NCBI GenBank assembly: GCA_010015805.1 | Contig: ML978122.1 | Location: 1,956,453-2,020,452, forward strand | Source: Rhizodiscina lignyota | Taxonomy: Eukaryota > Ascomycota > Dothideomycetes > Aulographales > Rhizodiscinaceae | DNA: 64,000 nucleotides | Reading direction: 5' to 3' | Shown here: piece by piece, positions 1-64,000 of the stretch | Layout: every line of letters starts with the position of its first letter | Numbering within the stretch: position 1 is the first letter of the stretch | Notes under the pieces: model-generated | The model's database searches: none | What the model was told of the DNA's origin: nothing | What the model saw: the letters and a program-made list of their open reading frames with translations, nothing else | Translations under genes and position numbers: made by a program

Positions 1-3000
1 CCATATTCTCTCCTCCTGGCCCATCAACGACCGCAGACACAGCGCGAGTGTCCATACCAATAAGGTCGAGCTGTGCTTGGTTGATCTTGATTGCACTTGT
101 CTTGCTCGTCTTACTAACGCCCTCGACTTGCGTCCTGAAAACCTCGCGCCTTTGATGCAAGTCAAGCATGAAGCTATCGAGCTTCGTCTTTAGCCCGGTC
201 GCATGTTCTTTGCCCTGGCCCAATTCATCGGATTCCTTGTGCTTGTAGATGTGGCTCAAGTACAATGGAGAGAAAAGAAGGCTGTATTTGATCGTCGCAA
301 GATGCCGTCCGAATTTCTTGCTTGATTTTCCAGGACCAGGCCAGATCTTCCCTTGATGCACAGGTAACGACATGGCGCCGGAGAACATTTTCCACCAGCT
401 GAAGAAATGGGAGAAGAATAGTGGTGTAAGGTGGACACTATTGTAATGTGTGGACGGCTCTAGATTGGTGACCGACCAGTCACGATCAACGGGCGCCGCA
501 ATTCCAACCGACATGTGTATGTGGTGGCTCCGGAAACCACGGAACGCATCATACGGTCTGCCATTATGCGGTTTCGCGTACTTCGGGTTTTTCAATACCA
601 CTTGATAATGCGGTAGAAACTCGAATGAACGTCCACCACTATCGGTGTTGCGCTCGAATACCAGACCGGCTGACCATCGGACATTCCCATGCAGCTTCAT
701 GACTGTCTTCTGGAACATCTTATCATGGCTGCCAGAAGACGACCCTGAAAGACTGCTTCGAGTATCCGAGGCATCAGACTTTAGAGAGTTTCGAACGTAG
801 AAGTTTGCATCCGGAATTGCGAGGACATAATCGTCACTGTCTACGGTCATGAAATTTTTCGGATCGGGGTCTTGGCAGATGTTCCAGAGCACGTTCTTTC
901 TCCAGCACATGACAAATCCAGCACCGTCGCCGATGATGTCGTATGGATCCCTCGTGCCTTTGAGTATAAGATGTACGTCGCCATCTCCTGCCCAGGCAAC
1001 TTTCACTCGTGAATGGAACGACAGTCTGATCTTATCCCAGAACCCGACACGCTCCGAGGGATCTACTGCAGGTTTTGTAAAGCTTTCAATGACTTGCATA
1101 GTGTCTTGGATAGCTGGCTGATACGAGACACCCCATGTGATCTTGGTCGGGTTACTCGTGTTGATGTTGGCGGCAATATCCGAATAGGTCTTGATGGCTG
1201 CAATAGTTCGCCGAACATTGACTGTGTAGCCCTGGCCCTCATTGTCTGATGTAGTGCTGTCGGGTGGCACCACGACCACATCAACCCTGCGGATCGACTG
1301 CTCATCGCGGAATTCCTCGGCGATCACAAAGTCAGCCTTTAGCGAAAGACTGCCTTGTTTATGAGATTGTCCATAGGCAAGCGCTGGGACATGGAGTAAA
1401 GGAAGCGGGTAATCTCGAAGAGTGACACGAGCTTCCCCCATTCCAAGCTGCACGCTAGTTGGAATCAGCAGACCGTACTTCATGTCATACGGCATGCCCT
1501 TTCCAATACGATGCAAGAACTCTGGGTAGTCGTTTAATGGGAAGGATGGTTTGTCAATCAAAATGCTCAGATCGCTGATCTCGACGGCCATAAGTGCTGG
1601 TCGTTGGGGTACCGCCAAGATCATCTCCGGCTGCTCAACGTCGTCCGGGATATCATCCAAAATGCCAAAGCTGTGGCGGATGTCTTTCATTCCCCGATTC
1701 TGGAAGTTCATGTTGTGATCGATCCTCCGCTTCCAGCTTTGTGCATTGAGTTTCAAGAGTTGATCCCAAGCTTGGTCAATGCTTCGATGCGACTGGTCGC
1801 TCATCTCGCAAGTGCCTTCCGCATCATAGTGCATACGTCGGCCGCGTCGTTCTTGACGAGGAGGAGAAGGTTCACGCTCTCGCTCAGTGCCATCTTCACT
1901 TTGACTCCGTCGCTTAGGCTCTTCCTTGTGCCTTCGACGTATCCGGCCGCGTGGACTTTTGGTTCGCATATTGTGCGCAGACTGGGTTCTGAACCTAGAG
2001 CCACCGCCTTTGTTCTTCTCAAGGTCCGTGAGCCTCTTGACTTTGAGGCGGAATGCTTCTTCCCTTGCGAGTCGTTGTTTCTGCTCCTCCAGACCAGTCC
2101 GAAAAATGCAACCTATCTTCCACTCGAACGATCCATCTTCAATTTCGAACAAGAACGCTGAGCTTTTGAAAGATATCCTTGGAACATGTTTTGGACCCTC
2201 CGGTTCCTTCTCGAGAATGTATTCATCAGTACCCGTTTGGAATCGATGATGCAGCTGCTCAACAGTCTTCTTGACATTCACAATATTATCCATGATCTTG
2301 TGGACGACAAGCTGATGAGGTATCGCGATTCTTGTTGCGTCTGCAACAACGTCGAACGATCTCTCCTCAACGAACGAAGCGCCGATTTTCCGCCTTGCTC
2401 TTCGATAGTCAAAGCGCAAGGATCGGAAGCTGATTACACGAGTCCAAACGTTGCGAACATTTGGTGTCTCGGCATAGAGTCGAATCAGCTTTGATCGAAG
2501 GAAAGGGAATGCCCAACGATGTCGTCCAGCCTCTACGCTAAACACCTGCAGCATTAGAGGAGGATCGGTGGGCATTGAAACCTTCACTTGTACGAATGCA
2601 GCTCTAAAGTCTAGCGTAGTAACTTCTGGTCCATCTACGCTAGATGGTCTGTCCCCCGGAACCAGAAGAGATGAGCTTGACTGTTGATGTGTCGGAGAAG
2701 GTCTGGCTGACGATTGCTGTGGCTTCTGAAACGTTTTTTGCAGTACGGTCATAGCCATACCAACAGCAAAATGACGGTATAGAGAATAATTGGCGGTGAG
2801 GCTTCTCGCAAAGGAATTGACATGGAACAGGGGTCCTTGGTTATCCGTAGAAGTAGTAAAGGCTACCTCAAATCTGGGTAACGAGAGGAATGACTCTGGT
2901 TCCCATGTATCTGCTGACTCAACCACGAAGGCCTCTAAGCCCTGCGTGTGTATTGCAAGCCTTCGGCCATCAGTGGCACTTGAATGTCTTCTCCGACTAG

Positions 3001-5248
3001 GGGGTGCGGGGGATGACTGCCTGGGAGAGTCATCTCCACGGCGGACCGATTTGCTGACAGCTCTATGGCGTGCAGTTGGAGATTGTAGAGGTTCTGACTT
3101 GTCTGCTCGATACTCGGCGTTCCAGCTTTCCAAATGCAGGGCCAAGCCACGGGCTTCTCTTGAGACCTTCGTGTCGACGCCAGCGACCTCGACATTAAAG
3201 TCTGCTCCATGAACTTGCACATTCTGTAGCCACGAAGGAAGCCTGCGCAAAAAATTGGATCGGGGAGTTTCGGATGACGAATTTGGCACGAGGAAAGTAT
3301 CGCTCCGCAGCTGGGCGACGATCTGGCGCACACCTTCACTGATTTCCGGGCGGACCATATAGATTGAGAATGTCTGGACGTTTGCTGTTGCAATGACAGC
3401 AACATCCGGTGATGCACTGACTTGCACTTTAATCTCGAACGTCTCGGTATTGTGGAGATTGAACTTCTCGCCGGAGGCAGTTTGGTAGTAGAGGTTGTGT
3501 GATGTGATTCTGAAGTTGGACGACAATGCATAGTGCAAGTCTCCGCCGGCAGAATGGGAGGACTCAATCTCAAGAGACATTGCAGACATGGCAGATATGA
3601 GGAGGTCGAATTCATCAGTTCCCTTCTTTTCTACTTCCATGGGTGGTAATGCCACTCGAGTGACAGGCTCATGCACTGAGATCTTGATACTGGCCTTCGG
3701 GAGAAGTCGAGAGATGAGATGATGGCGAGTTCGTGAATTAGGCCTTGACTTGGGATTTGAAGATCTTTCCCGACGCTGGAGAACAGCAAGCATCAGTGGT
3801 AAGTGCTTTGGATCCAGATCCACGGACGGGGAGGTGACGACGAGATTAGCAAAGAGAATGTTAGTGTTCCGCTCTGCGACGTTCTTTTCCCGTGTAAACT
3901 GAATAGTCTTTGATGGCAAAGTTGTCCGCATAGTAGCTGTGGCCATTGGTACGTACATGAGTCGCTCCGGATGCTCTTCGCCATCGTCAATACCTATGGA
4001 AATTGAAATGGCGGTAAGCAGTGCTTGATGGGCGACGTCCTTTGGAGAGAAGTACATGAGATGAGCAGGGCTTTTTGGATCAAGTCTGAGCAGATCCAAG
4101 CTGATCTCCTTCATCGAGATGTTCAGATACACCGGTGGGCCCGAAGGTTGAATATCACGGACTCGCTGACTCATGCCGAAGAAGCTAATTGCAAATTGCA
4201 CCTCCTGAATGCCACGGAGGATCGAGCTGACGAACTCTTTGGAATCCGACACTGTCTGCACGATCGATTCTTCGGTGCTTCCAGGGCTTTCCAATTCGTC
4301 CATGACATTCTCAAAGTACACTTCTGAATCGCTGGCGGGGCCCTCCGGATGCGGCCTGAGTGAACGTCTCCAGAACTTGATCTGCTGGATGCTGCGCTCA
4401 ATATCATCATACGGCAGGCTGACTCTTCCAAGTTTAAGTGCAACTGAAGCGTCACGAAGGCCATCCAATTCCGGAACCAACAATCCATGCACATTGAGAG
4501 TGCAATTGTCCAGAATTTCCGTCGACTCCTTGCCCTCTGGAAGAAACAGAATGCTTCTGACATTGATTATCCATTCAGCTGGTCGTTGATTGGCCGATTT
4601 TGCACGTCGGTGCTGAAATAGGCGACTCCTGTCGACGGTCTTACGACGCGTATCTACAGCCATTGTGTAATGAGCCACCTGAATTGTGCCAACGTCGACA
4701 ATTACCAAGGACGTATTCGTCGCAACCAGGTCGAACATGCGGATCCAGTTTATTTTCCGATGAAGGCGCTTGATCCTCTCTTTAGTCTCGGTCAAGCGCT
4801 CCCAAATCCGACTTCTCTGAGAATCATTTTTAGGCTCTGGTGAGACACCAGGAGTCCCAGGGTTTGTAGGACTGCCTGGCGGAGTCTCCAAGAACGACCT
4901 CGCCTTCGTTTCTGGAACAGGACTGCCGTTCGTCCATGTTCTCCACCGCCCAGACTTGTGAGTCTCTGTTCCAAGCGTCTTGAGATCGACTGTGACCTTG
5001 AGTTCTGTGAGAACTATACTGAGCCATGTTGGTTGCGCAAATGTTGGCCGGTGCAAACTTAGTCCAAGTCCACGAATGTCGACCCGTATGCCTTCTTTCG
5101 GGGAGAAAGAGATTCGGCGCAAGCTCGCATATCCGAGACGCTGTATCGAGATACCCGTGATTATGCGTAGGAGCGCGAAGACGACGAAGGAAGAGAGGTA
5201 TAGTAGGGCGAAGACGCCGACTATGAATGAAGGGTGGGGAAGAGCCAT
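1..5248 (-). CDS. fmp27: FMP27/Hobbit-family bridge-like lipid transfer protein (C-terminus off the window)
   Basis: One open frame of about 1,749 codons runs from ATG at 5248 to the left edge with no stop, so the C-terminus is missing. Residues 7-28 form a hydrophobic helix that would anchor the protein in the ER. Next come an Arg/Ser-rich linker and long beta-rich stretches. Near residue 1400 (about 1028-1047) is the GFWDK sequence that names the Fmp27 GFWDK domain, and further on a Trp-rich stretch with FFSWW. The family (yeast Fmp27/Ypr117w, fly Hobbit, human BLTP2, plant SABRE) forms long grooves carrying lipid at ER-plasma membrane contacts. These proteins are usually over 2,500 residues, so roughly a third may lie outside. 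The start was chosen as the first ATG before the membrane helix. No intron was needed. Confidence 0.9.
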   Translation of the reverse strand, partial: MALPHPSFIVGVFALLYLSSFVVFALLRIITGISIQRLGYASLRRISFSPKEGIRVDIRGLGLSLHRPTFAQPTWLSIVLTELKVTVDLKTLGTETHKSGRWRTWTNGSPVPETKARSFLETPPGSPTNPGTPGVSPEPKNDSQRSRIWERLTETKERIKRLHRKINWIRMFDLVATNTSLVIVDVGTIQVAHYTMAVDTRRKTVDRSRLFQHRRAKSANQRPAEWIINVRSILFLPEGKESTEILDNCTLNVHGLLVPELDGLRDASVALKLGRVSLPYDDIERSIQQIKFWRRSLRPHPEGPASDSEVYFENVMDELESPGSTEESIVQTVSDSKEFVSSILRGIQEVQFAISFFGMSQRVRDIQPSGPPVYLNISMKEISLDLLRLDPKSPAHLMYFSPKDVAHQALLTAISISIGIDDGEEHPERLMYVPMATATMRTTLPSKTIQFTREKNVAERNTNILFANLVVTSPSVDLDPKHLPLMLAVLQRRERSSNPKSRPNSRTRHHLISRLLPKASIKISVHEPVTRVALPPMEVEKKGTDEFDLLISAMSAMSLEIESSHSAGGDLHYALSSNFRITSHNLYYQTASGEKFNLHNTETFEIKVQVSASPDVAVIATANVQTFSIYMVRPEISEGVRQIVAQLRSDTFLVPNSSSETPRSNFLRRLPSWLQNVQVHGADFNVEVAGVDTKVSREARGLALHLESWNAEYRADKSEPLQSPTARHRAVSKSVRRGDDSPRQSSPAPPSRRRHSSATDGRRLAIHTQGLEAFVVESADTWEPESFLSLPRFEVAFTTSTDNQGPLFHVNSFARSLTANYSLYRHFAVGMAMTVLQKTFQKPQQSSARPSPTHQQSSSSLLVPGDRPSSVDGPEVTTLDFRAAFVQVKVSMPTDPPLMLQVFSVEAGRHRWAFPFLRSKLIRLYAETPNVRNVWTRVISFRSLRFDYRRARRKIGASFVEERSFDVVADATRIAIPHQLVVHKIMDNIVNVKKTVEQLHHRFQTGTDEYILEKEPEGPKHVPRISFKSSAFLFEIEDGSFEWKIGCIFRTGLEEQKQRLAREEAFRLKVKRLTDLEKNKGGGSRFRTQSAHNMRTKSPRGRIRRRHKEEPKRRSQSEDGTEREREPSPPRQERRGRRMHYDAEGTCEMSDQSHRSIDQAWDQLLKLNAQSWKRRIDHNMNFQNRGMKDIRHSFGILDDIPDDVEQPEMILAVPQRPALMAVEISDLSILIDKPSFPLNDYPEFLHRIGKGMPYDMKYGLLIPTSVQLGMGEARVTLRDYPLPLLHVPALAYGQSHKQGSLSLKADFVIAEEFRDEQSIRRVDVVVVPPDSTTSDNEGQGYTVNVRRTIAAIKTYSDIAANINTSNPTKITWGVSYQPAIQDTMQVIESFTKPAVDPSERVGFWDKIRLSFHSRVKVAWAGDGDVHLILKGTRDPYDIIGDGAGFVMCWRKNVLWNICQDPDPKNFMTVDSDDYVLAIPDANFYVRNSLKSDASDTRSSLSGSSSGSHDKMFQKTVMKLHGNVRWSAGLVFERNTDSGGRSFEFLPHYQVVLKNPKYAKPHNGRPYDAFRGFRSHHIHMSVGIAAPVDRDWSVTNLEPSTHYNSVHLTPLFFSHFFSWWKMFSGAMSLPVHQGKIWPGPGKSSKKFGRHLATIKYSLLFSPLYLSHIYKHKESDELGQGKEHATGLKTKLDSFMLDLHQRREVFRTQVEGVSKTSKTSAIKINQAQLDLIGMDTRAVSAVVDGPGGENM

Positions 5249-5901
5249 GGTGGCTTCTCCGCCATGAGCGGAGACAGCGTCGGTGGAGTGGAACAAGGAG
5301 CGGCCGTTAGGTTGGAGAATTGCGAGGAGATAGTTGGGACAGGTTGAGGGAGGTTCGTGACAAAGCTATGCCATAGCTCTGGGTTGTTCCGCGCATGCAC
5401 GCATATCTGCCGCGATTGCGAACTGTGGGGAATGCGGGCGATTTAAGCCTCGTATCTGTGAGCCGCACCCGGCCGAAAGAATTGAAAGAATGTGTGGTCA
5501 ATGGCAGTACAGAGGCGAAACCCTCTACAAAGGAGATTGTGTTAGAGATACGTAGTACCCTGTGTGAGGTGCGAATTTGCCTCTGCGTGAGAGCGAGCCC
5601 AAGATGTAATTGCGCAGCAACTTGTAGGGCTACTAGCCTGGCCTTGGCGGCCAGATTCCGCCATGAAGGAAGCGTTAACTGACTGGCATCTGTACGAATC
5701 ATCGGTACCCGGCAAGCGCTATCAGCACCCAGTTTCGGGTGCCTGGCCCCCGGGAGTTTAGTGCATCGTGAACCGCTCACTCCGCCATCAAAGCCCTGCT
5801 TTAAGCTTACTCTCATACGAGCTTACAATACGTTAATTAGCGTGTCATTTCCAAAGGAGCTTCAATCCAAATGGGTCTGTACACTATATATGTACACAGA
5901 C
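5249..5901. other. Intergenic, promoter side of the FMP27-like gene
   Basis: About 650 bases lie between the start of the FMP27-like gene and the stop of the GH127 gene. Short open frames on both strands resemble no family I know. I see nothing here beyond expected promoter and 3' flank. Confidence 0.5.
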
Positions 5902-8059
5902 TCATGGCCCACTCAAGTCAACCGTGGGCAGCTCCCCCATCCTGATCTTCGTACTTCCATACGGTCTCAATGTGATATCTATCGTGTCTCCGATGCACTT
6001 TCTTTGGTCTTTCAAAGGCGCTGGCCCAGGAACCGCCTTGTAGAGCGGCCATTCAATCTCACACCCTTTACCAGTGATCTTCCCCGGAGGCGCGCCAGGC
6101 GCAAATATGGGATTGGCTAGATCTGATCCTCCGTCGCCAGAGTACTTGAGTGTTGAGGTGTCAATGGCAATATTCCAGGCCGTGGTATTGAATATCTGAT
6201 AGTCCTTCGCTTGCTCCGGTACCGAACCTTGGGGCTGTGTCGCGTTCACATTGTTCCAGAGCTTTGGCTGAGTGGAAGTGTTCGTCGATCCTATCTCCAG
6301 GGCATAGAGAAGAGCACCGTAGCGCACGGCGACTGTATCATTGGCTCGAGGTTCCAATACCAGACCGCTGGGAAGAGAATACATGAGCGTAGAGTCTCCA
6401 GCCGGTACCTCGATCTTTTGCATCCTGGTGCTGGAGTCGAGATTTGTGGAGAGCGAGCCATAACCTGGATTGCTGCTCTTGAAAGTCACCGCGCTGGCAT
6501 CAGCCCAAGCAGGAACTCGGATATAAAAGGAGAACTTCGACTTTGCCGAAATGCTGTACGTAAAAACGTTGTCGAATGGATAGTTTGTATCGCATTGAAT
6601 GCTGACGTCGTTTCCGCTACTGAGAGTCCATTTCACGCTGGCAGGTCCGAGAAGCGTGTGTGCTATGCCTTCTGTGCCATTTTCTCCCACTCCAGAGAAC
6701 ATGGCGGCCAGGAACTTGGGAAGGCCTTGTGGATGATTGACAGTGCAGCATGGATAGTTTGGTTCCGTTCCGAAGGTCTGGCCCCAGCTATTCACGTTGT
6801 AAAATGGTGTTCCCTCTGCCAAGTTCTGCGACCATGGCTGGTTCGGCTCTGCGACGTACTGATGTGCCCAATGGTCAGCGGTCAACATTGCTGGTAAGGC
6901 GTTGAATGCAGCAAGCTCGCATTTATCGGCGTAGTCTGCGTCACCGAGAGCCTGGTAAAGATAGGACATCGAATACATCGTCTCTACTACAGTGCAGAGC
7001 TCCGAGCCATAGTATGGAGTGAGCCCTTCCAACCTTTCATCAGCAAGGACGACTCCAGATGCTGCTCCGTGGTACTGTTGAGTCCATTCTACAGCATTGC
7101 GGGCTACTTCCACCAACGAGTCATTATGTGTGAGACGTCGGATGACAGCGCCAGCCTTGAGTCCTATGTCATAATGAGCATCCGTGCTAACCCAATGTAG
7201 AAGACGAAGCAAGCTCTCTTACCCTGGCCAACGTTAACGCCGTGTTCAAACCAATATTGATTCTCGGTCTGTGCCACAGGGAGCGTGCTGAGGTCCTGCG
7301 TCGGATATACGTCTTCCTGATACCAAGAAGCCCAGTCCAGCTGCTCGTTAAGCATTAACTGCATGTTATCAATGAGGATGCTGGATTGATTTCTTGGATC
7401 ATTCTCCAGCATCCACTGCAGGGTAATGAGCATGTCACATAGACGGACCCTCCCCCATGAGGTGTCAAACGATCCGACTTTGTCGCCGTCCTTGTAAAGG
7501 TATCCGGCGTAATCGTCGTGAAGCATGGAATTCATAAGTTTGAAGAAAGAATGTAGGGCATTCAGAACTTGGGTTCTGTATGAAGAGTCCGCCTCAACCA
7601 GCCCAATGAGTCCAAGAAAGAATGGGTAGCGGGCCCAGAAATTCCTTGCATTTCCAGTCTCGGGCCCGATCCAGCCATCGCTCTGCTGATGGGAGAGAAC
7701 ATATGTGACAGCGTCATGAACCTGGCCTTTAATTCTGTCGTCATCGAGTCCATACGCCAGAGGAACCATGCCGTTGAACCAGTAAGGGAACCCTTCATTG
7801 AGAGCGCTATACTCCTGCGTGCCACCGGTCCAGGTACTTTGCGAAACATAGCGGAAGAAGTCGTGCATATGGCCAGCAAGGCCGTCTGCCTCCTGTTGCA
7901 TTTCATTCAAAAGCCATCCCGAAGGTTTTATGCTGCCGAGTGGCAGCGGCTGAAACACGAATGGAAGAACTGCACGACTGTCAGTAAGACAGCCTCACAA
8001 ACATGTTGAGTGTAAGGAAACGAACGTGGTGTATCGGCGTGACCGCCCTTCATCGTCAT
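5902..8059 (-). CDS. GH127 beta-L-arabinofuranosidase-like glycoside hydrolase
   Basis: Firm exons are 7969-7223 and 7163-5902 (intron 59 nt), joining in phase as HGVNVGQ-GLKAG. The N-terminal part carries the family-like run PLPLGSIKPSGWL followed by GLAGHMHDFF. GH127 enzymes use a cysteine nucleophile held by zinc through E-x-C and a Cys-Cys pair; here S-E-L-C lies near 6992-7003 and Y-P-C-C near 6745-6750, so all four ligands are present. The expected reaction is removal of terminal beta-L-arabinofuranose from plant glycans. The start is uncertain: no ATG opens the first firm exon. A small exon 8059-8026 with a GTTCGT donor joins in phase and gives 680 residues, but this is only a proposal. 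No clear signal peptide is seen, so location is unknown. Confidence 0.82.
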
Positions 8060-9263
8060 GAACAAAGTTAAGATAGCTGTTCGAGAATGAGCACCTCTCC
8101 CACTTTTACAAAAATAGAAGTCCCCGCCTACTGTTAAGCGAAAGCGAGCAACTGGAGATCCAGCGGGCTCCCAGAGCGAAAGAAACCATAATAAAAATAA
8201 TCAGCCGAAATCTCCTATCCTTCCTGAAGATACGCCACCATGCTGTGGACCCAGTTGTCTTCTCTCCATCGCAAGCGGCTTTGCGCACAACAGGAGGCCG
8301 CGGGCCTTTTAAGGACTCGAATTGGCCCATGGTCAGCTAGGTCCACAAGTCAGAAGGCAGGCATTACACTCTGCGAGGGGCAAGGCCACCAGCACAGCCA
8401 GCTTCTTGCAGCAAGAAGTGGGTGTCGGACTGGGGAGAGTGGCTCCTAGAAAGCTGCACGTTGGGGTCGTTGGCCGTAACGTCTGGGGCAGTCATCAAAG
8501 AAAGTTGGGCGGAATGGCCTAATCCCGGGAATAGGGACCTTTTTGCTCGGCCGCAATGCAAAAAGATATGTCGATCGCCGCCTTATGCCTGCTTACGCTC
8601 GTCTCCTGCCATGATCAGTGAACGTGAATGGAGAGACGGCTGCGCGTGACGACCTGTCCTAGCAGAGATACAACCGGAAAGATGCAAAATTCGATGATCG
8701 TTACTTTGGATTGATCGTGTCTGCAGGTCGGCTGGTTCGAGGTTGTATTTGGCCAAGCGCCCGGATGCACGAGGAAACGGGACGAGTGACACTTCCTTAA
8801 AGCATGTGGCCCCTTGCGTTAAATCCTAAATTGCGGGTGCGTTGCGGGGAGCTTCCTGGAGACGGAGGAATTATTCGCTACCATAGACTCCAGCGCAAAT
8901 TACTTCATTGAGTAATACCCACCTTTAAGAAAACTCCATGGATACAGCCTCCGGGCCCTTTGGCTTACGAGATGGCGGGCTATGCCGGATGTATCTCCTA
9001 GCCTTACTGGGTTTATATGCAAGATATATATATGAAAGGCAAGAACGAAAGTGAGTTGAAAGGAGTATGTATTCGCCTGTTGAGTTTCGGTGCGAGATCT
9101 CACTACAGATCTACAGCCCATCATCCGAACGCCTTCCCATGATGATCGGCATCCAGACCAGCTATCCTACAACAACAGCAGATGTGCCTGTATTGGTCCA
9201 GAAAACATGACCCAGAGACCCGACTGAAGACTATGCAAACCGTGACGCCGAAAATTACCTCTC
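8060..9263. other. Intergenic, no gene seen
   Basis: About 1.2 kb between the proposed GH127 start and the stop of the F-box gene. Open frames are short (75 codons or fewer), overlap on both strands and match nothing I know. A short ATATATAT run lies near 9025. No tRNA or repeat was recognised. Confidence 0.5.
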
Positions 9264-11107
9264 TCATACGAGTTCCATGCAATCCAGCCCGAAGATCTCA
9301 ATGCAACTGGCCTCTTCCCATGACGTTGGTTTCACAGAGCGCACGAAACCGGATGACCCGCGTGGTGGATTTTTATCCTCGTCTCGGATGATGCCGCCGA
9401 CTTTATACGCCTTTCGACCCATTCCAACCCACCTTATGTTCTTATATACGTCTCGCCAAAGCTCATGGCTCATGGCCAAGACATGCAAATCATCCTCAAT
9501 GTTGACGATCTTCTCCCATAAGGACTCGGATAAACTAATGAGAAGTCTTATTGCGTATAGTTTGGGTGCTAGAGGCATCATTTTCCGCAATATGTCGATG
9601 TTGTTGTCTTCCAGCGCGAGCCCGATCTGCTCTAGATTTGGACAGCTTCGCATAAGGTTCGTCACAGCGGTTTCTCCAAGATGCCACTGATCTGAAAGCA
9701 GCAGGATCCGGAGCGATGGCCCATGGTCGCGGGATAGCACACCAAGATAGTCGGAGGCTACGCCTACACACTCTTCATGTGACAGTGAAGGCGTTGGCGG
9801 CTCTGAGTTGCCAGGTGTGGCTGGTGAAACGACAGTTGGTCCACTGTTTCCAGCTGAACTGCCTCCGTTCGGTGTCGCTTTCCGGGAAGCGCCTTTCTTG
9901 TTGATAACGTAAAACTCTTCCAGGCCTTTTATTCTTGACACCATCTCCGCATGTTCTCGGCTGAGGGCTTCCCCGCGCATCATCTTTAGGTTCTTTGGAA
10001 CATCCTTCATGTTGTTGGGATGTATCCATGTCCGATCGAAGAAGATGGTCTTGGGATTCGAAGAGTCGACATTGTTTATGAACGAGATCCTCTCCAGCTT
10101 TTCATGTTGTATGCAATGTGGCAGCTCTCCGTGATTAATGGCGTAAAGATTCTGAATGCCGACTCGTTTTAGAGGCATTCGGTATCCCGCAGCTATGCAT
10201 TTCCCGAATATGCTGTGTAGGTTGATGCTTGGTTCGCCTTGTTCCCGCATTCGCGGGCTCCAGTGTAGATTCAGCTCTTCGAGATTCTTAGACTGTAAGA
10301 GAAGTAGAGAGAAGTCGTCGGGGTAGCATAGAGGGTCGATGTCCGTGACTTTGAGGGATTTCAGACTAGGGATTGGCGGGACGAGGCAGGTCGGTCTTAT
10401 GAGCCGTTGGGTTGGCGACTTGATTGTTAACGATCTAAGCGTCGATCTGCCAGCTAGCCCTTGGTATATCGTGGGCATGGGTTTCGCGTTTAGGCCCCAG
10501 CTGTTAAAGAAAGTCCGTGTCAGATCGCATTGCAGTGGTGGTTTGGTATGCGCGATACATACCTGAAAGACTCTAATATGGCCATCCTGTCCATAGCGGC
10601 ACGGATGGCAATATTCAGCATCATTGAATTGTCAGGTATCCTGCCCTTCGAGAACTCTTCCACGTCTCGTTCTCTCCATTCGCCTTGGACACTCCATTTC
10701 CTGACGTAGGCTGCCACATTCCTAGTGACCAATCCATTGAGTCCCATGCTGAAGGGGCTGCCCCCTCCATAGCCTTCTACTTGCCCATCAATGTATCGGA
10801 GTTCGGGATAGGACTTTAAGGTGACCGATTCGTAGAGTCGAGGCAAGGCCATGTAGTAGAACAGACGCGACGAGCGCGTAACGCGCGCAATGTCTCCGAC
10901 ATCTTCAATCTGCGCAAATAATCAGGCTCTGAGGAAGGCCCAGAGTATAATGCGATTACTCACGTAAGAGATGATCCTCTGTATCAGGTCGAGCGGCAGT
11001 TCGCGTCGCTCGCGATGAAGTGCGACAGGTGAGGTATGGAGAAGAGAAGTGGGTATCTGACGGCCCTGATATGGCCCATCGCGGACAAGGCCGCCGTTTT
11101 GAGCCAT
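9264..11107 (-). CDS. F-box protein with a long leucine-rich C-terminal region
   Basis: Three exons, 11107-10964, 10909-10563 and 10500-9264 (introns 54 and 62 nt), join in phase to 575 residues. Residues about 37-78 form an F-box (ELPLDLIQRIISY, then IEDVGDIARVTR and the LPRLYESVTL end), split by the first intron. The rest has spaced leucine patterns such as LEELNLHWS and LKSLKVTDID, suggesting irregular leucine-rich repeats. A Ser/Thr/Pro/Gly-rich insert lies near 9780-9900. F-box proteins of this design bring substrates to SCF ubiquitin ligases through Skp1. No substrate can be named. Such genes are numerous and fast evolving in moulds. Confidence 0.75.
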
Positions 11108-11532
11108 TTAGCGCTCCATTCGAGTCTTTTTCGCGATTACCAGGAAGCACAGATGTCGTGAATAAAAACCTACGATGCCGTTCGCATTCCGCTGAGTCTG
11201 TGGATTTGCAAGCCACCCTGCAGGCGCGCATGGTTAACGCCGACCCTACAGTCATCACCGGCAGCCTAGCATTATAGTGGACCGAATGCTCGTCCGAGAA
11301 ACCTCAGCACAACTGCTTGTACTCAAGTGGTTTGTTAATACCCAAAGCAGGCATGTAGGCATGAATTTGAGGTGCAATTGAAGTCAGAGTTTCATGATCT
11401 ACGTCGTGTCATCCAATCGGCGCCATGCACCATTATCCCTACCTGGAGTAGGGGGCGTGTGAAAAGATATGATATAGTGTCCGTAATCACTTCCTTATGG
11501 CCCGCTAGCTGCTTCCCTTTCCAATTGAACTC
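11108..11532. other. Intergenic between the F-box gene and the TDP1 stop
   Basis: About 425 bases holding the promoter of the F-box gene and the 3' flank of the phosphodiesterase gene. Nothing distinctive was seen. Confidence 0.5.
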
Positions 11533-13359
11533 TCAATGCTCCAAGAAATACCAAGGCTGTCGGCCATCATACGGCTCGCCAGGAAACTCGAAGGGGACAT
11601 CGACACGCTCTTTGAAGACGTCCATGGAGACTTCTTCTCCCTCAATCTCCTCGACAGGAACAGGAAACAAAACGCCAGATTCCCAATTCCGTGCATTGAG
11701 TTTAGGCTCCTTACGTGTCCTATCCATCACAACTTTCCCCCATGCGCTCTCCGAAAGATTGGCACTGCCATGATAGACCCATGCAATTGGGGTCGATGTG
11801 CCGTCTGCTGCTTCTTTCTTACCGCGAATAAAGAGAATCTTGTTGTGACTCAGAAGACCAGGCCTAGAAGATCTGTAGTCTCTCATCAAAGCTTTAGGGA
11901 ACGTGGGTGCGGTGAACCATTGGCGCCGAAGGCAAATAGTACCAGCTGCGTCGGTCCCTCCGAAACTGTTCGCGACGGTCTCATGCGTAGGGAAATATAT
12001 CCGAAAGGAATCTCGGAGCTGCTGTCCCTTAGCTATTTTTCCATTTGCTGCCGCATTTAGAGATGGTCCAATGCCAGATACAGCATCGTACATGGTCTTC
12101 AAAAAGGCCTCGTTGAGGGATCCAAGAGATGAAGCGGCGAAATCGATCTGCATAGGTAAGGTTGTCTCCAGATCCAGCTGGCGGACTGCCCGACTCAGAC
12201 CCGGGTAGCCCGTTCTCTCCATGTCCTCTCCAAAATGCGACCCACCTACAGTGTGAATGAATGCCAGATGCGCCGTTGGTGAAAAATCGTACCGTAGTAT
12301 AGCTGTTTCAAGAGATTCCGGAACCTCCATACGCCTTAGAAAATAGTGTAGTTCCTGACCGAAGGGAGGAAGATCATCTACACTTTGGCTCTTCTCGCCA
12401 GAAGCGGCGAGGGGACCAGGGAGATCGATGATGAAAACGGAGTTTTCCATCCGTCCATCCTCGCCCCAGTCGTACTTTGTCAAGTTGGCGCTCGGGATGA
12501 CAATTCGCATGTAATCATCGTAAAAGAGAAGCATCAGCTTGCTGTGCATACAGTTGACCTGGCCCGGCATCGGTGGAAAGCAGATTTTGATCTTCGGATT
12601 GACTTCCTTTCCTTCTGCTAGGATTTGGTCCCGGTCTGCCTGAGTTTTTGCTTGCACTATCATGAGAAGATCTGTTCGGTTTACGTCAATCTTGCCAAAG
12701 AGCCACTCATGGTCCCAGAGGAACGAGCTCAGTGCTGCGCGCCGGAGTTGGTCCCTCTGTAAGACTTCTTCGATTTTGATGTCGTTTGCCCGGTTGTGGC
12801 TGGCTGCCCAAGTCCGCTTGATCACACCTATTGGATAGGCCAATGAGGATGTTGGGTGTGATATCGAGTCTTTTCCAGAATCAACAGTGGCATGTTCCCC
12901 TAACTCGGCCTTGGGTTGGGGAGTGTTCTCGGCTTCCAAATCGATAACCTCTGAAGGGCCTTTCGTTTCTGCTGGCACACTGCTGGGGCCTTCAACCCTC
13001 CTCCTCTTATATGTCTTTTCTCCGCTTCTTCGTGATGGGGGTGGAGATATTGACGACGTCGAACGCTGTCGCCTCGCAGTTCTTGCAAGCCTTTCCTGTT
13101 CCATAGCCTTCCGATTGAGGCCATGGATTCCTTTGGGAGAAAGCATCCGCTCACGTGAGCTATTATGAGCTGACTGATATCCCGAGTCAGTTTCGACTCT
13201 GCTCATATTCTGTGGTGGCGCATCACATTCATCGAGGTCAATAACATGCGGCGTTCCAGCAGTGTTGTCATTCCCGCTCTTGAGTTGAGGGCTGCTCGGG
13301 ATCTCAAGTGACATTTTAATAGCGAGTTGAAGCTCTTCATCTTCACTAGACTCTGCCAT
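11533..13359 (-). CDS. TDP1: Tyrosyl-DNA phosphodiesterase 1 with N-terminal UIM
   Basis: Intronless, 608 residues. The enzyme cleaves the 3'-phosphotyrosyl bond left by stalled topoisomerase I and acts in nuclear DNA repair. Both HKD-type motifs are visible. The first, HSKLMLLFYDDY with IPSANL, is near residue 271. The second, SHNKILFIRG with HGSANLSESAWG, is near residue 503. Each supplies the His and Lys of the two catalytic halves. The N-terminal 200 residues are low-complexity, with basic stretches (RRSGEKTYKRRR) likely to serve as a nuclear signal. Residues about 5-19, EDEELQLAIKMSLEI, fit the ubiquitin-interacting motif (acidic run, Ala, Ser four residues later), which human TDP1 is not known to have. 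The ATG at 13359 sits just before the UIM. Confidence 0.93.
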   Translation of the reverse strand: MAESSEDEELQLAIKMSLEIPSSPQLKSGNDNTAGTPHVIDLDECDAPPQNMSRVETDSGYQSAHNSSRERMLSPKGIHGLNRKAMEQERLARTARRQRSTSSISPPPSRRSGEKTYKRRRVEGPSSVPAETKGPSEVIDLEAENTPQPKAELGEHATVDSGKDSISHPTSSLAYPIGVIKRTWAASHNRANDIKIEEVLQRDQLRRAALSSFLWDHEWLFGKIDVNRTDLLMIVQAKTQADRDQILAEGKEVNPKIKICFPPMPGQVNCMHSKLMLLFYDDYMRIVIPSANLTKYDWGEDGRMENSVFIIDLPGPLAASGEKSQSVDDLPPFGQELHYFLRRMEVPESLETAILRYDFSPTAHLAFIHTVGGSHFGEDMERTGYPGLSRAVRQLDLETTLPMQIDFAASSLGSLNEAFLKTMYDAVSGIGPSLNAAANGKIAKGQQLRDSFRIYFPTHETVANSFGGTDAAGTICLRRQWFTAPTFPKALMRDYRSSRPGLLSHNKILFIRGKKEAADGTSTPIAWVYHGSANLSESAWGKVVMDRTRKEPKLNARNWESGVLFPVPVEEIEGEEVSMDVFKERVDVPFEFPGEPYDGRQPWYFLEH

Positions 13360-13596
13360 GTCTCGGCGGTCCCAGGTGTGGGCATAAAGAGTGTGGAAGA
13401 ATGTTGTAACTTCAATCGCGAGAAGTCGCGCTATGTAACAGATATCCTATTTAGGTTTAGCGCATTTATTGAAACCCCACCAGAACCTCGATAAATTCAC
13501 GGTGACTCGGCTACGCGGTTTGAATTTCTTAATGTAACTACTACACAGAACCGTATTTGATGTCCTAATAGTTGCATATCGCGCTGTAGTCTCCAT

Positions 13597-14025
13597 TTAC
13601 ATCTTCGGAATCCTCTTGATTCCCTCCGGCAGCTCAACCCACTCCGGTCTCTCACTATCAAATATCGCAGCCTTTGGCTTAAACAGTGAGGCATCATCCA
13701 GTGTCCCAGCATAGACCGTGTGCTCATCGTCAACCGCATACTCTCCTCCAAAAATTAAACTACCACAGTTGATACAGAAGTTTCGCACGGCTGGCGTCCC
13801 ACTATCAGACAGACTCGTGTATTGTTGTAGATTTGATGTATTCGTGATGGTCAACGAGGAAGCCGGAAAGCCCATGAATGGGACGAATCCACTGCCACTG
13901 GCCTTGCGGCAAGAATTGCAGCAGCAGTAACCGCTGAAGTTGGGCTCGGTCGTCGAAGTCCAGCGGACAGTGCCGCAGAGACATGAGCCAGTGTATTTGG
14001 AGCGTGAAGGCGTTGTTTCTGCCAT
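13597..14025 (-). CDS. GFA/CENP-V-family zinc protein
   Basis: A compact intronless gene of 142 residues. The zinc ligands of the glutathione-dependent formaldehyde-activating (GFA)/CENP-V fold are visible: SCLCGTVRW near residue 14, then CCCNSCRKASGSGF, then NFCINCGSLIF. The length is usual for the single-domain fungal members. Despite the family name, most members have no proven reaction with formaldehyde, so only the fold is safe. A CACGTG site lies about 340 bases upstream at 14366-14371. Confidence 0.85.
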   Translation of the reverse strand: MAETTPSRSKYTGSCLCGTVRWTSTTEPNFSGYCCCNSCRKASGSGFVPFMGFPASSLTITNTSNLQQYTSLSDSGTPAVRNFCINCGSLIFGGEYAVDDEHTVYAGTLDDASLFKPKAAIFDSERPEWVELPEGIKRIPKM

Positions 14026-14642
14026 CTTGGAATAAAATGTGTCTGAAGGCTAGATGGAATGCTGGCGTTGGTGAGAATTACGTCGTACTTCTCTATAACG
14101 ATCGATTTAAAATTCTACAACTTTCAAAAGAGACGAGAACAAACAATTATATATATATGAGGGATGGGATGGATACCAGGCAAGCGTTATCGCGTTGGTG
14201 CCTGGAGTTGTGCCTGTAGTCACGAAGTACCGCTAGGCACCACGTTGAGAATCAAGATCACTCAGATATGATTTCTAATTTCTGTTTGAAATAATTTTCG
14301 AGGTTTGTAGATAATCCTGGGCCCTTCCTTTCATAAACAATCCTATCTCAGTGCCTCAGAGTGTCCACGTGACCTCTCGCTTTTTGGTTGTGATGAAGGA
14401 AATAGACTTGAGGAGGTCCAGGGCGAAAGGGATTCTCTGCTGAAAGTCTTGTCATGCAACTTAACTGGATATCATATCTCCGCTCTCATGACACTCATCA
14501 ACGTCGTTCCTATTTCCCATGCACCAACCACATAAACGGCATAAGAACTTTTCGTTTCTCATCTCCATTGTGCGTCAAATCGCCCCCCAAAACGCCTTCA
14601 TGAACAGCTCCTGTAGCGTCCACAATGATACAGGAGTCACAA
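14026..14642. other. Intergenic, promoter of the GFA-type gene
   Basis: About 620 bases between the GFA-type start and the stop of the prolyl-tRNA synthetase. It has a short (TA)n run near 14149-14158 and one CACGTG at 14366-14371. No gene seen. Confidence 0.5.
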
Positions 14643-16386
14643 CTAGTAACTCCTCCCAAACATGACCCACTTCTTCGCCACGTCTTTACAATTCGGATTG
14701 GTGCATTTGTCACCCTCCACCAAACCATCCGGCTGCTCGAACGGAATGCACAGACTCTTCGCCCCCATGCTCGGAGCTCGCGCGTCCTCAGCAGCACTAT
14801 CGCCCGCTGTCGTCCTTGCACTCATCGCCTTGATCTCATCCTCGCACTTCTCGCCAAGACAGTGCCTGATCAGACATACATTCTTATTGTTGAGCGTCGG
14901 TACAAAGTCGTCCCACTCGCGAATGATCTTGCGATGGGAAGCATAGGCTTCTGATGCGCGGTTGAAGAGGTCGCTTTGGATCTTGAGGAGGAGTTCGGGG
15001 ACGGCGGTGGCGATGGACTCGAGGGGTAGCGTATCTTTGCCTTCCACGTCACGGCGGGAGAAAGTCGCCACGCCCTTCTCGAGATCTTTAGGTCCGATTT
15101 CAAGACGCAGCGGGACACCTTTGAGTTCCCAGTCGTTGAACTTCCAGCCCGGAGAATAGCCTTCTCGGTTATCGAGCTCGATACGCAGCGGGAGGTCCCA
15201 AGCGGAGCCCTTCTGTAGCGCCTCATAGGCCTTGTTGATTCCGCCATACAGCTTCTCCTTATCCTCATCGGTAGTCTTCGCAGTGACGCCTACAGGAACG
15301 ATGACGACTTGAATGTCTGCTACACGCGGCGGGATGACAAGACCCTTATTGTCGCCGTGAGTGAGGATCATCACGCCGATACTGCGTGTTGTGAGGCCCC
15401 AGCTGTTCTGCTGCACGAAGACCGGGGGTTTCTTCTCGCCACCTTCTCTCGTGGACGGATCCTCGACTGTGATTCCGTACATCTTGCTGAAATGTTGGCC
15501 TAGACAGTGACTGGTACCCGCCTGAATACCTCGACCTGTACTAGCAATGAAGCCTTCGATGGTCGTGGTGTACTCGGCTCCTGGAAACTTCTCGGCCTCG
15601 GTCTTCCGCCCCTTTACCACTGGGACAGCGAGCAACTCTTCGTAAATGCCCGTATACCAATCAAGGATCTGCAGCACTTCTTTGCCAGCCTCCTCGAGCG
15701 TCAGGTGGGCCGTGTGTCCTTCTTGCCAGAGGAACTCGCGTGACCGAATAAACGGCATCGGGTGCTTGAACTCCCAGCGTACGACGTTGTTCCATTGGTT
15801 GAGTTTGAGGGGAAGATCGCGATGTGATTGGATTGATTTGGCGTAGTAACCGTACATAGCTGTTTCCGAGGTCGGACGGACTGCTACCGGCTTCTCGAGG
15901 TCTGACTTGCCGCTGTGTAGTTCCTATATCAGCCAAATTGAAAAGTCACAACGACCAGCGATCATCGTAAACATACCCTTTCGTCACCCACGCAACCTCA
16001 GCTGCAAAACCCTCGATGTGGTCCTTCTCCTTCTGCAGATTATCCTGTGATATAAAAATAGGGAAATAGCAATTCTTCACGCCAATTGTCTGAATCTTCG
16101 CGTCGAACCAACTCTTTATGATCTCCCATATTGAGTACGATGCCGGCAGCAGGATGTAGCATCCCGATACGTCATAGAAATCTATCATCTTTCCCTTTGT
16201 GAGCACCTGCTGATACCACTCGGCCAAATCATCGTCTTTCGCGACATCGATGCCTATGAGTGCAGCGCCCTCTATTTTCTTCTTCGGCGCAGACTTGGCC
16301 TTCGGTTCTTGTGCAGGCTTCTCCTTCTTCTCCTTCTTTTCCTTCTTCGAGCGCTCCGGGATCTTGGCTTTTGCTTCGTCGGCCAT
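14643..16386 (-). CDS. Prolyl-tRNA synthetase, cytosolic
   Basis: Two exons, 16386-15977 and 15912-14643 (intron 64 nt), give 559 residues. The acceptor was set at 15913 because it restores the family sequence WVTKGGKSDLEKP; an AG ten bases earlier leaves the frame wrong. The enzyme charges tRNA-Pro in the cytosol. Class II motif 2 is visible (VVRWEFKHP, SREFLWQEGH), as is motif 3 (SWGLTTRSIGVM with HGD). The eukaryote/archaea-type C-terminus has cysteine pairs (CLGEKC, CTNPNC) and ends in the conserved FGRSY. A Lys/Glu-rich N-terminal tail of about 40 residues precedes the catalytic core. The gene is divergent from CCT1, with 366 bases between the starts. Confidence 0.95.
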
Positions 16387-16752
16387 ATTGGGCAGCTATA
16401 GGGAGCTTTTGGGGGCTTGCGGGGTAGCCTTCCTCGAGACTGAATATATGATAAATGCAATTGCGCTACAAACAATGTTAGTTGAGTGACTCTCAAAGCT
16501 CCTATATATTTTGCGCAAAGATTGACTCACTGTTTGGGGGCTGTGTTAATTTCCAGCTCTTAGTAGAGTCACAGCAGTGAATCTGAGGCGCGGTGCTGGA
16601 GCTCCCCAGTCGGCAAAAATTAATTCCGATCCGGCCAAAAGTTCGCGTCGACGCGACTTTTGGTGAAGAATATCTCAACCTTGGCCGTGCAATACAAACC
16701 CGTGGAAAGCATTCAACTGGTCAAGGCTCCTGAAGAGCAAGGATTACAAACA
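16387..16752. promoter_or_regulatory. Divergent promoter, prolyl-tRNA synthetase and CCT1
   Basis: The 366 bases between two divergent housekeeping starts must hold both promoters. The striking element is a near-perfect palindrome at 16635-16663, listed separately. No other gene fits. Confidence 0.7.
16635..16663. repeat. 29-bp near-perfect palindrome in the divergent promoter
   Basis: Arms CCAAAAGT (16635-16642) and ACTTTTGG (16656-16663) flank a self-complementary 12-mer, CGCGTCGACGCG (16644-16655). One extra T at 16643 is the only break in symmetry. It lies about 90 bases before the CCT1 start and 250 bases before the synthetase start. Two-fold symmetry suggests a dimeric protein site; the factor is unknown. 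Confidence 0.75.
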
Positions 16753-18633
16753 ATGGCCAGCATATTTGAACAGCCGCGAGAAGGCGGTACACTTTGTGAG
16801 TCCCCAATATCAAACTTCTGCCTCCTTCAAAGCTCTTCTGTACCTTCAGAAAGCACCTAGCTAACACTTGATGTCAACGTAGTCCTTGGTGGGTCGAAGA
16901 TCACAGGACAAGATGTCCGCGATCAGAATGTCCTTGCGACTCAAGCTATTGCAAATGTCGTCAAATCCTCCTTCGGACCGTCAGGGCTAGACAAGATGAT
17001 GGTCGACGACATTGGTGACGTGACTGTAACGAACGACGGCGCGACTATTCTTTCTCTCCTCGATGTCGAACACCCTGCGGGTAAGATGTTGGTAGATCTG
17101 GCGCAGCAACAGGACCGAGAAGTTGGAGATGGCACCACAAGCGTTGTTCTAATCGCGGCGGAGCTTTTGCGTAGAGCGAACGAGTTGATGAAGAATCGAA
17201 TACATCCCACAACGATCATAACAGGCTACAGACTGGCTTTAAGAGAAGCGGTGCGGTACATGAGCGAGAACATAAGTGTAAAAGTGGAGAACCTTGGACG
17301 AGAGTCTCTCGTCAACATCGCGAAGACGTCCATGTCCAGTAAAATCATTGGCTCGGATTCCGACTTCTTCGCCAATATGGTCGTTGATGCCATGCAAGCG
17401 GTCAAATCAACGAACCCTAAGGGCGAAATCAAATACCCTGTCAAAGCGGTCAACATCCTTAAAGCGCACGGGCAGAGCGCCACCGAGTCAATACTGGTCA
17501 AGGGCTATGCACTCAACTGCACAGTTGCAAGTCAAGCCATGAGAACTCAAATCAAGGACGCCAAAATTGCATGTCTGGACATGAACCTGCAGAAGGAGCG
17601 GATGAAGCTTGGTGTACATATTACGATTGACGACCCAACCCAGCTCGAGAAGATCCGTGAGAGAGAAGCAGGGATCGTTATGGAGCGCGTGGAAATGATT
17701 CTCAAGGCAGGAGCAAATGTGGTTTTGACCACCAAGGGTATTGACGACCTCTGCCTGAAAATGTTCATCGAGAAGGGTGCTATGGGCGTACGGAGGTGCA
17801 AGAAAGAGGATCTCCGGAGGATCGCAAAAGCTACCGGAGCAACGCTTATCAGCACTCTCTCTGACCTTAATGGAGACGAGAAGTTCGAACCTTCATCACT
17901 GGGTTTTGCAGAAGAAGTGGTGCAGGAAACAATATCAGAGGACGAGTGCATCCTCGTCAAAGGCACAAAAGTCCACTCCTCCGCCTCCATCATCCTCCGC
18001 GGCCCGAACGAGTACTCTCTCGATGAAATGGAACGCTCTGTACACGACTCCCTCTCCGCTGTAAAGCGCACTCTTGAGTCCGGACGCATAGTGCCTGGTG
18101 GCGGCGCAGTTGAGACAGCGTTACATATCTATCTGGAGGAATGGGCGCGCTCAGTAGGCTCCCGCGAGCAGCTTGCCATCGGCGAGTTCGCACAGGCGCT
18201 GCTTGCCATTCCGAAAACGCTCGCCGTCAACGCTGCAAAGGATGCATCGGAGTTGGTCGCGCAACTGCGCAGCCGACATGCGCTTGCCCAGTCTACTATC
18301 AATGACCCAGCCTTTGCCAGTACTGCGCACCCCTCCACCCCCCCTGCAGCTGACGGTCACGCTCCTCCTCCTCGCTCACCTGGTAAACCCGGCACAGGAG
18401 TAACAGAGGACGAAAAGGCGATTGCCAAGAAGAAGAACTACAAGAATTACGGCCTGGACTTGGTGAGGGGACGTGTGGTGGATCAGGTGAAGGCCGGTGT
18501 GCTGGAGCCCAGCATGAGCAAGGTGAAGCAGCTGAAGAGCGCGGTAGAGGCGTGCGTCGCGATCATGCGAATTGATACTATGATCAAACTAGATCCGGAG
18601 CAAAGGGGAGAGGATGATGGACACGGACATTGA
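16753..18633 (+). CDS. CCT1: T-complex protein 1 subunit alpha (CCT1)
   Basis: Exons 16753-16795 and 16883-18633 (intron 87 nt) give 597 residues. This is one of eight subunits of the cytosolic chaperonin that folds actin and tubulin. The first exon encodes [15 protein letters not shown]. The ATP site is clear: [31 protein letters not shown] near residue 96, and VPGGGAVET late in the protein. The subunit-specific run [14 protein letters not shown] marks it as alpha. The protein is about 40 residues longer than usual. The extra length is a Pro/Ala/His-rich loop around residues 485-522, between LRSRHALAQ and [12 protein letters not shown], where yeast Tcp1 has only about a dozen residues. The loop stays in frame and the rest is intact. 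Confidence 0.95.
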
Positions 18634-18979
18634 TGAGGATGTACTAAAGACAGCATGGGCTGGCGCTGGGGAGTGGATTGTTCATATACCACATCATACG
18701 TGTCTTCCAATGGACCTGATCAAAATTCCGTTTCTGCTTTCAGACCCCAGCGTCACGATTTTAAATTGGGAATAGGTATTCAAAGTGATCCTTTAGTGTG
18801 ACGATACAGCCTGGCAGGAGGTGCCAAGAGTTTTCTTGGCATGCGCGTTTAGGCCGAACGATCGGTCCACAGCGTCACATTGCAGCCTTCAGCCTTCCAT
18901 AAATTTGCACTCCATCTTGCCTCATAGATTCACTCATCTACAATAAACTTGCTCTTGACTAATCCTTCAATTCGCAATC
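18634..18979. other. Intergenic, promoter of DIB1
   Basis: 346 bases between the CCT1 stop and the DIB1 start, both on the plus strand. Pyrimidine-rich sequence just before the DIB1 ATG fits a fungal transcription start region. Nothing else seen. Confidence 0.5.
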
Positions 18980-19474
18980 ATGGGCTCCGTCGTGTTGCCT
19001 CATCTTGTCACTGCTTGGCATGTCGACCAAGCCATCATGAGCGAGGAGGAGCGCCTCGTCGTTATTCGCTTTGGCCGTGATTGGGATCCCGACTGCATGC
19101 GCCAGGATGAAGTCCTCTATCGTAAGTTCTTCTTTACGAGATCTCCCTTCTATTGTGCTTTTATCTTACTGACAAACTGAGCAGGCATCGCCGACCGCGT
19201 CAAGAACTTTGCCGTCATCTACGTCTGCGATCTCGACCAGGTGCCAGACTTCAAGCAGATGTACGAGCTCTACGATCCGATGACCATCATGTTCTTCTTC
19301 CGGAACAAACACATGATGTGTGATTTCGGCACGGGCAACAACAACAAGCTGAACTGGGTATTGGAGGACAAGCAGGAGCTGATTGACATCATCGAGACGA
19401 TCTATCGGGGAGCAAAGAAGGGTCGGGGTCTGGTAGTCAGCCCAAAGGACTACTCGACCCGCTATCGATACTAG
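18980..19474 (+). CDS. DIB1: Spliceosomal U5 snRNP protein Dib1 (Dim1/TXNL4A)
   Basis: Exons 18980-19121 and 19185-19474 (intron 63 nt) give 143 residues, a typical length for this very conserved family. It is a thioredoxin-fold protein of the U4/U6.U5 tri-snRNP, needed for pre-mRNA splicing. Family landmarks are HLVTAWHVDQAI, VVIRFGRDWDPDCM, FFFRNKHMMCDFGTG and the end SPKDYSTRYRY. The intron splits an Arg codon (LYR-IADRV). Identification rests on near-complete match to the known family sequence. Confidence 0.97.
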
Positions 19475-20105
19475 TGACGGCCTTGGTCGCCTGGCAACAA
19501 ACTACAGAAAGTGGACGAATTCGGCACCCGTTCGTGATATGCCACATCGACGACTGGCATATGGTCATTTATCTAGGCTGCCGATGAAACTCTACATAAG
19601 CGTCAATACGACGGATGATGGAATGAGCCGGCGAACCCAAGGAATTATCTGAAGGACCGGCAAGGCGTTTGGCTGAAAGTGGGAAAGGAAGGAATGGTTT
19701 TGGTTGGTCTCACTCAAGCAACATGACTCTCAGAACTTAACATGCTAATACGAAATGGTTCCTTAAGACTTATACCTTTTTTCGTAAGTGTCCTAGAGGA
19801 AACTACTTACTTGAAGATGTGAAGTTTTGAAGTCGATGCAACTGCACGAAGAGACGGTACCTGCCGTCGAAGCCATCCTCAACGTTGAGCTAAAGACGCT
19901 GCCAGACTTCGGGCTTGGGCGTTCTAACAGCACAGTAAATGTCAAGGTAAAGCGCCCAATCCGTATCCGGTGATTTTCATAAGGTAGCGCAAGCTGAATG
20001 AGTGGATCCCGCGCGGTATCGAGCGCATCCTCTATATTTACAGCATTCGTCTATCATAATAGTTTACATATCTTACAACAACCTTGGTCATATCTATGTA
20101 CACTT
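19475..20105. other. Convergent 3' region of DIB1 and SUV3
   Basis: About 630 bases between two stops that face each other. It should hold both 3' UTRs. No gene or repeat seen. Confidence 0.5.
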
Positions 20106-23026
20106 TTAGCTTGCAGAAGCTCCAGCGCGATTCTCCTTCTGTGCCATTTGTTCGCGAAAGACCTGGAAAGTCGGCGTTTGTGCTGTTTGTGAGCTCTCTG
20201 CAGCCTGCTGGTGGGTTTTGGTATCCAGATCGTCGGGGGTCGGCGTCGAGTGTTGGCCTATATCATCGGTGGATGCCATCGTATCTGCTCCTTCATATTC
20301 AGGCCTCCCAAACGCCTCATTGATCACCTGGACCTCTGTCGCTCTGCCTCGTGCACTGTCGTAGTCAAGCTCAAAGGTGTCACCTGCACCCGCGTTTTCT
20401 TCCACCGATCTGGCTTCAAGATCAGGTTCCGCTCCCTTTCCTTTGCTAGCTACGTTCCCAGTCTTTTCAATATCATCATTCTCTTCGTCTTCTTCTTCAT
20501 CCAACATCTCCTTCTGCCCCTGCTCATCCATATTCTCATACGTCTTCTGGATCTCCTGTAAGGCCGATTGTTCTCTAGCCACCAGCTCCCTTTGGACCCT
20601 CATCCTGTGCCTCGACCTCTCGTTAAAGCTCATCTTTGCAATGGTCTCCTCGATCTTCTTCTCCACCAAGCCTTTCACATATAATGCGAGCTGCCTCGTG
20701 GAGAAGATGCCACTGAACCGGTAGCTTAGCCACAAATACAAAATGATATCCTTGTGCAACCTTTCTAGCCTCCGCAACGATGAACGTTCACCATCAGCGG
20801 GCTGCTCTAGAAGCTCGAGTTGCAGTTGCTCAGGTGGAAGGTCGAGAAGCGACCCACCCTTCTGATCTGCGACACAACGCGCAAGAGAGACCAGAAGCTC
20901 TCCAGGATCCTTACTCACAGGAGCAGCACAGAATATGATGCGGTCGGTGGTACTGAGGCCCTCTACCTTCTGAATCAAGTCTGCAACTAGGATGGCATCG
21001 CGGAGTCCGCATAGGTGAAAGCGAGAGCTCGTTCGTGATATCTCATGCAAACGGAGAAGGATGTAGCTGAAGGGAGTGCCGGGAGGGAAATATGAGCTGA
21101 AGCGCTCGACGACTGAGGATGGAGGGAATAGTCCGGCGGATGTGATAGGTTCGGCCTCCATTTTCAGGCGATCTGTGATGACGGGATAGTCGAAAGCGTA
21201 AAGCGTAGTGACCAGACCAGTCGTTGAACGGTCAGAAGAGCGCAGCGAAGTTGAAGGCTTGGGCAGAATAGTGGAGTTCTCATCTCTCGCGTGGAAGTTT
21301 GCACTTCCGGTTGCTCCCTCAATCTCACCCGAATCGAAGATAAGATCTCGTTCATCCTTTGCCGGCGCCGAACGCTGTGATGAAAGTGCAACATTGTCCG
21401 CTGGTGGTTCAATAATCTCCGTTTTCGGCTCCACTTCAGGGGGGGTAGCATCTAGATTCGATGCGGCTTCCTTATTGTCTTGGAGTGAGGTGCGGTAGCG
21501 TCCAGCTCTTCCAGCAATCTGTTTGATTTGAGAAACGGTGAGCGTCTTCATTGCCGAACCGTCATTTTTCTGGCTGGACTCGAAAATGATGCGCTTAATG
21601 CTCAAGTTCAAACCCATCCCTATGGCATCGCTTGCCACGAGGAAATCGTAATTGTTGTCAGGATCGTTGAAAAGCCGAGCTTGCTGCGCTCGAGTCTCTG
21701 GGGGCAAGCTGCCGTAGACAATTGCCACATTCTTCCCCGTGGTCTGTTCAATCTGCTTTCGTAGTGCGTGTATGCCGAGAATTGAGAAACTGACGATGCA
21801 GTCGCCCTTGCGCAGCTTATGTAGACGACCACCTAAATGCCGGGGATCTGTTTCAAGTGGAGTGAGGCGTTCATAACGGTGTATTTCCAGACTGTCTCCC
21901 ATTAAGGCCACCAGTTCCTTTATCAAAGGAACAGCCCTCTCCTCGCCACAGAGATGGACCTCCTTTGCCCTTACCCCTAGTAACGCCTGGGTCCAGGCCC
22001 ATCCACGGTCATTGTCGCCGATCATTTGGATTTCGTCGACAACAGCAACATCCATACGATTACTGCAATCCATCATCTCCACTGTACAGCTGATAAGATT
22101 GGGCTTGTCTCCATAGTCGGGAATTCTCCTCTCTTCGCCAGTCACAAGCATACAGTTCTTGCCTTTCGCGTTCATCCGTGTGTACACCTCATGAGCTAGC
22201 AGTCTGAGAGGGCCAGCATAGACGCCAGTCGCAGCCTTCTCGAGGGCCTTTAATGCGTGATATGTTTTCCCCGAGTTCGTCGGCCCAACATGGAGATGGA
22301 TCTTTCGCTGCAGTTCGCGTGTAGCTGGGTACCATTCTAGGGGGTATCTCAGGTCCGCCAGATCTTTTTGGTTTCGTAGCTCTATAGCGGAGAACCTCTT
22401 TGTCGCGATATGTCCATAGAACGTAGATTTGAGCTGTGCCTCAAACGCTGCCCAGCCATTCTCTTTGTACATTGTATGCATGGCTCGGATGAATTGTGGC
22501 CCAGATTCGAGGGTTTTGCGGTTCAGAGCTACTCCAATTGAGCTATTGAGGAGAAGTTTGAACTCGTTGAGCTGCTTGCAGAGTTCTTCAACGCTGAGCC
22601 CTAAACTGTACTGGCTATCCCATTCTGGAAGCTGTGTTTCTAGCCGAGCAAGTCCTCTCTGAAGTACATCTGAGAAATCTTCATTCTTTCGTTCATTCTT
22701 TCCTAAGACATTTGCGGGTCTGATAGTGATGGAACCCTTATTGTAGGCGGTTAAGCGTGCGGAAGGGTCGCGAATACTCCGTGTAATATCGTTTTTCTAA
22801 CTCGACAGCATCAGCACCTAAGAACCCCTAAAGACCGTCGATGAAGAGAGGTTTGGGGTCTTACTCCGTGCATCGCACCAACATATCTGATATTCTGCGA
22901 AACTCTCTTGCTTGTTGTATAAGTCGCGGCAGCGCGTTGACCGGTGCGGTTGGAGGTTGAAGCCCGCCATGATTGTCTGAAGGCGCAGAAGACACACTGG
23001 CCTGCCTGCAGAGGCCTTCGTTGCAT
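20106..23026 (-). CDS. SUV3: Mitochondrial ATP-dependent RNA helicase Suv3
   Basis: Exons 23026-22865 and 22796-20106 (intron 68 nt) give 950 residues. Exon 1 encodes a basic, Ser/Thr-rich, acid-poor leader starting MQRRPLQAGQ, a good mitochondrial targeting sequence. Suv3 works with an RNase as the mitochondrial degradosome. Helicase motifs are Walker A GPTNSGKTYHAL near residue 223, DEIQMIGD near 306, DAIGMGLNLSIKR, and the arginine-finger motif QIAGRAGRYRT near 479. Between motif VI and the C-terminal domain lies a Ser/Thr/Pro-rich insert of about 80 residues. After the helical C-terminal domain comes an acidic and coiled-coil tail (DEEEDEENDD) of about 150 residues. The large exon alone lacks the leader. 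Confidence 0.95.
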
Positions 23027-24521
23027 GCCCCAGGCCACAAGAAGGCAGATTCCTCGTCGTTAAGAAGTACAGCGACGTTGTGTTTGGACGTTCAGCGAAG
23101 CATCTGAGTAGATGTAGAGCTCTTTCAATTGGAGACATCAGAAAAGTATCGTGGCTTGAACTGTGGCTGACGCCACAACCTTCCCCGGCCTTCCCTGGAT
23201 TGCCCTGTCATCTCGGCAGAGATCACCGTATCTTGCTTTCACAGTTTCACTTCGCTACGTGACATTTGTCTCTATCTTCTTATACTTTTCATTTCTACTT
23301 CTTTGCGTTCCTTCAATAGGTCCCCCCCGGCCAACATATCTGCGAGAGACGTGACGCGCTGTATGACAGGCGTTCCTCGTCATCACTTGTCGAGGGAACA
23401 AAGCAATTATTTGCTCTATGTTTAACAGCTTCCAATAGGAGCTCTAACTAGCCCACTCGTTCTCCACGGCGAATTGGTAGAGAAAGATGGTTCCGGTTGA
23501 GCATGTCGCCAAGGCCCTCCTGGCCAGATAGAAATATATCGAATATTGTCCGGACCACGGGTACTGTGCATTTTCGTCAGTCTATTCGAAAACTTCATCG
23601 ACGATGTTTGAAGCGAGATGCATGGACGACTTTGGGGAGTTTGTTTCAGGATAGAAACTTTGCCCTGGAAAGGTGGTGTCACGCTGAGAGCCAGTTGGAA
23701 AGAAGGCCGAAGAAAAGAACGTGAGCAGCACGCCGGCCAAAAAATGGCAGAATTAAGAATAGACTATTATTTCTATTTCGCACATTTCCAGATGGGCAGC
23801 CTTCTGATTGATCTTCGTTCTTCAATTCACTATAGTCTGGCCCCTTTTCGTCCAACCCGGCCACATAGACATATCCAGTGTGTTTTTGATGGGCTCGAAT
23901 AACGGTATGATGAAAATATTTATAAGGCCACGCGGTACTTGGAAGGGAGATAATGAGATTTGTGGTATTGCTCATGAGACGAAAGGCCGCTTCATCGAAT
24001 CATCACTTTTGGCGCTTGTTAACAACATCCAGGCTATCCATAGCAGTGACGAGAAAGGAAGTCGCAAAGACCATGCAACGCAGAGATTACTGGAATACGG
24101 TTATACGAATACTACTACTAAGGAACAAACTGTCATCCTTCCTTTGATCTGGACTCAACCGATACGCCTATCTCCGCTTACATGATTACATCAGCGGCTA
24201 GCCTTCCTTTAGCACGCTCGTTTATGCCCTCTGCTGTTCAGCTTAACTGCAGTGTCATGTTCGTTAGCGTTGGAAGCCATCCAATATCCACTTTGCTGTT
24301 GTGCATCCGCAGAGCACAGGCTCTGCCTCAAACTCTCAGATGTACGACTCAGGAGTTGGGGCGCTTACTGTTCTCGCTCGAGAAAACCCTCCTACTTGTG
24401 AGTGAGGGCTATGAGAGACTGTAGTGGGAGCGAGATTTGCCTGAACAATCTCCGTAAGTTTGGCGCAGTTGAACAGAAAGGATGTTAATTAAACAAACGT
24501 GACACTGTCTAGGTATTCGAA
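23027..24521. other. Intergenic, SUV3 promoter side, no gene seen
   Basis: About 1.5 kb. Several frames of 60-125 codons overlap on both strands, none with a recognisable domain, splice pattern or biased composition. The part next to 23026 should hold the SUV3 promoter. I cannot support a gene here. Confidence 0.45.
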
Positions 24522-25777
24522 TCACAGCCTCTCACGTACGTTTTGCTCCTGCTGTGCCATTCGTTGCACTCTGAATAGCCGATCCCATTCCTCCTGTGGC
24601 CTATGCAATGCTTCAAAGTCCTCGGCGTTATGATCGTATGCCTTTTGCCACGTTGGATGCCGTCGCTCATAATAGGATTCAACATTCCCGCCCTCTACGA
24701 TTATTTCTCCCAAAGTGATTGCGTCGATTATGGCCGTATTCGCGGATGTTCCAGCATGATTCGTCCAGTCGTGAACAGAGTCTCCGGCGAAGACCACCTT
24801 GTGCTTCTCCAGCACCTCCGAAAGGTCTTCTCGCAATATGAGGAGGCTAACTAGCTGGTGATGGATTACCGAATTTGTATTAATGTCCGGAATGACAAAA
24901 ACACTTCTGAATGGCTCGACAAGAGGATGTGGAAGATCCGCAAGCTCCTGCCACAGCTGGGGCGGCGCAATAGTTTTGTCATGCCTTCCAGCGTACGGCG
25001 CAAACAGTGCATCGTTTTCTCCTCGTTTTCTGCGAGAATAGCCCCAGGACAGCTCAACAATTCCGCTCTTGCGATCAACATCGTAAAGCATGATGCCAGC
25101 AAGAAGATTGTCGCCCAGGCCTATTTGCACTGTCGAGTCTCCCATGGAAGGTTGCAAGGTGCGTTCGAAATCCTGAAGGCTCATGCGATAGGAACCATTG
25201 AAGAACACAGCGGGCCAATCATGTGGTATAGCTTTCGGCAGCACTGTTCTTCTTACTTCCCAATGTCAGAAATGTGCAGTAATTGGATGGAGATTTGCAT
25301 ACTAAAAGAGTGCACGCCATCGGCTGCAACGAGCAAAGTACCCTCAACCTTGATGCCGTTCGCAAATTCGGCAGTGACTCCAGTCCGATGCATCTCGAAA
25401 TTAACGAGCTTGAAACCGAATTCGACCTTTACATCACCCTGGATCATCTTTCGTAGCCTCTCCCGATTAGACCTGAAATCCTTCGAGTAGCCACTACTGT
25501 ATGCACCTGCACCATAATGCTCACCAGTGACAAGATTCGTGAGGAATGACGAGTATGAACCGTGGTTTCGATCAACAGCCACCGCTTTTCGAAAGTGGAT
25601 TTCATCTATACCCACTAGCTCGAGGAGTTTAGGGATGGTCGCTTCCCGGATCGTTAATCCAAAGCCTTGTGGTCGTTCTGCGAGAGATTGATCAAAAATC
25701 CGGAATTGCACATTATGATTCAGCAAGTGACGAGCAAGTGTAATGCCGCTGATACCAGCCCCGACAATGAGTATCAT
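24522..25777 (-). CDS. FAD-dependent aromatic-ring-type monooxygenase
   Basis: Exons 25777-25303 and 25255-24522 (intron 47 nt) give 402 residues. The ATG at 25777 begins directly with the dinucleotide-binding fold MILIVGAGISGITLARHLL; the frame continues upstream without an ATG. The second motif, LLVAADGVHSFIRR, is split by the intron and restored in phase by the chosen acceptor. The third, VVFAGDSVHDWTNHAGTSA, binds FAD. This is the group A flavin monooxygenase layout (salicylate or urate-type hydroxylases), which hydroxylates an aromatic or heterocyclic substrate with NAD(P)H and O2. The GD motif has Ser-Val where Ala-Ala is usual. The true substrate is unknown. Two transporters of nitrogen compounds lie downstream on the other strand. 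Confidence 0.85.
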
Positions 25778-27386
25778 GGCTGAACTGAAATTAAGAAATG
25801 AAAAAGAAGAAGGAAACAAAAGAATCAGGTAAACCTAAATGTAAGAATGCTTTCGACATGGTTGACGATTTGGCGAATGATATGCCCCACAGCTTCAAAC
25901 GCCGATTACGAAAGACTTGCCACTATTGAATACGAGTACGTTACTCGCAGTCAACTAAAGCTTAGGCTTCGAAGGGTCAGCAAAGCCGGGATATCTTTGG
26001 AGCGGCTGACAGAGCTGCAACATGGTGGCTCATCGTTCGGCGACATTCCAAGAACTGAAGGACCTCTTGTTACACATTCTACCGTCGTTTGGGGATTTCG
26101 AGTTAAGGTAAGTCCGTACGCCATTGAAAATAATTGTCGACAGTCATTCAACGAGAGAATCGAGGAAGAACTGAAATCATGAAAAGGCAAGATCGAAGTG
26201 CTCTACGGACCTGACGGCCGCCGTTCGAGGTGAGGTCGGGCGGCAAAACTTCGGAGAAATCATTGCAAACTCCCTATTGCGGATTAGGATAGGGCAATCC
26301 GTCTTGAACTTTCCCTCTTCTCTCACAATGCAAGCTCCTACTCACTCCCATCATTCCCTCTCCGAACCCCCTTTCCAAATACCTGCTTGATGAAGGCTTG
26401 CCTCTAGCTGTAACCTATAGCTCACCTACAAGGCTTCGCCTCCCTACCGCATCGCTTCGAGCCACCACATCCGTCCCTCAATTGCCTCACTGTCGGCTGA
26501 CAGTTTTTGATGTCTCTCGCTCACCGGCTCGCCTTCTGTTCCTTCAAGTTAGTATCCCAGCTACAAGGTTTACTCCACCAGCCCCTACTTCTATACCTCG
26601 ATCGGAGGTAATGGCTTTCGCAGGAAGGAGGAGTTTGTGTGAGAGCAGTCGGAGGTGTCTGACTACATAGCCTGGTTTAGAAACGCACCTCTGTCGCGCA
26701 CCAACTCCAGCTGCTCCCTCCGCGAAATATTTGCCGCAGACAACAAGAATCTAAAGTATGGATCTAGACTAAGTATTACATTCTCTCATTTACAAGAACT
26801 TGACAATATATTTTAGTAGATTGCGTGATCTAAGCGATATCTTCCACCATAACCACTGGACAAGAAACTAGGCCTTGCACCAGAAGCTGATAATGTAATT
26901 CACCACCGAATGGAACTCAAGGGGAACAGCCCACACATCGCGACATGTTGTATCAATTATTTGTGGATATTTCATGGTGCAAGCGATATCAGACGTTAAT
27001 ATGAAGGCAGAGTTGCCTTTGCACTCGATGCTTACACTAGGTCAATTGCCAAGTCTCAGGGCAGCAAGCACGCCTATACCGAGACCATCTGTAGGCAAGG
27101 TAGGCTCATGATTCGGCGGACCTAACGAACACACAATCCACTTCCGAAAAGGGCGGATTTCTTCCGTTGCAAATCGTTCAGTATCCACCGTCGCCCGAAA
27201 ATCTAATTTGGAGTCTTGGACCGGTGCTATGAGGTGATAACTTGCTGGAGTCGCGTCATGTTTTCGTGGGCGATAAGAGGCAAAATGCTATATTTGATTA
27301 AGAGGAAAGTATGCGTCGTCTTCATCAAAGTCTTTCATTACTCCTTCCGTCGAAGATACGTTAAGAACTGGGCCTCGATATTCGCA
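25778..27386. other. Divergent intergenic region
   Basis: About 1.6 kb between the monooxygenase and the DUR3-like gene, whose starts diverge. Frames here are short and look random. Two GATA sites near the right end are listed separately. No gene seen. Confidence 0.45.
27235..27277 (+). promoter_or_regulatory. Two GATA-factor sites upstream of the DUR3-like gene
   Basis: TGATAA at 27235-27240 and CGATAAG at 27271-27277 both fit HGATAR, the site of AreA/NIT2 nitrogen regulators. They lie 110-155 bases before the transporter start. Paired GATA sites are common at nitrogen-regulated fungal genes, but single sites also arise by chance. Confidence 0.4.
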
Positions 27387-29800
27387 ATGGCTGCGTCCGA
27401 CCTTCTCCTCAGCCAGGGCACCGGTTATGGCATCCTCATCGGGCTTGCTGTCGTCTTTTGCCTTATAATTCTTACCGCTGTGCGCATCCAGAGGCGCTAC
27501 TTACAGGAGGAGACAAACCATTCAGAAATGTTCGTATAAGTGCCAAGGTCTTCAGTCCAAGAGGCAAATCTGAGTTAATGAATCATTCTAGGTTCATGGT
27601 CGCCAACCGATCAGTTGGTGTAGGCTTGACCGCGTCTGCCGTCTTCTCAAGCTGGATGTGGATCGATGAGACCGTCTTTGCCTGCACGTACGCCTATTGG
27701 TGGGCTGTTTCAGCTCCAGTATGGTATGCGAGTGGGCTCAGCTGTCAGATTGCTTTAATGGCCTTCATGGGCATCATCGCAAAGTTAAGGGTGCCCCATG
27801 CCCACACATCCATGGAGTTCATGTGAAAACGCTATGGGAACGTAGGCCATATTGTTTTCATCGTGCTCAACTTGATCAACAACTTCTTCGGATGTGCCAG
27901 TATGATTTTGACTGCTACGCTAATATTTCAAGGAATCACGTACGTGTCCCTAATTCAGAGATATCCTAGAGGTAGTTCTAAACTTCTAATTGGCTGTGAC
28001 TTGTAATAGTGGCATGCACCCTGTTGCAGTAGCATTCATTATTCCAATAGGAGGTAAGCTATCCAGTCTTGTTGTGGCTTTGATTGCATCACTGATCTTT
28101 CAACTAGTCATGCTGTATACCGCAGTGGGCGGCCTGAAAGCGACTTTCCTGACGGACTATTTCCACACGACCATTGCTCTCATCCTTCTGATCTTTTTTA
28201 CGCTGTCGATCCTCACGAACGAGCACATTGGGGGCATCGGCGGTCTTTACGACACAGTGAAAGCTTTGGACGTTCGCATCGATGGTAACTACAAAGGCTC
28301 GCTCCTAAGCTTCAAGTCTCACAATGCAATCATCTGGGGTGTTGTTTTGCGGATCGGTAATCTTGCGTTGGTCGTCATGGTACGGTAATGCTGCTCTTCA
28401 ATATGTGAATAATTGTGGCTGACCTACCTGGGAAGGACACTGCTTTTTGGCAAAAGAGCTTCGCCTCCGAAGTTTCTGCCACGGTACCGGGTTACAACCT
28501 TGCGTCTATTGCCATCCTTGCTGTACCATGGACAATCGGCACGGTCGTTGGGCTAGCTTGCCGGGTGATTGAGCACACGCCGATCTTCGTGACCTATCCC
28601 GAGATCCTAAGCGATACTGACGTCGGCAATGGACTCGTGCTACCATATGTTTTAAAGTCCCTACTTGGCAACGGCGCCACTAAAGCTTTCTTGGTTCTTA
28701 CTTTCATGGCGGTTACCAGCACTGTCTCATCCTCAATGATTGCCGTGAGCAGTATCCTCTCATTCGACTTCTTCAAGACACACTTCAAGCCGAACGCTTC
28801 GGATCGACAAATCCTTACAGTCAGTCACCTGGGAGTGGTGGCCTACGGATTTTTGATGGCTGGCTGGACGCTGATGATGACCTACAGCGGAGCAAACGGT
28901 ATGTCTGCGCCGTGGAGGTGCCCCCCAAAATCCCAAGAATTGTATCGTAACATGTGAGCAGGCAACTGGAGCACCTACTTTTTACCTGTTGTTACCTGTC
29001 CTGGAATCTGTCCACTCCTCCTGACCTTGCTTTGGTCACGGCAAACAAAGCTCGCAGCCGTTCTATCGCCCATCCTTGGACTCGCGGGCGGACTTGGTAT
29101 CTGGCTCGGTCTGTCAAAGCGGTGGTATGGAGCCATTACCATTGCTACCACAAGCCAGCAAATGCCGTCTCTCTGGGGCTCTTTAATCTCTCTGTTCGGG
29201 CCTCTCCTCTTCTCCATCATCATCTCACTTGCTCGGCCGCAGCGATTCGACTGGCGAGAGTTCCTCAAGATGGACCTCATCGAGGATGAGACACCGAGAC
29301 TCGTGACACCAATATCCGGCCAGGGGAGCTCGTTGGCTGTGAATGAAGCGGGCGTCGCGACGGACGAAAGGAGCAAGCATCCCGAAGTTGAACTCGGAGC
29401 TGTACCACTACCGATCCCGGAACAAATGGTACGTCCAGAATTAAACGATATTCCAGTGGACCAAATCGTTCATCCCTTCGACGAGAAGACTATGCAGCAC
29501 GTCAAAAAGTGGCTGAAAATCGCAACTATCTTCTTAATTGTGAACTGGACGGTTACGGTCCTGCTTTGGCCTCTGCCGTTGCACAGAGATTATGTCTTCA
29601 GCAATGTCTTCAGCAAGTCGTTTTTCGGCGGTTGGGTGACGGTGGCTATTATATGGCAATTTTTCGCCCTCTTTGCGGTCGTAGTATATCCTCTCTGGGA
29701 CGGCAGACACGTTATTGCTAAGGCCTTCAGAGGTGTCGTAAAGGATATCAAAATCCGGAAGGGGCTAGAAGTAAATGCAAGAGCTCATGACAGCTTATAA
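27387..29800 (+). pseudogene. DUR3-like urea/polyamine sodium-solute symporter, one in-frame stop
   Basis: Six exons join in phase to 703 codons including the stop: 27387-27529, 27592-27939, 28010-28053, 28108-28379, 28436-28898 and 28962-29800. The first donor is GTTCGT, which gives SEMFMVANRSV. DUR3 proteins take up urea or polyamines with protons at the plasma membrane. Landmarks are GYGILIGLAVVF, VGVGLTASAVFSSW, AVGGLKATFLTDYFHT and DTAFWQKSFAS, with many membrane helices throughout. One TGA at 27824-27826 interrupts the frame after SMEFM and before KRYGNVGHIVF. The family usually has Arg here, so CGA to TGA is the simplest history. All splice sites and the rest of the frame are intact, so inactivation is recent, or the stop is an assembly error or allele. 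Confidence 0.8.
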
Positions 29801-30300
29801 GCAAAGTTGAGGTAAATATGGGCAAACGAGCTTGTCATCTTGGTGGCGGGCTGACACTGAAAAGCGCCGGAGAGTAGTGTATTATATTGACATAAATCGA
29901 TTAAATTCTATACATTTCCAGGTGTTGTTACGTAGAAGAGTTTGTTCAAGAGTTCGGCTCGACATAACTACCGCCGACATTCCACAGCATAAGCAATCTC
30001 ACTTCAGCGAGTATATAGTTAATACGGAAAGTATTAACTGTGCTTGCAGTTATAAGTCTTAAAACTTAAAGATAGAACTAAAATTCCAAAGACTGTGATT
30101 TTAACACCGTCGTCTTGGAGATTTCTCGCCGACTTGCAGAATGCTCTCTTATTGGCCACGCGGGTTCTCCGCCTCCGCATTCTCGACCTCTGTTGAGGAT
30201 TTGCCTCTACCACGTCTCAATTGCTGCAGGGTTTCGCGGCAATACGCCCCTAATCGCATCGTCTCTATGGCATCGTAAGCCCTACGTGATCGTACGAACA
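29801..30300. other. Intergenic, promoter of the MFS permease
   Basis: About 500 AT-rich bases between two genes on the plus strand. An open frame reaches back in phase from the permease start to 30115, but its only upstream start codon is TTG, so I kept the ATG at 30301. Confidence 0.5.
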
Positions 30301-32257
30301 ATGGCCACGACAAACGCGGCTGAACTCGAGCGCCACGACCGCAACCTCCGCGCCGCAGTCGAGGACCTTAGCCCCACGAACGATTCGCTCTCGTCCACAC
30401 ACTTGACGCCTGAATCCGATTCAGAAGCCGACGATGAAGCGCTCATCAATGATGGAAAGGGCGGGGAGGGATACGAAATGAAGGACATGCGACGGACACA
30501 ACAGGAGCGAGGAGAGGGGGTGGATTGGAGAGATCTTGCAGAAGAGCACGAGAGAGGCCTGGAAGAGGCAGAAGAAGATAGTGGTGGGCAACTGTTTACA
30601 CCAGCAGAGGAGAAGAGGGTTGTAAGGAAGTTGGATAGAAAATTGGTGGTATTTATGGCACTTCTGTACGATGCGCTCGAACCAAACAACTTCGAGGAAG
30701 GCCACTGAACAGCACCTAGGTACATGCTGAGCTTCCTCGACCGATCAAGTAGGACCCACTGACACAAATGACCTGATAAAATGGTAGCTAACGCATTGGT
30801 AACAGATATTGGAAATGCTAGAATTGCTGGAATGGAGGAAGACCTCCATTTAAGCTCTTCAATGTATGAATGGCTTCTCACAGCATTCTATATTACATAC
30901 ATCATATTCGAATGGATGACACTAATGTGGGAGTTTCTTCATTTCCTCGAATGCCAATTGACAAAATGTACTGACAGTACCAGGTACCGTCTCGTCCCAC
31001 CGCACATATACATTTCCATCTGCGTCCTCTCGTGGGGTATAATCGCATCTCTCCAATCAATCACAACCTCCTTCTACCCGCTGCTCATCATGCGCGCTCT
31101 CCTTGGCATTGGAGAGGCTGCATTCGGTCCTGGCCTACCATTTTATCTCTCCTTCTTTTTCCGTCGTGATGAGCTGGCGCTGCGGACGGGATACTTCATC
31201 TCCGCAGCTCCACTTGCGAACTCCTTTGCGAGCAGTCTAGCTTGGGTCATCACTAAGATTGGCCATGGTGGACCAATTGCTCCGTGGAGACTACTCTTCT
31301 TGGTGGAGGGGTTCCCCAGCGTTCTGGTCGCGGCATTTGCATGGAGATTCGTGCCGGATAGCCCAGAGACGATCAGGTGGTTGGACAGGAAGGACCGCAA
31401 AATCGCGACACTTCGACTGCGTAAAGAGAAGGCAACCGATAGCATCGAAGATGAGAAAGTGGGCCTGTCAGGCAAGAAGAGCAAGGGCGGCGTTAAACTA
31501 CGCGAGATTCTTGATGCACTCAAAGATCCCAAGTGCTATCTCACTGCGGTAAGTCCTCTCACTTTGTTATGCCACCTTTGAAAGCGGCTGATGAATCCAG
31601 GCCATGTTTTTCTCATGCAACGTTGCATTTTCCAGCATGCCAGTCTTCGAGCCCACAATCATCCACGAAATGGGCTATTCAGCTCTCTCGTCACAGGCTC
31701 TCTCCGCTCCGCCGTATCTCCTCTCCTTCATTATCGTGCTCTTCACCGCCTCCATGTCCGATCGATATCTCTCGCGCTCTGTCCCACTTCTAATCCACGC
31801 CTTCATATCCTGTTCGGGTTACCTGTACCTCGCGCTATCTGGCTACTTCCGATTCCCACCTCTGATCCGATATCTCGGCCTTTTCCCAGCGTGCGTTGGC
31901 TTCTTCTCGAGCATTACTATCATTATCACCTGGACTATCAATAATCAGCCGTCGGAAGGCCGCCAAGGAACCGGAATGGCGATTCTGAATGTAATTGGCC
32001 AGTGCGGTCCACTGCTTGGAACGAGGCTTTACCCTGATAGCGATGGGCCATTCTACGTTAGAGGCATGCTCGTGTGCGCAGGGTTTATGGGGTTCGTTGC
32101 TATTTTGACTTTGAGTCTGCGTTGGGTGCTTTCGCGTGCGAATAGAATGGCTTTAGCAGATTGGGGGGCGAGTGGTGAGATGGAAGCGGAGGGCGAAGGA
32201 CTCGTCGGCGGTCGCAAGCGGGTCAGAGATAATGGCCCGTTCATATACATACTATAG
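30301..32257 (+). CDS. MFS permease of the Dal5/anion:cation symporter type
   Basis: Five exons join in phase to 578 residues: 30301-30665, 30720-30748, 30806-30926, 30984-31548 and 31601-32257. The 29-nt second exon restores YMLSFLDRS. The first 115 or so residues are an acidic, hydrophilic cytosolic tail. Next comes the family start LDRKLVVFMALLYML, then the SNIGNARIAGM and YEWLLTAFYITYI segments. RALLGIGEAAFGPGLPFYLS, WRLLFLVEG and the helix 10-11 region NNQPSEGRQGTGMAI follow. This is the group of yeast Dal5 (allantoate), Tna1 and Vht1, which import organic anions across the plasma membrane. The substrate cannot be told. It follows a DUR3-like transporter, which fits a nitrogen-uptake theme. 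Confidence 0.85.
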
Positions 32258-33645
32258 AGTACGTACGTATTTACATATTGCTTAATCGTTGATTGGTGTC
32301 GCAAATAGCATGCATAACAGCGTGTCGTCCTATAAAACGGTGCTGTAAGATACCTCTTCGCAAGACAAGAACAGAGGAAATAAGCGCCTTATCGCGATCC
32401 TCGTGCCGAATATCTCGGTCAGTATCTTCCAATTTAGAGAATGGAACAAACAATAGTGACGTGGTCAGTTTCTCACGCATTTCTTAGCTCTTCTGCTGAC
32501 TTGGTGAGTGGTGAAGGCTCCCAAATTTCCTCACCGTGTCAAACGGCAAACCGTCACCTCCGGTACTAGTTAAGCATGGTGACGTCTACCACACTCACAG
32601 CAACAAGAAGACTATGACTGCCAGACGCGAGTCACTGCTTCTCTCTCACCGCCAGTGTCACAAAAAAGACAGCGCCGACAAACAACAGCCTCAACTCTAG
32701 CCCATAGAAATGGTGCCTTGCTACCGCTTCCCTTTCTGATGCCTAAGCTGCACGCTATCTGCATCTCCATCTTCCACTGAGCAGTTGCAAAACCCCTCTC
32801 TATATGTCCTATCATGTTGTAGGGCTCGCGCACCTTGATCCCCCTGCATCGTCCATCGTGGCGGAGTTCGCAAAGCTCGGTCGAGAGGTCATCCTGTATG
32901 ACGAAGGGGGGAGTTTCCGCGAGATAACGGTATATAGAGCCACTCCTAAGAAGCTTCTTTATATTGGTAAGTTATATTCGGGTTTGTTATCGAACAGCTT
33001 GCTAGACCTGTCTTACAAGCTTTACTTCTCGTTCTCGCGGAAAGAGACCTTGTTACGATTAAAGATCTCATGAACTCACGAGAAACCTCCCGGCTAGCGT
33101 CCGTACGGCATAAAAGCGCGGCGCGGCGGTCTTTACGGTACCCAAAGCCAAGTGCCACAACGCGGCCCATACGGGCTAGGCACTGCTGTAGTTGTTGTAT
33201 TCCGTGTATTTAATGGATGTAGGTACCGATGGGGATATACATGCTTTCGAGCAATACTTCATGAGGCTTCGGTAGTGTAGTTGGACGTTAAAGCTTAGAA
33301 AGCTCCGAGATAGTTGTAATGGCGTGCGTAATTATAAAATACTGAAAGTCGCCATATGCACTTACTCTCTGGCACATTGACTGCCCACCGCAATTGAATG
33401 TAGAAGGGCTAGAAAGATGCTGTCTATTACTAAACGCCTATATGTCAGTATTATATTACGGGTCAACGCCAGAAATGATATATATATACAAAAACAAACC
33501 CAAATCCACCCCAAAGAAATTGGAGAGAAGAAAAGAAAAAGGCAAAAGTTCTACACCAACCCCATTCTTAATAATGTTCATCATTAAGATGAAGGAAGGT
33601 GCAGTTGAACTAACGTTTGTATCCTCGACGAGGTATCATCCTAGG

Positions 33646-33669
33646 TTTTTTTTTTTTTTAAAAAAAAAA
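33646..33669. repeat. T14A10 homopolymer junction
   Basis: Fourteen T are followed directly by ten A, with a further run of ten A at 33681-33690. Such tracts bend DNA and exclude nucleosomes, and they slip easily, so the exact length may vary between strains. Confidence 0.8.
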
Positions 33670-33698
33670 GATCAGATAGGAAAAAAAAAATTGCAAAA

Positions 33699-33739
33699 CC
33701 TAACCACTACCGTGAGTCGAACTCGCGGTAGCAGTTAGG
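33699..33739. repeat. Imperfect stem-loop with three paired blocks
   Basis: CCTAAC (33699-33704) pairs with GTTAGG (33734-33739). TACCG pairs with CGGTA further in, and GAGT with ACTC around a CGA loop. Three-base internal loops separate the outer blocks. It is not a tRNA: no acceptor, D or anticodon arm surrounds the TTCGA-like core. Confidence 0.7.
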
Positions 33740-34089
33740 AGAAACCAGGCGAACTGATTTTTTATTGGCTGATCAAGTGTTAGTACTGTCTTTTCGGGGT
33801 TTAGCGCACCTTATTGTTAACCGCTCTCAGTTCTCGCTGCCGGTTGCGCCTAAGCAGGTCCTCAAACGCCTTTGATGAGTACATTTGAAAATTCAATATA
33901 TAGTCAAGTATAGAAAATAGCTCCCTCACATAACACCGCACGTAGAATCTATGCTTATGAGAATATTTTTGATATATGCCAATGAAATGAATCATTTTTA
34001 GACCTTTCAACCATGCCTTCTATCTTTCTGGATACTCAACCCTTTCACAGAAATATTTCGCACCACTTTCACGAAGAATCTCGTAGCAG

Positions 34090-35940
34090 TCAGGTACTGC
34101 CTTTGCCCTCGGCGCAAAGCGCACGCGCGTTCTCGCTCAGTGGTTGATCAGAACCTCTGCCGACCTCAAATGCCATCGCCATTCCCACAGCCTGGTGCCA
34201 CAGCACATGGCAATGGAACAGCCATAACCCTTCATTGTCGGGGGAAAACCTCAACACCACGTAGCCGCTTCTCGGTACGACAACAGTATCTTTCTTTACG
34301 GGATTACGCAGATTCAGAGGCCCACCTGCAGGCTCTTCGTCCGAGAAAGGATTGTACGCGTCATACGAGCCTGGCTTGCCTTCATGCGATGCAAGTACGT
34401 CGAAAGAGTGTCCATGCAAATGGAAAGGGTGGGATTTATCGTCCATGTTGTTCAGAACGACAATGACGTCCTTCTCTTTTCCAGGCTCAGACACTGCAAT
34501 AGCTGGAATGAAAACGTCCGAAGGTCTTTGGAATCGGCCCAGCGCGACAAGAGGAGCCACTGAGGGCGAGAGCGTCCATGAAGTGCGATTGACGAAGCCT
34601 TTTGGAATATTGCCATATCTCGTCAGATACTCTATGTTGGTGTACAGTACTAAAGTATCGTTTGGCTTCTGAGAGACACCTTCGCTGATTTGCCCTACCG
34701 CCTCCTGGAGACGAAAGAATGCTGGTGGTGTGGTTGTCGATACGCTAATGCTCTCCGTGTCGGATGTGTCCTTCGAATTCGATATCACAACAGGAAACTG
34801 CTGTGTAGATACCAGGGCGAGGTTCGGAAAGGCCAAGTCTCTCATATCCAGCTGGATTGTGAGCATTGGGTCTTGTACATTCTCCTCTGGGGCTCGCTCG
34901 ATGATGAGGTCCATTCTCTCGCCAGGATAGAGCACACCCACGGCTTTGGAACTTGGCGCTTCAGACACTAATCCACCTCCATCAACTTGAATGACCCGGA
35001 TTTGAAAACCGCCGAATGCTAGAGAAAACCCGGTTATCGAGCCAGTGTTCATGATTCTTAACCTTGTTCTTCCTTCTGGGAGCGATACTGCGGGTCGTTC
35101 AGTATCTGTGCATTCAACGGGATTAGACGGAACTGCTCTTGAACAGTTGAATGCTCCTCTTCCATTGACGAGAATCGAATCTGGCGCAGGCTCAATCTTG
35201 AAGTGGCGGTAGTCCAAGTACGATTCAAGAACGCTCTCTGCCGGCCGATGGAACCAGTCTCCAACAAGAAGAAGCTGCTCGGCGTCATAATGATACTCTT
35301 GCATCTCTGCGGAGCCCTCACTGTTGACCGGCTTATGCACCACAAGTGCTCCAAATAAGCCGTCAGCACGGTGGACATCCGAGTGGGCGTGGTACCAGAA
35401 TGTTCCAGCCTCGTCCTCTCCGATCTTGAATCTGTAGGTGAAGCTTCCAAACTGCGGAATGGCACATTGCGTAAGGCTAACAACGCCGTCCATATCGTTG
35501 GCGCCACGAAGAGAGAGGCCATGCCAGTGCATTGCAATGCCATCTCCATTGTCGACCCAGTTGTGAACTTGGACGACCAATTCGTCACCACTCCGGGCCT
35601 CTATCGTCGGACCAGGAAATTGGTCATTGATGAGATAGACCTGTTTCGTGACACCATCTGGCGCCCGTGTGCTAGTGGTGACATTGAATTCAAAGGTCAG
35701 CGTCGTCGTCTTTCGGTTGACATGATCGCTGGGATGCAGAGTCGGGTTCAATCCCACTCTGGATTTCAAATCACCCTTCTCAGGACTAATCGTGCCGGAT
35801 AGTCCATTGTTAACATTGGAAATAATGGGCACTATTGGAACGAGAGATGGGCGAAAGCTAGACAAGAAGGAATAGAGTGCGATCGTGACAATGGTGAAAG
35901 CCAACAAGCCGCATAACGCTCCCTTTCTCATCGGCAACAT
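34090..35940 (-). CDS. Multicopper oxidase (laccase-like) with N-terminal membrane anchor
   Basis: Intronless, 616 residues. All four copper motifs are present: HWHGLSLRG, FWYHAHSDVH, HPFHLHGHSF and HCHVLWHQAVGMAMAF. Three cupredoxin domains are implied by spacing. The residue ten after the T1 cysteine is Met, as in ascorbate oxidase and CueO, which usually means a low-potential T1 copper. The N-terminus has a short basic start (MLPMRKG) and a hydrophobic helix at about residues 8-27 without a clear cleavage site. It therefore looks like a type II membrane protein with an outside catalytic part. A substrate cannot be assigned; phenols, metals or pigment precursors are all possible. The gene is divergent from the phospholipase C gene. 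Confidence 0.88.
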   Translation of the reverse strand: MLPMRKGALCGLLAFTIVTIALYSFLSSFRPSLVPIVPIISNVNNGLSGTISPEKGDLKSRVGLNPTLHPSDHVNRKTTTLTFEFNVTTSTRAPDGVTKQVYLINDQFPGPTIEARSGDELVVQVHNWVDNGDGIAMHWHGLSLRGANDMDGVVSLTQCAIPQFGSFTYRFKIGEDEAGTFWYHAHSDVHRADGLFGALVVHKPVNSEGSAEMQEYHYDAEQLLLVGDWFHRPAESVLESYLDYRHFKIEPAPDSILVNGRGAFNCSRAVPSNPVECTDTERPAVSLPEGRTRLRIMNTGSITGFSLAFGGFQIRVIQVDGGGLVSEAPSSKAVGVLYPGERMDLIIERAPEENVQDPMLTIQLDMRDLAFPNLALVSTQQFPVVISNSKDTSDTESISVSTTTPPAFFRLQEAVGQISEGVSQKPNDTLVLYTNIEYLTRYGNIPKGFVNRTSWTLSPSVAPLVALGRFQRPSDVFIPAIAVSEPGKEKDVIVVLNNMDDKSHPFHLHGHSFDVLASHEGKPGSYDAYNPFSDEEPAGGPLNLRNPVKKDTVVVPRSGYVVLRFSPDNEGLWLFHCHVLWHQAVGMAMAFEVGRGSDQPLSENARALCAEGKGST

Positions 35941-36727
35941 GCCTTAGAGGACATTGAAGGTATGATGGAGTTCGCACAGAACATGTGCTTGATATCAGTT
36001 AACAAGTTGAGCATTACGTACTTCCCTTGACGCCTTTGTAGGCGAACAGAGAGGTCGGTCTTGGTCGGATGGACGTCTGCGGCGCTAAAAAGGTGCTGAC
36101 AAGGGGCTCGATCTGCAGGGGACAAGCACAGAAAATCTCCCTCAGCCAGCCTTCTGAGTTTCTCACCTCCACCCACGACATGGGCCATTTCGATGTGACA
36201 TTGGCCAATAAATGTCTCTTGCTACTCTACAAAGGCTCAAGGTAACGTAAACCGAGGGTTAAAGGCGCACCGAAGCCACGCAGGACCGTCGGCAGGAAAC
36301 GCGAGGCAACGCAAGCTTCGTAAATCCCACACGCGGCTGGAGCTAGCGTCTATACGGCGAATGGTGCGAACAGGCGATGGAGCGAGTCTTGGCCGGTGGG
36401 TGATCGCACGTGGGCATGGACATTGGGATCCTTATGCAGGCTACCGGAGACTACAGCTTCCACCTTCTTCAAATGGCATCACAAGTTCTGGACCTGGTAA
36501 ACGGTAGGTCAAAGTAATGACAATTTCGTCGATGGACTTTCAGTCTACGTCTGCATGTTTATTCCTCTAGTACGTGGGGTGTTTCTCTACTAGCGATGGC
36601 CAATCTCATTCCATCTAATATTAATATACCGCGGCGATGTGGGAGCAGCAGGAGCAGCGGGCGAGATCTTTTCCACGTCTTCCGTACTCGTTCATTTGGA
36701 GATTGGAGTCGCTCGTTGTAATCCGCA
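35941..36727. promoter_or_regulatory. Divergent promoter, multicopper oxidase and phospholipase C
   Basis: About 790 bases between two divergent starts of secreted or surface enzymes. A CACGTGGG element is listed separately. No gene seen. Confidence 0.55.
36407..36414 (+). promoter_or_regulatory. CACGTGGG element, Pho4/NUC-1-type site
   Basis: CACGTGGG is the high-affinity site of yeast Pho4, and the Neurospora homologue NUC-1 binds CACGTG. It lies 314 bases before the phospholipase C start. Phosphate-starvation control of a phospholipase would make sense, but other bHLH factors also bind CACGTG. Confidence 0.4.
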
Positions 36728-38767
36728 ATGCTTCTGAAGGGCACTTCAACGCCCCAGCTTTTGCTGGCGGGCGTTTGTGGTAGTGCTCTCGTTGCCGCAG
36801 ACTCGCTCAAATCTATCAAACATGTCGTAATCTTCATGCAAGAGAATCGTGCTTTCGATCACTACTTTGGCACAATGCCGGGTGTACGCGGCTTCGCGGA
36901 TCCAAATGTCCAGGTGAATCCTGACGGCCACAATACCTTCGAGCAGCTTGTCAATTCGACGCTCACCAATCGCACCGACGTTAGCTATCTTACACCTTGG
37001 TACGCAAACTACCTCGGCGGCAACTGGAGCGAGGCTACACCATGTGTCCTCAATGGAGGCGACAATAGCTGGCAGGCTGTCCATCGTGCCTATGATGGAG
37101 GCTTAAATGACGAGTGGGCACAGACAAATACTCCATACAGCTGGGTGAGTAGAGTTTTGGGCCCAGTATGCTTCTTGACTCGGCTAACTGTTATCTCGTA
37201 ATTTAGGCTCACTTCAAAAGACAAGACATTCCAACACATTTCGATGTCGCAGAGGGATGGACAGTGGGCGATATGTATCAGGCCGCGCTGATTGCAGCAA
37301 CCGATCCCAACCGTGTAATGTGGATGTCTGGAACTGTCAATACTCCTGGGACACCAAACAACCCCGATGGTACTGGTAATATGATTCTCGACAACAATGC
37401 CTCGCCTGGCTGCGATATAAAGCCAAACGTGAACTGCTACCCTTTTACGTGGAAGACATTCCCTGAATATCTTCAGGACGCGGGCGTGACTTGGCAGCTG
37501 TACCAGGATCCTGACAATTTTGTGAGAGACCCCCATGTGCATCTTCAAATATTGTACTTACAGATATGTTCAGGAGGACAATATGCTCGCGTACTTTGAG
37601 CAATACCAAAAGGCTGGCAAGGATTCACCTCTTACGAAGCGAGGAAACTCTTACATCGGCCTGCAGCGGTTCTACGACGACGCCCGTGAGGGCAAGCTGC
37701 CGCAAGTCAGCATTATTGTCGGCCCGGCCGAGCTCTCGGAGCATGCACCGTATCTGCCGAGTGATGGCGCATGGCTTATCAAACAAGTCGTCGACGCCGT
37801 AACTCACGGAAAGAACTACAAGGAAACCGCTCTGTTCATCAGCTATGACGAGGGTGGTGGGTATGGCGACCACGTTGTTCCGTATCACTCCCCTGAGGGA
37901 ACGCCTGGAGAGTGGATCAACGATCCTTATAAGCTCTTCGGCGAGACGCCTATTGGGCCCGGTATCCGTCTTCCTTTCTTCATTATTTCACCTTGGACTC
38001 GTGGAGGTGTCGTCTTTTCCGAGCACGCAGACCACATCTCGCAACTCCTCTTCCTCGAGAAATGGCTTGCAACCCAAGGCCACTCTGTCCACAGCAAGGA
38101 GATTACCCAATGGCGACGACAACACATGTCCGACCTCGTCTCTGCCTTCGACTTCTCGTCTCCTGACTACTCTCTTCCGTCCATCGTACAGCCACCTGCA
38201 CCATTAGTTGACAACTCCATTCCGCCCCCGATTGACACCACTCTGGGCAATCTGAGCGGTAACTATGTCGGTGCAGCGGACTGCGAAGCAAAGTTCGGCA
38301 GCATGGTTCTGCCTGTTCCGTATGGCGAGGCCAACGAGAAGGCAGACGTGGCAGCTCTGGTTGAGGATGGCTTCAAGAAAGTCAGAGGCGCGTTGACGGA
38401 GGGAAGGTACCTCGTCTTCGAAAGCCGTGGCTTCGCCCTCACCAACAGCGGCGGCAAAGTCACATCATCTAGAGCGACAGCTAAGCACAATAGCATTCAA
38501 CAACGGTGGGTGCTGCACCAACAAGGTGAAGGCGACAGTGATGTCTTCACCATTCAGAGCGCCAAGGATGGATCGTATGTTTCGAAGGGCTGGAAGCTGT
38601 CGAAGTCTTCGAAGAGTGCGATAACTGTGACAATCCAGGATCAAGGCAATGGCAAGGGCTACACTTTGAAGACTGGGTCCCAACCGCTCAGCATTGACAG
38701 CTGGGGCAGGATTTCCGCAGGCAAAGGCAGCGGCTTCTCCATTTTCAGTGTCACTTATAAAAAGTAG
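36728..38767 (+). CDS. Secreted phosphoesterase-family phospholipase C
   Basis: Exons 36728-37144, 37207-37521 and 37574-38767 (introns 62 and 52 nt) give 641 residues. Residues 1-24 look like a signal peptide ending SALVAADS. The phosphoesterase family signature follows at once: HVVIFMQENRAFDHYFG, with Glu-Asn-Arg for metal binding. HFDVAEGWTVGDMYQ and SYDEGGGYGDHVVPYH come later. The family includes the non-haemolytic phospholipases C of Pseudomonas and the fungal plc genes, which split phosphatidylcholine or similar lipids outside the cell. Beyond residue 470 or so is a C-terminal beta-rich part with SYVSKGWKLSKSSKS, likely a binding or stability domain. N-glycosylation sites (NST, NWS) fit secretion. 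Confidence 0.88.
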
Positions 38768-39391
38768 GATTATTCCAAGTAGGGTATAATTCGACACTAT
38801 ATATTCATAGCTCTTCGTGCGCAGCTCTTCTTCTTGTATGCAGGAGGATTCTGGAGTATCCTGAGATCAGACATGCATCTGTGATATCGCATGAGGCCTG
38901 ACAGCATCGAACAGAGAATTCGGCACTCAATTCACGGTATAGGGCACCATCGTGTGCTAATAGTCCCCTTTGCTGATTCGCAAACGTTGGGGCTTGGGAA
39001 GCAGTATGCAGTGGTGGACTATTCTCTCTTCTTGAGACTAGCCTCTGAAGTTGAAAATTGAGTATGTTGAGCGAGATAGGCGCGCGCTTAAACCCTGAGC
39101 ACCTCTCGGATAATCTCTCCCGCTTTTCACAATCATTCCAACTGCCATGCAGTCGCCGAGCTCGACAAAAGAAGGCCCCGATTGGAAGTGTATCGTCTGG
39201 GGGTAATAATGACTCGAAAAGCCACTTGTAATGATGCGAAACGGATATCAACGGCATGAGCCCTGAGGCTCTGCATCTCCGCCGCACCCTCGGCTCGAAC
39301 TGCGGAGTTTGAGCCCCTCTAGCTGGACCTGAAGATCACTCTCTTTGCCAAGGGCCACCTTCAATCACCACTGCACTCTCATGCTGCAATT
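38768..39391. other. Intergenic between phospholipase C and the dehydrogenase
   Basis: About 620 bases with the 3' flank of one plus-strand gene and the promoter of the next. No gene seen; a 160-codon antisense frame has no recognisable features. Confidence 0.5.
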
Positions 39392-40668
39392 ATGAGGGTC
39401 ACTTTGAGGCCTGTGGGGCCGGTATGGCGGTCATGTATAGCTTCTACTCCTTCGGCGAGACGATCATTCTCTGCCACAGCTTCAGCGCAGAAGTCATATG
39501 GCTTCATTGGCCTAGGGAGAATGGGTGAGCTCTCCTGGACCTTGAACAGAGCATTGAGTAGTACTGATTTGCTATAGGTTTCCCAATGGCTAAGAACTTG
39601 CGCGCGAAGCTGCCAAAGGAGGACACGCTATACATTCAGGACGTAAACCCGGCAGCGACGGAGAAGTTCATGAGCACGGGGTTGGACGAGAATGTCAAAG
39701 TTGCATCCAATCCTCGTGAGGTTGCGGAGAATGCTGTATGTCCAATTCTCTCTATGAAACGTTTTGTGATGAGTATTTCGAATTATGATCTAAGTTGGGG
39801 GCTACATCTGTAGCTCTTTTTCTGATTATTCCATTAAATATAGCCAATCCTCTGATTTCTGCGTTTCGCTTCTACCACATTTCTATCAGATCTTGCCGTG
39901 TCTATTGAATGCTAATATGGCAACGTGTAGGAAGTCATCGTCACCGCACTCCCCGAGCCGTCGCACGTAAAGTCCGTATACGGGGCGATACTCGAGCCTG
40001 CCACTCTCCTTAAATCCTCCGTGGGCACTCCACGCCTCTTCATAGACACCTCAACTATAGACCCCATAACATCTCGTGGCGTTGCCAAGATTGTGAACGA
40101 AACCGGCCAGGGAGCGTTCATCGATGCTCCAATGTCCGGAGGTGTCGTCGGTGCAACAGCAGGAACTCTTACATTCATGATTGGCGCCTCACCAGACCTA
40201 GTCCCAAAGGCCAAAGAGGTTCTCTTGATGATGGGTCGGCGTGTGCTTCACATGGGCGAGCAAGGAGCTGGCTTGAGTGGCAAATTAGCAAACAACTACC
40301 TTCTGGCTTTAAATAATGTCGCGACCGCTGAAGCATTCAACATGGGCATCAGGTGGGGACTTGATGCTAAAGCACTAGCGGGAATGATCAATACCAGTAC
40401 TGGCAAGTGCTGGCCCAGCGAGATCAACAACCCAGTCCCAGGCGTACTCGAAGGCGCACCCGCTGGCAAGGACTATGAAGGCGGGTTCGGTATCGGACTA
40501 GCAAATAAAGACCTTAAGCTTGCGATAGCAGCTGCGAAAGAAGTTGGCATTCCTGTGGAGCTTGGAGAACATGCGCAACGCATTTACGACGGAGCAGAGG
40601 CGGCCGAGCAGTGCAAGGGAAGAGACTTCTCTGTTGTCTATAGATACATAGGCGGCGCGGGTGCGTAG
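39392..40668 (+). CDS. 3-hydroxyisobutyrate dehydrogenase, mitochondrial
   Basis: Exons 39392-39524, 39578-39735 and 39931-40668 (introns 53 and 195 nt) give 342 residues. The first 30 or so residues (Arg-, Ser- and Thr-rich, no acids) are a mitochondrial leader. The enzyme oxidises 3-hydroxyisobutyrate to methylmalonate semialdehyde with NAD+ in valine breakdown. The Rossmann start YGFIGLGRMG-FPMAKNL is split by intron 1. The substrate motif DAPMSGGVVGATAGTL and the catalytic-Lys helix GKLANNYLLALNN are both present. The C-terminus KDLKLAIAAAKEVG is usual. Intron 2 is the longest in the window. Confidence 0.93.
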
Positions 40669-41106
40669 AAACCATTGAAATCCGCTGTTAACGTGACTCC
40701 AAGAATCCTAAGTATGGCGACAAGAATGAGGTGGCATCTGCCTTGCAACGGTTCAATGCGAGCTGTGAAATAGTCCATGTGGAAGAGAGGACACTTCGAC
40801 CTTGGTGAAACAGGCAATAAAATGTTGAACTAGACACATCAGAATGAACATACTTGCCTTATCTCAGGCTCCTCGGTGTGAAAAAATGGATACTGGTCGC
40901 GTGCTCTGTACTATTGCCAATCCTGCGTAACATTTTTCGCAAGTCTGCGTCATCGGCGGCCTCCGCCACCAGCCCACTCCTGCAGCCGCGATTCGCTGCG
41001 CCCCATGGCCGGCCTTCAAGTACCCACCTCCAACCCACCTTCAGCATCATTTCCATCGAACAACAGAATACAAACATTCGCTCTCTAGTGCATACTAGTC
41101 GCCAAG
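40669..41106. other. Intergenic, promoter of the Pmp3-family gene
   Basis: About 440 bases. No gene; a pyrimidine-rich and CA-rich stretch precedes the Pmp3-type start. Confidence 0.5.
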
Positions 41107-41734
41107 ATGTGCAGTGGCAGTGACCTGTTTCTCGCCCTCCTCTCCGTCCTCTTTCCCCCCATCGGAGGTAAGTCTTCCCCGCCATATCGCTTCCTAGGCA
41201 GCCTCAATATCACACCATCTCCTCAATTCGAGCGAAGCCTCCCAAGAAAAGAGTCGTACTAATCATTTTCTCATAGTTTGGATCAAGCGAGGCATTTGTA
41301 CAGCCGATTCCCTCATCAACATCGCTCTTTGCTGCCTTGGTTACCTCCCCGGTCTTCTTCATGCCTGGTACATCATTAGTGTGTACCCTGAGCCCGACTA
41401 CACTTCCATCCCGCAAGACCAAGAGGGCCAATACACCGTCTGGTATGTGAGCTCTGGCGGACCGGCGCCGCACGGCCAGCCACAGTATGGCAATCAACAG
41501 CAAGGCGGCAGGACGTATGGAACGCTGCGGACGCCTTCTGGAGGTCAGTTCGTGGGACAGCAGAGCGGCACGACGAATTCGTTCAAGGCACCGAAGCCGC
41601 AACGGCAGAGTGGAGGTGAGAGGCAAGGAGAGCAGGGACAGAATGCGGCGGGCTCAAGCCAGAGGCCGGACGAGACGCCTCCGAGCTATCAGGATGTGAT
41701 TCAGGCGGACAACAAGATTCAGTCTAGTGATTGA
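41107..41734 (+). CDS. Pmp3/RCI2-family membrane protein with long cytosolic tail
   Basis: Exons 41107-41167 and 41277-41734 (intron 109 nt) give 172 residues. The first 60 or so residues match the two-helix Pmp3 proteolipid: LFLALLSVLFPPIGVWIKRG, then INIALCCLGYLPGLLHAWYI. These small proteins tune plasma-membrane potential and salt tolerance. The classic form is about 55 residues; here a hydrophilic tail of over 100 residues rich in Gln, Gly and Ser follows. The tail ends near ETPPSYQDVI, a PPxY motif of the kind bound by WW domains of Rsp5/Nedd4 ubiquitin ligases. Longer-tailed members are known in moulds. The first exon covers only the first helix. Confidence 0.88.
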
Positions 41735-42358
41735 GGCGGGAAGATAGTAATTGTGGTATGAAAGTTGTACGTGGATTGGATCAAGGAGTTATGCGGCGTT
41801 TGGGAAACGGTTCCGATATCCTATTGACAATAAGTGTTTTCTCCTCTTTCAGCACGTTTACGTTGCGAGGACGCTTTTGAAAGCAATCAAAGCAAGTTAA
41901 TCAATTAAGCTTGAAATCGCCTCTGCCTGATGAAGGTGATGTCACTTCATGGTGTGTCTGTATTTGCACTGACAATCTTCACCTAAGCCTTGACGAAAGA
42001 ACTAGTTTCCAGCGCGCGAACGGTTCACGGAGCTACTCTATTACAGTTGCCCCTTGGCACTTATAAGAGCTTTTCCGTACCAGTGAGCTTACATTTAAGA
42101 TTGTCAGGGAATAGCTTGCCCAGCCTGACTTGGAGGATTTGCTTCTCGTTGTCATAGAAGAGTGACGCTGTTGTAAGCCTCGTTCGCTCACGAGGAAATA
42201 GGCACTTCGTACGCGGCCAGATCTAACACTTGATTTACACCCTCCGGTAACAATCACTTAGTATTTAAACTCGAGCTCCACTCTTCAACTTTCTACCTCC
42301 GACCAAGACCATCACACTACACTTCCACCCCAGCTGTTTCCTGCCGCACCCAACACTA
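41735..42358. other. Intergenic, no gene seen
   Basis: About 620 bases between two plus-strand genes, AT-rich in the centre. Nothing recognised. Confidence 0.5.
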
Positions 42359-43704
42359 ATGACAGTTGAAGAAGTAATCATGGCAGATGCAGCGAAGGAA
42401 GGCGCAAGCTCCACAGAGGTGTCAATACTATCCCTCTGCAAGGATCTGTCTCCGGAGCAGCTTACTGAAATCATCGCAAAACTTCAAGATATTAAGGCGA
42501 AAGACACATCGCAGGCTTCGACGCAGAAACCATCATTGAAAACTGGAGGGGCTGCAAGCAGTAAGAGTATCGAGAATCCTTATTCTCATTGCATCAAAAT
42601 TTAACGACTGTTCTAGATACGATCTCCTCAGACCGCCACAGTCTCTTAACTCTTCATGCAGAGATTCGCAGCTCGATCTATCGAGAGTTGCTTATTCCAA
42701 TCGAAAAGGTGATATGGTTCCCCCAGTACGGTGGTGACTTGATAGACATTAGCATATTATGCACATGCCGACAAGTTCATCAAGAAGCTACCGAGTTGCT
42801 CTACTCCGAAGCAGCCCTGTACGTCGAAGCTTGGTACGAGCCGGCCGAAGCAAGTACCACTACAAAATCCGAACTGGATAACGCTGAAGAGTCCGAGGTG
42901 TACAAGTCACTTACTCTTGCCGAAGAAGCGCCCGACACTGAATTAAAGTCCGACTCATGGAGCAAGCAAAATGAAGCTTTGGAAAACTCTGAACCTACCG
43001 TAGCCATCGACAAGAATGAAATCAATCCGGATCCAATCATCACGCAGGACAACGATGCTATGATTGCACGCGTCGCGATGCTTCTTCCGGGGAAACGCAC
43101 GACTGGGCATGTTGCTGCTATGTCCGGAATCATGGCCCGCTTCCGAGAACTGCGCCTCTGTTTTCTTGCAAGCGCAAATTTTCCAAATGAAGGGGAGTAC
43201 ACAGCTTTCTTTCAGTACTCCCGATATCTTTGGGGTCGGCACTACCCTGGTAAAGAGAAGGGTTATGGCATGCTCAAAGTCATGCTTTTGTGGCAACCTA
43301 CCTTTCAGCATAAGGTGGGGTTAACTAAGGACCTTGCTCGTCAAATCGCCTGCTGGAGAAAAGTCGATGCAGCTTCATCTTCACTTATGTGGAGTCTCAA
43401 GGAGCTGTGCACTTCAGGCCTGGGTACAAAGGTTGTGCTTACCCCGCTGGCACACAACGTACCAGATGGCGACGAGCAGGTAGATATGTATTTGGTAGAC
43501 GGGGGTTCGCAGGGTGACTTGCAGGCCCAGACCTGGGCTCCCGACGAACCGCTACCACCCTGGGGAATACGATGTCGGTTCGGGGAGCATGCCTTCCTGC
43601 TAGAGGACGAAGTGATTGGGAAAGACGATGATGAGAGCGAGGATGATGGCATCCAAGAGGACGAGGATGATAGTAAGGAAGATGCTGATGGCGAAGAGTA
43701 TTGA
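42359..43704 (+). CDS. 2EXR/F-box-like hypothetical protein with acidic tail
   Basis: Exons 42359-42560 and 42617-43704 (intron 56 nt) give 429 residues. After a short helical N-terminus (LCKDLSPEQLTEIIAKLQ) comes LLTLHAEIRSSIYRELLIP. Then LCTCRQVHQEATELLYSEA follows. This pairing of an EIR-xx-IY helix with a TCRQ-H-EA-LLY helix marks a large fungal family (2EXR-type, F-box-like) of unknown role, perhaps in ubiquitin ligases. The middle is acidic and Ser/Thr-rich. The last 30 or so residues are almost all Asp, Glu, Ser and Lys (EDDGIQEDEDDSKED). I cannot give a function. Confidence 0.7.
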
Positions 43705-44301
43705 CGATGATGGAAATGCCGATCTGAAAGCGAGAGCAATTAAAATGGGGACGAATGCAGCGATGGGATTAAATGATAACGGGATGGGTCGTTTCTTACG
43801 AGTCGGCAATCGGAACTTGAAGTTGTCTTTTGCTACTCACCAGGAACCTCATGGGCAAGCAGATTCCGCCTGCAGTTGAACAAGGAGTTGACACACAGTT
43901 GAGCTTGGACGGTAGAATATCTACCGCTCCAAATTGAAACGGTTAATGATCGATCTGAGATAGCATGCATACATGGAGCAGAAATTGAAAATCAAATTAT
44001 TCAAGATGTCCGCATCTAATCAAATCTTCAGAGATGCTCTTGAATGTATCGAAGAGCAAACCTGTGATATTCCCAACTAATGTGTAATGAGAAACGCAAG
44101 AGGAATAAGTCTTCGACAGGTAAAACCTGTATCAGTTGAGTGGAAGGCGGGCACGGACCACTAGCACGGTTTCAATTAATTGTCCTAAAGTAGCCTAGCT
44201 CAAACGCGTCGCGAACGCGTCCCGCTCTATCTATTTCCATCCAGCACGTCGTGCACCAGGGGCAGTCCAAGCACTCTACAACAACCACAATTGTCGCCAA
44301 A
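43705..44301. other. Intergenic, promoter of MCM6
   Basis: About 600 bases. The right end holds two MCB boxes, listed separately. No gene seen. Confidence 0.5.
44204..44220 (+). promoter_or_regulatory. Two MCB (MluI cell-cycle) boxes upstream of MCM6
   Basis: ACGCGT occurs at 44204-44209 and 44215-44220, five bases apart (CGCGA between), 82-98 bases before the MCM6 start. ACGCGT is the binding site of MBF, which drives G1/S genes including MCM genes in yeasts. Two perfect copies at this spacing just before a replication gene are unlikely to be chance. Confidence 0.75.
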
Positions 44302-47297
44302 ATGTCTTCATTAGTAGACGCCGTCCTGAATTCTGATCATGCCGACATTGCCCCTGCTCAAACTCCAACCGCTGCGCGCCCTCGCACAAATGCAAGATCG
44401 TCATCCAGACCTCGCGCGCCTCCCTCAGACAGCGCAGGCGCTCACAGCGACATAGAAGGCTTCCCAGACGATGAAGTGGTTGGCACGAGGGGAACGGAGA
44501 GAAGAGCGAGAGGCCCACGAGAGGGTATTCCGCGCGTGGTCGATGTCACAGGAGAGACGCTATCGCAGCGGTTCGAGGAGTTCTTGGAATCGTAGGCGCC
44601 GTCCAATCTATACATTACACTTATACCATGCTCACAGTCTCTCCAGGTACGTGGAGGATCCAACAGCATCAGGTGCTGCAGCCTCGAGCGTGACGACAGA
44701 CAAGTACTATATCGCGCAGATTCATGGTATGCGCCAGTACGATCTGTCCACTCTCTACGTCGACTACCGTCATCTTCTGGCACACGAGGAAGGCATTGTC
44801 GCAACGGCTATTGCGGGCGAATACTACCGTTTCCTCCCTTTCATGACTCGCGCCCTTCACAATCTCATTGCAAAATATGAGCCTCGTTACTTTCGCGAGC
44901 ATCGACAACCGACTACAGCTGGCAGCACAACTGCAACATCAATCGCTGGCAATGCAACGAGCCAAGCCGAGTCAACGTCCAATTTGACGTCTAATCAACA
45001 AACGGACAAGCTCTTCACACTCGCATTCTACAACCTTCCCCTGGTCAGCCGCATTCGCGCTCTCCGCACTGCGCAAATCGGCAAACTCCTCTCAATCTCT
45101 GGTACAGTTACGCGAACTTCTGAAGTTCGACCCGAGCTGAGTCTTGCGACATTTATCTGCGAGAACTGCAATACCATCATTCCGAACATCGAACAGACCT
45201 TCCGCTACACCGAGCCAACGCAATGTCCCAATCTTACCTGTGGAAACCGGTTTGGATGGCGGTTAGATATCAGACAGAGCACGTTCGTCGATTGGCAGAA
45301 AGTCCGGATTCAGGAGAACAGCTCGGAGATTCCTACAGGAAGCATGCCTCGTACGATGGACGTGATTCTTCGTGGAGAGATGGTCGATCGTGCAAAGGCT
45401 GGCGAGAAGTGCATCTTTACCGGAACACTAATTGTAATTCCGGATGTGAGCCAGTTTAGAGTACCTGGTACCAAGCCTCAAGCGACTCGAGGCAACCCAA
45501 ACACACAACGTGGGACAGATATCGGCGGCAGTGGAGTCAGCGGTCTCAAAGCACTCGGTGTGAGGGATCTGACATACCGCATGGCATTCTTAGGATGCAT
45601 GATTACTCCAGACCTCTCTACTCAAGGCAATTCTGCAGGCCAGCAATTGCAGGGCCAAGCGGGCAACATCCTGGCTTCTCTTCACCAGACAATGATTGAT
45701 TCCGAGGACGAGACGGGTGAGAAAGCTCAAGCAGATTACCTTGAGAACTTGAGCCCGGCGGAAGTTGAGGACTTGAAAGCCATGGTGCACAAGCCGAATA
45801 TCTTCATGCGGCTGGTGGATAGCATCGCGCCTATGGTCTACGGCCATCAAGTCATCAAGAAAGGCCTGCTCCTCCAACTCATGGGCGGTGTGAGCAAAGT
45901 TACACCCGAAGGCATGGCGCTCAGAGGTGACATCAATATCTGCATCGTTGGCGACCCAAGTACCAGCAAATCGCAATTCCTCAAATACATCTGCTCTTTC
46001 CTGCCTCGAGCGGTCTACACGTCTGGCAAAGCCTCTTCAGCGGCTGGTCTCACCGCAGCGGTGGTCAAGGACGAAGAGACTGGCGACTTCACCATCGAGG
46101 CAGGTGCGCTCATGCTTGCTGACAATGGCATCTGCGCCATCGACGAGTTCGATAAGATGGATATCGCGGACCAGGTTGCGATCCACGAGGCGATGGAACA
46201 GCAGACTATTTCGATCGCAAAGGCGGGTATCCAGGCTACCTTAAACGCAAGGACGAGTATCCTCGCAGCTGCAAATCCAGTTGGTGGCAGGTACAACCGC
46301 AAGACGACATTGAGGGCGAACGTAAACATGAGCGCGCCTATCATGTCCCGTTTTGACCTGTTCTTTGTGGTTCTTGACGAGTGCGACGAGGCCGTAGATC
46401 GACATTTGGCTGATCATATTGTCAACATCCACCGTCTTCGGGACGATGCAGTGGAGCCAGAATTCAGCACCGAACAATTGCAGCGGTACATCCGATTCGC
46501 AAGAACATTCAAGCCCGAGTTCACGCCCGAGGCGAAGCAATCGCTTGTGGAGAAGTATAAGGAACTCCGAGCAGACGATGCGCAAGGTGGTATCGGCAGA
46601 AGCAGCTATCGCATCACGGTCAGGCAGCTGGAGAGTATGATCCGATTGAGTGAGGCGATCGCGAAGGCAAACTGCGTCACGGAGATTACGAGCGACTTTG
46701 TCAGGGAAGCGTACAACCTTCTCCGCCAGAGCATCATCTCTGTCGAGAAAGACGATGTGGAAATCGAGGGCGATGAAGCTGCAGAAGAAGATGAGCAGGC
46801 GGACGGCGGCGCTGATCACGACAGAGATGGCGATTCGCCCATGGCCGATGGAGACGCGGAGATGGGCGATGCGTCGAGAGCATCCGCGACTCCAGGACCT
46901 TCGCAGAAGGAGAGGACGAAGATCACGTATGATAAATACATGTCGATACTTAATACGATGGTCCGGAGAGTCAACGACGACCAGCAGTCGACGGAGGACG
47001 GTGTCGAGGAAGAGGAGCTTCTCGTATGGTATTTGGAGCAGCGAGAGGCGGAGCTGGAGACACAGGAGGACTTGGAGAGTGAGAGAACGCTTGCGAAGAA
47101 GGTCCTGAAGAGGATGGTTAAGGTATGTCGAGTCCAACTACAGCGAATTGAACAACACCGACTGACTGGTAATATAGGACAACATCCTGATGCAGATTCG
47201 TGGAGAAGGTCTCGCTGACGAGCAAGGCCAAGGTTTACAGGGCGAAGGGAAGGTAGTGTATGTCATGCATCCAAACTGCGCAGTTGAGGATATGTAG
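44302..47297 (+). CDS. MCM6: DNA replication licensing factor MCM6
   Basis: Exons 44302-44591, 44647-47122 and 47178-47297 (introns 55 nt each) give 961 residues. The protein is one of six subunits of the MCM2-7 replicative helicase. A Ser/Pro-rich tail of about 75 residues precedes RVVDVTGETLSQRFEEFLES. The zinc finger is C-x2-C (CENC) with CPNLTCG. Walker A GDPSTSKSQFLKYI lies near residue 531, Walker B GICAIDEFDKM and the arginine finger MSRFDLFFVVLDE follow. MCM6-specific text includes DKYYIAQIHGM and FVDWQKVRIQEN. An acidic linker (EGDEAAEEDEQADG) leads to the winged helix ITYDKYMSILNTMVRR. The last exon encodes the conserved end VVYVMHPNCAVEDM; reading through intron 2 gives a false short end. 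Confidence 0.96.
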
Positions 47298-50200
47298 GGT
47301 AATCATGCGTCGTCTGACCTGCACAATCTGGGTTTCTGCATTGCGATGTTTAGAATGGCGATTGGGGCTATGGGTATTGCATGAGGGTTGCATGAGGGTT
47401 GGATTATGACCGCATATCGTAGTAATCCGCAAATGATACCACATGATGATGGCAGTACCTGCTACTATTCGATGCGGTGCACTGGCAATGTTGCTCCTGT
47501 GTCGCCTTTTGAGGTTGACCAGACTTGTGAGCACGATTCAACTCTCGCAGCAGACTCGGTTGATGTTTGGCATCAACATGAGAAGGAGAGTTTAAGCACA
47601 AAGTCAGAAATACGCAAATGCTATCATTGTGTCAACGTAGGTAAAATGCCTTATGAAGAGGTGCTAATACTCGCGTCGCGCGTCTATAAATTGTCCGTTG
47701 CCGGCCAGCAGAAAATAGCTTAGTTATTCCAGATGTGCATGCTTGCCTAAGGTTCGTATCAGTTCACCCTTGCCAGGAGATGCACAGGTGTCGCGACCCT
47801 ATATTCCTAGTCTAGTAGGGCGAAGCGATGTTGTCAAACTTGTGGTCGGTTTGACAAGACGGCCGGGCCTCCTGGCCTGCGTTGCTGCGTTGCTGCGAAG
47901 TTTGTTACTGTTACCTGCGCACCACATGTCCAGTCTAACACAAACCACAGGCAAAGCGTGCCATTCGGATCCTCCCGCGTATTTCACAGCACATGTTGCT
48001 GCTCCAGGCACTATTGGATGGCTGGCCGAACCCCCTCGCTCATTGGTGGGATGCAGTCGCCGATGCATGCAGCAACCGAAGAGTCGGTGGAACAAATCCA
48101 CAGCTCGGCTGCTCGAGTGCCATGGGCCTGGAATGACAGAGCCGATGCCACGGGGAGCGGTCCAGCTGCGGACTGCAAAGTTGGAAGCAGACGTTCCACA
48201 GCTTCTGCAGTTCCATGTCGCTTTTCTGGCGGAGCATTGTTCCGTACCGTCAGGAGGGAAGAGGCTGGCCAATGCGTGTGGGATTGGCCACTCTCAAACT
48301 CTATTCGACGACCCGGAAAGGCGGAGAGGTTCGCGTGGTGCAGTCGCTTGCAAGAGCAGTGAATGGGCATTGGGAAAGGTACTTTGGCACCTCCAAGCAC
48401 AATGGCGCTGAAGCCCAACCCTCTCGGATCTTCCGAGACTACTGCTACTCCTCGCGGCACTATTGCTCCTTTGAAGTGAAGGGGCGAGAGTTAGCGCGTC
48501 GCGCGTCTAACGACTTCGTCGCGGTTACATCGTCCCCGGAATACAGACTCGAAGCACTTCATTTACCGACAGACGAGCACTGCCGGTGCCTGATCGTCGA
48601 GATGTGTACGCAATGGCCAGTTCGCAGCCGGAGCAAATCGATATATCGGTAGCCGGCCCTTGGCCTCGAAAGTATTCAAGATGACATGTGCCCTGTCTCG
48701 GACTGTGCGCGGCCTGATGCGTGCAAGGAACTCGGGACGCAGGGCCGTCTAGCCTATTGCACAGCAGCCCGTACAACCTGTCAAATGGCTGAGGTATTGT
48801 TCGTCTCCTCCATACAATGCAATTGTCGATACGGACAATTGCGCGGCTGCGCGTTTGACAGCTGTTGCCGGTCGCTGCCACGTTTTCTCGAAGTGCTTTT
48901 TCTTGCGCGCGCGTGCTCTTACGTTTGACGTTGTGCCACTGTGGCTGCATCACTATCAGCCAGGTTTCCGTGCCCTTCTTTGTGCTTTTCCCAGTGCTCT
49001 CGTGCTTGCTCCTCCGTCCAACGCTGCTGATGCTCGCAGGGGCAGAGCCGTAAGCCCTGAGTCGCGAGACTTTTCTAATATCGATTCCAGGAATTCGGAT
49101 TGAAGCTGAACGCGATGACGCAGCGTCTCTAGGAGGATTGAAGCATTCTGGTGGAAATGCGAGCGCTACCCACGCACGCACCGCATCGCAGCATCCGCTT
49201 TACCAGATCTCTACAAGCCCGGTTCCAGCAACTCGGAATCACGCTGATAGGTGCCCGTTAGACCCGGAGAGACGTTGCAAACTTCAGAACAAGCTCTCCT
49301 CACCTCATGCCTAGGCTGGAAGGGTGCAAGCCTCCTCTTGGAAGTTGGGGAGAAGCAAAGCTCGCCGCAGGCCATGCCATGTCCGCGCCGTGTGCAGCGA
49401 TCGATGGAGCTTGCCCTACTCCCGCTTCATCAGGATTGGCCGCGTAGAGCAGCCGGGCAGAATGATATTTGTGTGTGAGAGGGTTTGGAAAGCCACACCA
49501 CAATCTAAGCAACTGCATGCGTTGGAAATGCAGATGCAACGTACGATATTCCTGCTCTGCCGCTCGATCAACTGCAGAATTGGTCGTCTGCTCTCGAGCC
49601 TTCCTCCCCGTCACTGTCGGGCTCATTCTTATCCCTCGCCAGCTGGGACGCTCCTTGTAGCAAGGAGCTCTATCCCATAGTTCCAGCGACGCACAATTCA
49701 AGGCCGCCAGCAGTTCCAGCGCAGCGGTTTCAGTGGGTGTAGCGAGGCCGTTGGTGGTCTGAGTCTCAGTCGCTTGCTCTCGGCTTGGAGCAACCTTGCA
49801 TTTGCTACTGTTCGAGGGCACCGCACCGCCCTCCGCCCCAGCCAGAGCTCTCAAGGGACCCCCTTCCACCGGCTGGGCCTTGCCTGACCTGACCGGCTCT
49901 AATCAATCTCGCTTTCGCCTCCGACCACCACCTCCACTCCGCTAGTTAACCACTAACCCTTCCCCATCCGACCTGCCAACTCTTTTAAATACTCCGATCA
50001 TCGCCCATCACACCTGCATCACGCACGCCTCGCGTGAGCGACGACTCTCTGGACGATCGGCGTTGTTGCTAGCCTTCGGTCTCGGGTCTCACCAGCGTCT
50101 CTCGCGCGTGCCGAGTCCCCGCTCGCTGGGCCGGGCAGAGATTTCCCACGGCATCGGGAGCCCATACCGCAGCACCAGCACCACCGAACCCACCAGCACA

Positions 50201-50306
50201 CTTGGGTGTCTAGCGTAGCACCAAAACTCCGCCAGTTGAAGACACTAGCTGGATTATCCATCGATCACTCACTTATTGTCCATTATCGCGCCGTCGATGA
50301 CCAGAA
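47298..50306. other. Gene-free 3.0-kb stretch
   Basis: No supported gene. Open frames reach 222 codons (47743-48411, plus) and 218 codons (48525-49181, minus), but they overlap one another on opposite strands and their translations are Arg/Ser/Ala-rich without domain patterns. The last few hundred bases are pyrimidine-rich and may be a long 5' leader of the zinc-ribbon gene. Confidence 0.5.
47379..47400 (+). repeat. Tandem 11-bp duplication
   Basis: GCATGAGGGTT occurs twice head to tail (47379-47389, 47390-47400) in the MCM6 3' flank. It is probably a replication-slippage product. Confidence 0.8.
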
Positions 50307-51522
50307 ATGAGCTCAGAAGCACCGAAAACTGAACCGGGGGTTGAGGAGGCGAAGTCCACCTCGAGACCACGAATTGGAGGCCTTCTCAAGCGTGTAAAGT
50401 CCGTACTGAGAAGAGGAGGTTCTAGCAAAGAGGCAGCGACCGAATCGTCACCAATCCAGGCCGAGGAGGTGAAGAAGGACGAGCAAACGCCAGTTGTTTC
50501 AGTGGCGAAAACAACTCAACCCGTGTCTCCAACGTATGTCTCATCAGCTCCAATTTAACATACAGAGCTAATTAATATCCCTTAGTTCCCCAGTGGAGTT
50601 ATCCGCAGAGAAAGAGGTCACCGACGAAAAACAACAATTCAGAACGAGCAGACAGGCAGTCTTCGAGGAACGCGCCCGTGCCATCTTCGCAAAGTACGAC
50701 CTCAAGCTGGAGCCCGAGTGGATGCCCGTCCCAGTCGCTGGTGTCAGCCCAGCATCCACCGTAGAACGCGTCCATAAGCCCATCCGCATACGCGTGCATC
50801 GCTACTGCCATCGCTGCGAAACGGTATTTGGGCCGGACCGCGTGTGCACGAAGTGCGATCACAAGAGATGCAAGAAGTGCCCTCGGTATCCCACTGAGAA
50901 GAAGGGCGACGAGCGTACGGGCATGAGGAGAGACAGGTCAGCACAGGGGAAGGGGAAGGATAGGGCAAGATCGGAGACCAGGGAGCCGCTGCTCGTAATC
51001 CAGAGTCGGGGCACGGGACAGATTCTGGTACACCAACCCATCATGCAGAGAATCCGGAGAACGTGCCATAAATGTGAGACGCAATTCCTCCCCTCATCGG
51101 CCCAGGTGTGTACAAATTGCGGGCATCTCAGATGTACCAAGTGTCCCAGAAGTCCGGCGAAGTTGAACAAGTGGGAGTCTGGTTATCCAGGAGACGCACC
51201 GCCGAGCAGTGAAGAGGAAGAGCTAGATATGCCAAGGAAGCAAGAAAGGGTATTCCGTAAGCCAAGGCAGAGGGTCAGGTGGAATTGCGAAAATTGTTCC
51301 ACCTTGTTCCTTGAGGGCACAAAGATTTGCAGAGGCTGTGGACACCAGAAGTGCGAGAATTGCAGGAGGCAGCCGTACGTCTTTCCCTGATGCCACACAT
51401 TACATTCATACTGATTTGCGTCCAGACCAAAGAAAATCAAAGACAACTTTGATCCTGCTGTCGTCGATGCTTTACACGAGAAGCTCTCTGCACTAGTCGT
51501 CACGACCTCTGCCAGAGGGTGA
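50307..51522 (+). CDS. Hypothetical protein with three zinc-ribbon repeats
   Basis: Exons 50307-50533, 50586-51374 and 51426-51522 (introns 52 and 51 nt) give 370 residues. I do not know a function. A basic N-terminus (GGLLKRVKSVLRRGG) and a short helix (RARAIFAKYDL) come first. Three copies of a cysteine module follow: CHRCETVFGPDRVCTKC, CHKCETQFLPSSAQVCTNC and CENCSTLFLEGTKICRGC. Each is followed by a third pair (CKKC, CTKC, CENC), so each unit could bind one or two zincs. Arg/Lys-rich linkers separate them. The last exon restores a clean end, PKKIKDNFDPAVVDALHEK. Reading through its donor would give a four-residue false end. The gene stands alone between two long gene-free stretches. Confidence 0.8.
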
Positions 51523-54500
51523 CAGTAGCTATGCCATAGCTGCGACACATCGTCCTCCCGGGATGCAATGTCTTTGCTATGATGACCATTAATTAATCTC
51601 ATTAAAAGGTTAGTGTTCCTATATGTCTGAAGTATATCAGGATTAAAGATGTAGTCTTGCTGATTTTGAAGCAGAACTCAGTTACACTGCACTCTTTTGG
51701 GTTTCATCAAGGGTGGCTATTTTTTACCCTCGAGTAGTTCCGCTTCTACTGCTCCACGAGGCCCTCATGATCCACACGACTGTGCCAATCCCTCTTAGGC
51801 GCCATTTTATTCGGGCTTCGAATCGTTTTGTCGTTCACGAGATACCTCTTCGCATGTCATTCTCACTTTGCAAAAAATGGGTGGAGTAATTGTAGTATGA
51901 AGCATTGCAGGCGTATTTGGTTCGAAACCCTGGAAGGGATTCGAACAGGAACTTTACAGCTGGAACTTCTCTTTGGGACTGCACTTCACATCTCATGCCA
52001 TATACCCGCTATCCAGCGGTAGCTTCATGAATTGACAACTTTTTTCTTCTGACGACGTTCCATTACGCTCCTTCCTGAGGCTTTCTTGTTTCACCAGCCA
52101 CCCTCACCGCCTATCACAGCCACTCAGCATCTCTGTTGCCAAATTCAGCCAACCATTTTCATCACATGGCTCATCCATGCGCAATCACGTCTCCAACCAG
52201 ATGGCTGGGACGCTTTGCAATCCTGCCTCGGTGCTCTAACCCCGTCCTATTGTACCTCCAGTGGACAGTTCTGACGAAAGATTCACGACTCGCGTTTACC
52301 CTGTGGTTAAATGACTCGCTACATTGAACTGAGCTCTCCGTATGTATCCGTAGGGCTGTGCAATCGGCGTGTAGGCGCGCCTTTACCTACCTATTCTGTT
52401 GTATATGTTGCTTTACTAATCCAGCAGTAGCGACTGCCTGAGGCTGGAACTTGCAAGAGCCGCGACCCGTGACGGAATTCTCCGCATCTCCTATATGATT
52501 CCAATCATTCCATTGTCCATGGAGAAGGCTTGTTGGAACGCGGAATGGTAAGATTAATTGGCATTTTGTATTTGTGAGCATGACTGTCTCTCCAGGCTGG
52601 CTGCAACTCGACTATTGGGATCATCTGTGACACTGAGTAGTACAGGATTTCTCGCGAGACGCGCGGACGGTGAGCAAACAGGTCCATGTGCTACACCTCC
52701 CTACTCCATATTGCCATCTTTGGGGCGTGTTAGAGTTGCCAATCTCTCCAGAGCCCTATCAGATCCGCGCTCCTTATTCCCCGTCATCGTTCGAGAACTC
52801 GCTGCTTATTGTTTGGCACTTACTTCCCCGGCGCAAAGACCGCGCAACTGTCCCCCCGTGAGTGGTGAGCACTGCGGCAGGGCTGAAGCGTACGCTTTCG
52901 CTATCGCAACTCGCATCACAGCGAAGATCCCTGCGGCCACGGTCTTTTCCCTCGTGGGGACCGACGAGCGGCTGTTTGCATGAGCGCCGCCCATCGCTCG
53001 GGAGGCCTACCGGCCAGGCCCGCCGTCCCCGAAGCCTGGCTCCTGGCCGTGAAAAATGCTTCCGAGAGGCTTGAACGACGTGGCGGCACCCTGTGGGCTG
53101 AGGCTCTGCGGACGCTTGCTTCACGGTGGCGTGGGCTTGCGGGTTTTCTGGAATTTTCATTCTTGATGTGCAGCGCGGGAGAAGGGCAGGATTCAGGGAG
53201 TCCAAGGGGAGCGACGGCTTCTGCTCCTATTCTGATCGCCGTCAGCGGGCGCCATGTCAATTCCCATCAGCCCTGCGATTCATGAAGTTCCTCAGATCAC
53301 GCGAGCGTCATCGCACACGACGTCGAAGGCACGAAGAACTCGGTACTCTGTTGCCGTTTATACGACTCGTTCGGCCAACTTACTCCGTTCTTCACCACGC
53401 GGCCGCCACCTGCGGCTCGTAAGGCAAGACACGGAATCGTGGTTCGATGCATACAAGTCTCCGGCAATTCCAGCGCTTCGTCCTCACAAATCTCTACGGA
53501 TCCTGGGCCTACAAGATCAGATCCCGATTCCCCGTAACGCCTGGCTGCCTCAAACAGTCCCGAGTCTCTGGAGTGCGGCGCTTCGGCTCGCTGACTGGCT
53601 TGCGACGCAATAAAAGCCGGAAGGTTGATGCCTTCAGTCGCACGACGTCGTCGAAGAACCAAGGCCATAGAAGCCTTCGAGAAGCAACGGGAGACGGCCC
53701 GGCTGTCTCAAACGAGGACCCATTCAGGGCACGTCATCATTATTCCCGGAGCTTGGATATTCGTACCCGTGAAAATGGATACCTAATGTGGAACAACCCA
53801 CTCCTCGGGGGTCGGCCCGTTGCGTTGAAGCCCAACTTTGGGGCAGTTGGGCTCCGTTGACGCTGGACTGGAACTGCCAGCTTGTTCGGGACAATCCTCG
53901 AACGGATGGTTCCGAGGAGAGCGAACGTCGGGAATTGGGCGAAGCCATGTGGAGTTTTTGATATGCAACTCAGACGCCCTCACTTCCTCCCTGCAGACGT
54001 TCGTTACGACTCGCCTTCAAGGGATGTATGCATGCGGTCATGTTGGATTCCAGATGTCCTCCCACTTCCCCTGCATTCGGTGCAGAGCTCCCGCTGCAGC
54101 CCACTACATGCGTGGGATGGTGGAAGGCGACTCAGGAGATGAGAGAGGTAGAGGATGAGCTGTGCCAGTCCTTGAGCAATTCTCGAACGGAGCAGAATCT
54201 TTCATCAATGATGTCTCGGTTCAAGTTTGACGGAAGCAGATCAAACCATCAACCATTCAATTCTTGCGAACACGGTTTCTAAGCGGACACTTCGGTTTAG
54301 GATGGCTGGTCAAGCAATATGCACCCTGTATTCTGTTCTGCTTCTCGTTCCCCCGTTGCACAACTCCTGATACTATGCATTGAGCTTTTCTCTCAACTTT
54401 CGATCGTATCTCATTCTTATTCTGGTTCCGATTCAACTGAATCTATGGTTCACACTTGGTCTGTGAAAGTGTTAAGTTTCCTCAAGATCTATTTGTTGTT

Positions 54501-55832
54501 CTGCTACCAGTAGACCAGTTCTGAGTTTATGCTTACCCACGCTCGTCCTCGAATGACGAGATGGAATTTGGTTTCAATATCTTCACCGACATTATGACAT
54601 CTCGCTGTTCTTCTTACTTTATTTGGTTTAGAAGAATTGCAATGCAAAATTGCATAAGGCGTTAACCATAGCTTCGCCGATATGCTAAAGTGTAAGTTGA
54701 AGACTGAACGCTGCATACATCAGTAAAACCTGATGTCCTACAACAAACATTCAGGAACGAAGAGCCTCTCGTGCCTCCGGTTCTCCGATTACCCATCAGT
54801 ATCCCCGACCGGTTCGCTTTGGCTGCTTTTCTGTCTTTCTCTTAATTCTTTCTAGAGTGGTGCTTGAACGACTGGCAGCTCCTCAGGGTTTAAGATAGGC
54901 CAAGTATCTTGAACAAGTTTGAATTAAGTTGACTGAAGTCAAACTATACGCACGGGTGACGGACTTAAGGAGGGGTTATAGTATTGATCACCTGATTGCT
55001 AAGTGGTCAGTTCAGGTTCTATATCACATTCACACGCTAACAATTACCCTATTCCCTTTCTCCCCAAAGTAGTTTAATCGCATGTCAAATAAACAAAATT
55101 TACACATGCCTCCAAGGTTTGATATGCAAAAGACCAGTCGACCTCCCCTTTAACGTACCTTAATAATCATCAATGGAGCGGAATCATCGAAGGGGGTTAA
55201 TTGTTCAATTCAAACTACAATAAACCTTACTCATAACCTGCACCCCGCGCCCAGGGACTCTCAGGGTTATGCTGGTATTGTGCTAGTATGGAGATTTTAT
55301 ACGTTATCGTTGCGTAAGGACTCATATTTGACATCACACCCTCCTTCTTCAGTGCCTTCACTATCTTCGTCTCTTTAAGGTTCTCAGCACTGGTTTCAAC
55401 AGCTCTGGAGCAAACTGAATAACGAACCTTTTTGATGGGTAGACTGGCCTGTTTCTAATTTGAAGACGTCCCCGATCCTGGTCTCGTGAACGGCAATGGA
55501 GCTTCTCATCCAGGACAGCTTGTCATTGTAGAGCTGTATTCTGAGGATGCTATTCTCAGCTACCCACCTATTCGCTCAAAACGCAAATCAGTACCTATTC
55601 GTATTAGTCTTCATCGGCCTCCTACGTACATGCTAAACCTTTCACCCCAGAAAGGACTATGTGGCTGTTGTATGGTCATTGTCCGCCGAAACTGCTCGCC
55701 ATCGATCGTAGCGACTGCGTAAGTGCTGTGAGTGGATCCCCATGCTGTATAAGCGTAAGTGTTCAAGTATTCCTTCTCATAAATGTAAGGCATGGAAGAT
55801 TTTACAGAGTAGCCTGTCCCTTAAATTCCTTC
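51523..55832. other. Gene-free 4.3-kb stretch
   Basis: No supported gene in 4.3 kb, the longest gap in the window. Frames of up to 143 codons occur on both strands and overlap. None shows a domain, a signal peptide or a splice pattern that extends it. A short palindrome at 51920-51946 is listed separately. I saw no transposon ends, long repeats or tRNA-like folds. Degraded genes, long leaders or non-coding RNA are all possible. Confidence 0.5.
51920..51946. repeat. 27-bp palindrome
   Basis: GTTCGAA, A, CCCT is mirrored by AGGG, A, TTCGAAC around the triplet GGA. Only the A opposite A breaks the pairing. It could fold as a hairpin of 11 pairs. Confidence 0.75.
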
Positions 55833-57687
55833 TCATATACAGCGCATCCGCAGCAATGACTGTGCACTGATTAGCCGATCTGCCTCGCAGCACGATCTAT
55901 ACTTCCTAGACTTACTCTGAAGCAAAATTGTGTATTTCTTTCGTGGGGCTGCTTCTTGGGGACGTAGATCCACGGGTTGCGGCGTCCCAGCAATGGACAT
56001 ATCATCAAAGGGCTCAAATGCAGACAAGTTAGTTAAATTAAATTTTGCGTCCCTTGGAGCAACATCTTGATATAATTGCCGAAGGTCAGGCTGGTCAGGT
56101 GAATCTGCTCTCTGCTCTGAGCCATTCGCTGAAGTGGGCCCTCCGTCGCTTGGAGCACGAGATTGATCCAACTGTCCCGGTTTGGGTGGGCCTACTTCTT
56201 GCTCTGGCTTATCAATCGCAATATTAGGGGCCTTGGACTTGGATCGAATAGTGCGCTCCGTATCAGACAGAGAGACGAGGTGAGATGTATCCTCAACCTC
56301 AGGCAGCATTAATTCTTCGATTGCTGACCCGTTAGAATATTCTCTCCATATATTCGATGCCTGTGGCTTACGCGTTATCTGAGACCCATGTCGTCTCTCC
56401 GTATGCTCTCGTGGAATGACTTGAGGCGGGGAGGCGAGGCGAGATGAATCATCGCCTTTCGGCTGCGTTGCTTCTTCGATTGCCGAGCGATTAGAGACAA
56501 TACTCCATATTCCTGAAGCTTCTGGCATTTGCCCTGTGCGAGGCGCGTCCCGTCTTTCCGTATGTTCCTGTAGAATGACTGGAGCGCCGAGCGGTGAATG
56601 AGTTGAGCAGTGTTCTCTGAGCTTAGTGCTAGCCTGTTTCAGCCACGGATGTTGAAGAGCCTCACTTGCTTTCATCCGACGGTTAGCATCTACTGCCATG
56701 AGATTCATGGCGAATTGAACTCCATCGGGTCCAGCAGAGGGAACAAGGCGTCCTGAAGGATATTGATCTACTCCTCGACAGTAATCCCCTAGGGCACGGA
56801 GATTCTTAAAGGTACGCTCACCAGTGAGCATTCGAAAGCCAATCTCTCCCAGAGCCCACATATCAGCCGGCTGATAGTCGTAGGGTTGCGAATCATTAGC
56901 GGGCTGGCCGAAGCCGAGGAGTTCGGGTGCCATAAACTCCAGCGTGCCTTTTACAGTTGATGGTCCACCTCTGTCTGCAGCGCGGTTACTGATGCCAAAG
57001 TCGCCAAGTTTTACCCACCATTCCGCTGGTGGATGTGATCTGATAAGTATATTCTAACCAAATATGGCTGTTAGTCGCTGTGACACGAATATATGGCGTA
57101 AACCTCCTTACTGCAGGCTTCAAATCTCTGTGTGCGAATCCATTCAAATGCATCTCGCGAAGGCCCTCTAGGATTTGACTGGTCAACTCTCGAGCTTCTG
57201 CAGGCGGCAATCTAACGTTGAAGAGGTAGTCATGAAGATCGCCAAAAGGACAGTATTCCATGGCAATATAGATTGCCTCCGCATCGTCATACCAGCCAAA
57301 TGATTTCACGAAGTAGACGTTGTACTAGAATCTGTCAGGTCTCGCAAAAATTGTTGAATCGACACGATGTTGACTCACTTTTGGATGAGCAAACTTTGCG
57401 ACCGCTTCCAACTCTCTGTAAAAATCAATAGCCTTCGGCGAGGTTTGCCGCTTATGGACCATCTTCACTGCGCGCACATGTCCAGTGCTGTTGCCTTCTA
57501 CGCATTTTTCCAGCCAAACACGTCCGTATGATCCTTGTCCAAGATCCTTTTCTCGTTTCCACCGCTCTTCTCGAGATATGCGTCGGCGATTGGTACCCGC
57601 CTCGGTATAGCTGTGGACAGTGTGGTGATCGTTGAAATGTGTGTCGAGTTTCGAATCACGTACAAGATCGGGTATCGGAGGCATCAT
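55833..57687 (-). CDS. Serine/threonine protein kinase with duplicated tail repeat
   Basis: Exons 57687-57379, 57324-57112 and 57053-55833 (introns 54 and 58 nt) give 580 residues. All catalytic motifs are present: GQGSYGRVW, AVKM, EYCPFGDLHDYL, HRDLKPA-NIL (split by intron 2), GDFGIS and MAPELL. The kinase should therefore be active. The catalytic domain covers about residues 45-320. The tail is hydrophilic and contains two copies of a unit starting EHTERR and holding ASxIWxxxSNxSAIEE, 53 residues apart (about 337-382 and 390-435). No membrane segment or known docking domain is seen. The gene is divergent from a HeLo-like/pseudokinase gene, with 458 bases between starts. The second ATG, at 57684, is equally possible as the start. 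Confidence 0.88.
56271..56567 (-). repeat. 159-bp tandem duplication inside the kinase gene
   Basis: The coding stretches at 56567-56430 and 56408-56271 are clearly related at DNA and protein level, with a period of 159 bases (53 codons), so the frame is kept. Shared protein text includes EHTERR and SAIEE. Confidence 0.8.
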
Positions 57688-58145
57688 GCCTACAATTCTT
57701 GTTAGGTTTTGCTCAATATTAATTTAAGATTGGGAAACCTTACCCAGAATGTTAGATTCCCATGTCCTTCGTGGAAAGGTGACCGTAAGGTCCTTCCGTC
57801 AGGGTGAGCCGGCTGTCGAGTTACTCTAATTACCGCGCTGTCGAGTCGCGTGGGTTTCTCTCAAAAGCATGGGAAAGCCTCCAAATTAGTGAAATGGCGA
57901 AGATAGCAAAAAGGTTACGAGAGGGCTAATTGATGAGAAATTTGAGTAGGAATCGGTCTCCGTCGGGGTTGGCCTTTCATGGCAAGGCTGAGGCTGTGAG
58001 GGAGGCAGTTCCGAGGCGCTGTTAGACACCTGCATACTGCAGGCAAACCTGGATCAACGTCTTTAAAATCCTAGCCTTCTGCAGAAGAAAGTATTGACGC
58101 CTACTTTTCTCCTCGTTATGTGCTCCTCAGCTTGAAATTGCCACT
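57688..58145. promoter_or_regulatory. Divergent promoter of the kinase and the HeLo-like gene
   Basis: 458 bases between two divergent starts, able to co-regulate both genes. I recognise no specific factor site. Confidence 0.55.
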
Positions 58146-59858
58146 ATGGCCGGTGTGGATATCGCTCTTGCTCTCCCCGGTGTGGTGGACTTAGCAATAA
58201 AGTAAGTCGGCTTCACTTGCTTCGCCCGTATCGTGTGTCAAACGAAGAGTCACCATCTAATCCCAAACAAATATGGCAAAATCTTGATCCAGACTTGCTC
58301 CGCCTTCAAAAATGCAGACCAGGAGATCTTTGAGCGCGCCATTCGTATCGAAAGCTGCTGGAAGCGAACAAGTGTGCAGTTGGATTCCTTAAGTCGGGTT
58401 TCGAGTGATCTAGATGAAGAACATGAAGCACTACAGAATCAGATTTTAGTTATCCTCAGCTCAAAGCTTAAGGCTGCCGATCTCAAGTTAAATAGTTATC
58501 TCGAGGAAGGACCTTGCCCGAGCCCCGAGAACTCTGCCACATCATCCAAAATGGTGAAGATCAAGAGATTCAAATACGCATTGCTAAAAGAATCCCTGGA
58601 CAAGACCATCTTGGACTTGGAGTCGTGGCAGAAAGAGCTTTTCGATCCATCATGGTTTCTGATCGCGAGAGTTGCAGGACAACTTGTCGATAAAGAGCTG
58701 TCCGGCACGAGCCAAAAGAGTAACGTCATCACAACCGCTTCGGGTGTGCGTGACTCGTTGAGTAAAAGTCCAAGGCAAAACGTCTCTGTATTTTTACCAG
58801 AAGACGGATTAGAGTCGGCCAAAATTGCTCATATACCTTTGAGCTCTGCAAAGTCGGTGCAAAGAGCAGGCTCTACCAAATGGCTCATCCAGGACTCGAT
58901 ATCATGCGAGTCATCCGCAGATTTCTCCCAGCGAAGGAAAGCGATTCGGGATCTGGGAAGAAAATTAAAGGCTGCCGATCCTTCAACTTTTGCACTACTG
59001 AACTTAGTCGGCGTTGTCGCGGAAATTGCGTCGAACGAGTTTAGACTAATTTTCAGAACACCGGATAAGATGGACGACCCGCAATCTCTACGGACTGCTC
59101 TCATATACAAAGACTCGAACCATTCTCTCTCAGATCGATTTCGAATAGCCACGCAGTTAGCAAGAGCAATATGTTCTTTCCATACGTTTGGATTTGTGCA
59201 CAAGAGTATCCGACCGGAGAATATTCTCCTGTTCCAAGACGAAGATTCAATCCTCGGATCCGCATTCCTTCTTGGCTTTGAAAAAATACGTCTAGAGGCA
59301 GGTCAGACGCGACTGACTGGCGATGACGCTTGGGAGAAGAACCTCTATAGACATCCTCAACGACAGGGTGTGAAACTCCAAGAACCCTACGTCATGCAAC
59401 ACGACATTTACAGCCTTGGAGTCTGTCTGCTCGAAATCGGCCTTTGGCAGTCTTTCGTACTGTATGACGATGCATCTTCGAGCCCCAGTGAGGCAGTGGC
59501 TTACAGGTTCGGTGCAAAAGCTACAGACAGAGCAAGCTATGCAGAGTCTGTTAAGGGCAACTTGCTCGGTTTAGCTAGAGAGTCGCTTCCAAGTCGTATG
59601 GGATGCAAGTACGCAAAGATCGTTGAGACCTGTCTGACCTGTTTAGATGAGGGGAGCGATGATTTCGGGGATGAATCGGAATTTCAGGATGAAGACGGCG
59701 TTTTAGTTGCTGTGCGATATATCGAAAAGGTAGGCCACCTTGTGCGTCTCGCGGACAAACAGCTCACGTCTCAAGGTCCTTCTACAGCTTGGCAACATTT
59801 CAGTATGAGAAGACCGAATGCGGAAACCACCAAACTGTCTTGGATGATCAGAGTCTAG
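58146..59858 (+). CDS. HeLo-like N-terminal domain fused to a pseudokinase
   Basis: Exons 58146-58201 and 58250-59858 (intron 48 nt) give 554 residues. The N-terminus MAGVDIALALPGVVDLAI is hydrophobic. About 190 helical residues follow, with family text such as ESCWKRTSVQLDSL and FDPSWFLIARVAG, resembling the HeLo/HeLo-like (HET-S, HELLP) group of membrane-targeting cell-death domains. From about residue 240 it is kinase-like but dead: HKSIRPENIL replaces HRDLKPEN, LGFE replaces DFG, and no glycine loop or clear VAIK lysine is seen. LYRHPQRQG and MQHDIYSLGVCLLEIGLW are conserved in a widespread mould family, as I remember it. HELL domains are held to be homologous to the MLKL four-helix bundle. 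The HeLo assignment is from pattern only. Function in this organism is unknown. Confidence 0.75.
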
Positions 59859-60008
59859 TATGTGCGGTTGAGTGTAAGCCATGATCCTTATCGTATTTAA
59901 TTGAGTTCTCAGGAAACGAGCGATAAATGTCCGAATTGGAAGCAACATTGCAATAGATACGAAGGAGGGCTTCTTCCATACTGCTCAGACTGCCGTAAGT
60001 CATCCATT

Positions 60009-62846
60009 TCAGTTCTTGCTTGCAGATGCTGTCCAGCCTGGGCCAAGAACCATACTGACTCTGTCAAGCACACTTCGGCCACCGAGCACTTCAGCAAAGC
60101 GCTTGACCCTCTCTTCCTGACCCATCCTCACAAAGCCTGCAATGCCATATTTTCTCTCGTCATATCCGGTATTTCGATCTTCTGATACGTTGCTCGAGCT
60201 GGCCACTGCGGAGACGGGCGGCTTCAATTCTGTTAACACGACCTGCGCTGCGAATGCATTCATGCCTGTCCGACGCAAGAACTGCTCCCATAATGTCTCA
60301 TCCTGTAACAGCTTCATACTGTCTTGTCCAGGAGTGATTCCATACCGATGCATGGCATTGACCACCCATCTGGCAATTTGATCATCTCCGCCGGGGATAT
60401 AGCAGATCTGGATCTCGGCGTCTAATGCGGCGACAAAGCCTGACAGTTCGGCCACTGCCATACAATCGCGCTCGTCCATGGACGCACTTGTGGTGTTGTC
60501 ACTCACGAAGACAAGCAGACTTTCGAAACGGCGAGAGACTGCAATGATCCGTTCCTTGATGCCACAGTGGTTGTCCTCTTGTCCTGGTAGCGGACGCTGC
60601 TTGATCTTCTGTAATGTGGTAAATAGAAGCCCTGTTGAAGGCGAGAGGATAATGTCGCTTTCATCTATCTGCAGGGAGGAGAAATCGCGTTCGATCAACT
60701 CAGCAGTGGGATATAGAGCGCAAGTGGCACGGTATAGTCCGCGACAGGTTTTCAGAAACGCCGAGGAGACAATGAACGGTCGTGGAGGAAGGCTCGCTGG
60801 AATCTCGGGATGTTCAATACTCATAGTGGTGTTATCCAATAACTCCTTATCGATATCCTGAGCTCTGTTACGCTTCCCAGACGCAGGACGAGTTTGCGGT
60901 TGGTCTATATGACTTGACCTTTCAAGAACTCCATTACTGGGTCCTTCAGATTCCTTGACTGTCTCACCACGACTTCGGAGAAATTTGTCTAGCGCCGCAG
61001 AGGCTGAGAAGGCCCCTCCAAATATCGTGCCAACATCAGGTGCTGAAGATGCCTTGGGTGGCGGTGCATTCCGTTCGGGTTGGTGAGATGGCTTTAAATT
61101 GCTGTCATGCGTTTTGAAGTCGAGTGCTTTTCTCTTAAGCAAATCATCAAATCCCATCTCTTCCTTGTCGACTTCAGCAGGCTCCAAATCTTCATCATCG
61201 TCATCCCATGCGTCGTCTAAAATTCTCAAACCTTCGAGCTTCCAAACTATTGCAGAGCTGTCAAGGACTTCTGAAGCCTCAAACTCTTCCAGAATCTGCT
61301 TCAGCACCGGCCCAACATTGATGCGCTCGTCAAGTTCAACTTTCGACAACTCAATTGGGAAGGGACTCCAAGTCAGTTGGCGCTCGTTTTTGGTCACACC
61401 ATGCCAAGATGGCACGTACGCCATTTCCTGGCTCTTGATATCTTTGAGCAGCTGACGCTGTGCTGCAAGTGCAGACGCTCCACCGCTTCGACGTTCAGCG
61501 ATGCTGAGATATGCCATCCACGGTGGTGTTGGTTTGATGGGAGCAATGGACGGGACACTGACTCTGTTTGTTGAATCTGCCTCAATGAGTTGCTCTTGTT
61601 CCACCTCCTGATTTGCTTGCTCCGCCAGTGGAGCTATCTGGTTGTGCATGAAAGTGTCAAAGTCGCTAGTCGATTCAGGTAAATCTTCCTTTCGAAGAAA
61701 TGCCGAAGGAAGCTCTGGTATGACCTCGTGGAGCATTTCCGGGAACGAGACAGTTTTGCTACGCTTCTGAGGGAGCTCTGTTGGTAATGGTGGAGTCAAC
61801 GGTCCCTCGACTCGTAGATCCGCAAGCTTGCGCTTTAGTGGAGTGAGCGAGTGAGGCTCCGGAGAAGAATCGAGAGAAAAGTATAGTTGTCCCACTTCAG
61901 ATGTGTCAAGGAGTATGGGCTCGCTATCCGCATTCGCCGGGATAGTGGTAAGCAGTAACGAGTCTTCCTGCGCCAGCTGTCGCTCTAATTGCTGGGTTTG
62001 TGCGATGCTCGGGTCGGTGATATCGGATAGAGGTAGCATGCCTTCCTGAGGCGCGGGTATTTCAAACGGAGTGGGTGGAGGAGAAAGTGGTAGGAGCGGA
62101 GGTGTAATAGGACGAGGGACTTTGTGCTGTACAAGATGAGTATCCGATCCATCGATTCGCCAGCATGAGGTTACCTTGCTCGCTTGCAGTTCAATGGCTA
62201 TTAGATTCTCCCTCTCTTCAATTGTGACTGGATCACTAATAGCATTCTGTATGCACAGCAGCACCTCTTTGGCCACTTCCAACTTATCCCGCCTTGCATC
62301 TGCGTCGAGCCGTGCAGGTAAAGCGAGATAACGCGTCGGCCACGTTAGCCCCTCATCTCGTTCCTCGTCTACAACCTCTGGAGGTATTTTAGTGTGCTGG
62401 AAGTCCGGAATGACGCGTCGTCCAAAGTGTTGCATGTCGTATTCGTTATCCGAAAGAAGGAGTGGAAGTTCTTGCTTCAGTTCAGATCTCCTCCGCGGAG
62501 TTTCTAGGCCCATGATAGGATACTCGTCCGGAGCTGAGATTGTTTCTTGAAGAAGCTCTGCTGCTTCTGGCGAAACGGCCAGCTTTTCCTTTGCCAGACT
62601 TTCGAAATGTTGCAACGCACAAACTGCGTCTGGAGAATCAGCGCCGAAATCGCATGTCTCCAGCTCATCTAGATCAAACAGAGCGCATATAAATGGATTT
62701 TCGGATGCGTAGTCAATAGACAGTTTGTTGAATCGAGCATACTCCAGGACTGTTAGTTCCTCCTCTTCGTCCACATCGTCTCGTGCTCGTGACGCGTCGT
62801 CCGGAAAGCGGTCTTCTTCTCCATCATGGCCAGTACTAGTCTTCAT
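60009..62846 (-). CDS. Probable Zip2/SHOC1-family meiotic protein (XPF-like C-terminus)
   Basis: Intronless, 945 residues. The N-terminal 150 residues include acidic stretches and TVLEYARFNKLSIDYA. The middle is Pro/Ser-rich with many acidic patches. The C-terminal 260 residues look like an XPF-type nuclease fold plus helix-hairpin-helix. LLVFVSDN, then DERDCMAVAELSGFVAAL near residue 790, where XPF has GDxERKxxxD, and IQICYIPGGDDQIARWVV are visible. WEQFLRRTGMNAFAAQVVL follows in the position of the helix-hairpin-helix. The degenerate active site fits Zip2/SHOC1, which pairs with Spo16 in the ZMM group that makes crossovers. The assignment is by pattern only; another XPF-like or unnamed fungal family is possible. 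An MCB box lies upstream. Confidence 0.55.
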   Translation of the reverse strand: MKTSTGHDGEEDRFPDDASRARDDVDEEEELTVLEYARFNKLSIDYASENPFICALFDLDELETCDFGADSPDAVCALQHFESLAKEKLAVSPEAAELLQETISAPDEYPIMGLETPRRRSELKQELPLLLSDNEYDMQHFGRRVIPDFQHTKIPPEVVDEERDEGLTWPTRYLALPARLDADARRDKLEVAKEVLLCIQNAISDPVTIEERENLIAIELQASKVTSCWRIDGSDTHLVQHKVPRPITPPLLPLSPPPTPFEIPAPQEGMLPLSDITDPSIAQTQQLERQLAQEDSLLLTTIPANADSEPILLDTSEVGQLYFSLDSSPEPHSLTPLKRKLADLRVEGPLTPPLPTELPQKRSKTVSFPEMLHEVIPELPSAFLRKEDLPESTSDFDTFMHNQIAPLAEQANQEVEQEQLIEADSTNRVSVPSIAPIKPTPPWMAYLSIAERRSGGASALAAQRQLLKDIKSQEMAYVPSWHGVTKNERQLTWSPFPIELSKVELDERINVGPVLKQILEEFEASEVLDSSAIVWKLEGLRILDDAWDDDDEDLEPAEVDKEEMGFDDLLKRKALDFKTHDSNLKPSHQPERNAPPPKASSAPDVGTIFGGAFSASAALDKFLRSRGETVKESEGPSNGVLERSSHIDQPQTRPASGKRNRAQDIDKELLDNTTMSIEHPEIPASLPPRPFIVSSAFLKTCRGLYRATCALYPTAELIERDFSSLQIDESDIILSPSTGLLFTTLQKIKQRPLPGQEDNHCGIKERIIAVSRRFESLLVFVSDNTTSASMDERDCMAVAELSGFVAALDAEIQICYIPGGDDQIARWVVNAMHRYGITPGQDSMKLLQDETLWEQFLRRTGMNAFAAQVVLTELKPPVSAVASSSNVSEDRNTGYDERKYGIAGFVRMGQEERVKRFAEVLGGRSVLDRVSMVLGPGWTASASKN

Positions 62847-63226
62847 AGTGCAATGTTCAGGAATTGAGAATAAAATCAGATGTATAAAGGCAGTGACCTG
62901 CTATATGAGCTGAGCAATGCGACGCGTCGTGAGGTTGTCCGAATAAGGAAGAATGATCACGTGCTTATTCATCCACGTGACCAGGAAGGAGCAGAGAGGT
63001 TTCAATGAAACGAACGCTCGATTCAGTGCAGAAAGTCGAAAGGGTCCAGAAAAAAGGACTTTACTTCCCAGTGTAAGTAAATGTGTGTCTGAGATATAAT
63101 TCAAAATGGGTCACAATATCTAATTAAAAGCAACAACTTGAACGAGTAAACTGCGCCTTGATCGAAGAGAATATTAAGAAGTCGATGAATCAAAGCAAAT
63201 ATAAAGCCAAACCGCAAACCACCGAT
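62847..63226. promoter_or_regulatory. Promoter of the Zip2-like gene, with MCB and two E-boxes
   Basis: 380 bases between two minus-strand genes. ACGCGT (within CGACGCGTCG) is at 62922-62927. CACGTG occurs at 62958-62963 and 62974-62979. All lie 76-133 bases before the Zip2-like start. Confidence 0.6.
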
Positions 63227-64000
63227 CTACGCTCTCCTTTTGCCTTTCCCATGCAGTCTATTAAGTGACGGAAACTCCTCAGCTTCCTCTACATCACCGT
63301 CAGGCTTAGCATCTTTCCTACTCTCCTCTTCCGCCATGCTCAGTTGTAGCGCAAACTCCAGATCCTTCATCTCTTGCGCATTACTTGGTCCAGAAGCAGT
63401 TGCCCCTAGCTGCGGGCTCCTCTTACGCGAAGACGGAGGCGTACGGCGAGGTTTCGCATAGCGTACTGGAACATCGTAAGCGCTCCGCTCAAGAAACGGC
63501 GTTGCAGCAGGTGCGGAATGAGCCTCGAGTGCTGGAGAGCCAATAGAAGGTGTACTGGTCTCAAGGCTCTGGCGAATAGCTTCTGCGATGTCCGCGTCTA
63601 GCTCGTCGTCATTTTTGACCGCAACTTGCGGTGATCCTCGAGCGCTGGCGACGCTGACACTTCCTTCCGTTGGTGTTGCGATTCCAGCAGCAGAGGACGT
63701 CCCGCTCTCCCTACGCTTCCTCTCCTCCGACGCTAGACTTTCCTGGCTCAACATAGCCGCGTAAGCCAGCGCTTCCTCTTCGCTTCCGAGCATATTGACA
63801 CCAAACCGGCCTGTCAGTCTCTCGCTCTCTCGGCGCCGTGCCTCTCGATCGTGCTCCATCTCCAGCTTCTCGTTCGCGATGTAGTCTTTCAAGCTCCCAC
63901 GACCAGCACCAGAAAATGCACTACCAGGGCCGGCGCTGTTACTGCCACGCTCAGACCGGCGTAGACGGCGCTTAGAAGATTTGTATTGGTCTGCAGCGGA
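63227..64000 (-). CDS. C-terminal part of a UIM protein, possibly Ufo1/Pof10-like (5' end off the window)
   Basis: An open frame of 258 codons including the stop enters from the right edge (from 64000) and stops at 63227. It has a basic run (SSKRRLRRSERG), then SLKDYIANEKLEMEHDREARRRESERLTGRFG broken here by helix-rich repeats of charge, and LAYAAMLSQESLASEE. Two ubiquitin-interacting motifs follow: DADIAEAIRQSLETS near 63570-63600 and LEFALQLSMAEEES near 63330-63375. This order fits the C-terminus of fungal F-box/WD40 proteins like yeast Ufo1 and fission yeast Pof10, SCF adaptors whose UIMs lie at the end. The F-box and WD repeats would be beyond the window, so the assignment is tentative. 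Confidence 0.5.
   Translation of the reverse strand, partial: SAADQYKSSKRRLRRSERGSNSAGPGSAFSGAGRGSLKDYIANEKLEMEHDREARRRESERLTGRFGVNMLGSEEEALAYAAMLSQESLASEERKRRESGTSSAAGIATPTEGSVSVASARGSPQVAVKNDDELDADIAEAIRQSLETSTPSIGSPALEAHSAPAATPFLERSAYDVPVRYAKPRRTPPSSRKRSPQLGATASGPSNAQEMKDLEFALQLSMAEEESRKDAKPDGDVEEAEEFPSLNRLHGKGKRRA

What the first reader, a model, noticed from the sequence alone, without database searches (positions are those of the whole stretch)
55833..59858. Divergent kinase and HeLo-like/pseudokinase pair, reminiscent of RIPK3-MLKL
Seen: two genes share a 458-bp divergent promoter. One encodes a kinase with every catalytic motif (AVKM, HRDLKPAN, GDFG). The other encodes a hydrophobic, helical HeLo-like N-terminus fused to a kinase domain with HKSIRPEN and LGFE in place of HRD and DFG. 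Known: fungal HELL domains and the MLKL four-helix bundle are regarded as related, and MLKL is a bundle plus pseudokinase switched on by the kinase RIPK3. Inference: the kinase phosphorylates its neighbour to release a membrane-acting domain in incompatibility or defence.
Basis: partly seen in the sequence, partly recalled or inferred. Interest (0 to 1): 0.75.

Follow-up and report, generated by a model that had tools for sequence, protein, structure and literature searches.

The report
Mould kinase beside a helical pseudokinase
A mould chromosome carries a working-looking protein kinase gene back to back with a gene for a dead kinase that has a helical-looking front end, which resembles a cell-death switch known from animals, but nothing yet shows that the two work together.

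Summary
Gene A (minus, 57687-55833, three exons, 580 aa) is a kinase with every catalytic motif. Gene B (plus, 58146-59858, two exons, 554 aa) has lost the catalytic Asp of HRD (HKSIRPEN) and the DFG Asp (LGFE). The ATGs lie 458 bp apart. B's kinase-like part is weakly closest, within Pfam, to DUF7580 (E 2e-4, below cut-off).

The RIPK3-MLKL reading is only partly supported. B's N-terminus matched no HeLo, PigL_N or MLKL_N profile, and my alignment-free models were too poor to test a four-helix bundle. A's best solved relatives are RAD53, DAPK1 and CHK2; no RIPK is in the 60 rows shown. Similar spacing occurs between unrelated divergent genes in this window. No fungal genomes were held, so co-occurrence could not be tested.

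A 2025 review already notes HELL domains joined to kinase/pseudokinase domains (PMC12881547). B is probably one more such protein; a dedicated activating kinase next door would be new but is unproven. One oddity: B's intron has no AG where its CTAAT motif would put the acceptor.

The parts
57379..57687 (-). Gene A exon 1: start codon, Gly-rich loop GQGSYG, AVKM lysine
57112..57324 (-). Gene A exon 2, up to the catalytic loop HRDLKPA; introns 57325-57378 and 57054-57111 hold CTGAC / CTAAC branch-like motifs
55833..57053 (-). Gene A exon 3: GDFG, MAPE, C-lobe, then a tail of about 260 residues without a Pfam match; stop codon at the low end
56430..56579 (-). Gene A tail, repeat copy 1 (residues 333-382)
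56271..56420 (-). Gene A tail, repeat copy 2 (residues 386-435); local score 114 against a maximum of 52 in 300 shuffles
57688..58145 (.). 458-bp divergent intergenic region; no direct or inverted repeats of 12 nt or more found
58146..58201 (+). Gene B exon 1: hydrophobic N-terminal residues
58202..58249 (+). Gene B intron as read with the nearest in-frame AG; a branch-like CTAAT at 58257 lies beyond this AG
58250..59858 (+). Gene B exon 2 with stop codon
58146..58763 (+). Gene B N-terminal region (residues 1-190, intron included in the span), modelled as helical at low confidence, HeLo-like by pattern only
59091..59642 (+). Gene B pseudokinase region (stretch matched by DUF7580, residues 300-483)
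59199..59222 (+). HKSIRPEN in place of HRDxKxxN (catalytic Asp lost)
59271..59282 (+). LGFE in place of DFG (metal-binding Asp lost)

Best explanation
Gene B is a fungal accessory protein of the class that joins an N-terminal helical domain to a kinase/pseudokinase domain. Its pseudokinase (DUF7580-like) most likely acts as a regulatory switch that holds back a membrane-acting N-terminal helix bundle, so it works like MLKL in self-recognition or defence cell death. Gene A is a separate, catalytically intact CAMK/RAD53-like kinase, perhaps of the patchy filamentous-fungal kind, and its position next to B is more likely incidental than a kinase-substrate partnership. Shown: the two genes, the intact motifs of A, the lost catalytic residues of B, the hydrophobic start of B. 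Inferred: the fungal host, the bundle fold, the membrane action, the brake role, the death outcome.
For: B lacks both catalytic aspartates but keeps another kinase landmark, HDIYSLG. Its best Pfam match is DUF7580, ahead of Pkinase. Its first 18 residues are more hydrophobic than 99.5% of 18-mers in the window's long ORFs, and the exon-2 part of its N-terminus is modelled as helix (low confidence). [quoted passage not shown] A has PF00069 at 3.2e-49 and all motifs, and its best solved relatives are RAD53 (1.4e-32), DAPK1 and CHK2. The A. [quoted passage not shown]
Against: No HeLo, PigL_N or MLKL_N profile match. No usable structure: pLDDT 54 and 41; best Foldseek E 3.0 (2 matches) and 0.29 (50 rows shown of 122), with no kinase and no MLKL among the rows shown. 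Amphipathic periodicity was not significant in 5 of 6 N-terminal segments; the sixth reached p 0.045; neither of 2 control segments was significant. The splice site near the N-terminus is odd. No relative of either protein was found in the collections searched, by a method that finds close relatives only. DUF7580 is named in no paper of the library. B's kinase-like part scores better against bacterial kinase models such as MAD6 (3.2e-10) and MkoA (1.2e-10) than against DUF7580.
Confidence: 0.5

Rival explanations
1. A RIPK3-MLKL-like module: kinase A phosphorylates the pseudokinase of B, releasing its N-terminal bundle to permeabilise membranes; the shared promoter keeps the two in step.
For: Adjacent divergent genes 458 bp apart; active-looking kinase next to pseudokinase; [quoted passage not shown] B's stretch after LGFE holds two threonines.
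Against: A is nearest to CAMK kinases, with no RIPK among the 60 PDB rows shown of 2476 matches. No RHIM-like core in A or B by two patterns. No significant likeness between A's tail and B (local score 44; 29 of 300 shuffles as good). Divergent neighbours of unrelated function at similar spacing occur in the same window: prolyl-tRNA synthetase/chaperonin about 610 bp, multicopper oxidase/phosphoesterase about 787 bp, both measured between first in-frame ATGs of ORFs (names). The clusters that I saw in print pair HeLo/HELL proteins with NLRs and gasdermins with proteases, not HELL proteins with a separate kinase.
Confidence: 0.13
2. B is not a death effector: its helical N-terminus is a coiled-coil or docking domain, and the protein is a pseudokinase scaffold or decoy in ordinary signalling.
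For: No death-domain profile match; amphipathicity not significant in 5 of 6 segments; filamentous-fungal kinases (Ffks) and unclassified Fusarium kinases are poorly understood (PMC3591445 section 22; PMC6001611 passages).
Against: Strongly hydrophobic first 18 residues and the printed precedent of HELL-kinase/pseudokinase proteins.
Confidence: 0.25
3. B in this strain is a degrading or alternatively spliced allele: no AG lies where the CTAAT motif would place the acceptor, and the nearest in-frame AG adds residues near the start of the N-terminal region.
For: CTAAT at 58257-58261 lies downstream of the AG at 58249, and no AG ends between 58249 and 58292. A's two introns have CTGAC / CTAAC 9 and 16 nt before the intron end. 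Of 12 candidate AGs examined, four keep the frame open to the end: 58249, 58354, 58372 and 58393; the last three drop 35, 41 and 48 residues.
Against: The 1.6-kb second exon is fully open, unlike an old pseudogene. A second motif, TTGAT at 58284, also matches the branch pattern, but the AG after it (58292) loses the frame. No RNA data. The junction that I expect rests partly on a family N-terminus that I recall, not on a call.
Confidence: 0.12

Closest known systems
Fungal HELL-domain proteins with kinase/pseudokinase domains (one sentence in PMC12881547, a 2025 review)
   Same: N-terminal domain followed by a kinase-like domain in one protein
   Different: The HELL assignment of B is not confirmed by profile or structure; the passages that I read name no adjacent kinase gene
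MLKL (animal necroptosis executioner)
   Same: Order of parts: helical-looking N-terminus, then a pseudokinase with lost catalytic residues
   Different: No MLKL_N match; MLKL not among the 60 PDB rows shown of 306; activation unknown
HET-S/NWD2, HELLF/FNT1 and HELLP/PNT1 two-gene clusters of Podospora anserina (PMC7885112, passages)
   Same: A possible membrane-acting helical protein encoded beside a possible activator
   Different: The partner here is a kinase, not an NLR; no RHIM/PP-like core by two patterns; no NLR-type domain match in 50 of the 51 other long ORFs of the window
RAD53/CHK2 and DAPK1 kinases (CAMK group; the group name is recalled)
   Same: Best PDB sequence matches of A residues 1-323
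   Different: No FHA match in A by Pfam at E 1; long repeat-bearing tail
DUF7580 (PF24476)
   Same: Best Pfam match of B's C-terminal half
   Different: Below the curated cut-off (21.7 and 23.1 against 27 bits)

Membership tests
HeLo / HeLo-like domain | Match to a HeLo, PigL_N (PF17111) or MLKL_N Pfam profile | tested here: inconclusive
   No match for whole B at E 1 or for its exon-2 N-terminus at E 10. The models exist in the Pfam copy that the genome search uses. No positive control was run, and a single divergent sequence may escape a profile search
HeLo / HeLo-like domain | Four-helix bundle fold | tested here: inconclusive
   All-helical model, pLDDT 54, pTM 0.26, exon 1 not included; Foldseek found nothing useful
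HeLo / HeLo-like domain | Hydrophobic N-terminal segment | tested here: met
   Residues 1-18 GRAVY 1.82; that it is a helix was not tested, since exon 1 was not modelled
MLKL architecture | C-terminal pseudokinase without the HRD and DFG aspartates | tested here: met
   HKSIRPEN and LGFE; weak Pkinase and DUF7580 matches
MLKL architecture | Membrane permeabilisation on activation | not testable with these tools
   Needs expression and liposome or cell assays
RIPK3-MLKL pair | Activating kinase of the RIPK (TKL) family | tested here: not met
   A's 60 best PDB rows (of 2476) are RAD53, DAPK1, CHK2, AMPK, CaMK and others; no RIPK among them
RIPK3-MLKL pair | RHIM-type amyloid core in the kinase | tested here: not met
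   No [IV]Q[IVL]G (pattern recalled) or GxQxG (as in PMC5485727) in A or B
RIPK3-MLKL pair | Conserved adjacency or co-occurrence across species | not testable with these tools
   No genome held for the window; the collections that could be scanned are prokaryotic and viral; no relatives found
Amyloid-signalling NLR/HeLo two-gene cluster | Adjacent NLR gene (NACHT or NB-ARC) | tested here: not met
   No NACHT, NB-ARC or HET match in 50 of the 51 other ORFs of 110 codons or more kept (at E 1e-4, at E 1e-3); shorter exons were not scanned

The most novel reading that the evidence does not exclude
A fungal necroptosis-like module made of a dedicated kinase and a helical-bundle pseudokinase executioner, encoded as a divergent gene pair and controlled by phosphorylation instead of by an NLR and amyloid templating. 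It would have recruited a CAMK-type kinase independently of RIPK3.
Probability: 0.12. Interest if true: 0.78.

Novelty: new member of a known kind. Interest (0 to 1): 0.33.

Why it matters
The fungal HeLo/HELL effectors in the passages that I read are switched on by NLRs through amyloid templating. A fungal executioner switched by a neighbouring kinase would fill the gap between the fungal and the animal arrangement and would bear on whether a pseudokinase brake is ancestral or evolved again. The review that mentions HELL-kinase proteins calls for broader work on HeLo/4HB proteins in fungi (PMC12881547 section 18).

Tried and rejected
Relatives: B's exon 2 in viral contigs (no pattern match) and genome contigs (six pattern matches, no relative), A's third exon in viral contigs (six pattern matches, no relative). 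Two degenerate patterns made from B's own residues gave nine viral loci. tblastn of A and B against all nine gave four weak matches, in L001, L004, L005 and L007 (best E 0.11). Parts of L004, L005 and L007 were translated and read by eye; they look phage-like and show no kinase-like frame, so I took them as chance. The L001 match (E 0.19) was not examined.

PDB sequence search of the N-terminus found only ThreeFoil, with no stretch passing on its own, taken as chance.

Amyloid link: A's tail repeats were compared with B and the link rejected. Of two further patterns, N.G.[GS] had no match and [IV].[IVL]G hit only A's VKLG before DFG.

Bacterial defence kinases: matches to MAD6, MkoA and PD-T4-6 were taken as general kinase likeness and not pursued.

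Literature: nine library searches. In what I read, no passage describes a kinase gene adjacent to a HeLo-pseudokinase gene. Papers seen as passages only: PMC12881547 (plus section 18), PMC10197012, PMC5485727, PMC9815663, PMC7885112, PMC12394161, PMC6001611, PMC3591445 (plus section 22). PMC2838846 was searched for five terms with no match. Daskalov 2016 (HELL/MLKL) is not held and is known to me only through the papers that cite it.
Full report
What is there. Gene A lies on the minus strand with exons 57687-57379, 57324-57112 and 57053-55833 and encodes 580 residues. Gene B lies on the plus strand with exons 58146-58201 and 58250-59858 and encodes 554 residues. Their start codons are 458 bp apart. 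The GT-AG introns of A are 54 and 58 nt with branch-like motifs. I infer a filamentous fungus from the short introns and the gene content; no call names the host. By Pfam the window also holds genes for MCM6, SUV3, a TCP-1 chaperonin, a prolyl-tRNA synthetase and a DUF7102 protein.

Kinase A. Pfam Pkinase matches residues 44-312 at 3.2e-49, and GQGSYG, AVKM, HRDLKPAN, GDFG and MAPE are present. With A residues 1-323 as query, the best PDB sequences are RAD53 (1.4e-32), a calcium-dependent kinase, DAPK1, CHK2 and AMPK; no RIPK is among the 60 rows shown of 2476 matches. The tail holds two copies of a 50-residue repeat, 53 residues apart (local score 114; 300 shuffles reach at most 52; DNA copies of 72 nt at spacing 159). 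The tail shows no significant likeness to B (29 of 300 shuffles as good). Neither protein has a [IV]Q[IVL]G or GxQxG core.

Pseudokinase B. HRD reads HKS and DFG reads GFE within LGFE, so both catalytic aspartates are gone. The kinase-like part is recognised only weakly by Pfam: DUF7580 1.8e-4, Pkinase 2.8e-4, both below their cut-offs. In PDB sequences the best is B-Raf at 1.6e-4, RIPK1 appears at 0.0041, and MLKL is not among the 60 rows shown of 306. Bacterial kinase models score better (MAD6 3.2e-10; MkoA 1.2e-10), which I take as general kinase likeness. The Pfam matches start a third or more of the way into the profiles (from position 87 on), so the N-lobe is very divergent or absent.

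N-terminus of B. The first 18 residues are strongly hydrophobic. No HeLo, PigL_N or MLKL_N profile matches, although the three models exist in the Pfam copy used by the genome search. The exon-2 part was modelled as all-helical at pLDDT 54 and pTM 0.26, which cannot decide the fold; the C-terminal model was worse (pLDDT 41). Of six segments tested for amphipathic periodicity one reached p below 0.05 (0.045); neither control segment did. The HeLo-like label is therefore a pattern judgement. I share it partly because the layout resembles fungal proteins that I recall, which is a lead and not a test.

A splice oddity. After B's donor at 58202 the nearest in-frame AG ends at 58249. Two branch-like motifs follow, CTAAT at 58257 and TTGAT at 58284; no AG ends between 58249 and 58292, and the AG at 58292 loses the frame. 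Three farther AGs (58354, 58372, 58393) keep the frame but drop 35, 41 and 48 residues. Read with 58249, the N-terminus carries about seven more residues than the uninterrupted reading that I would expect from recalled relatives. This may be real, an allele losing function, or a sequence error; RNA data would tell.

Is the pair more than neighbours? In the same window a prolyl-tRNA synthetase and a chaperonin gene diverge over about 610 bp (if the ORF at 15949-16395, which has no Pfam match, is the synthetase's first exon), and a multicopper oxidase and a phosphoesterase over about 787 bp (first in-frame ATGs; names). Spacing of this order is ordinary here. No genome of the host is held, and no relative of A or B was found in the prokaryotic or viral collections scanned, so conservation of the pair was not tested. 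No NLR or HET domain was found in the window: of 55 long ORFs kept, four belong to A and B; 50 of the other 51 were scanned, the one at 40862-41203 was not.

What is in print. [quoted passage not shown] it also mentions kinase-like domains fused to gasdermin-controlling proteases. PMC7885112 (passages) describes HELLP/PNT1 and sister clusters in which the partner is an NLR. PMC9815663 (passages) groups HeLo, HeLo-like, Goodbye and MLKL_NTD folds. PMC3591445 (section 22) describes filamentous-fungal kinases present in some Aspergilli and not others. None of the passages read describes a kinase gene beside a HeLo-pseudokinase gene.

Verdict. A real, intact-looking kinase gene and a real pseudokinase gene stand back to back. 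B is plausibly an MLKL-like fungal protein of a class already mentioned in print. The kinase-executioner partnership is an attractive guess with adjacency as its only evidence, at about 0.13.

Noticed in passing
56271-56579 (minus): The tail of kinase A carries two tandem copies of a 50-residue repeat (conserved EHTERR, P-AS-IW, SN-SAIEE) of unknown role.
   Followed up: partly
58202-58292: Gene B's intron has its CTAAT branch-like motif downstream of the nearest in-frame AG, and no AG where that motif would place an acceptor, near the start of the N-terminal region.
   Followed up: partly
60012-62900 (minus): A 963-codon ORF with DUF7102 and SAM_6 domains, of unknown function.
   Followed up: no
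53858-55832: A stretch of about 2 kb downstream of gene A with no ORF of 110 codons or more in the list; G+C is 45% over 54001-56000.
   Followed up: no
58779-59855 and 55836-57053: Both kinase-like proteins match bacterial defence kinase models (MAD6, PD-T4-6; B also MkoA), B's pseudokinase better than it matches Pfam Pkinase; probably general kinase likeness.
   Followed up: no
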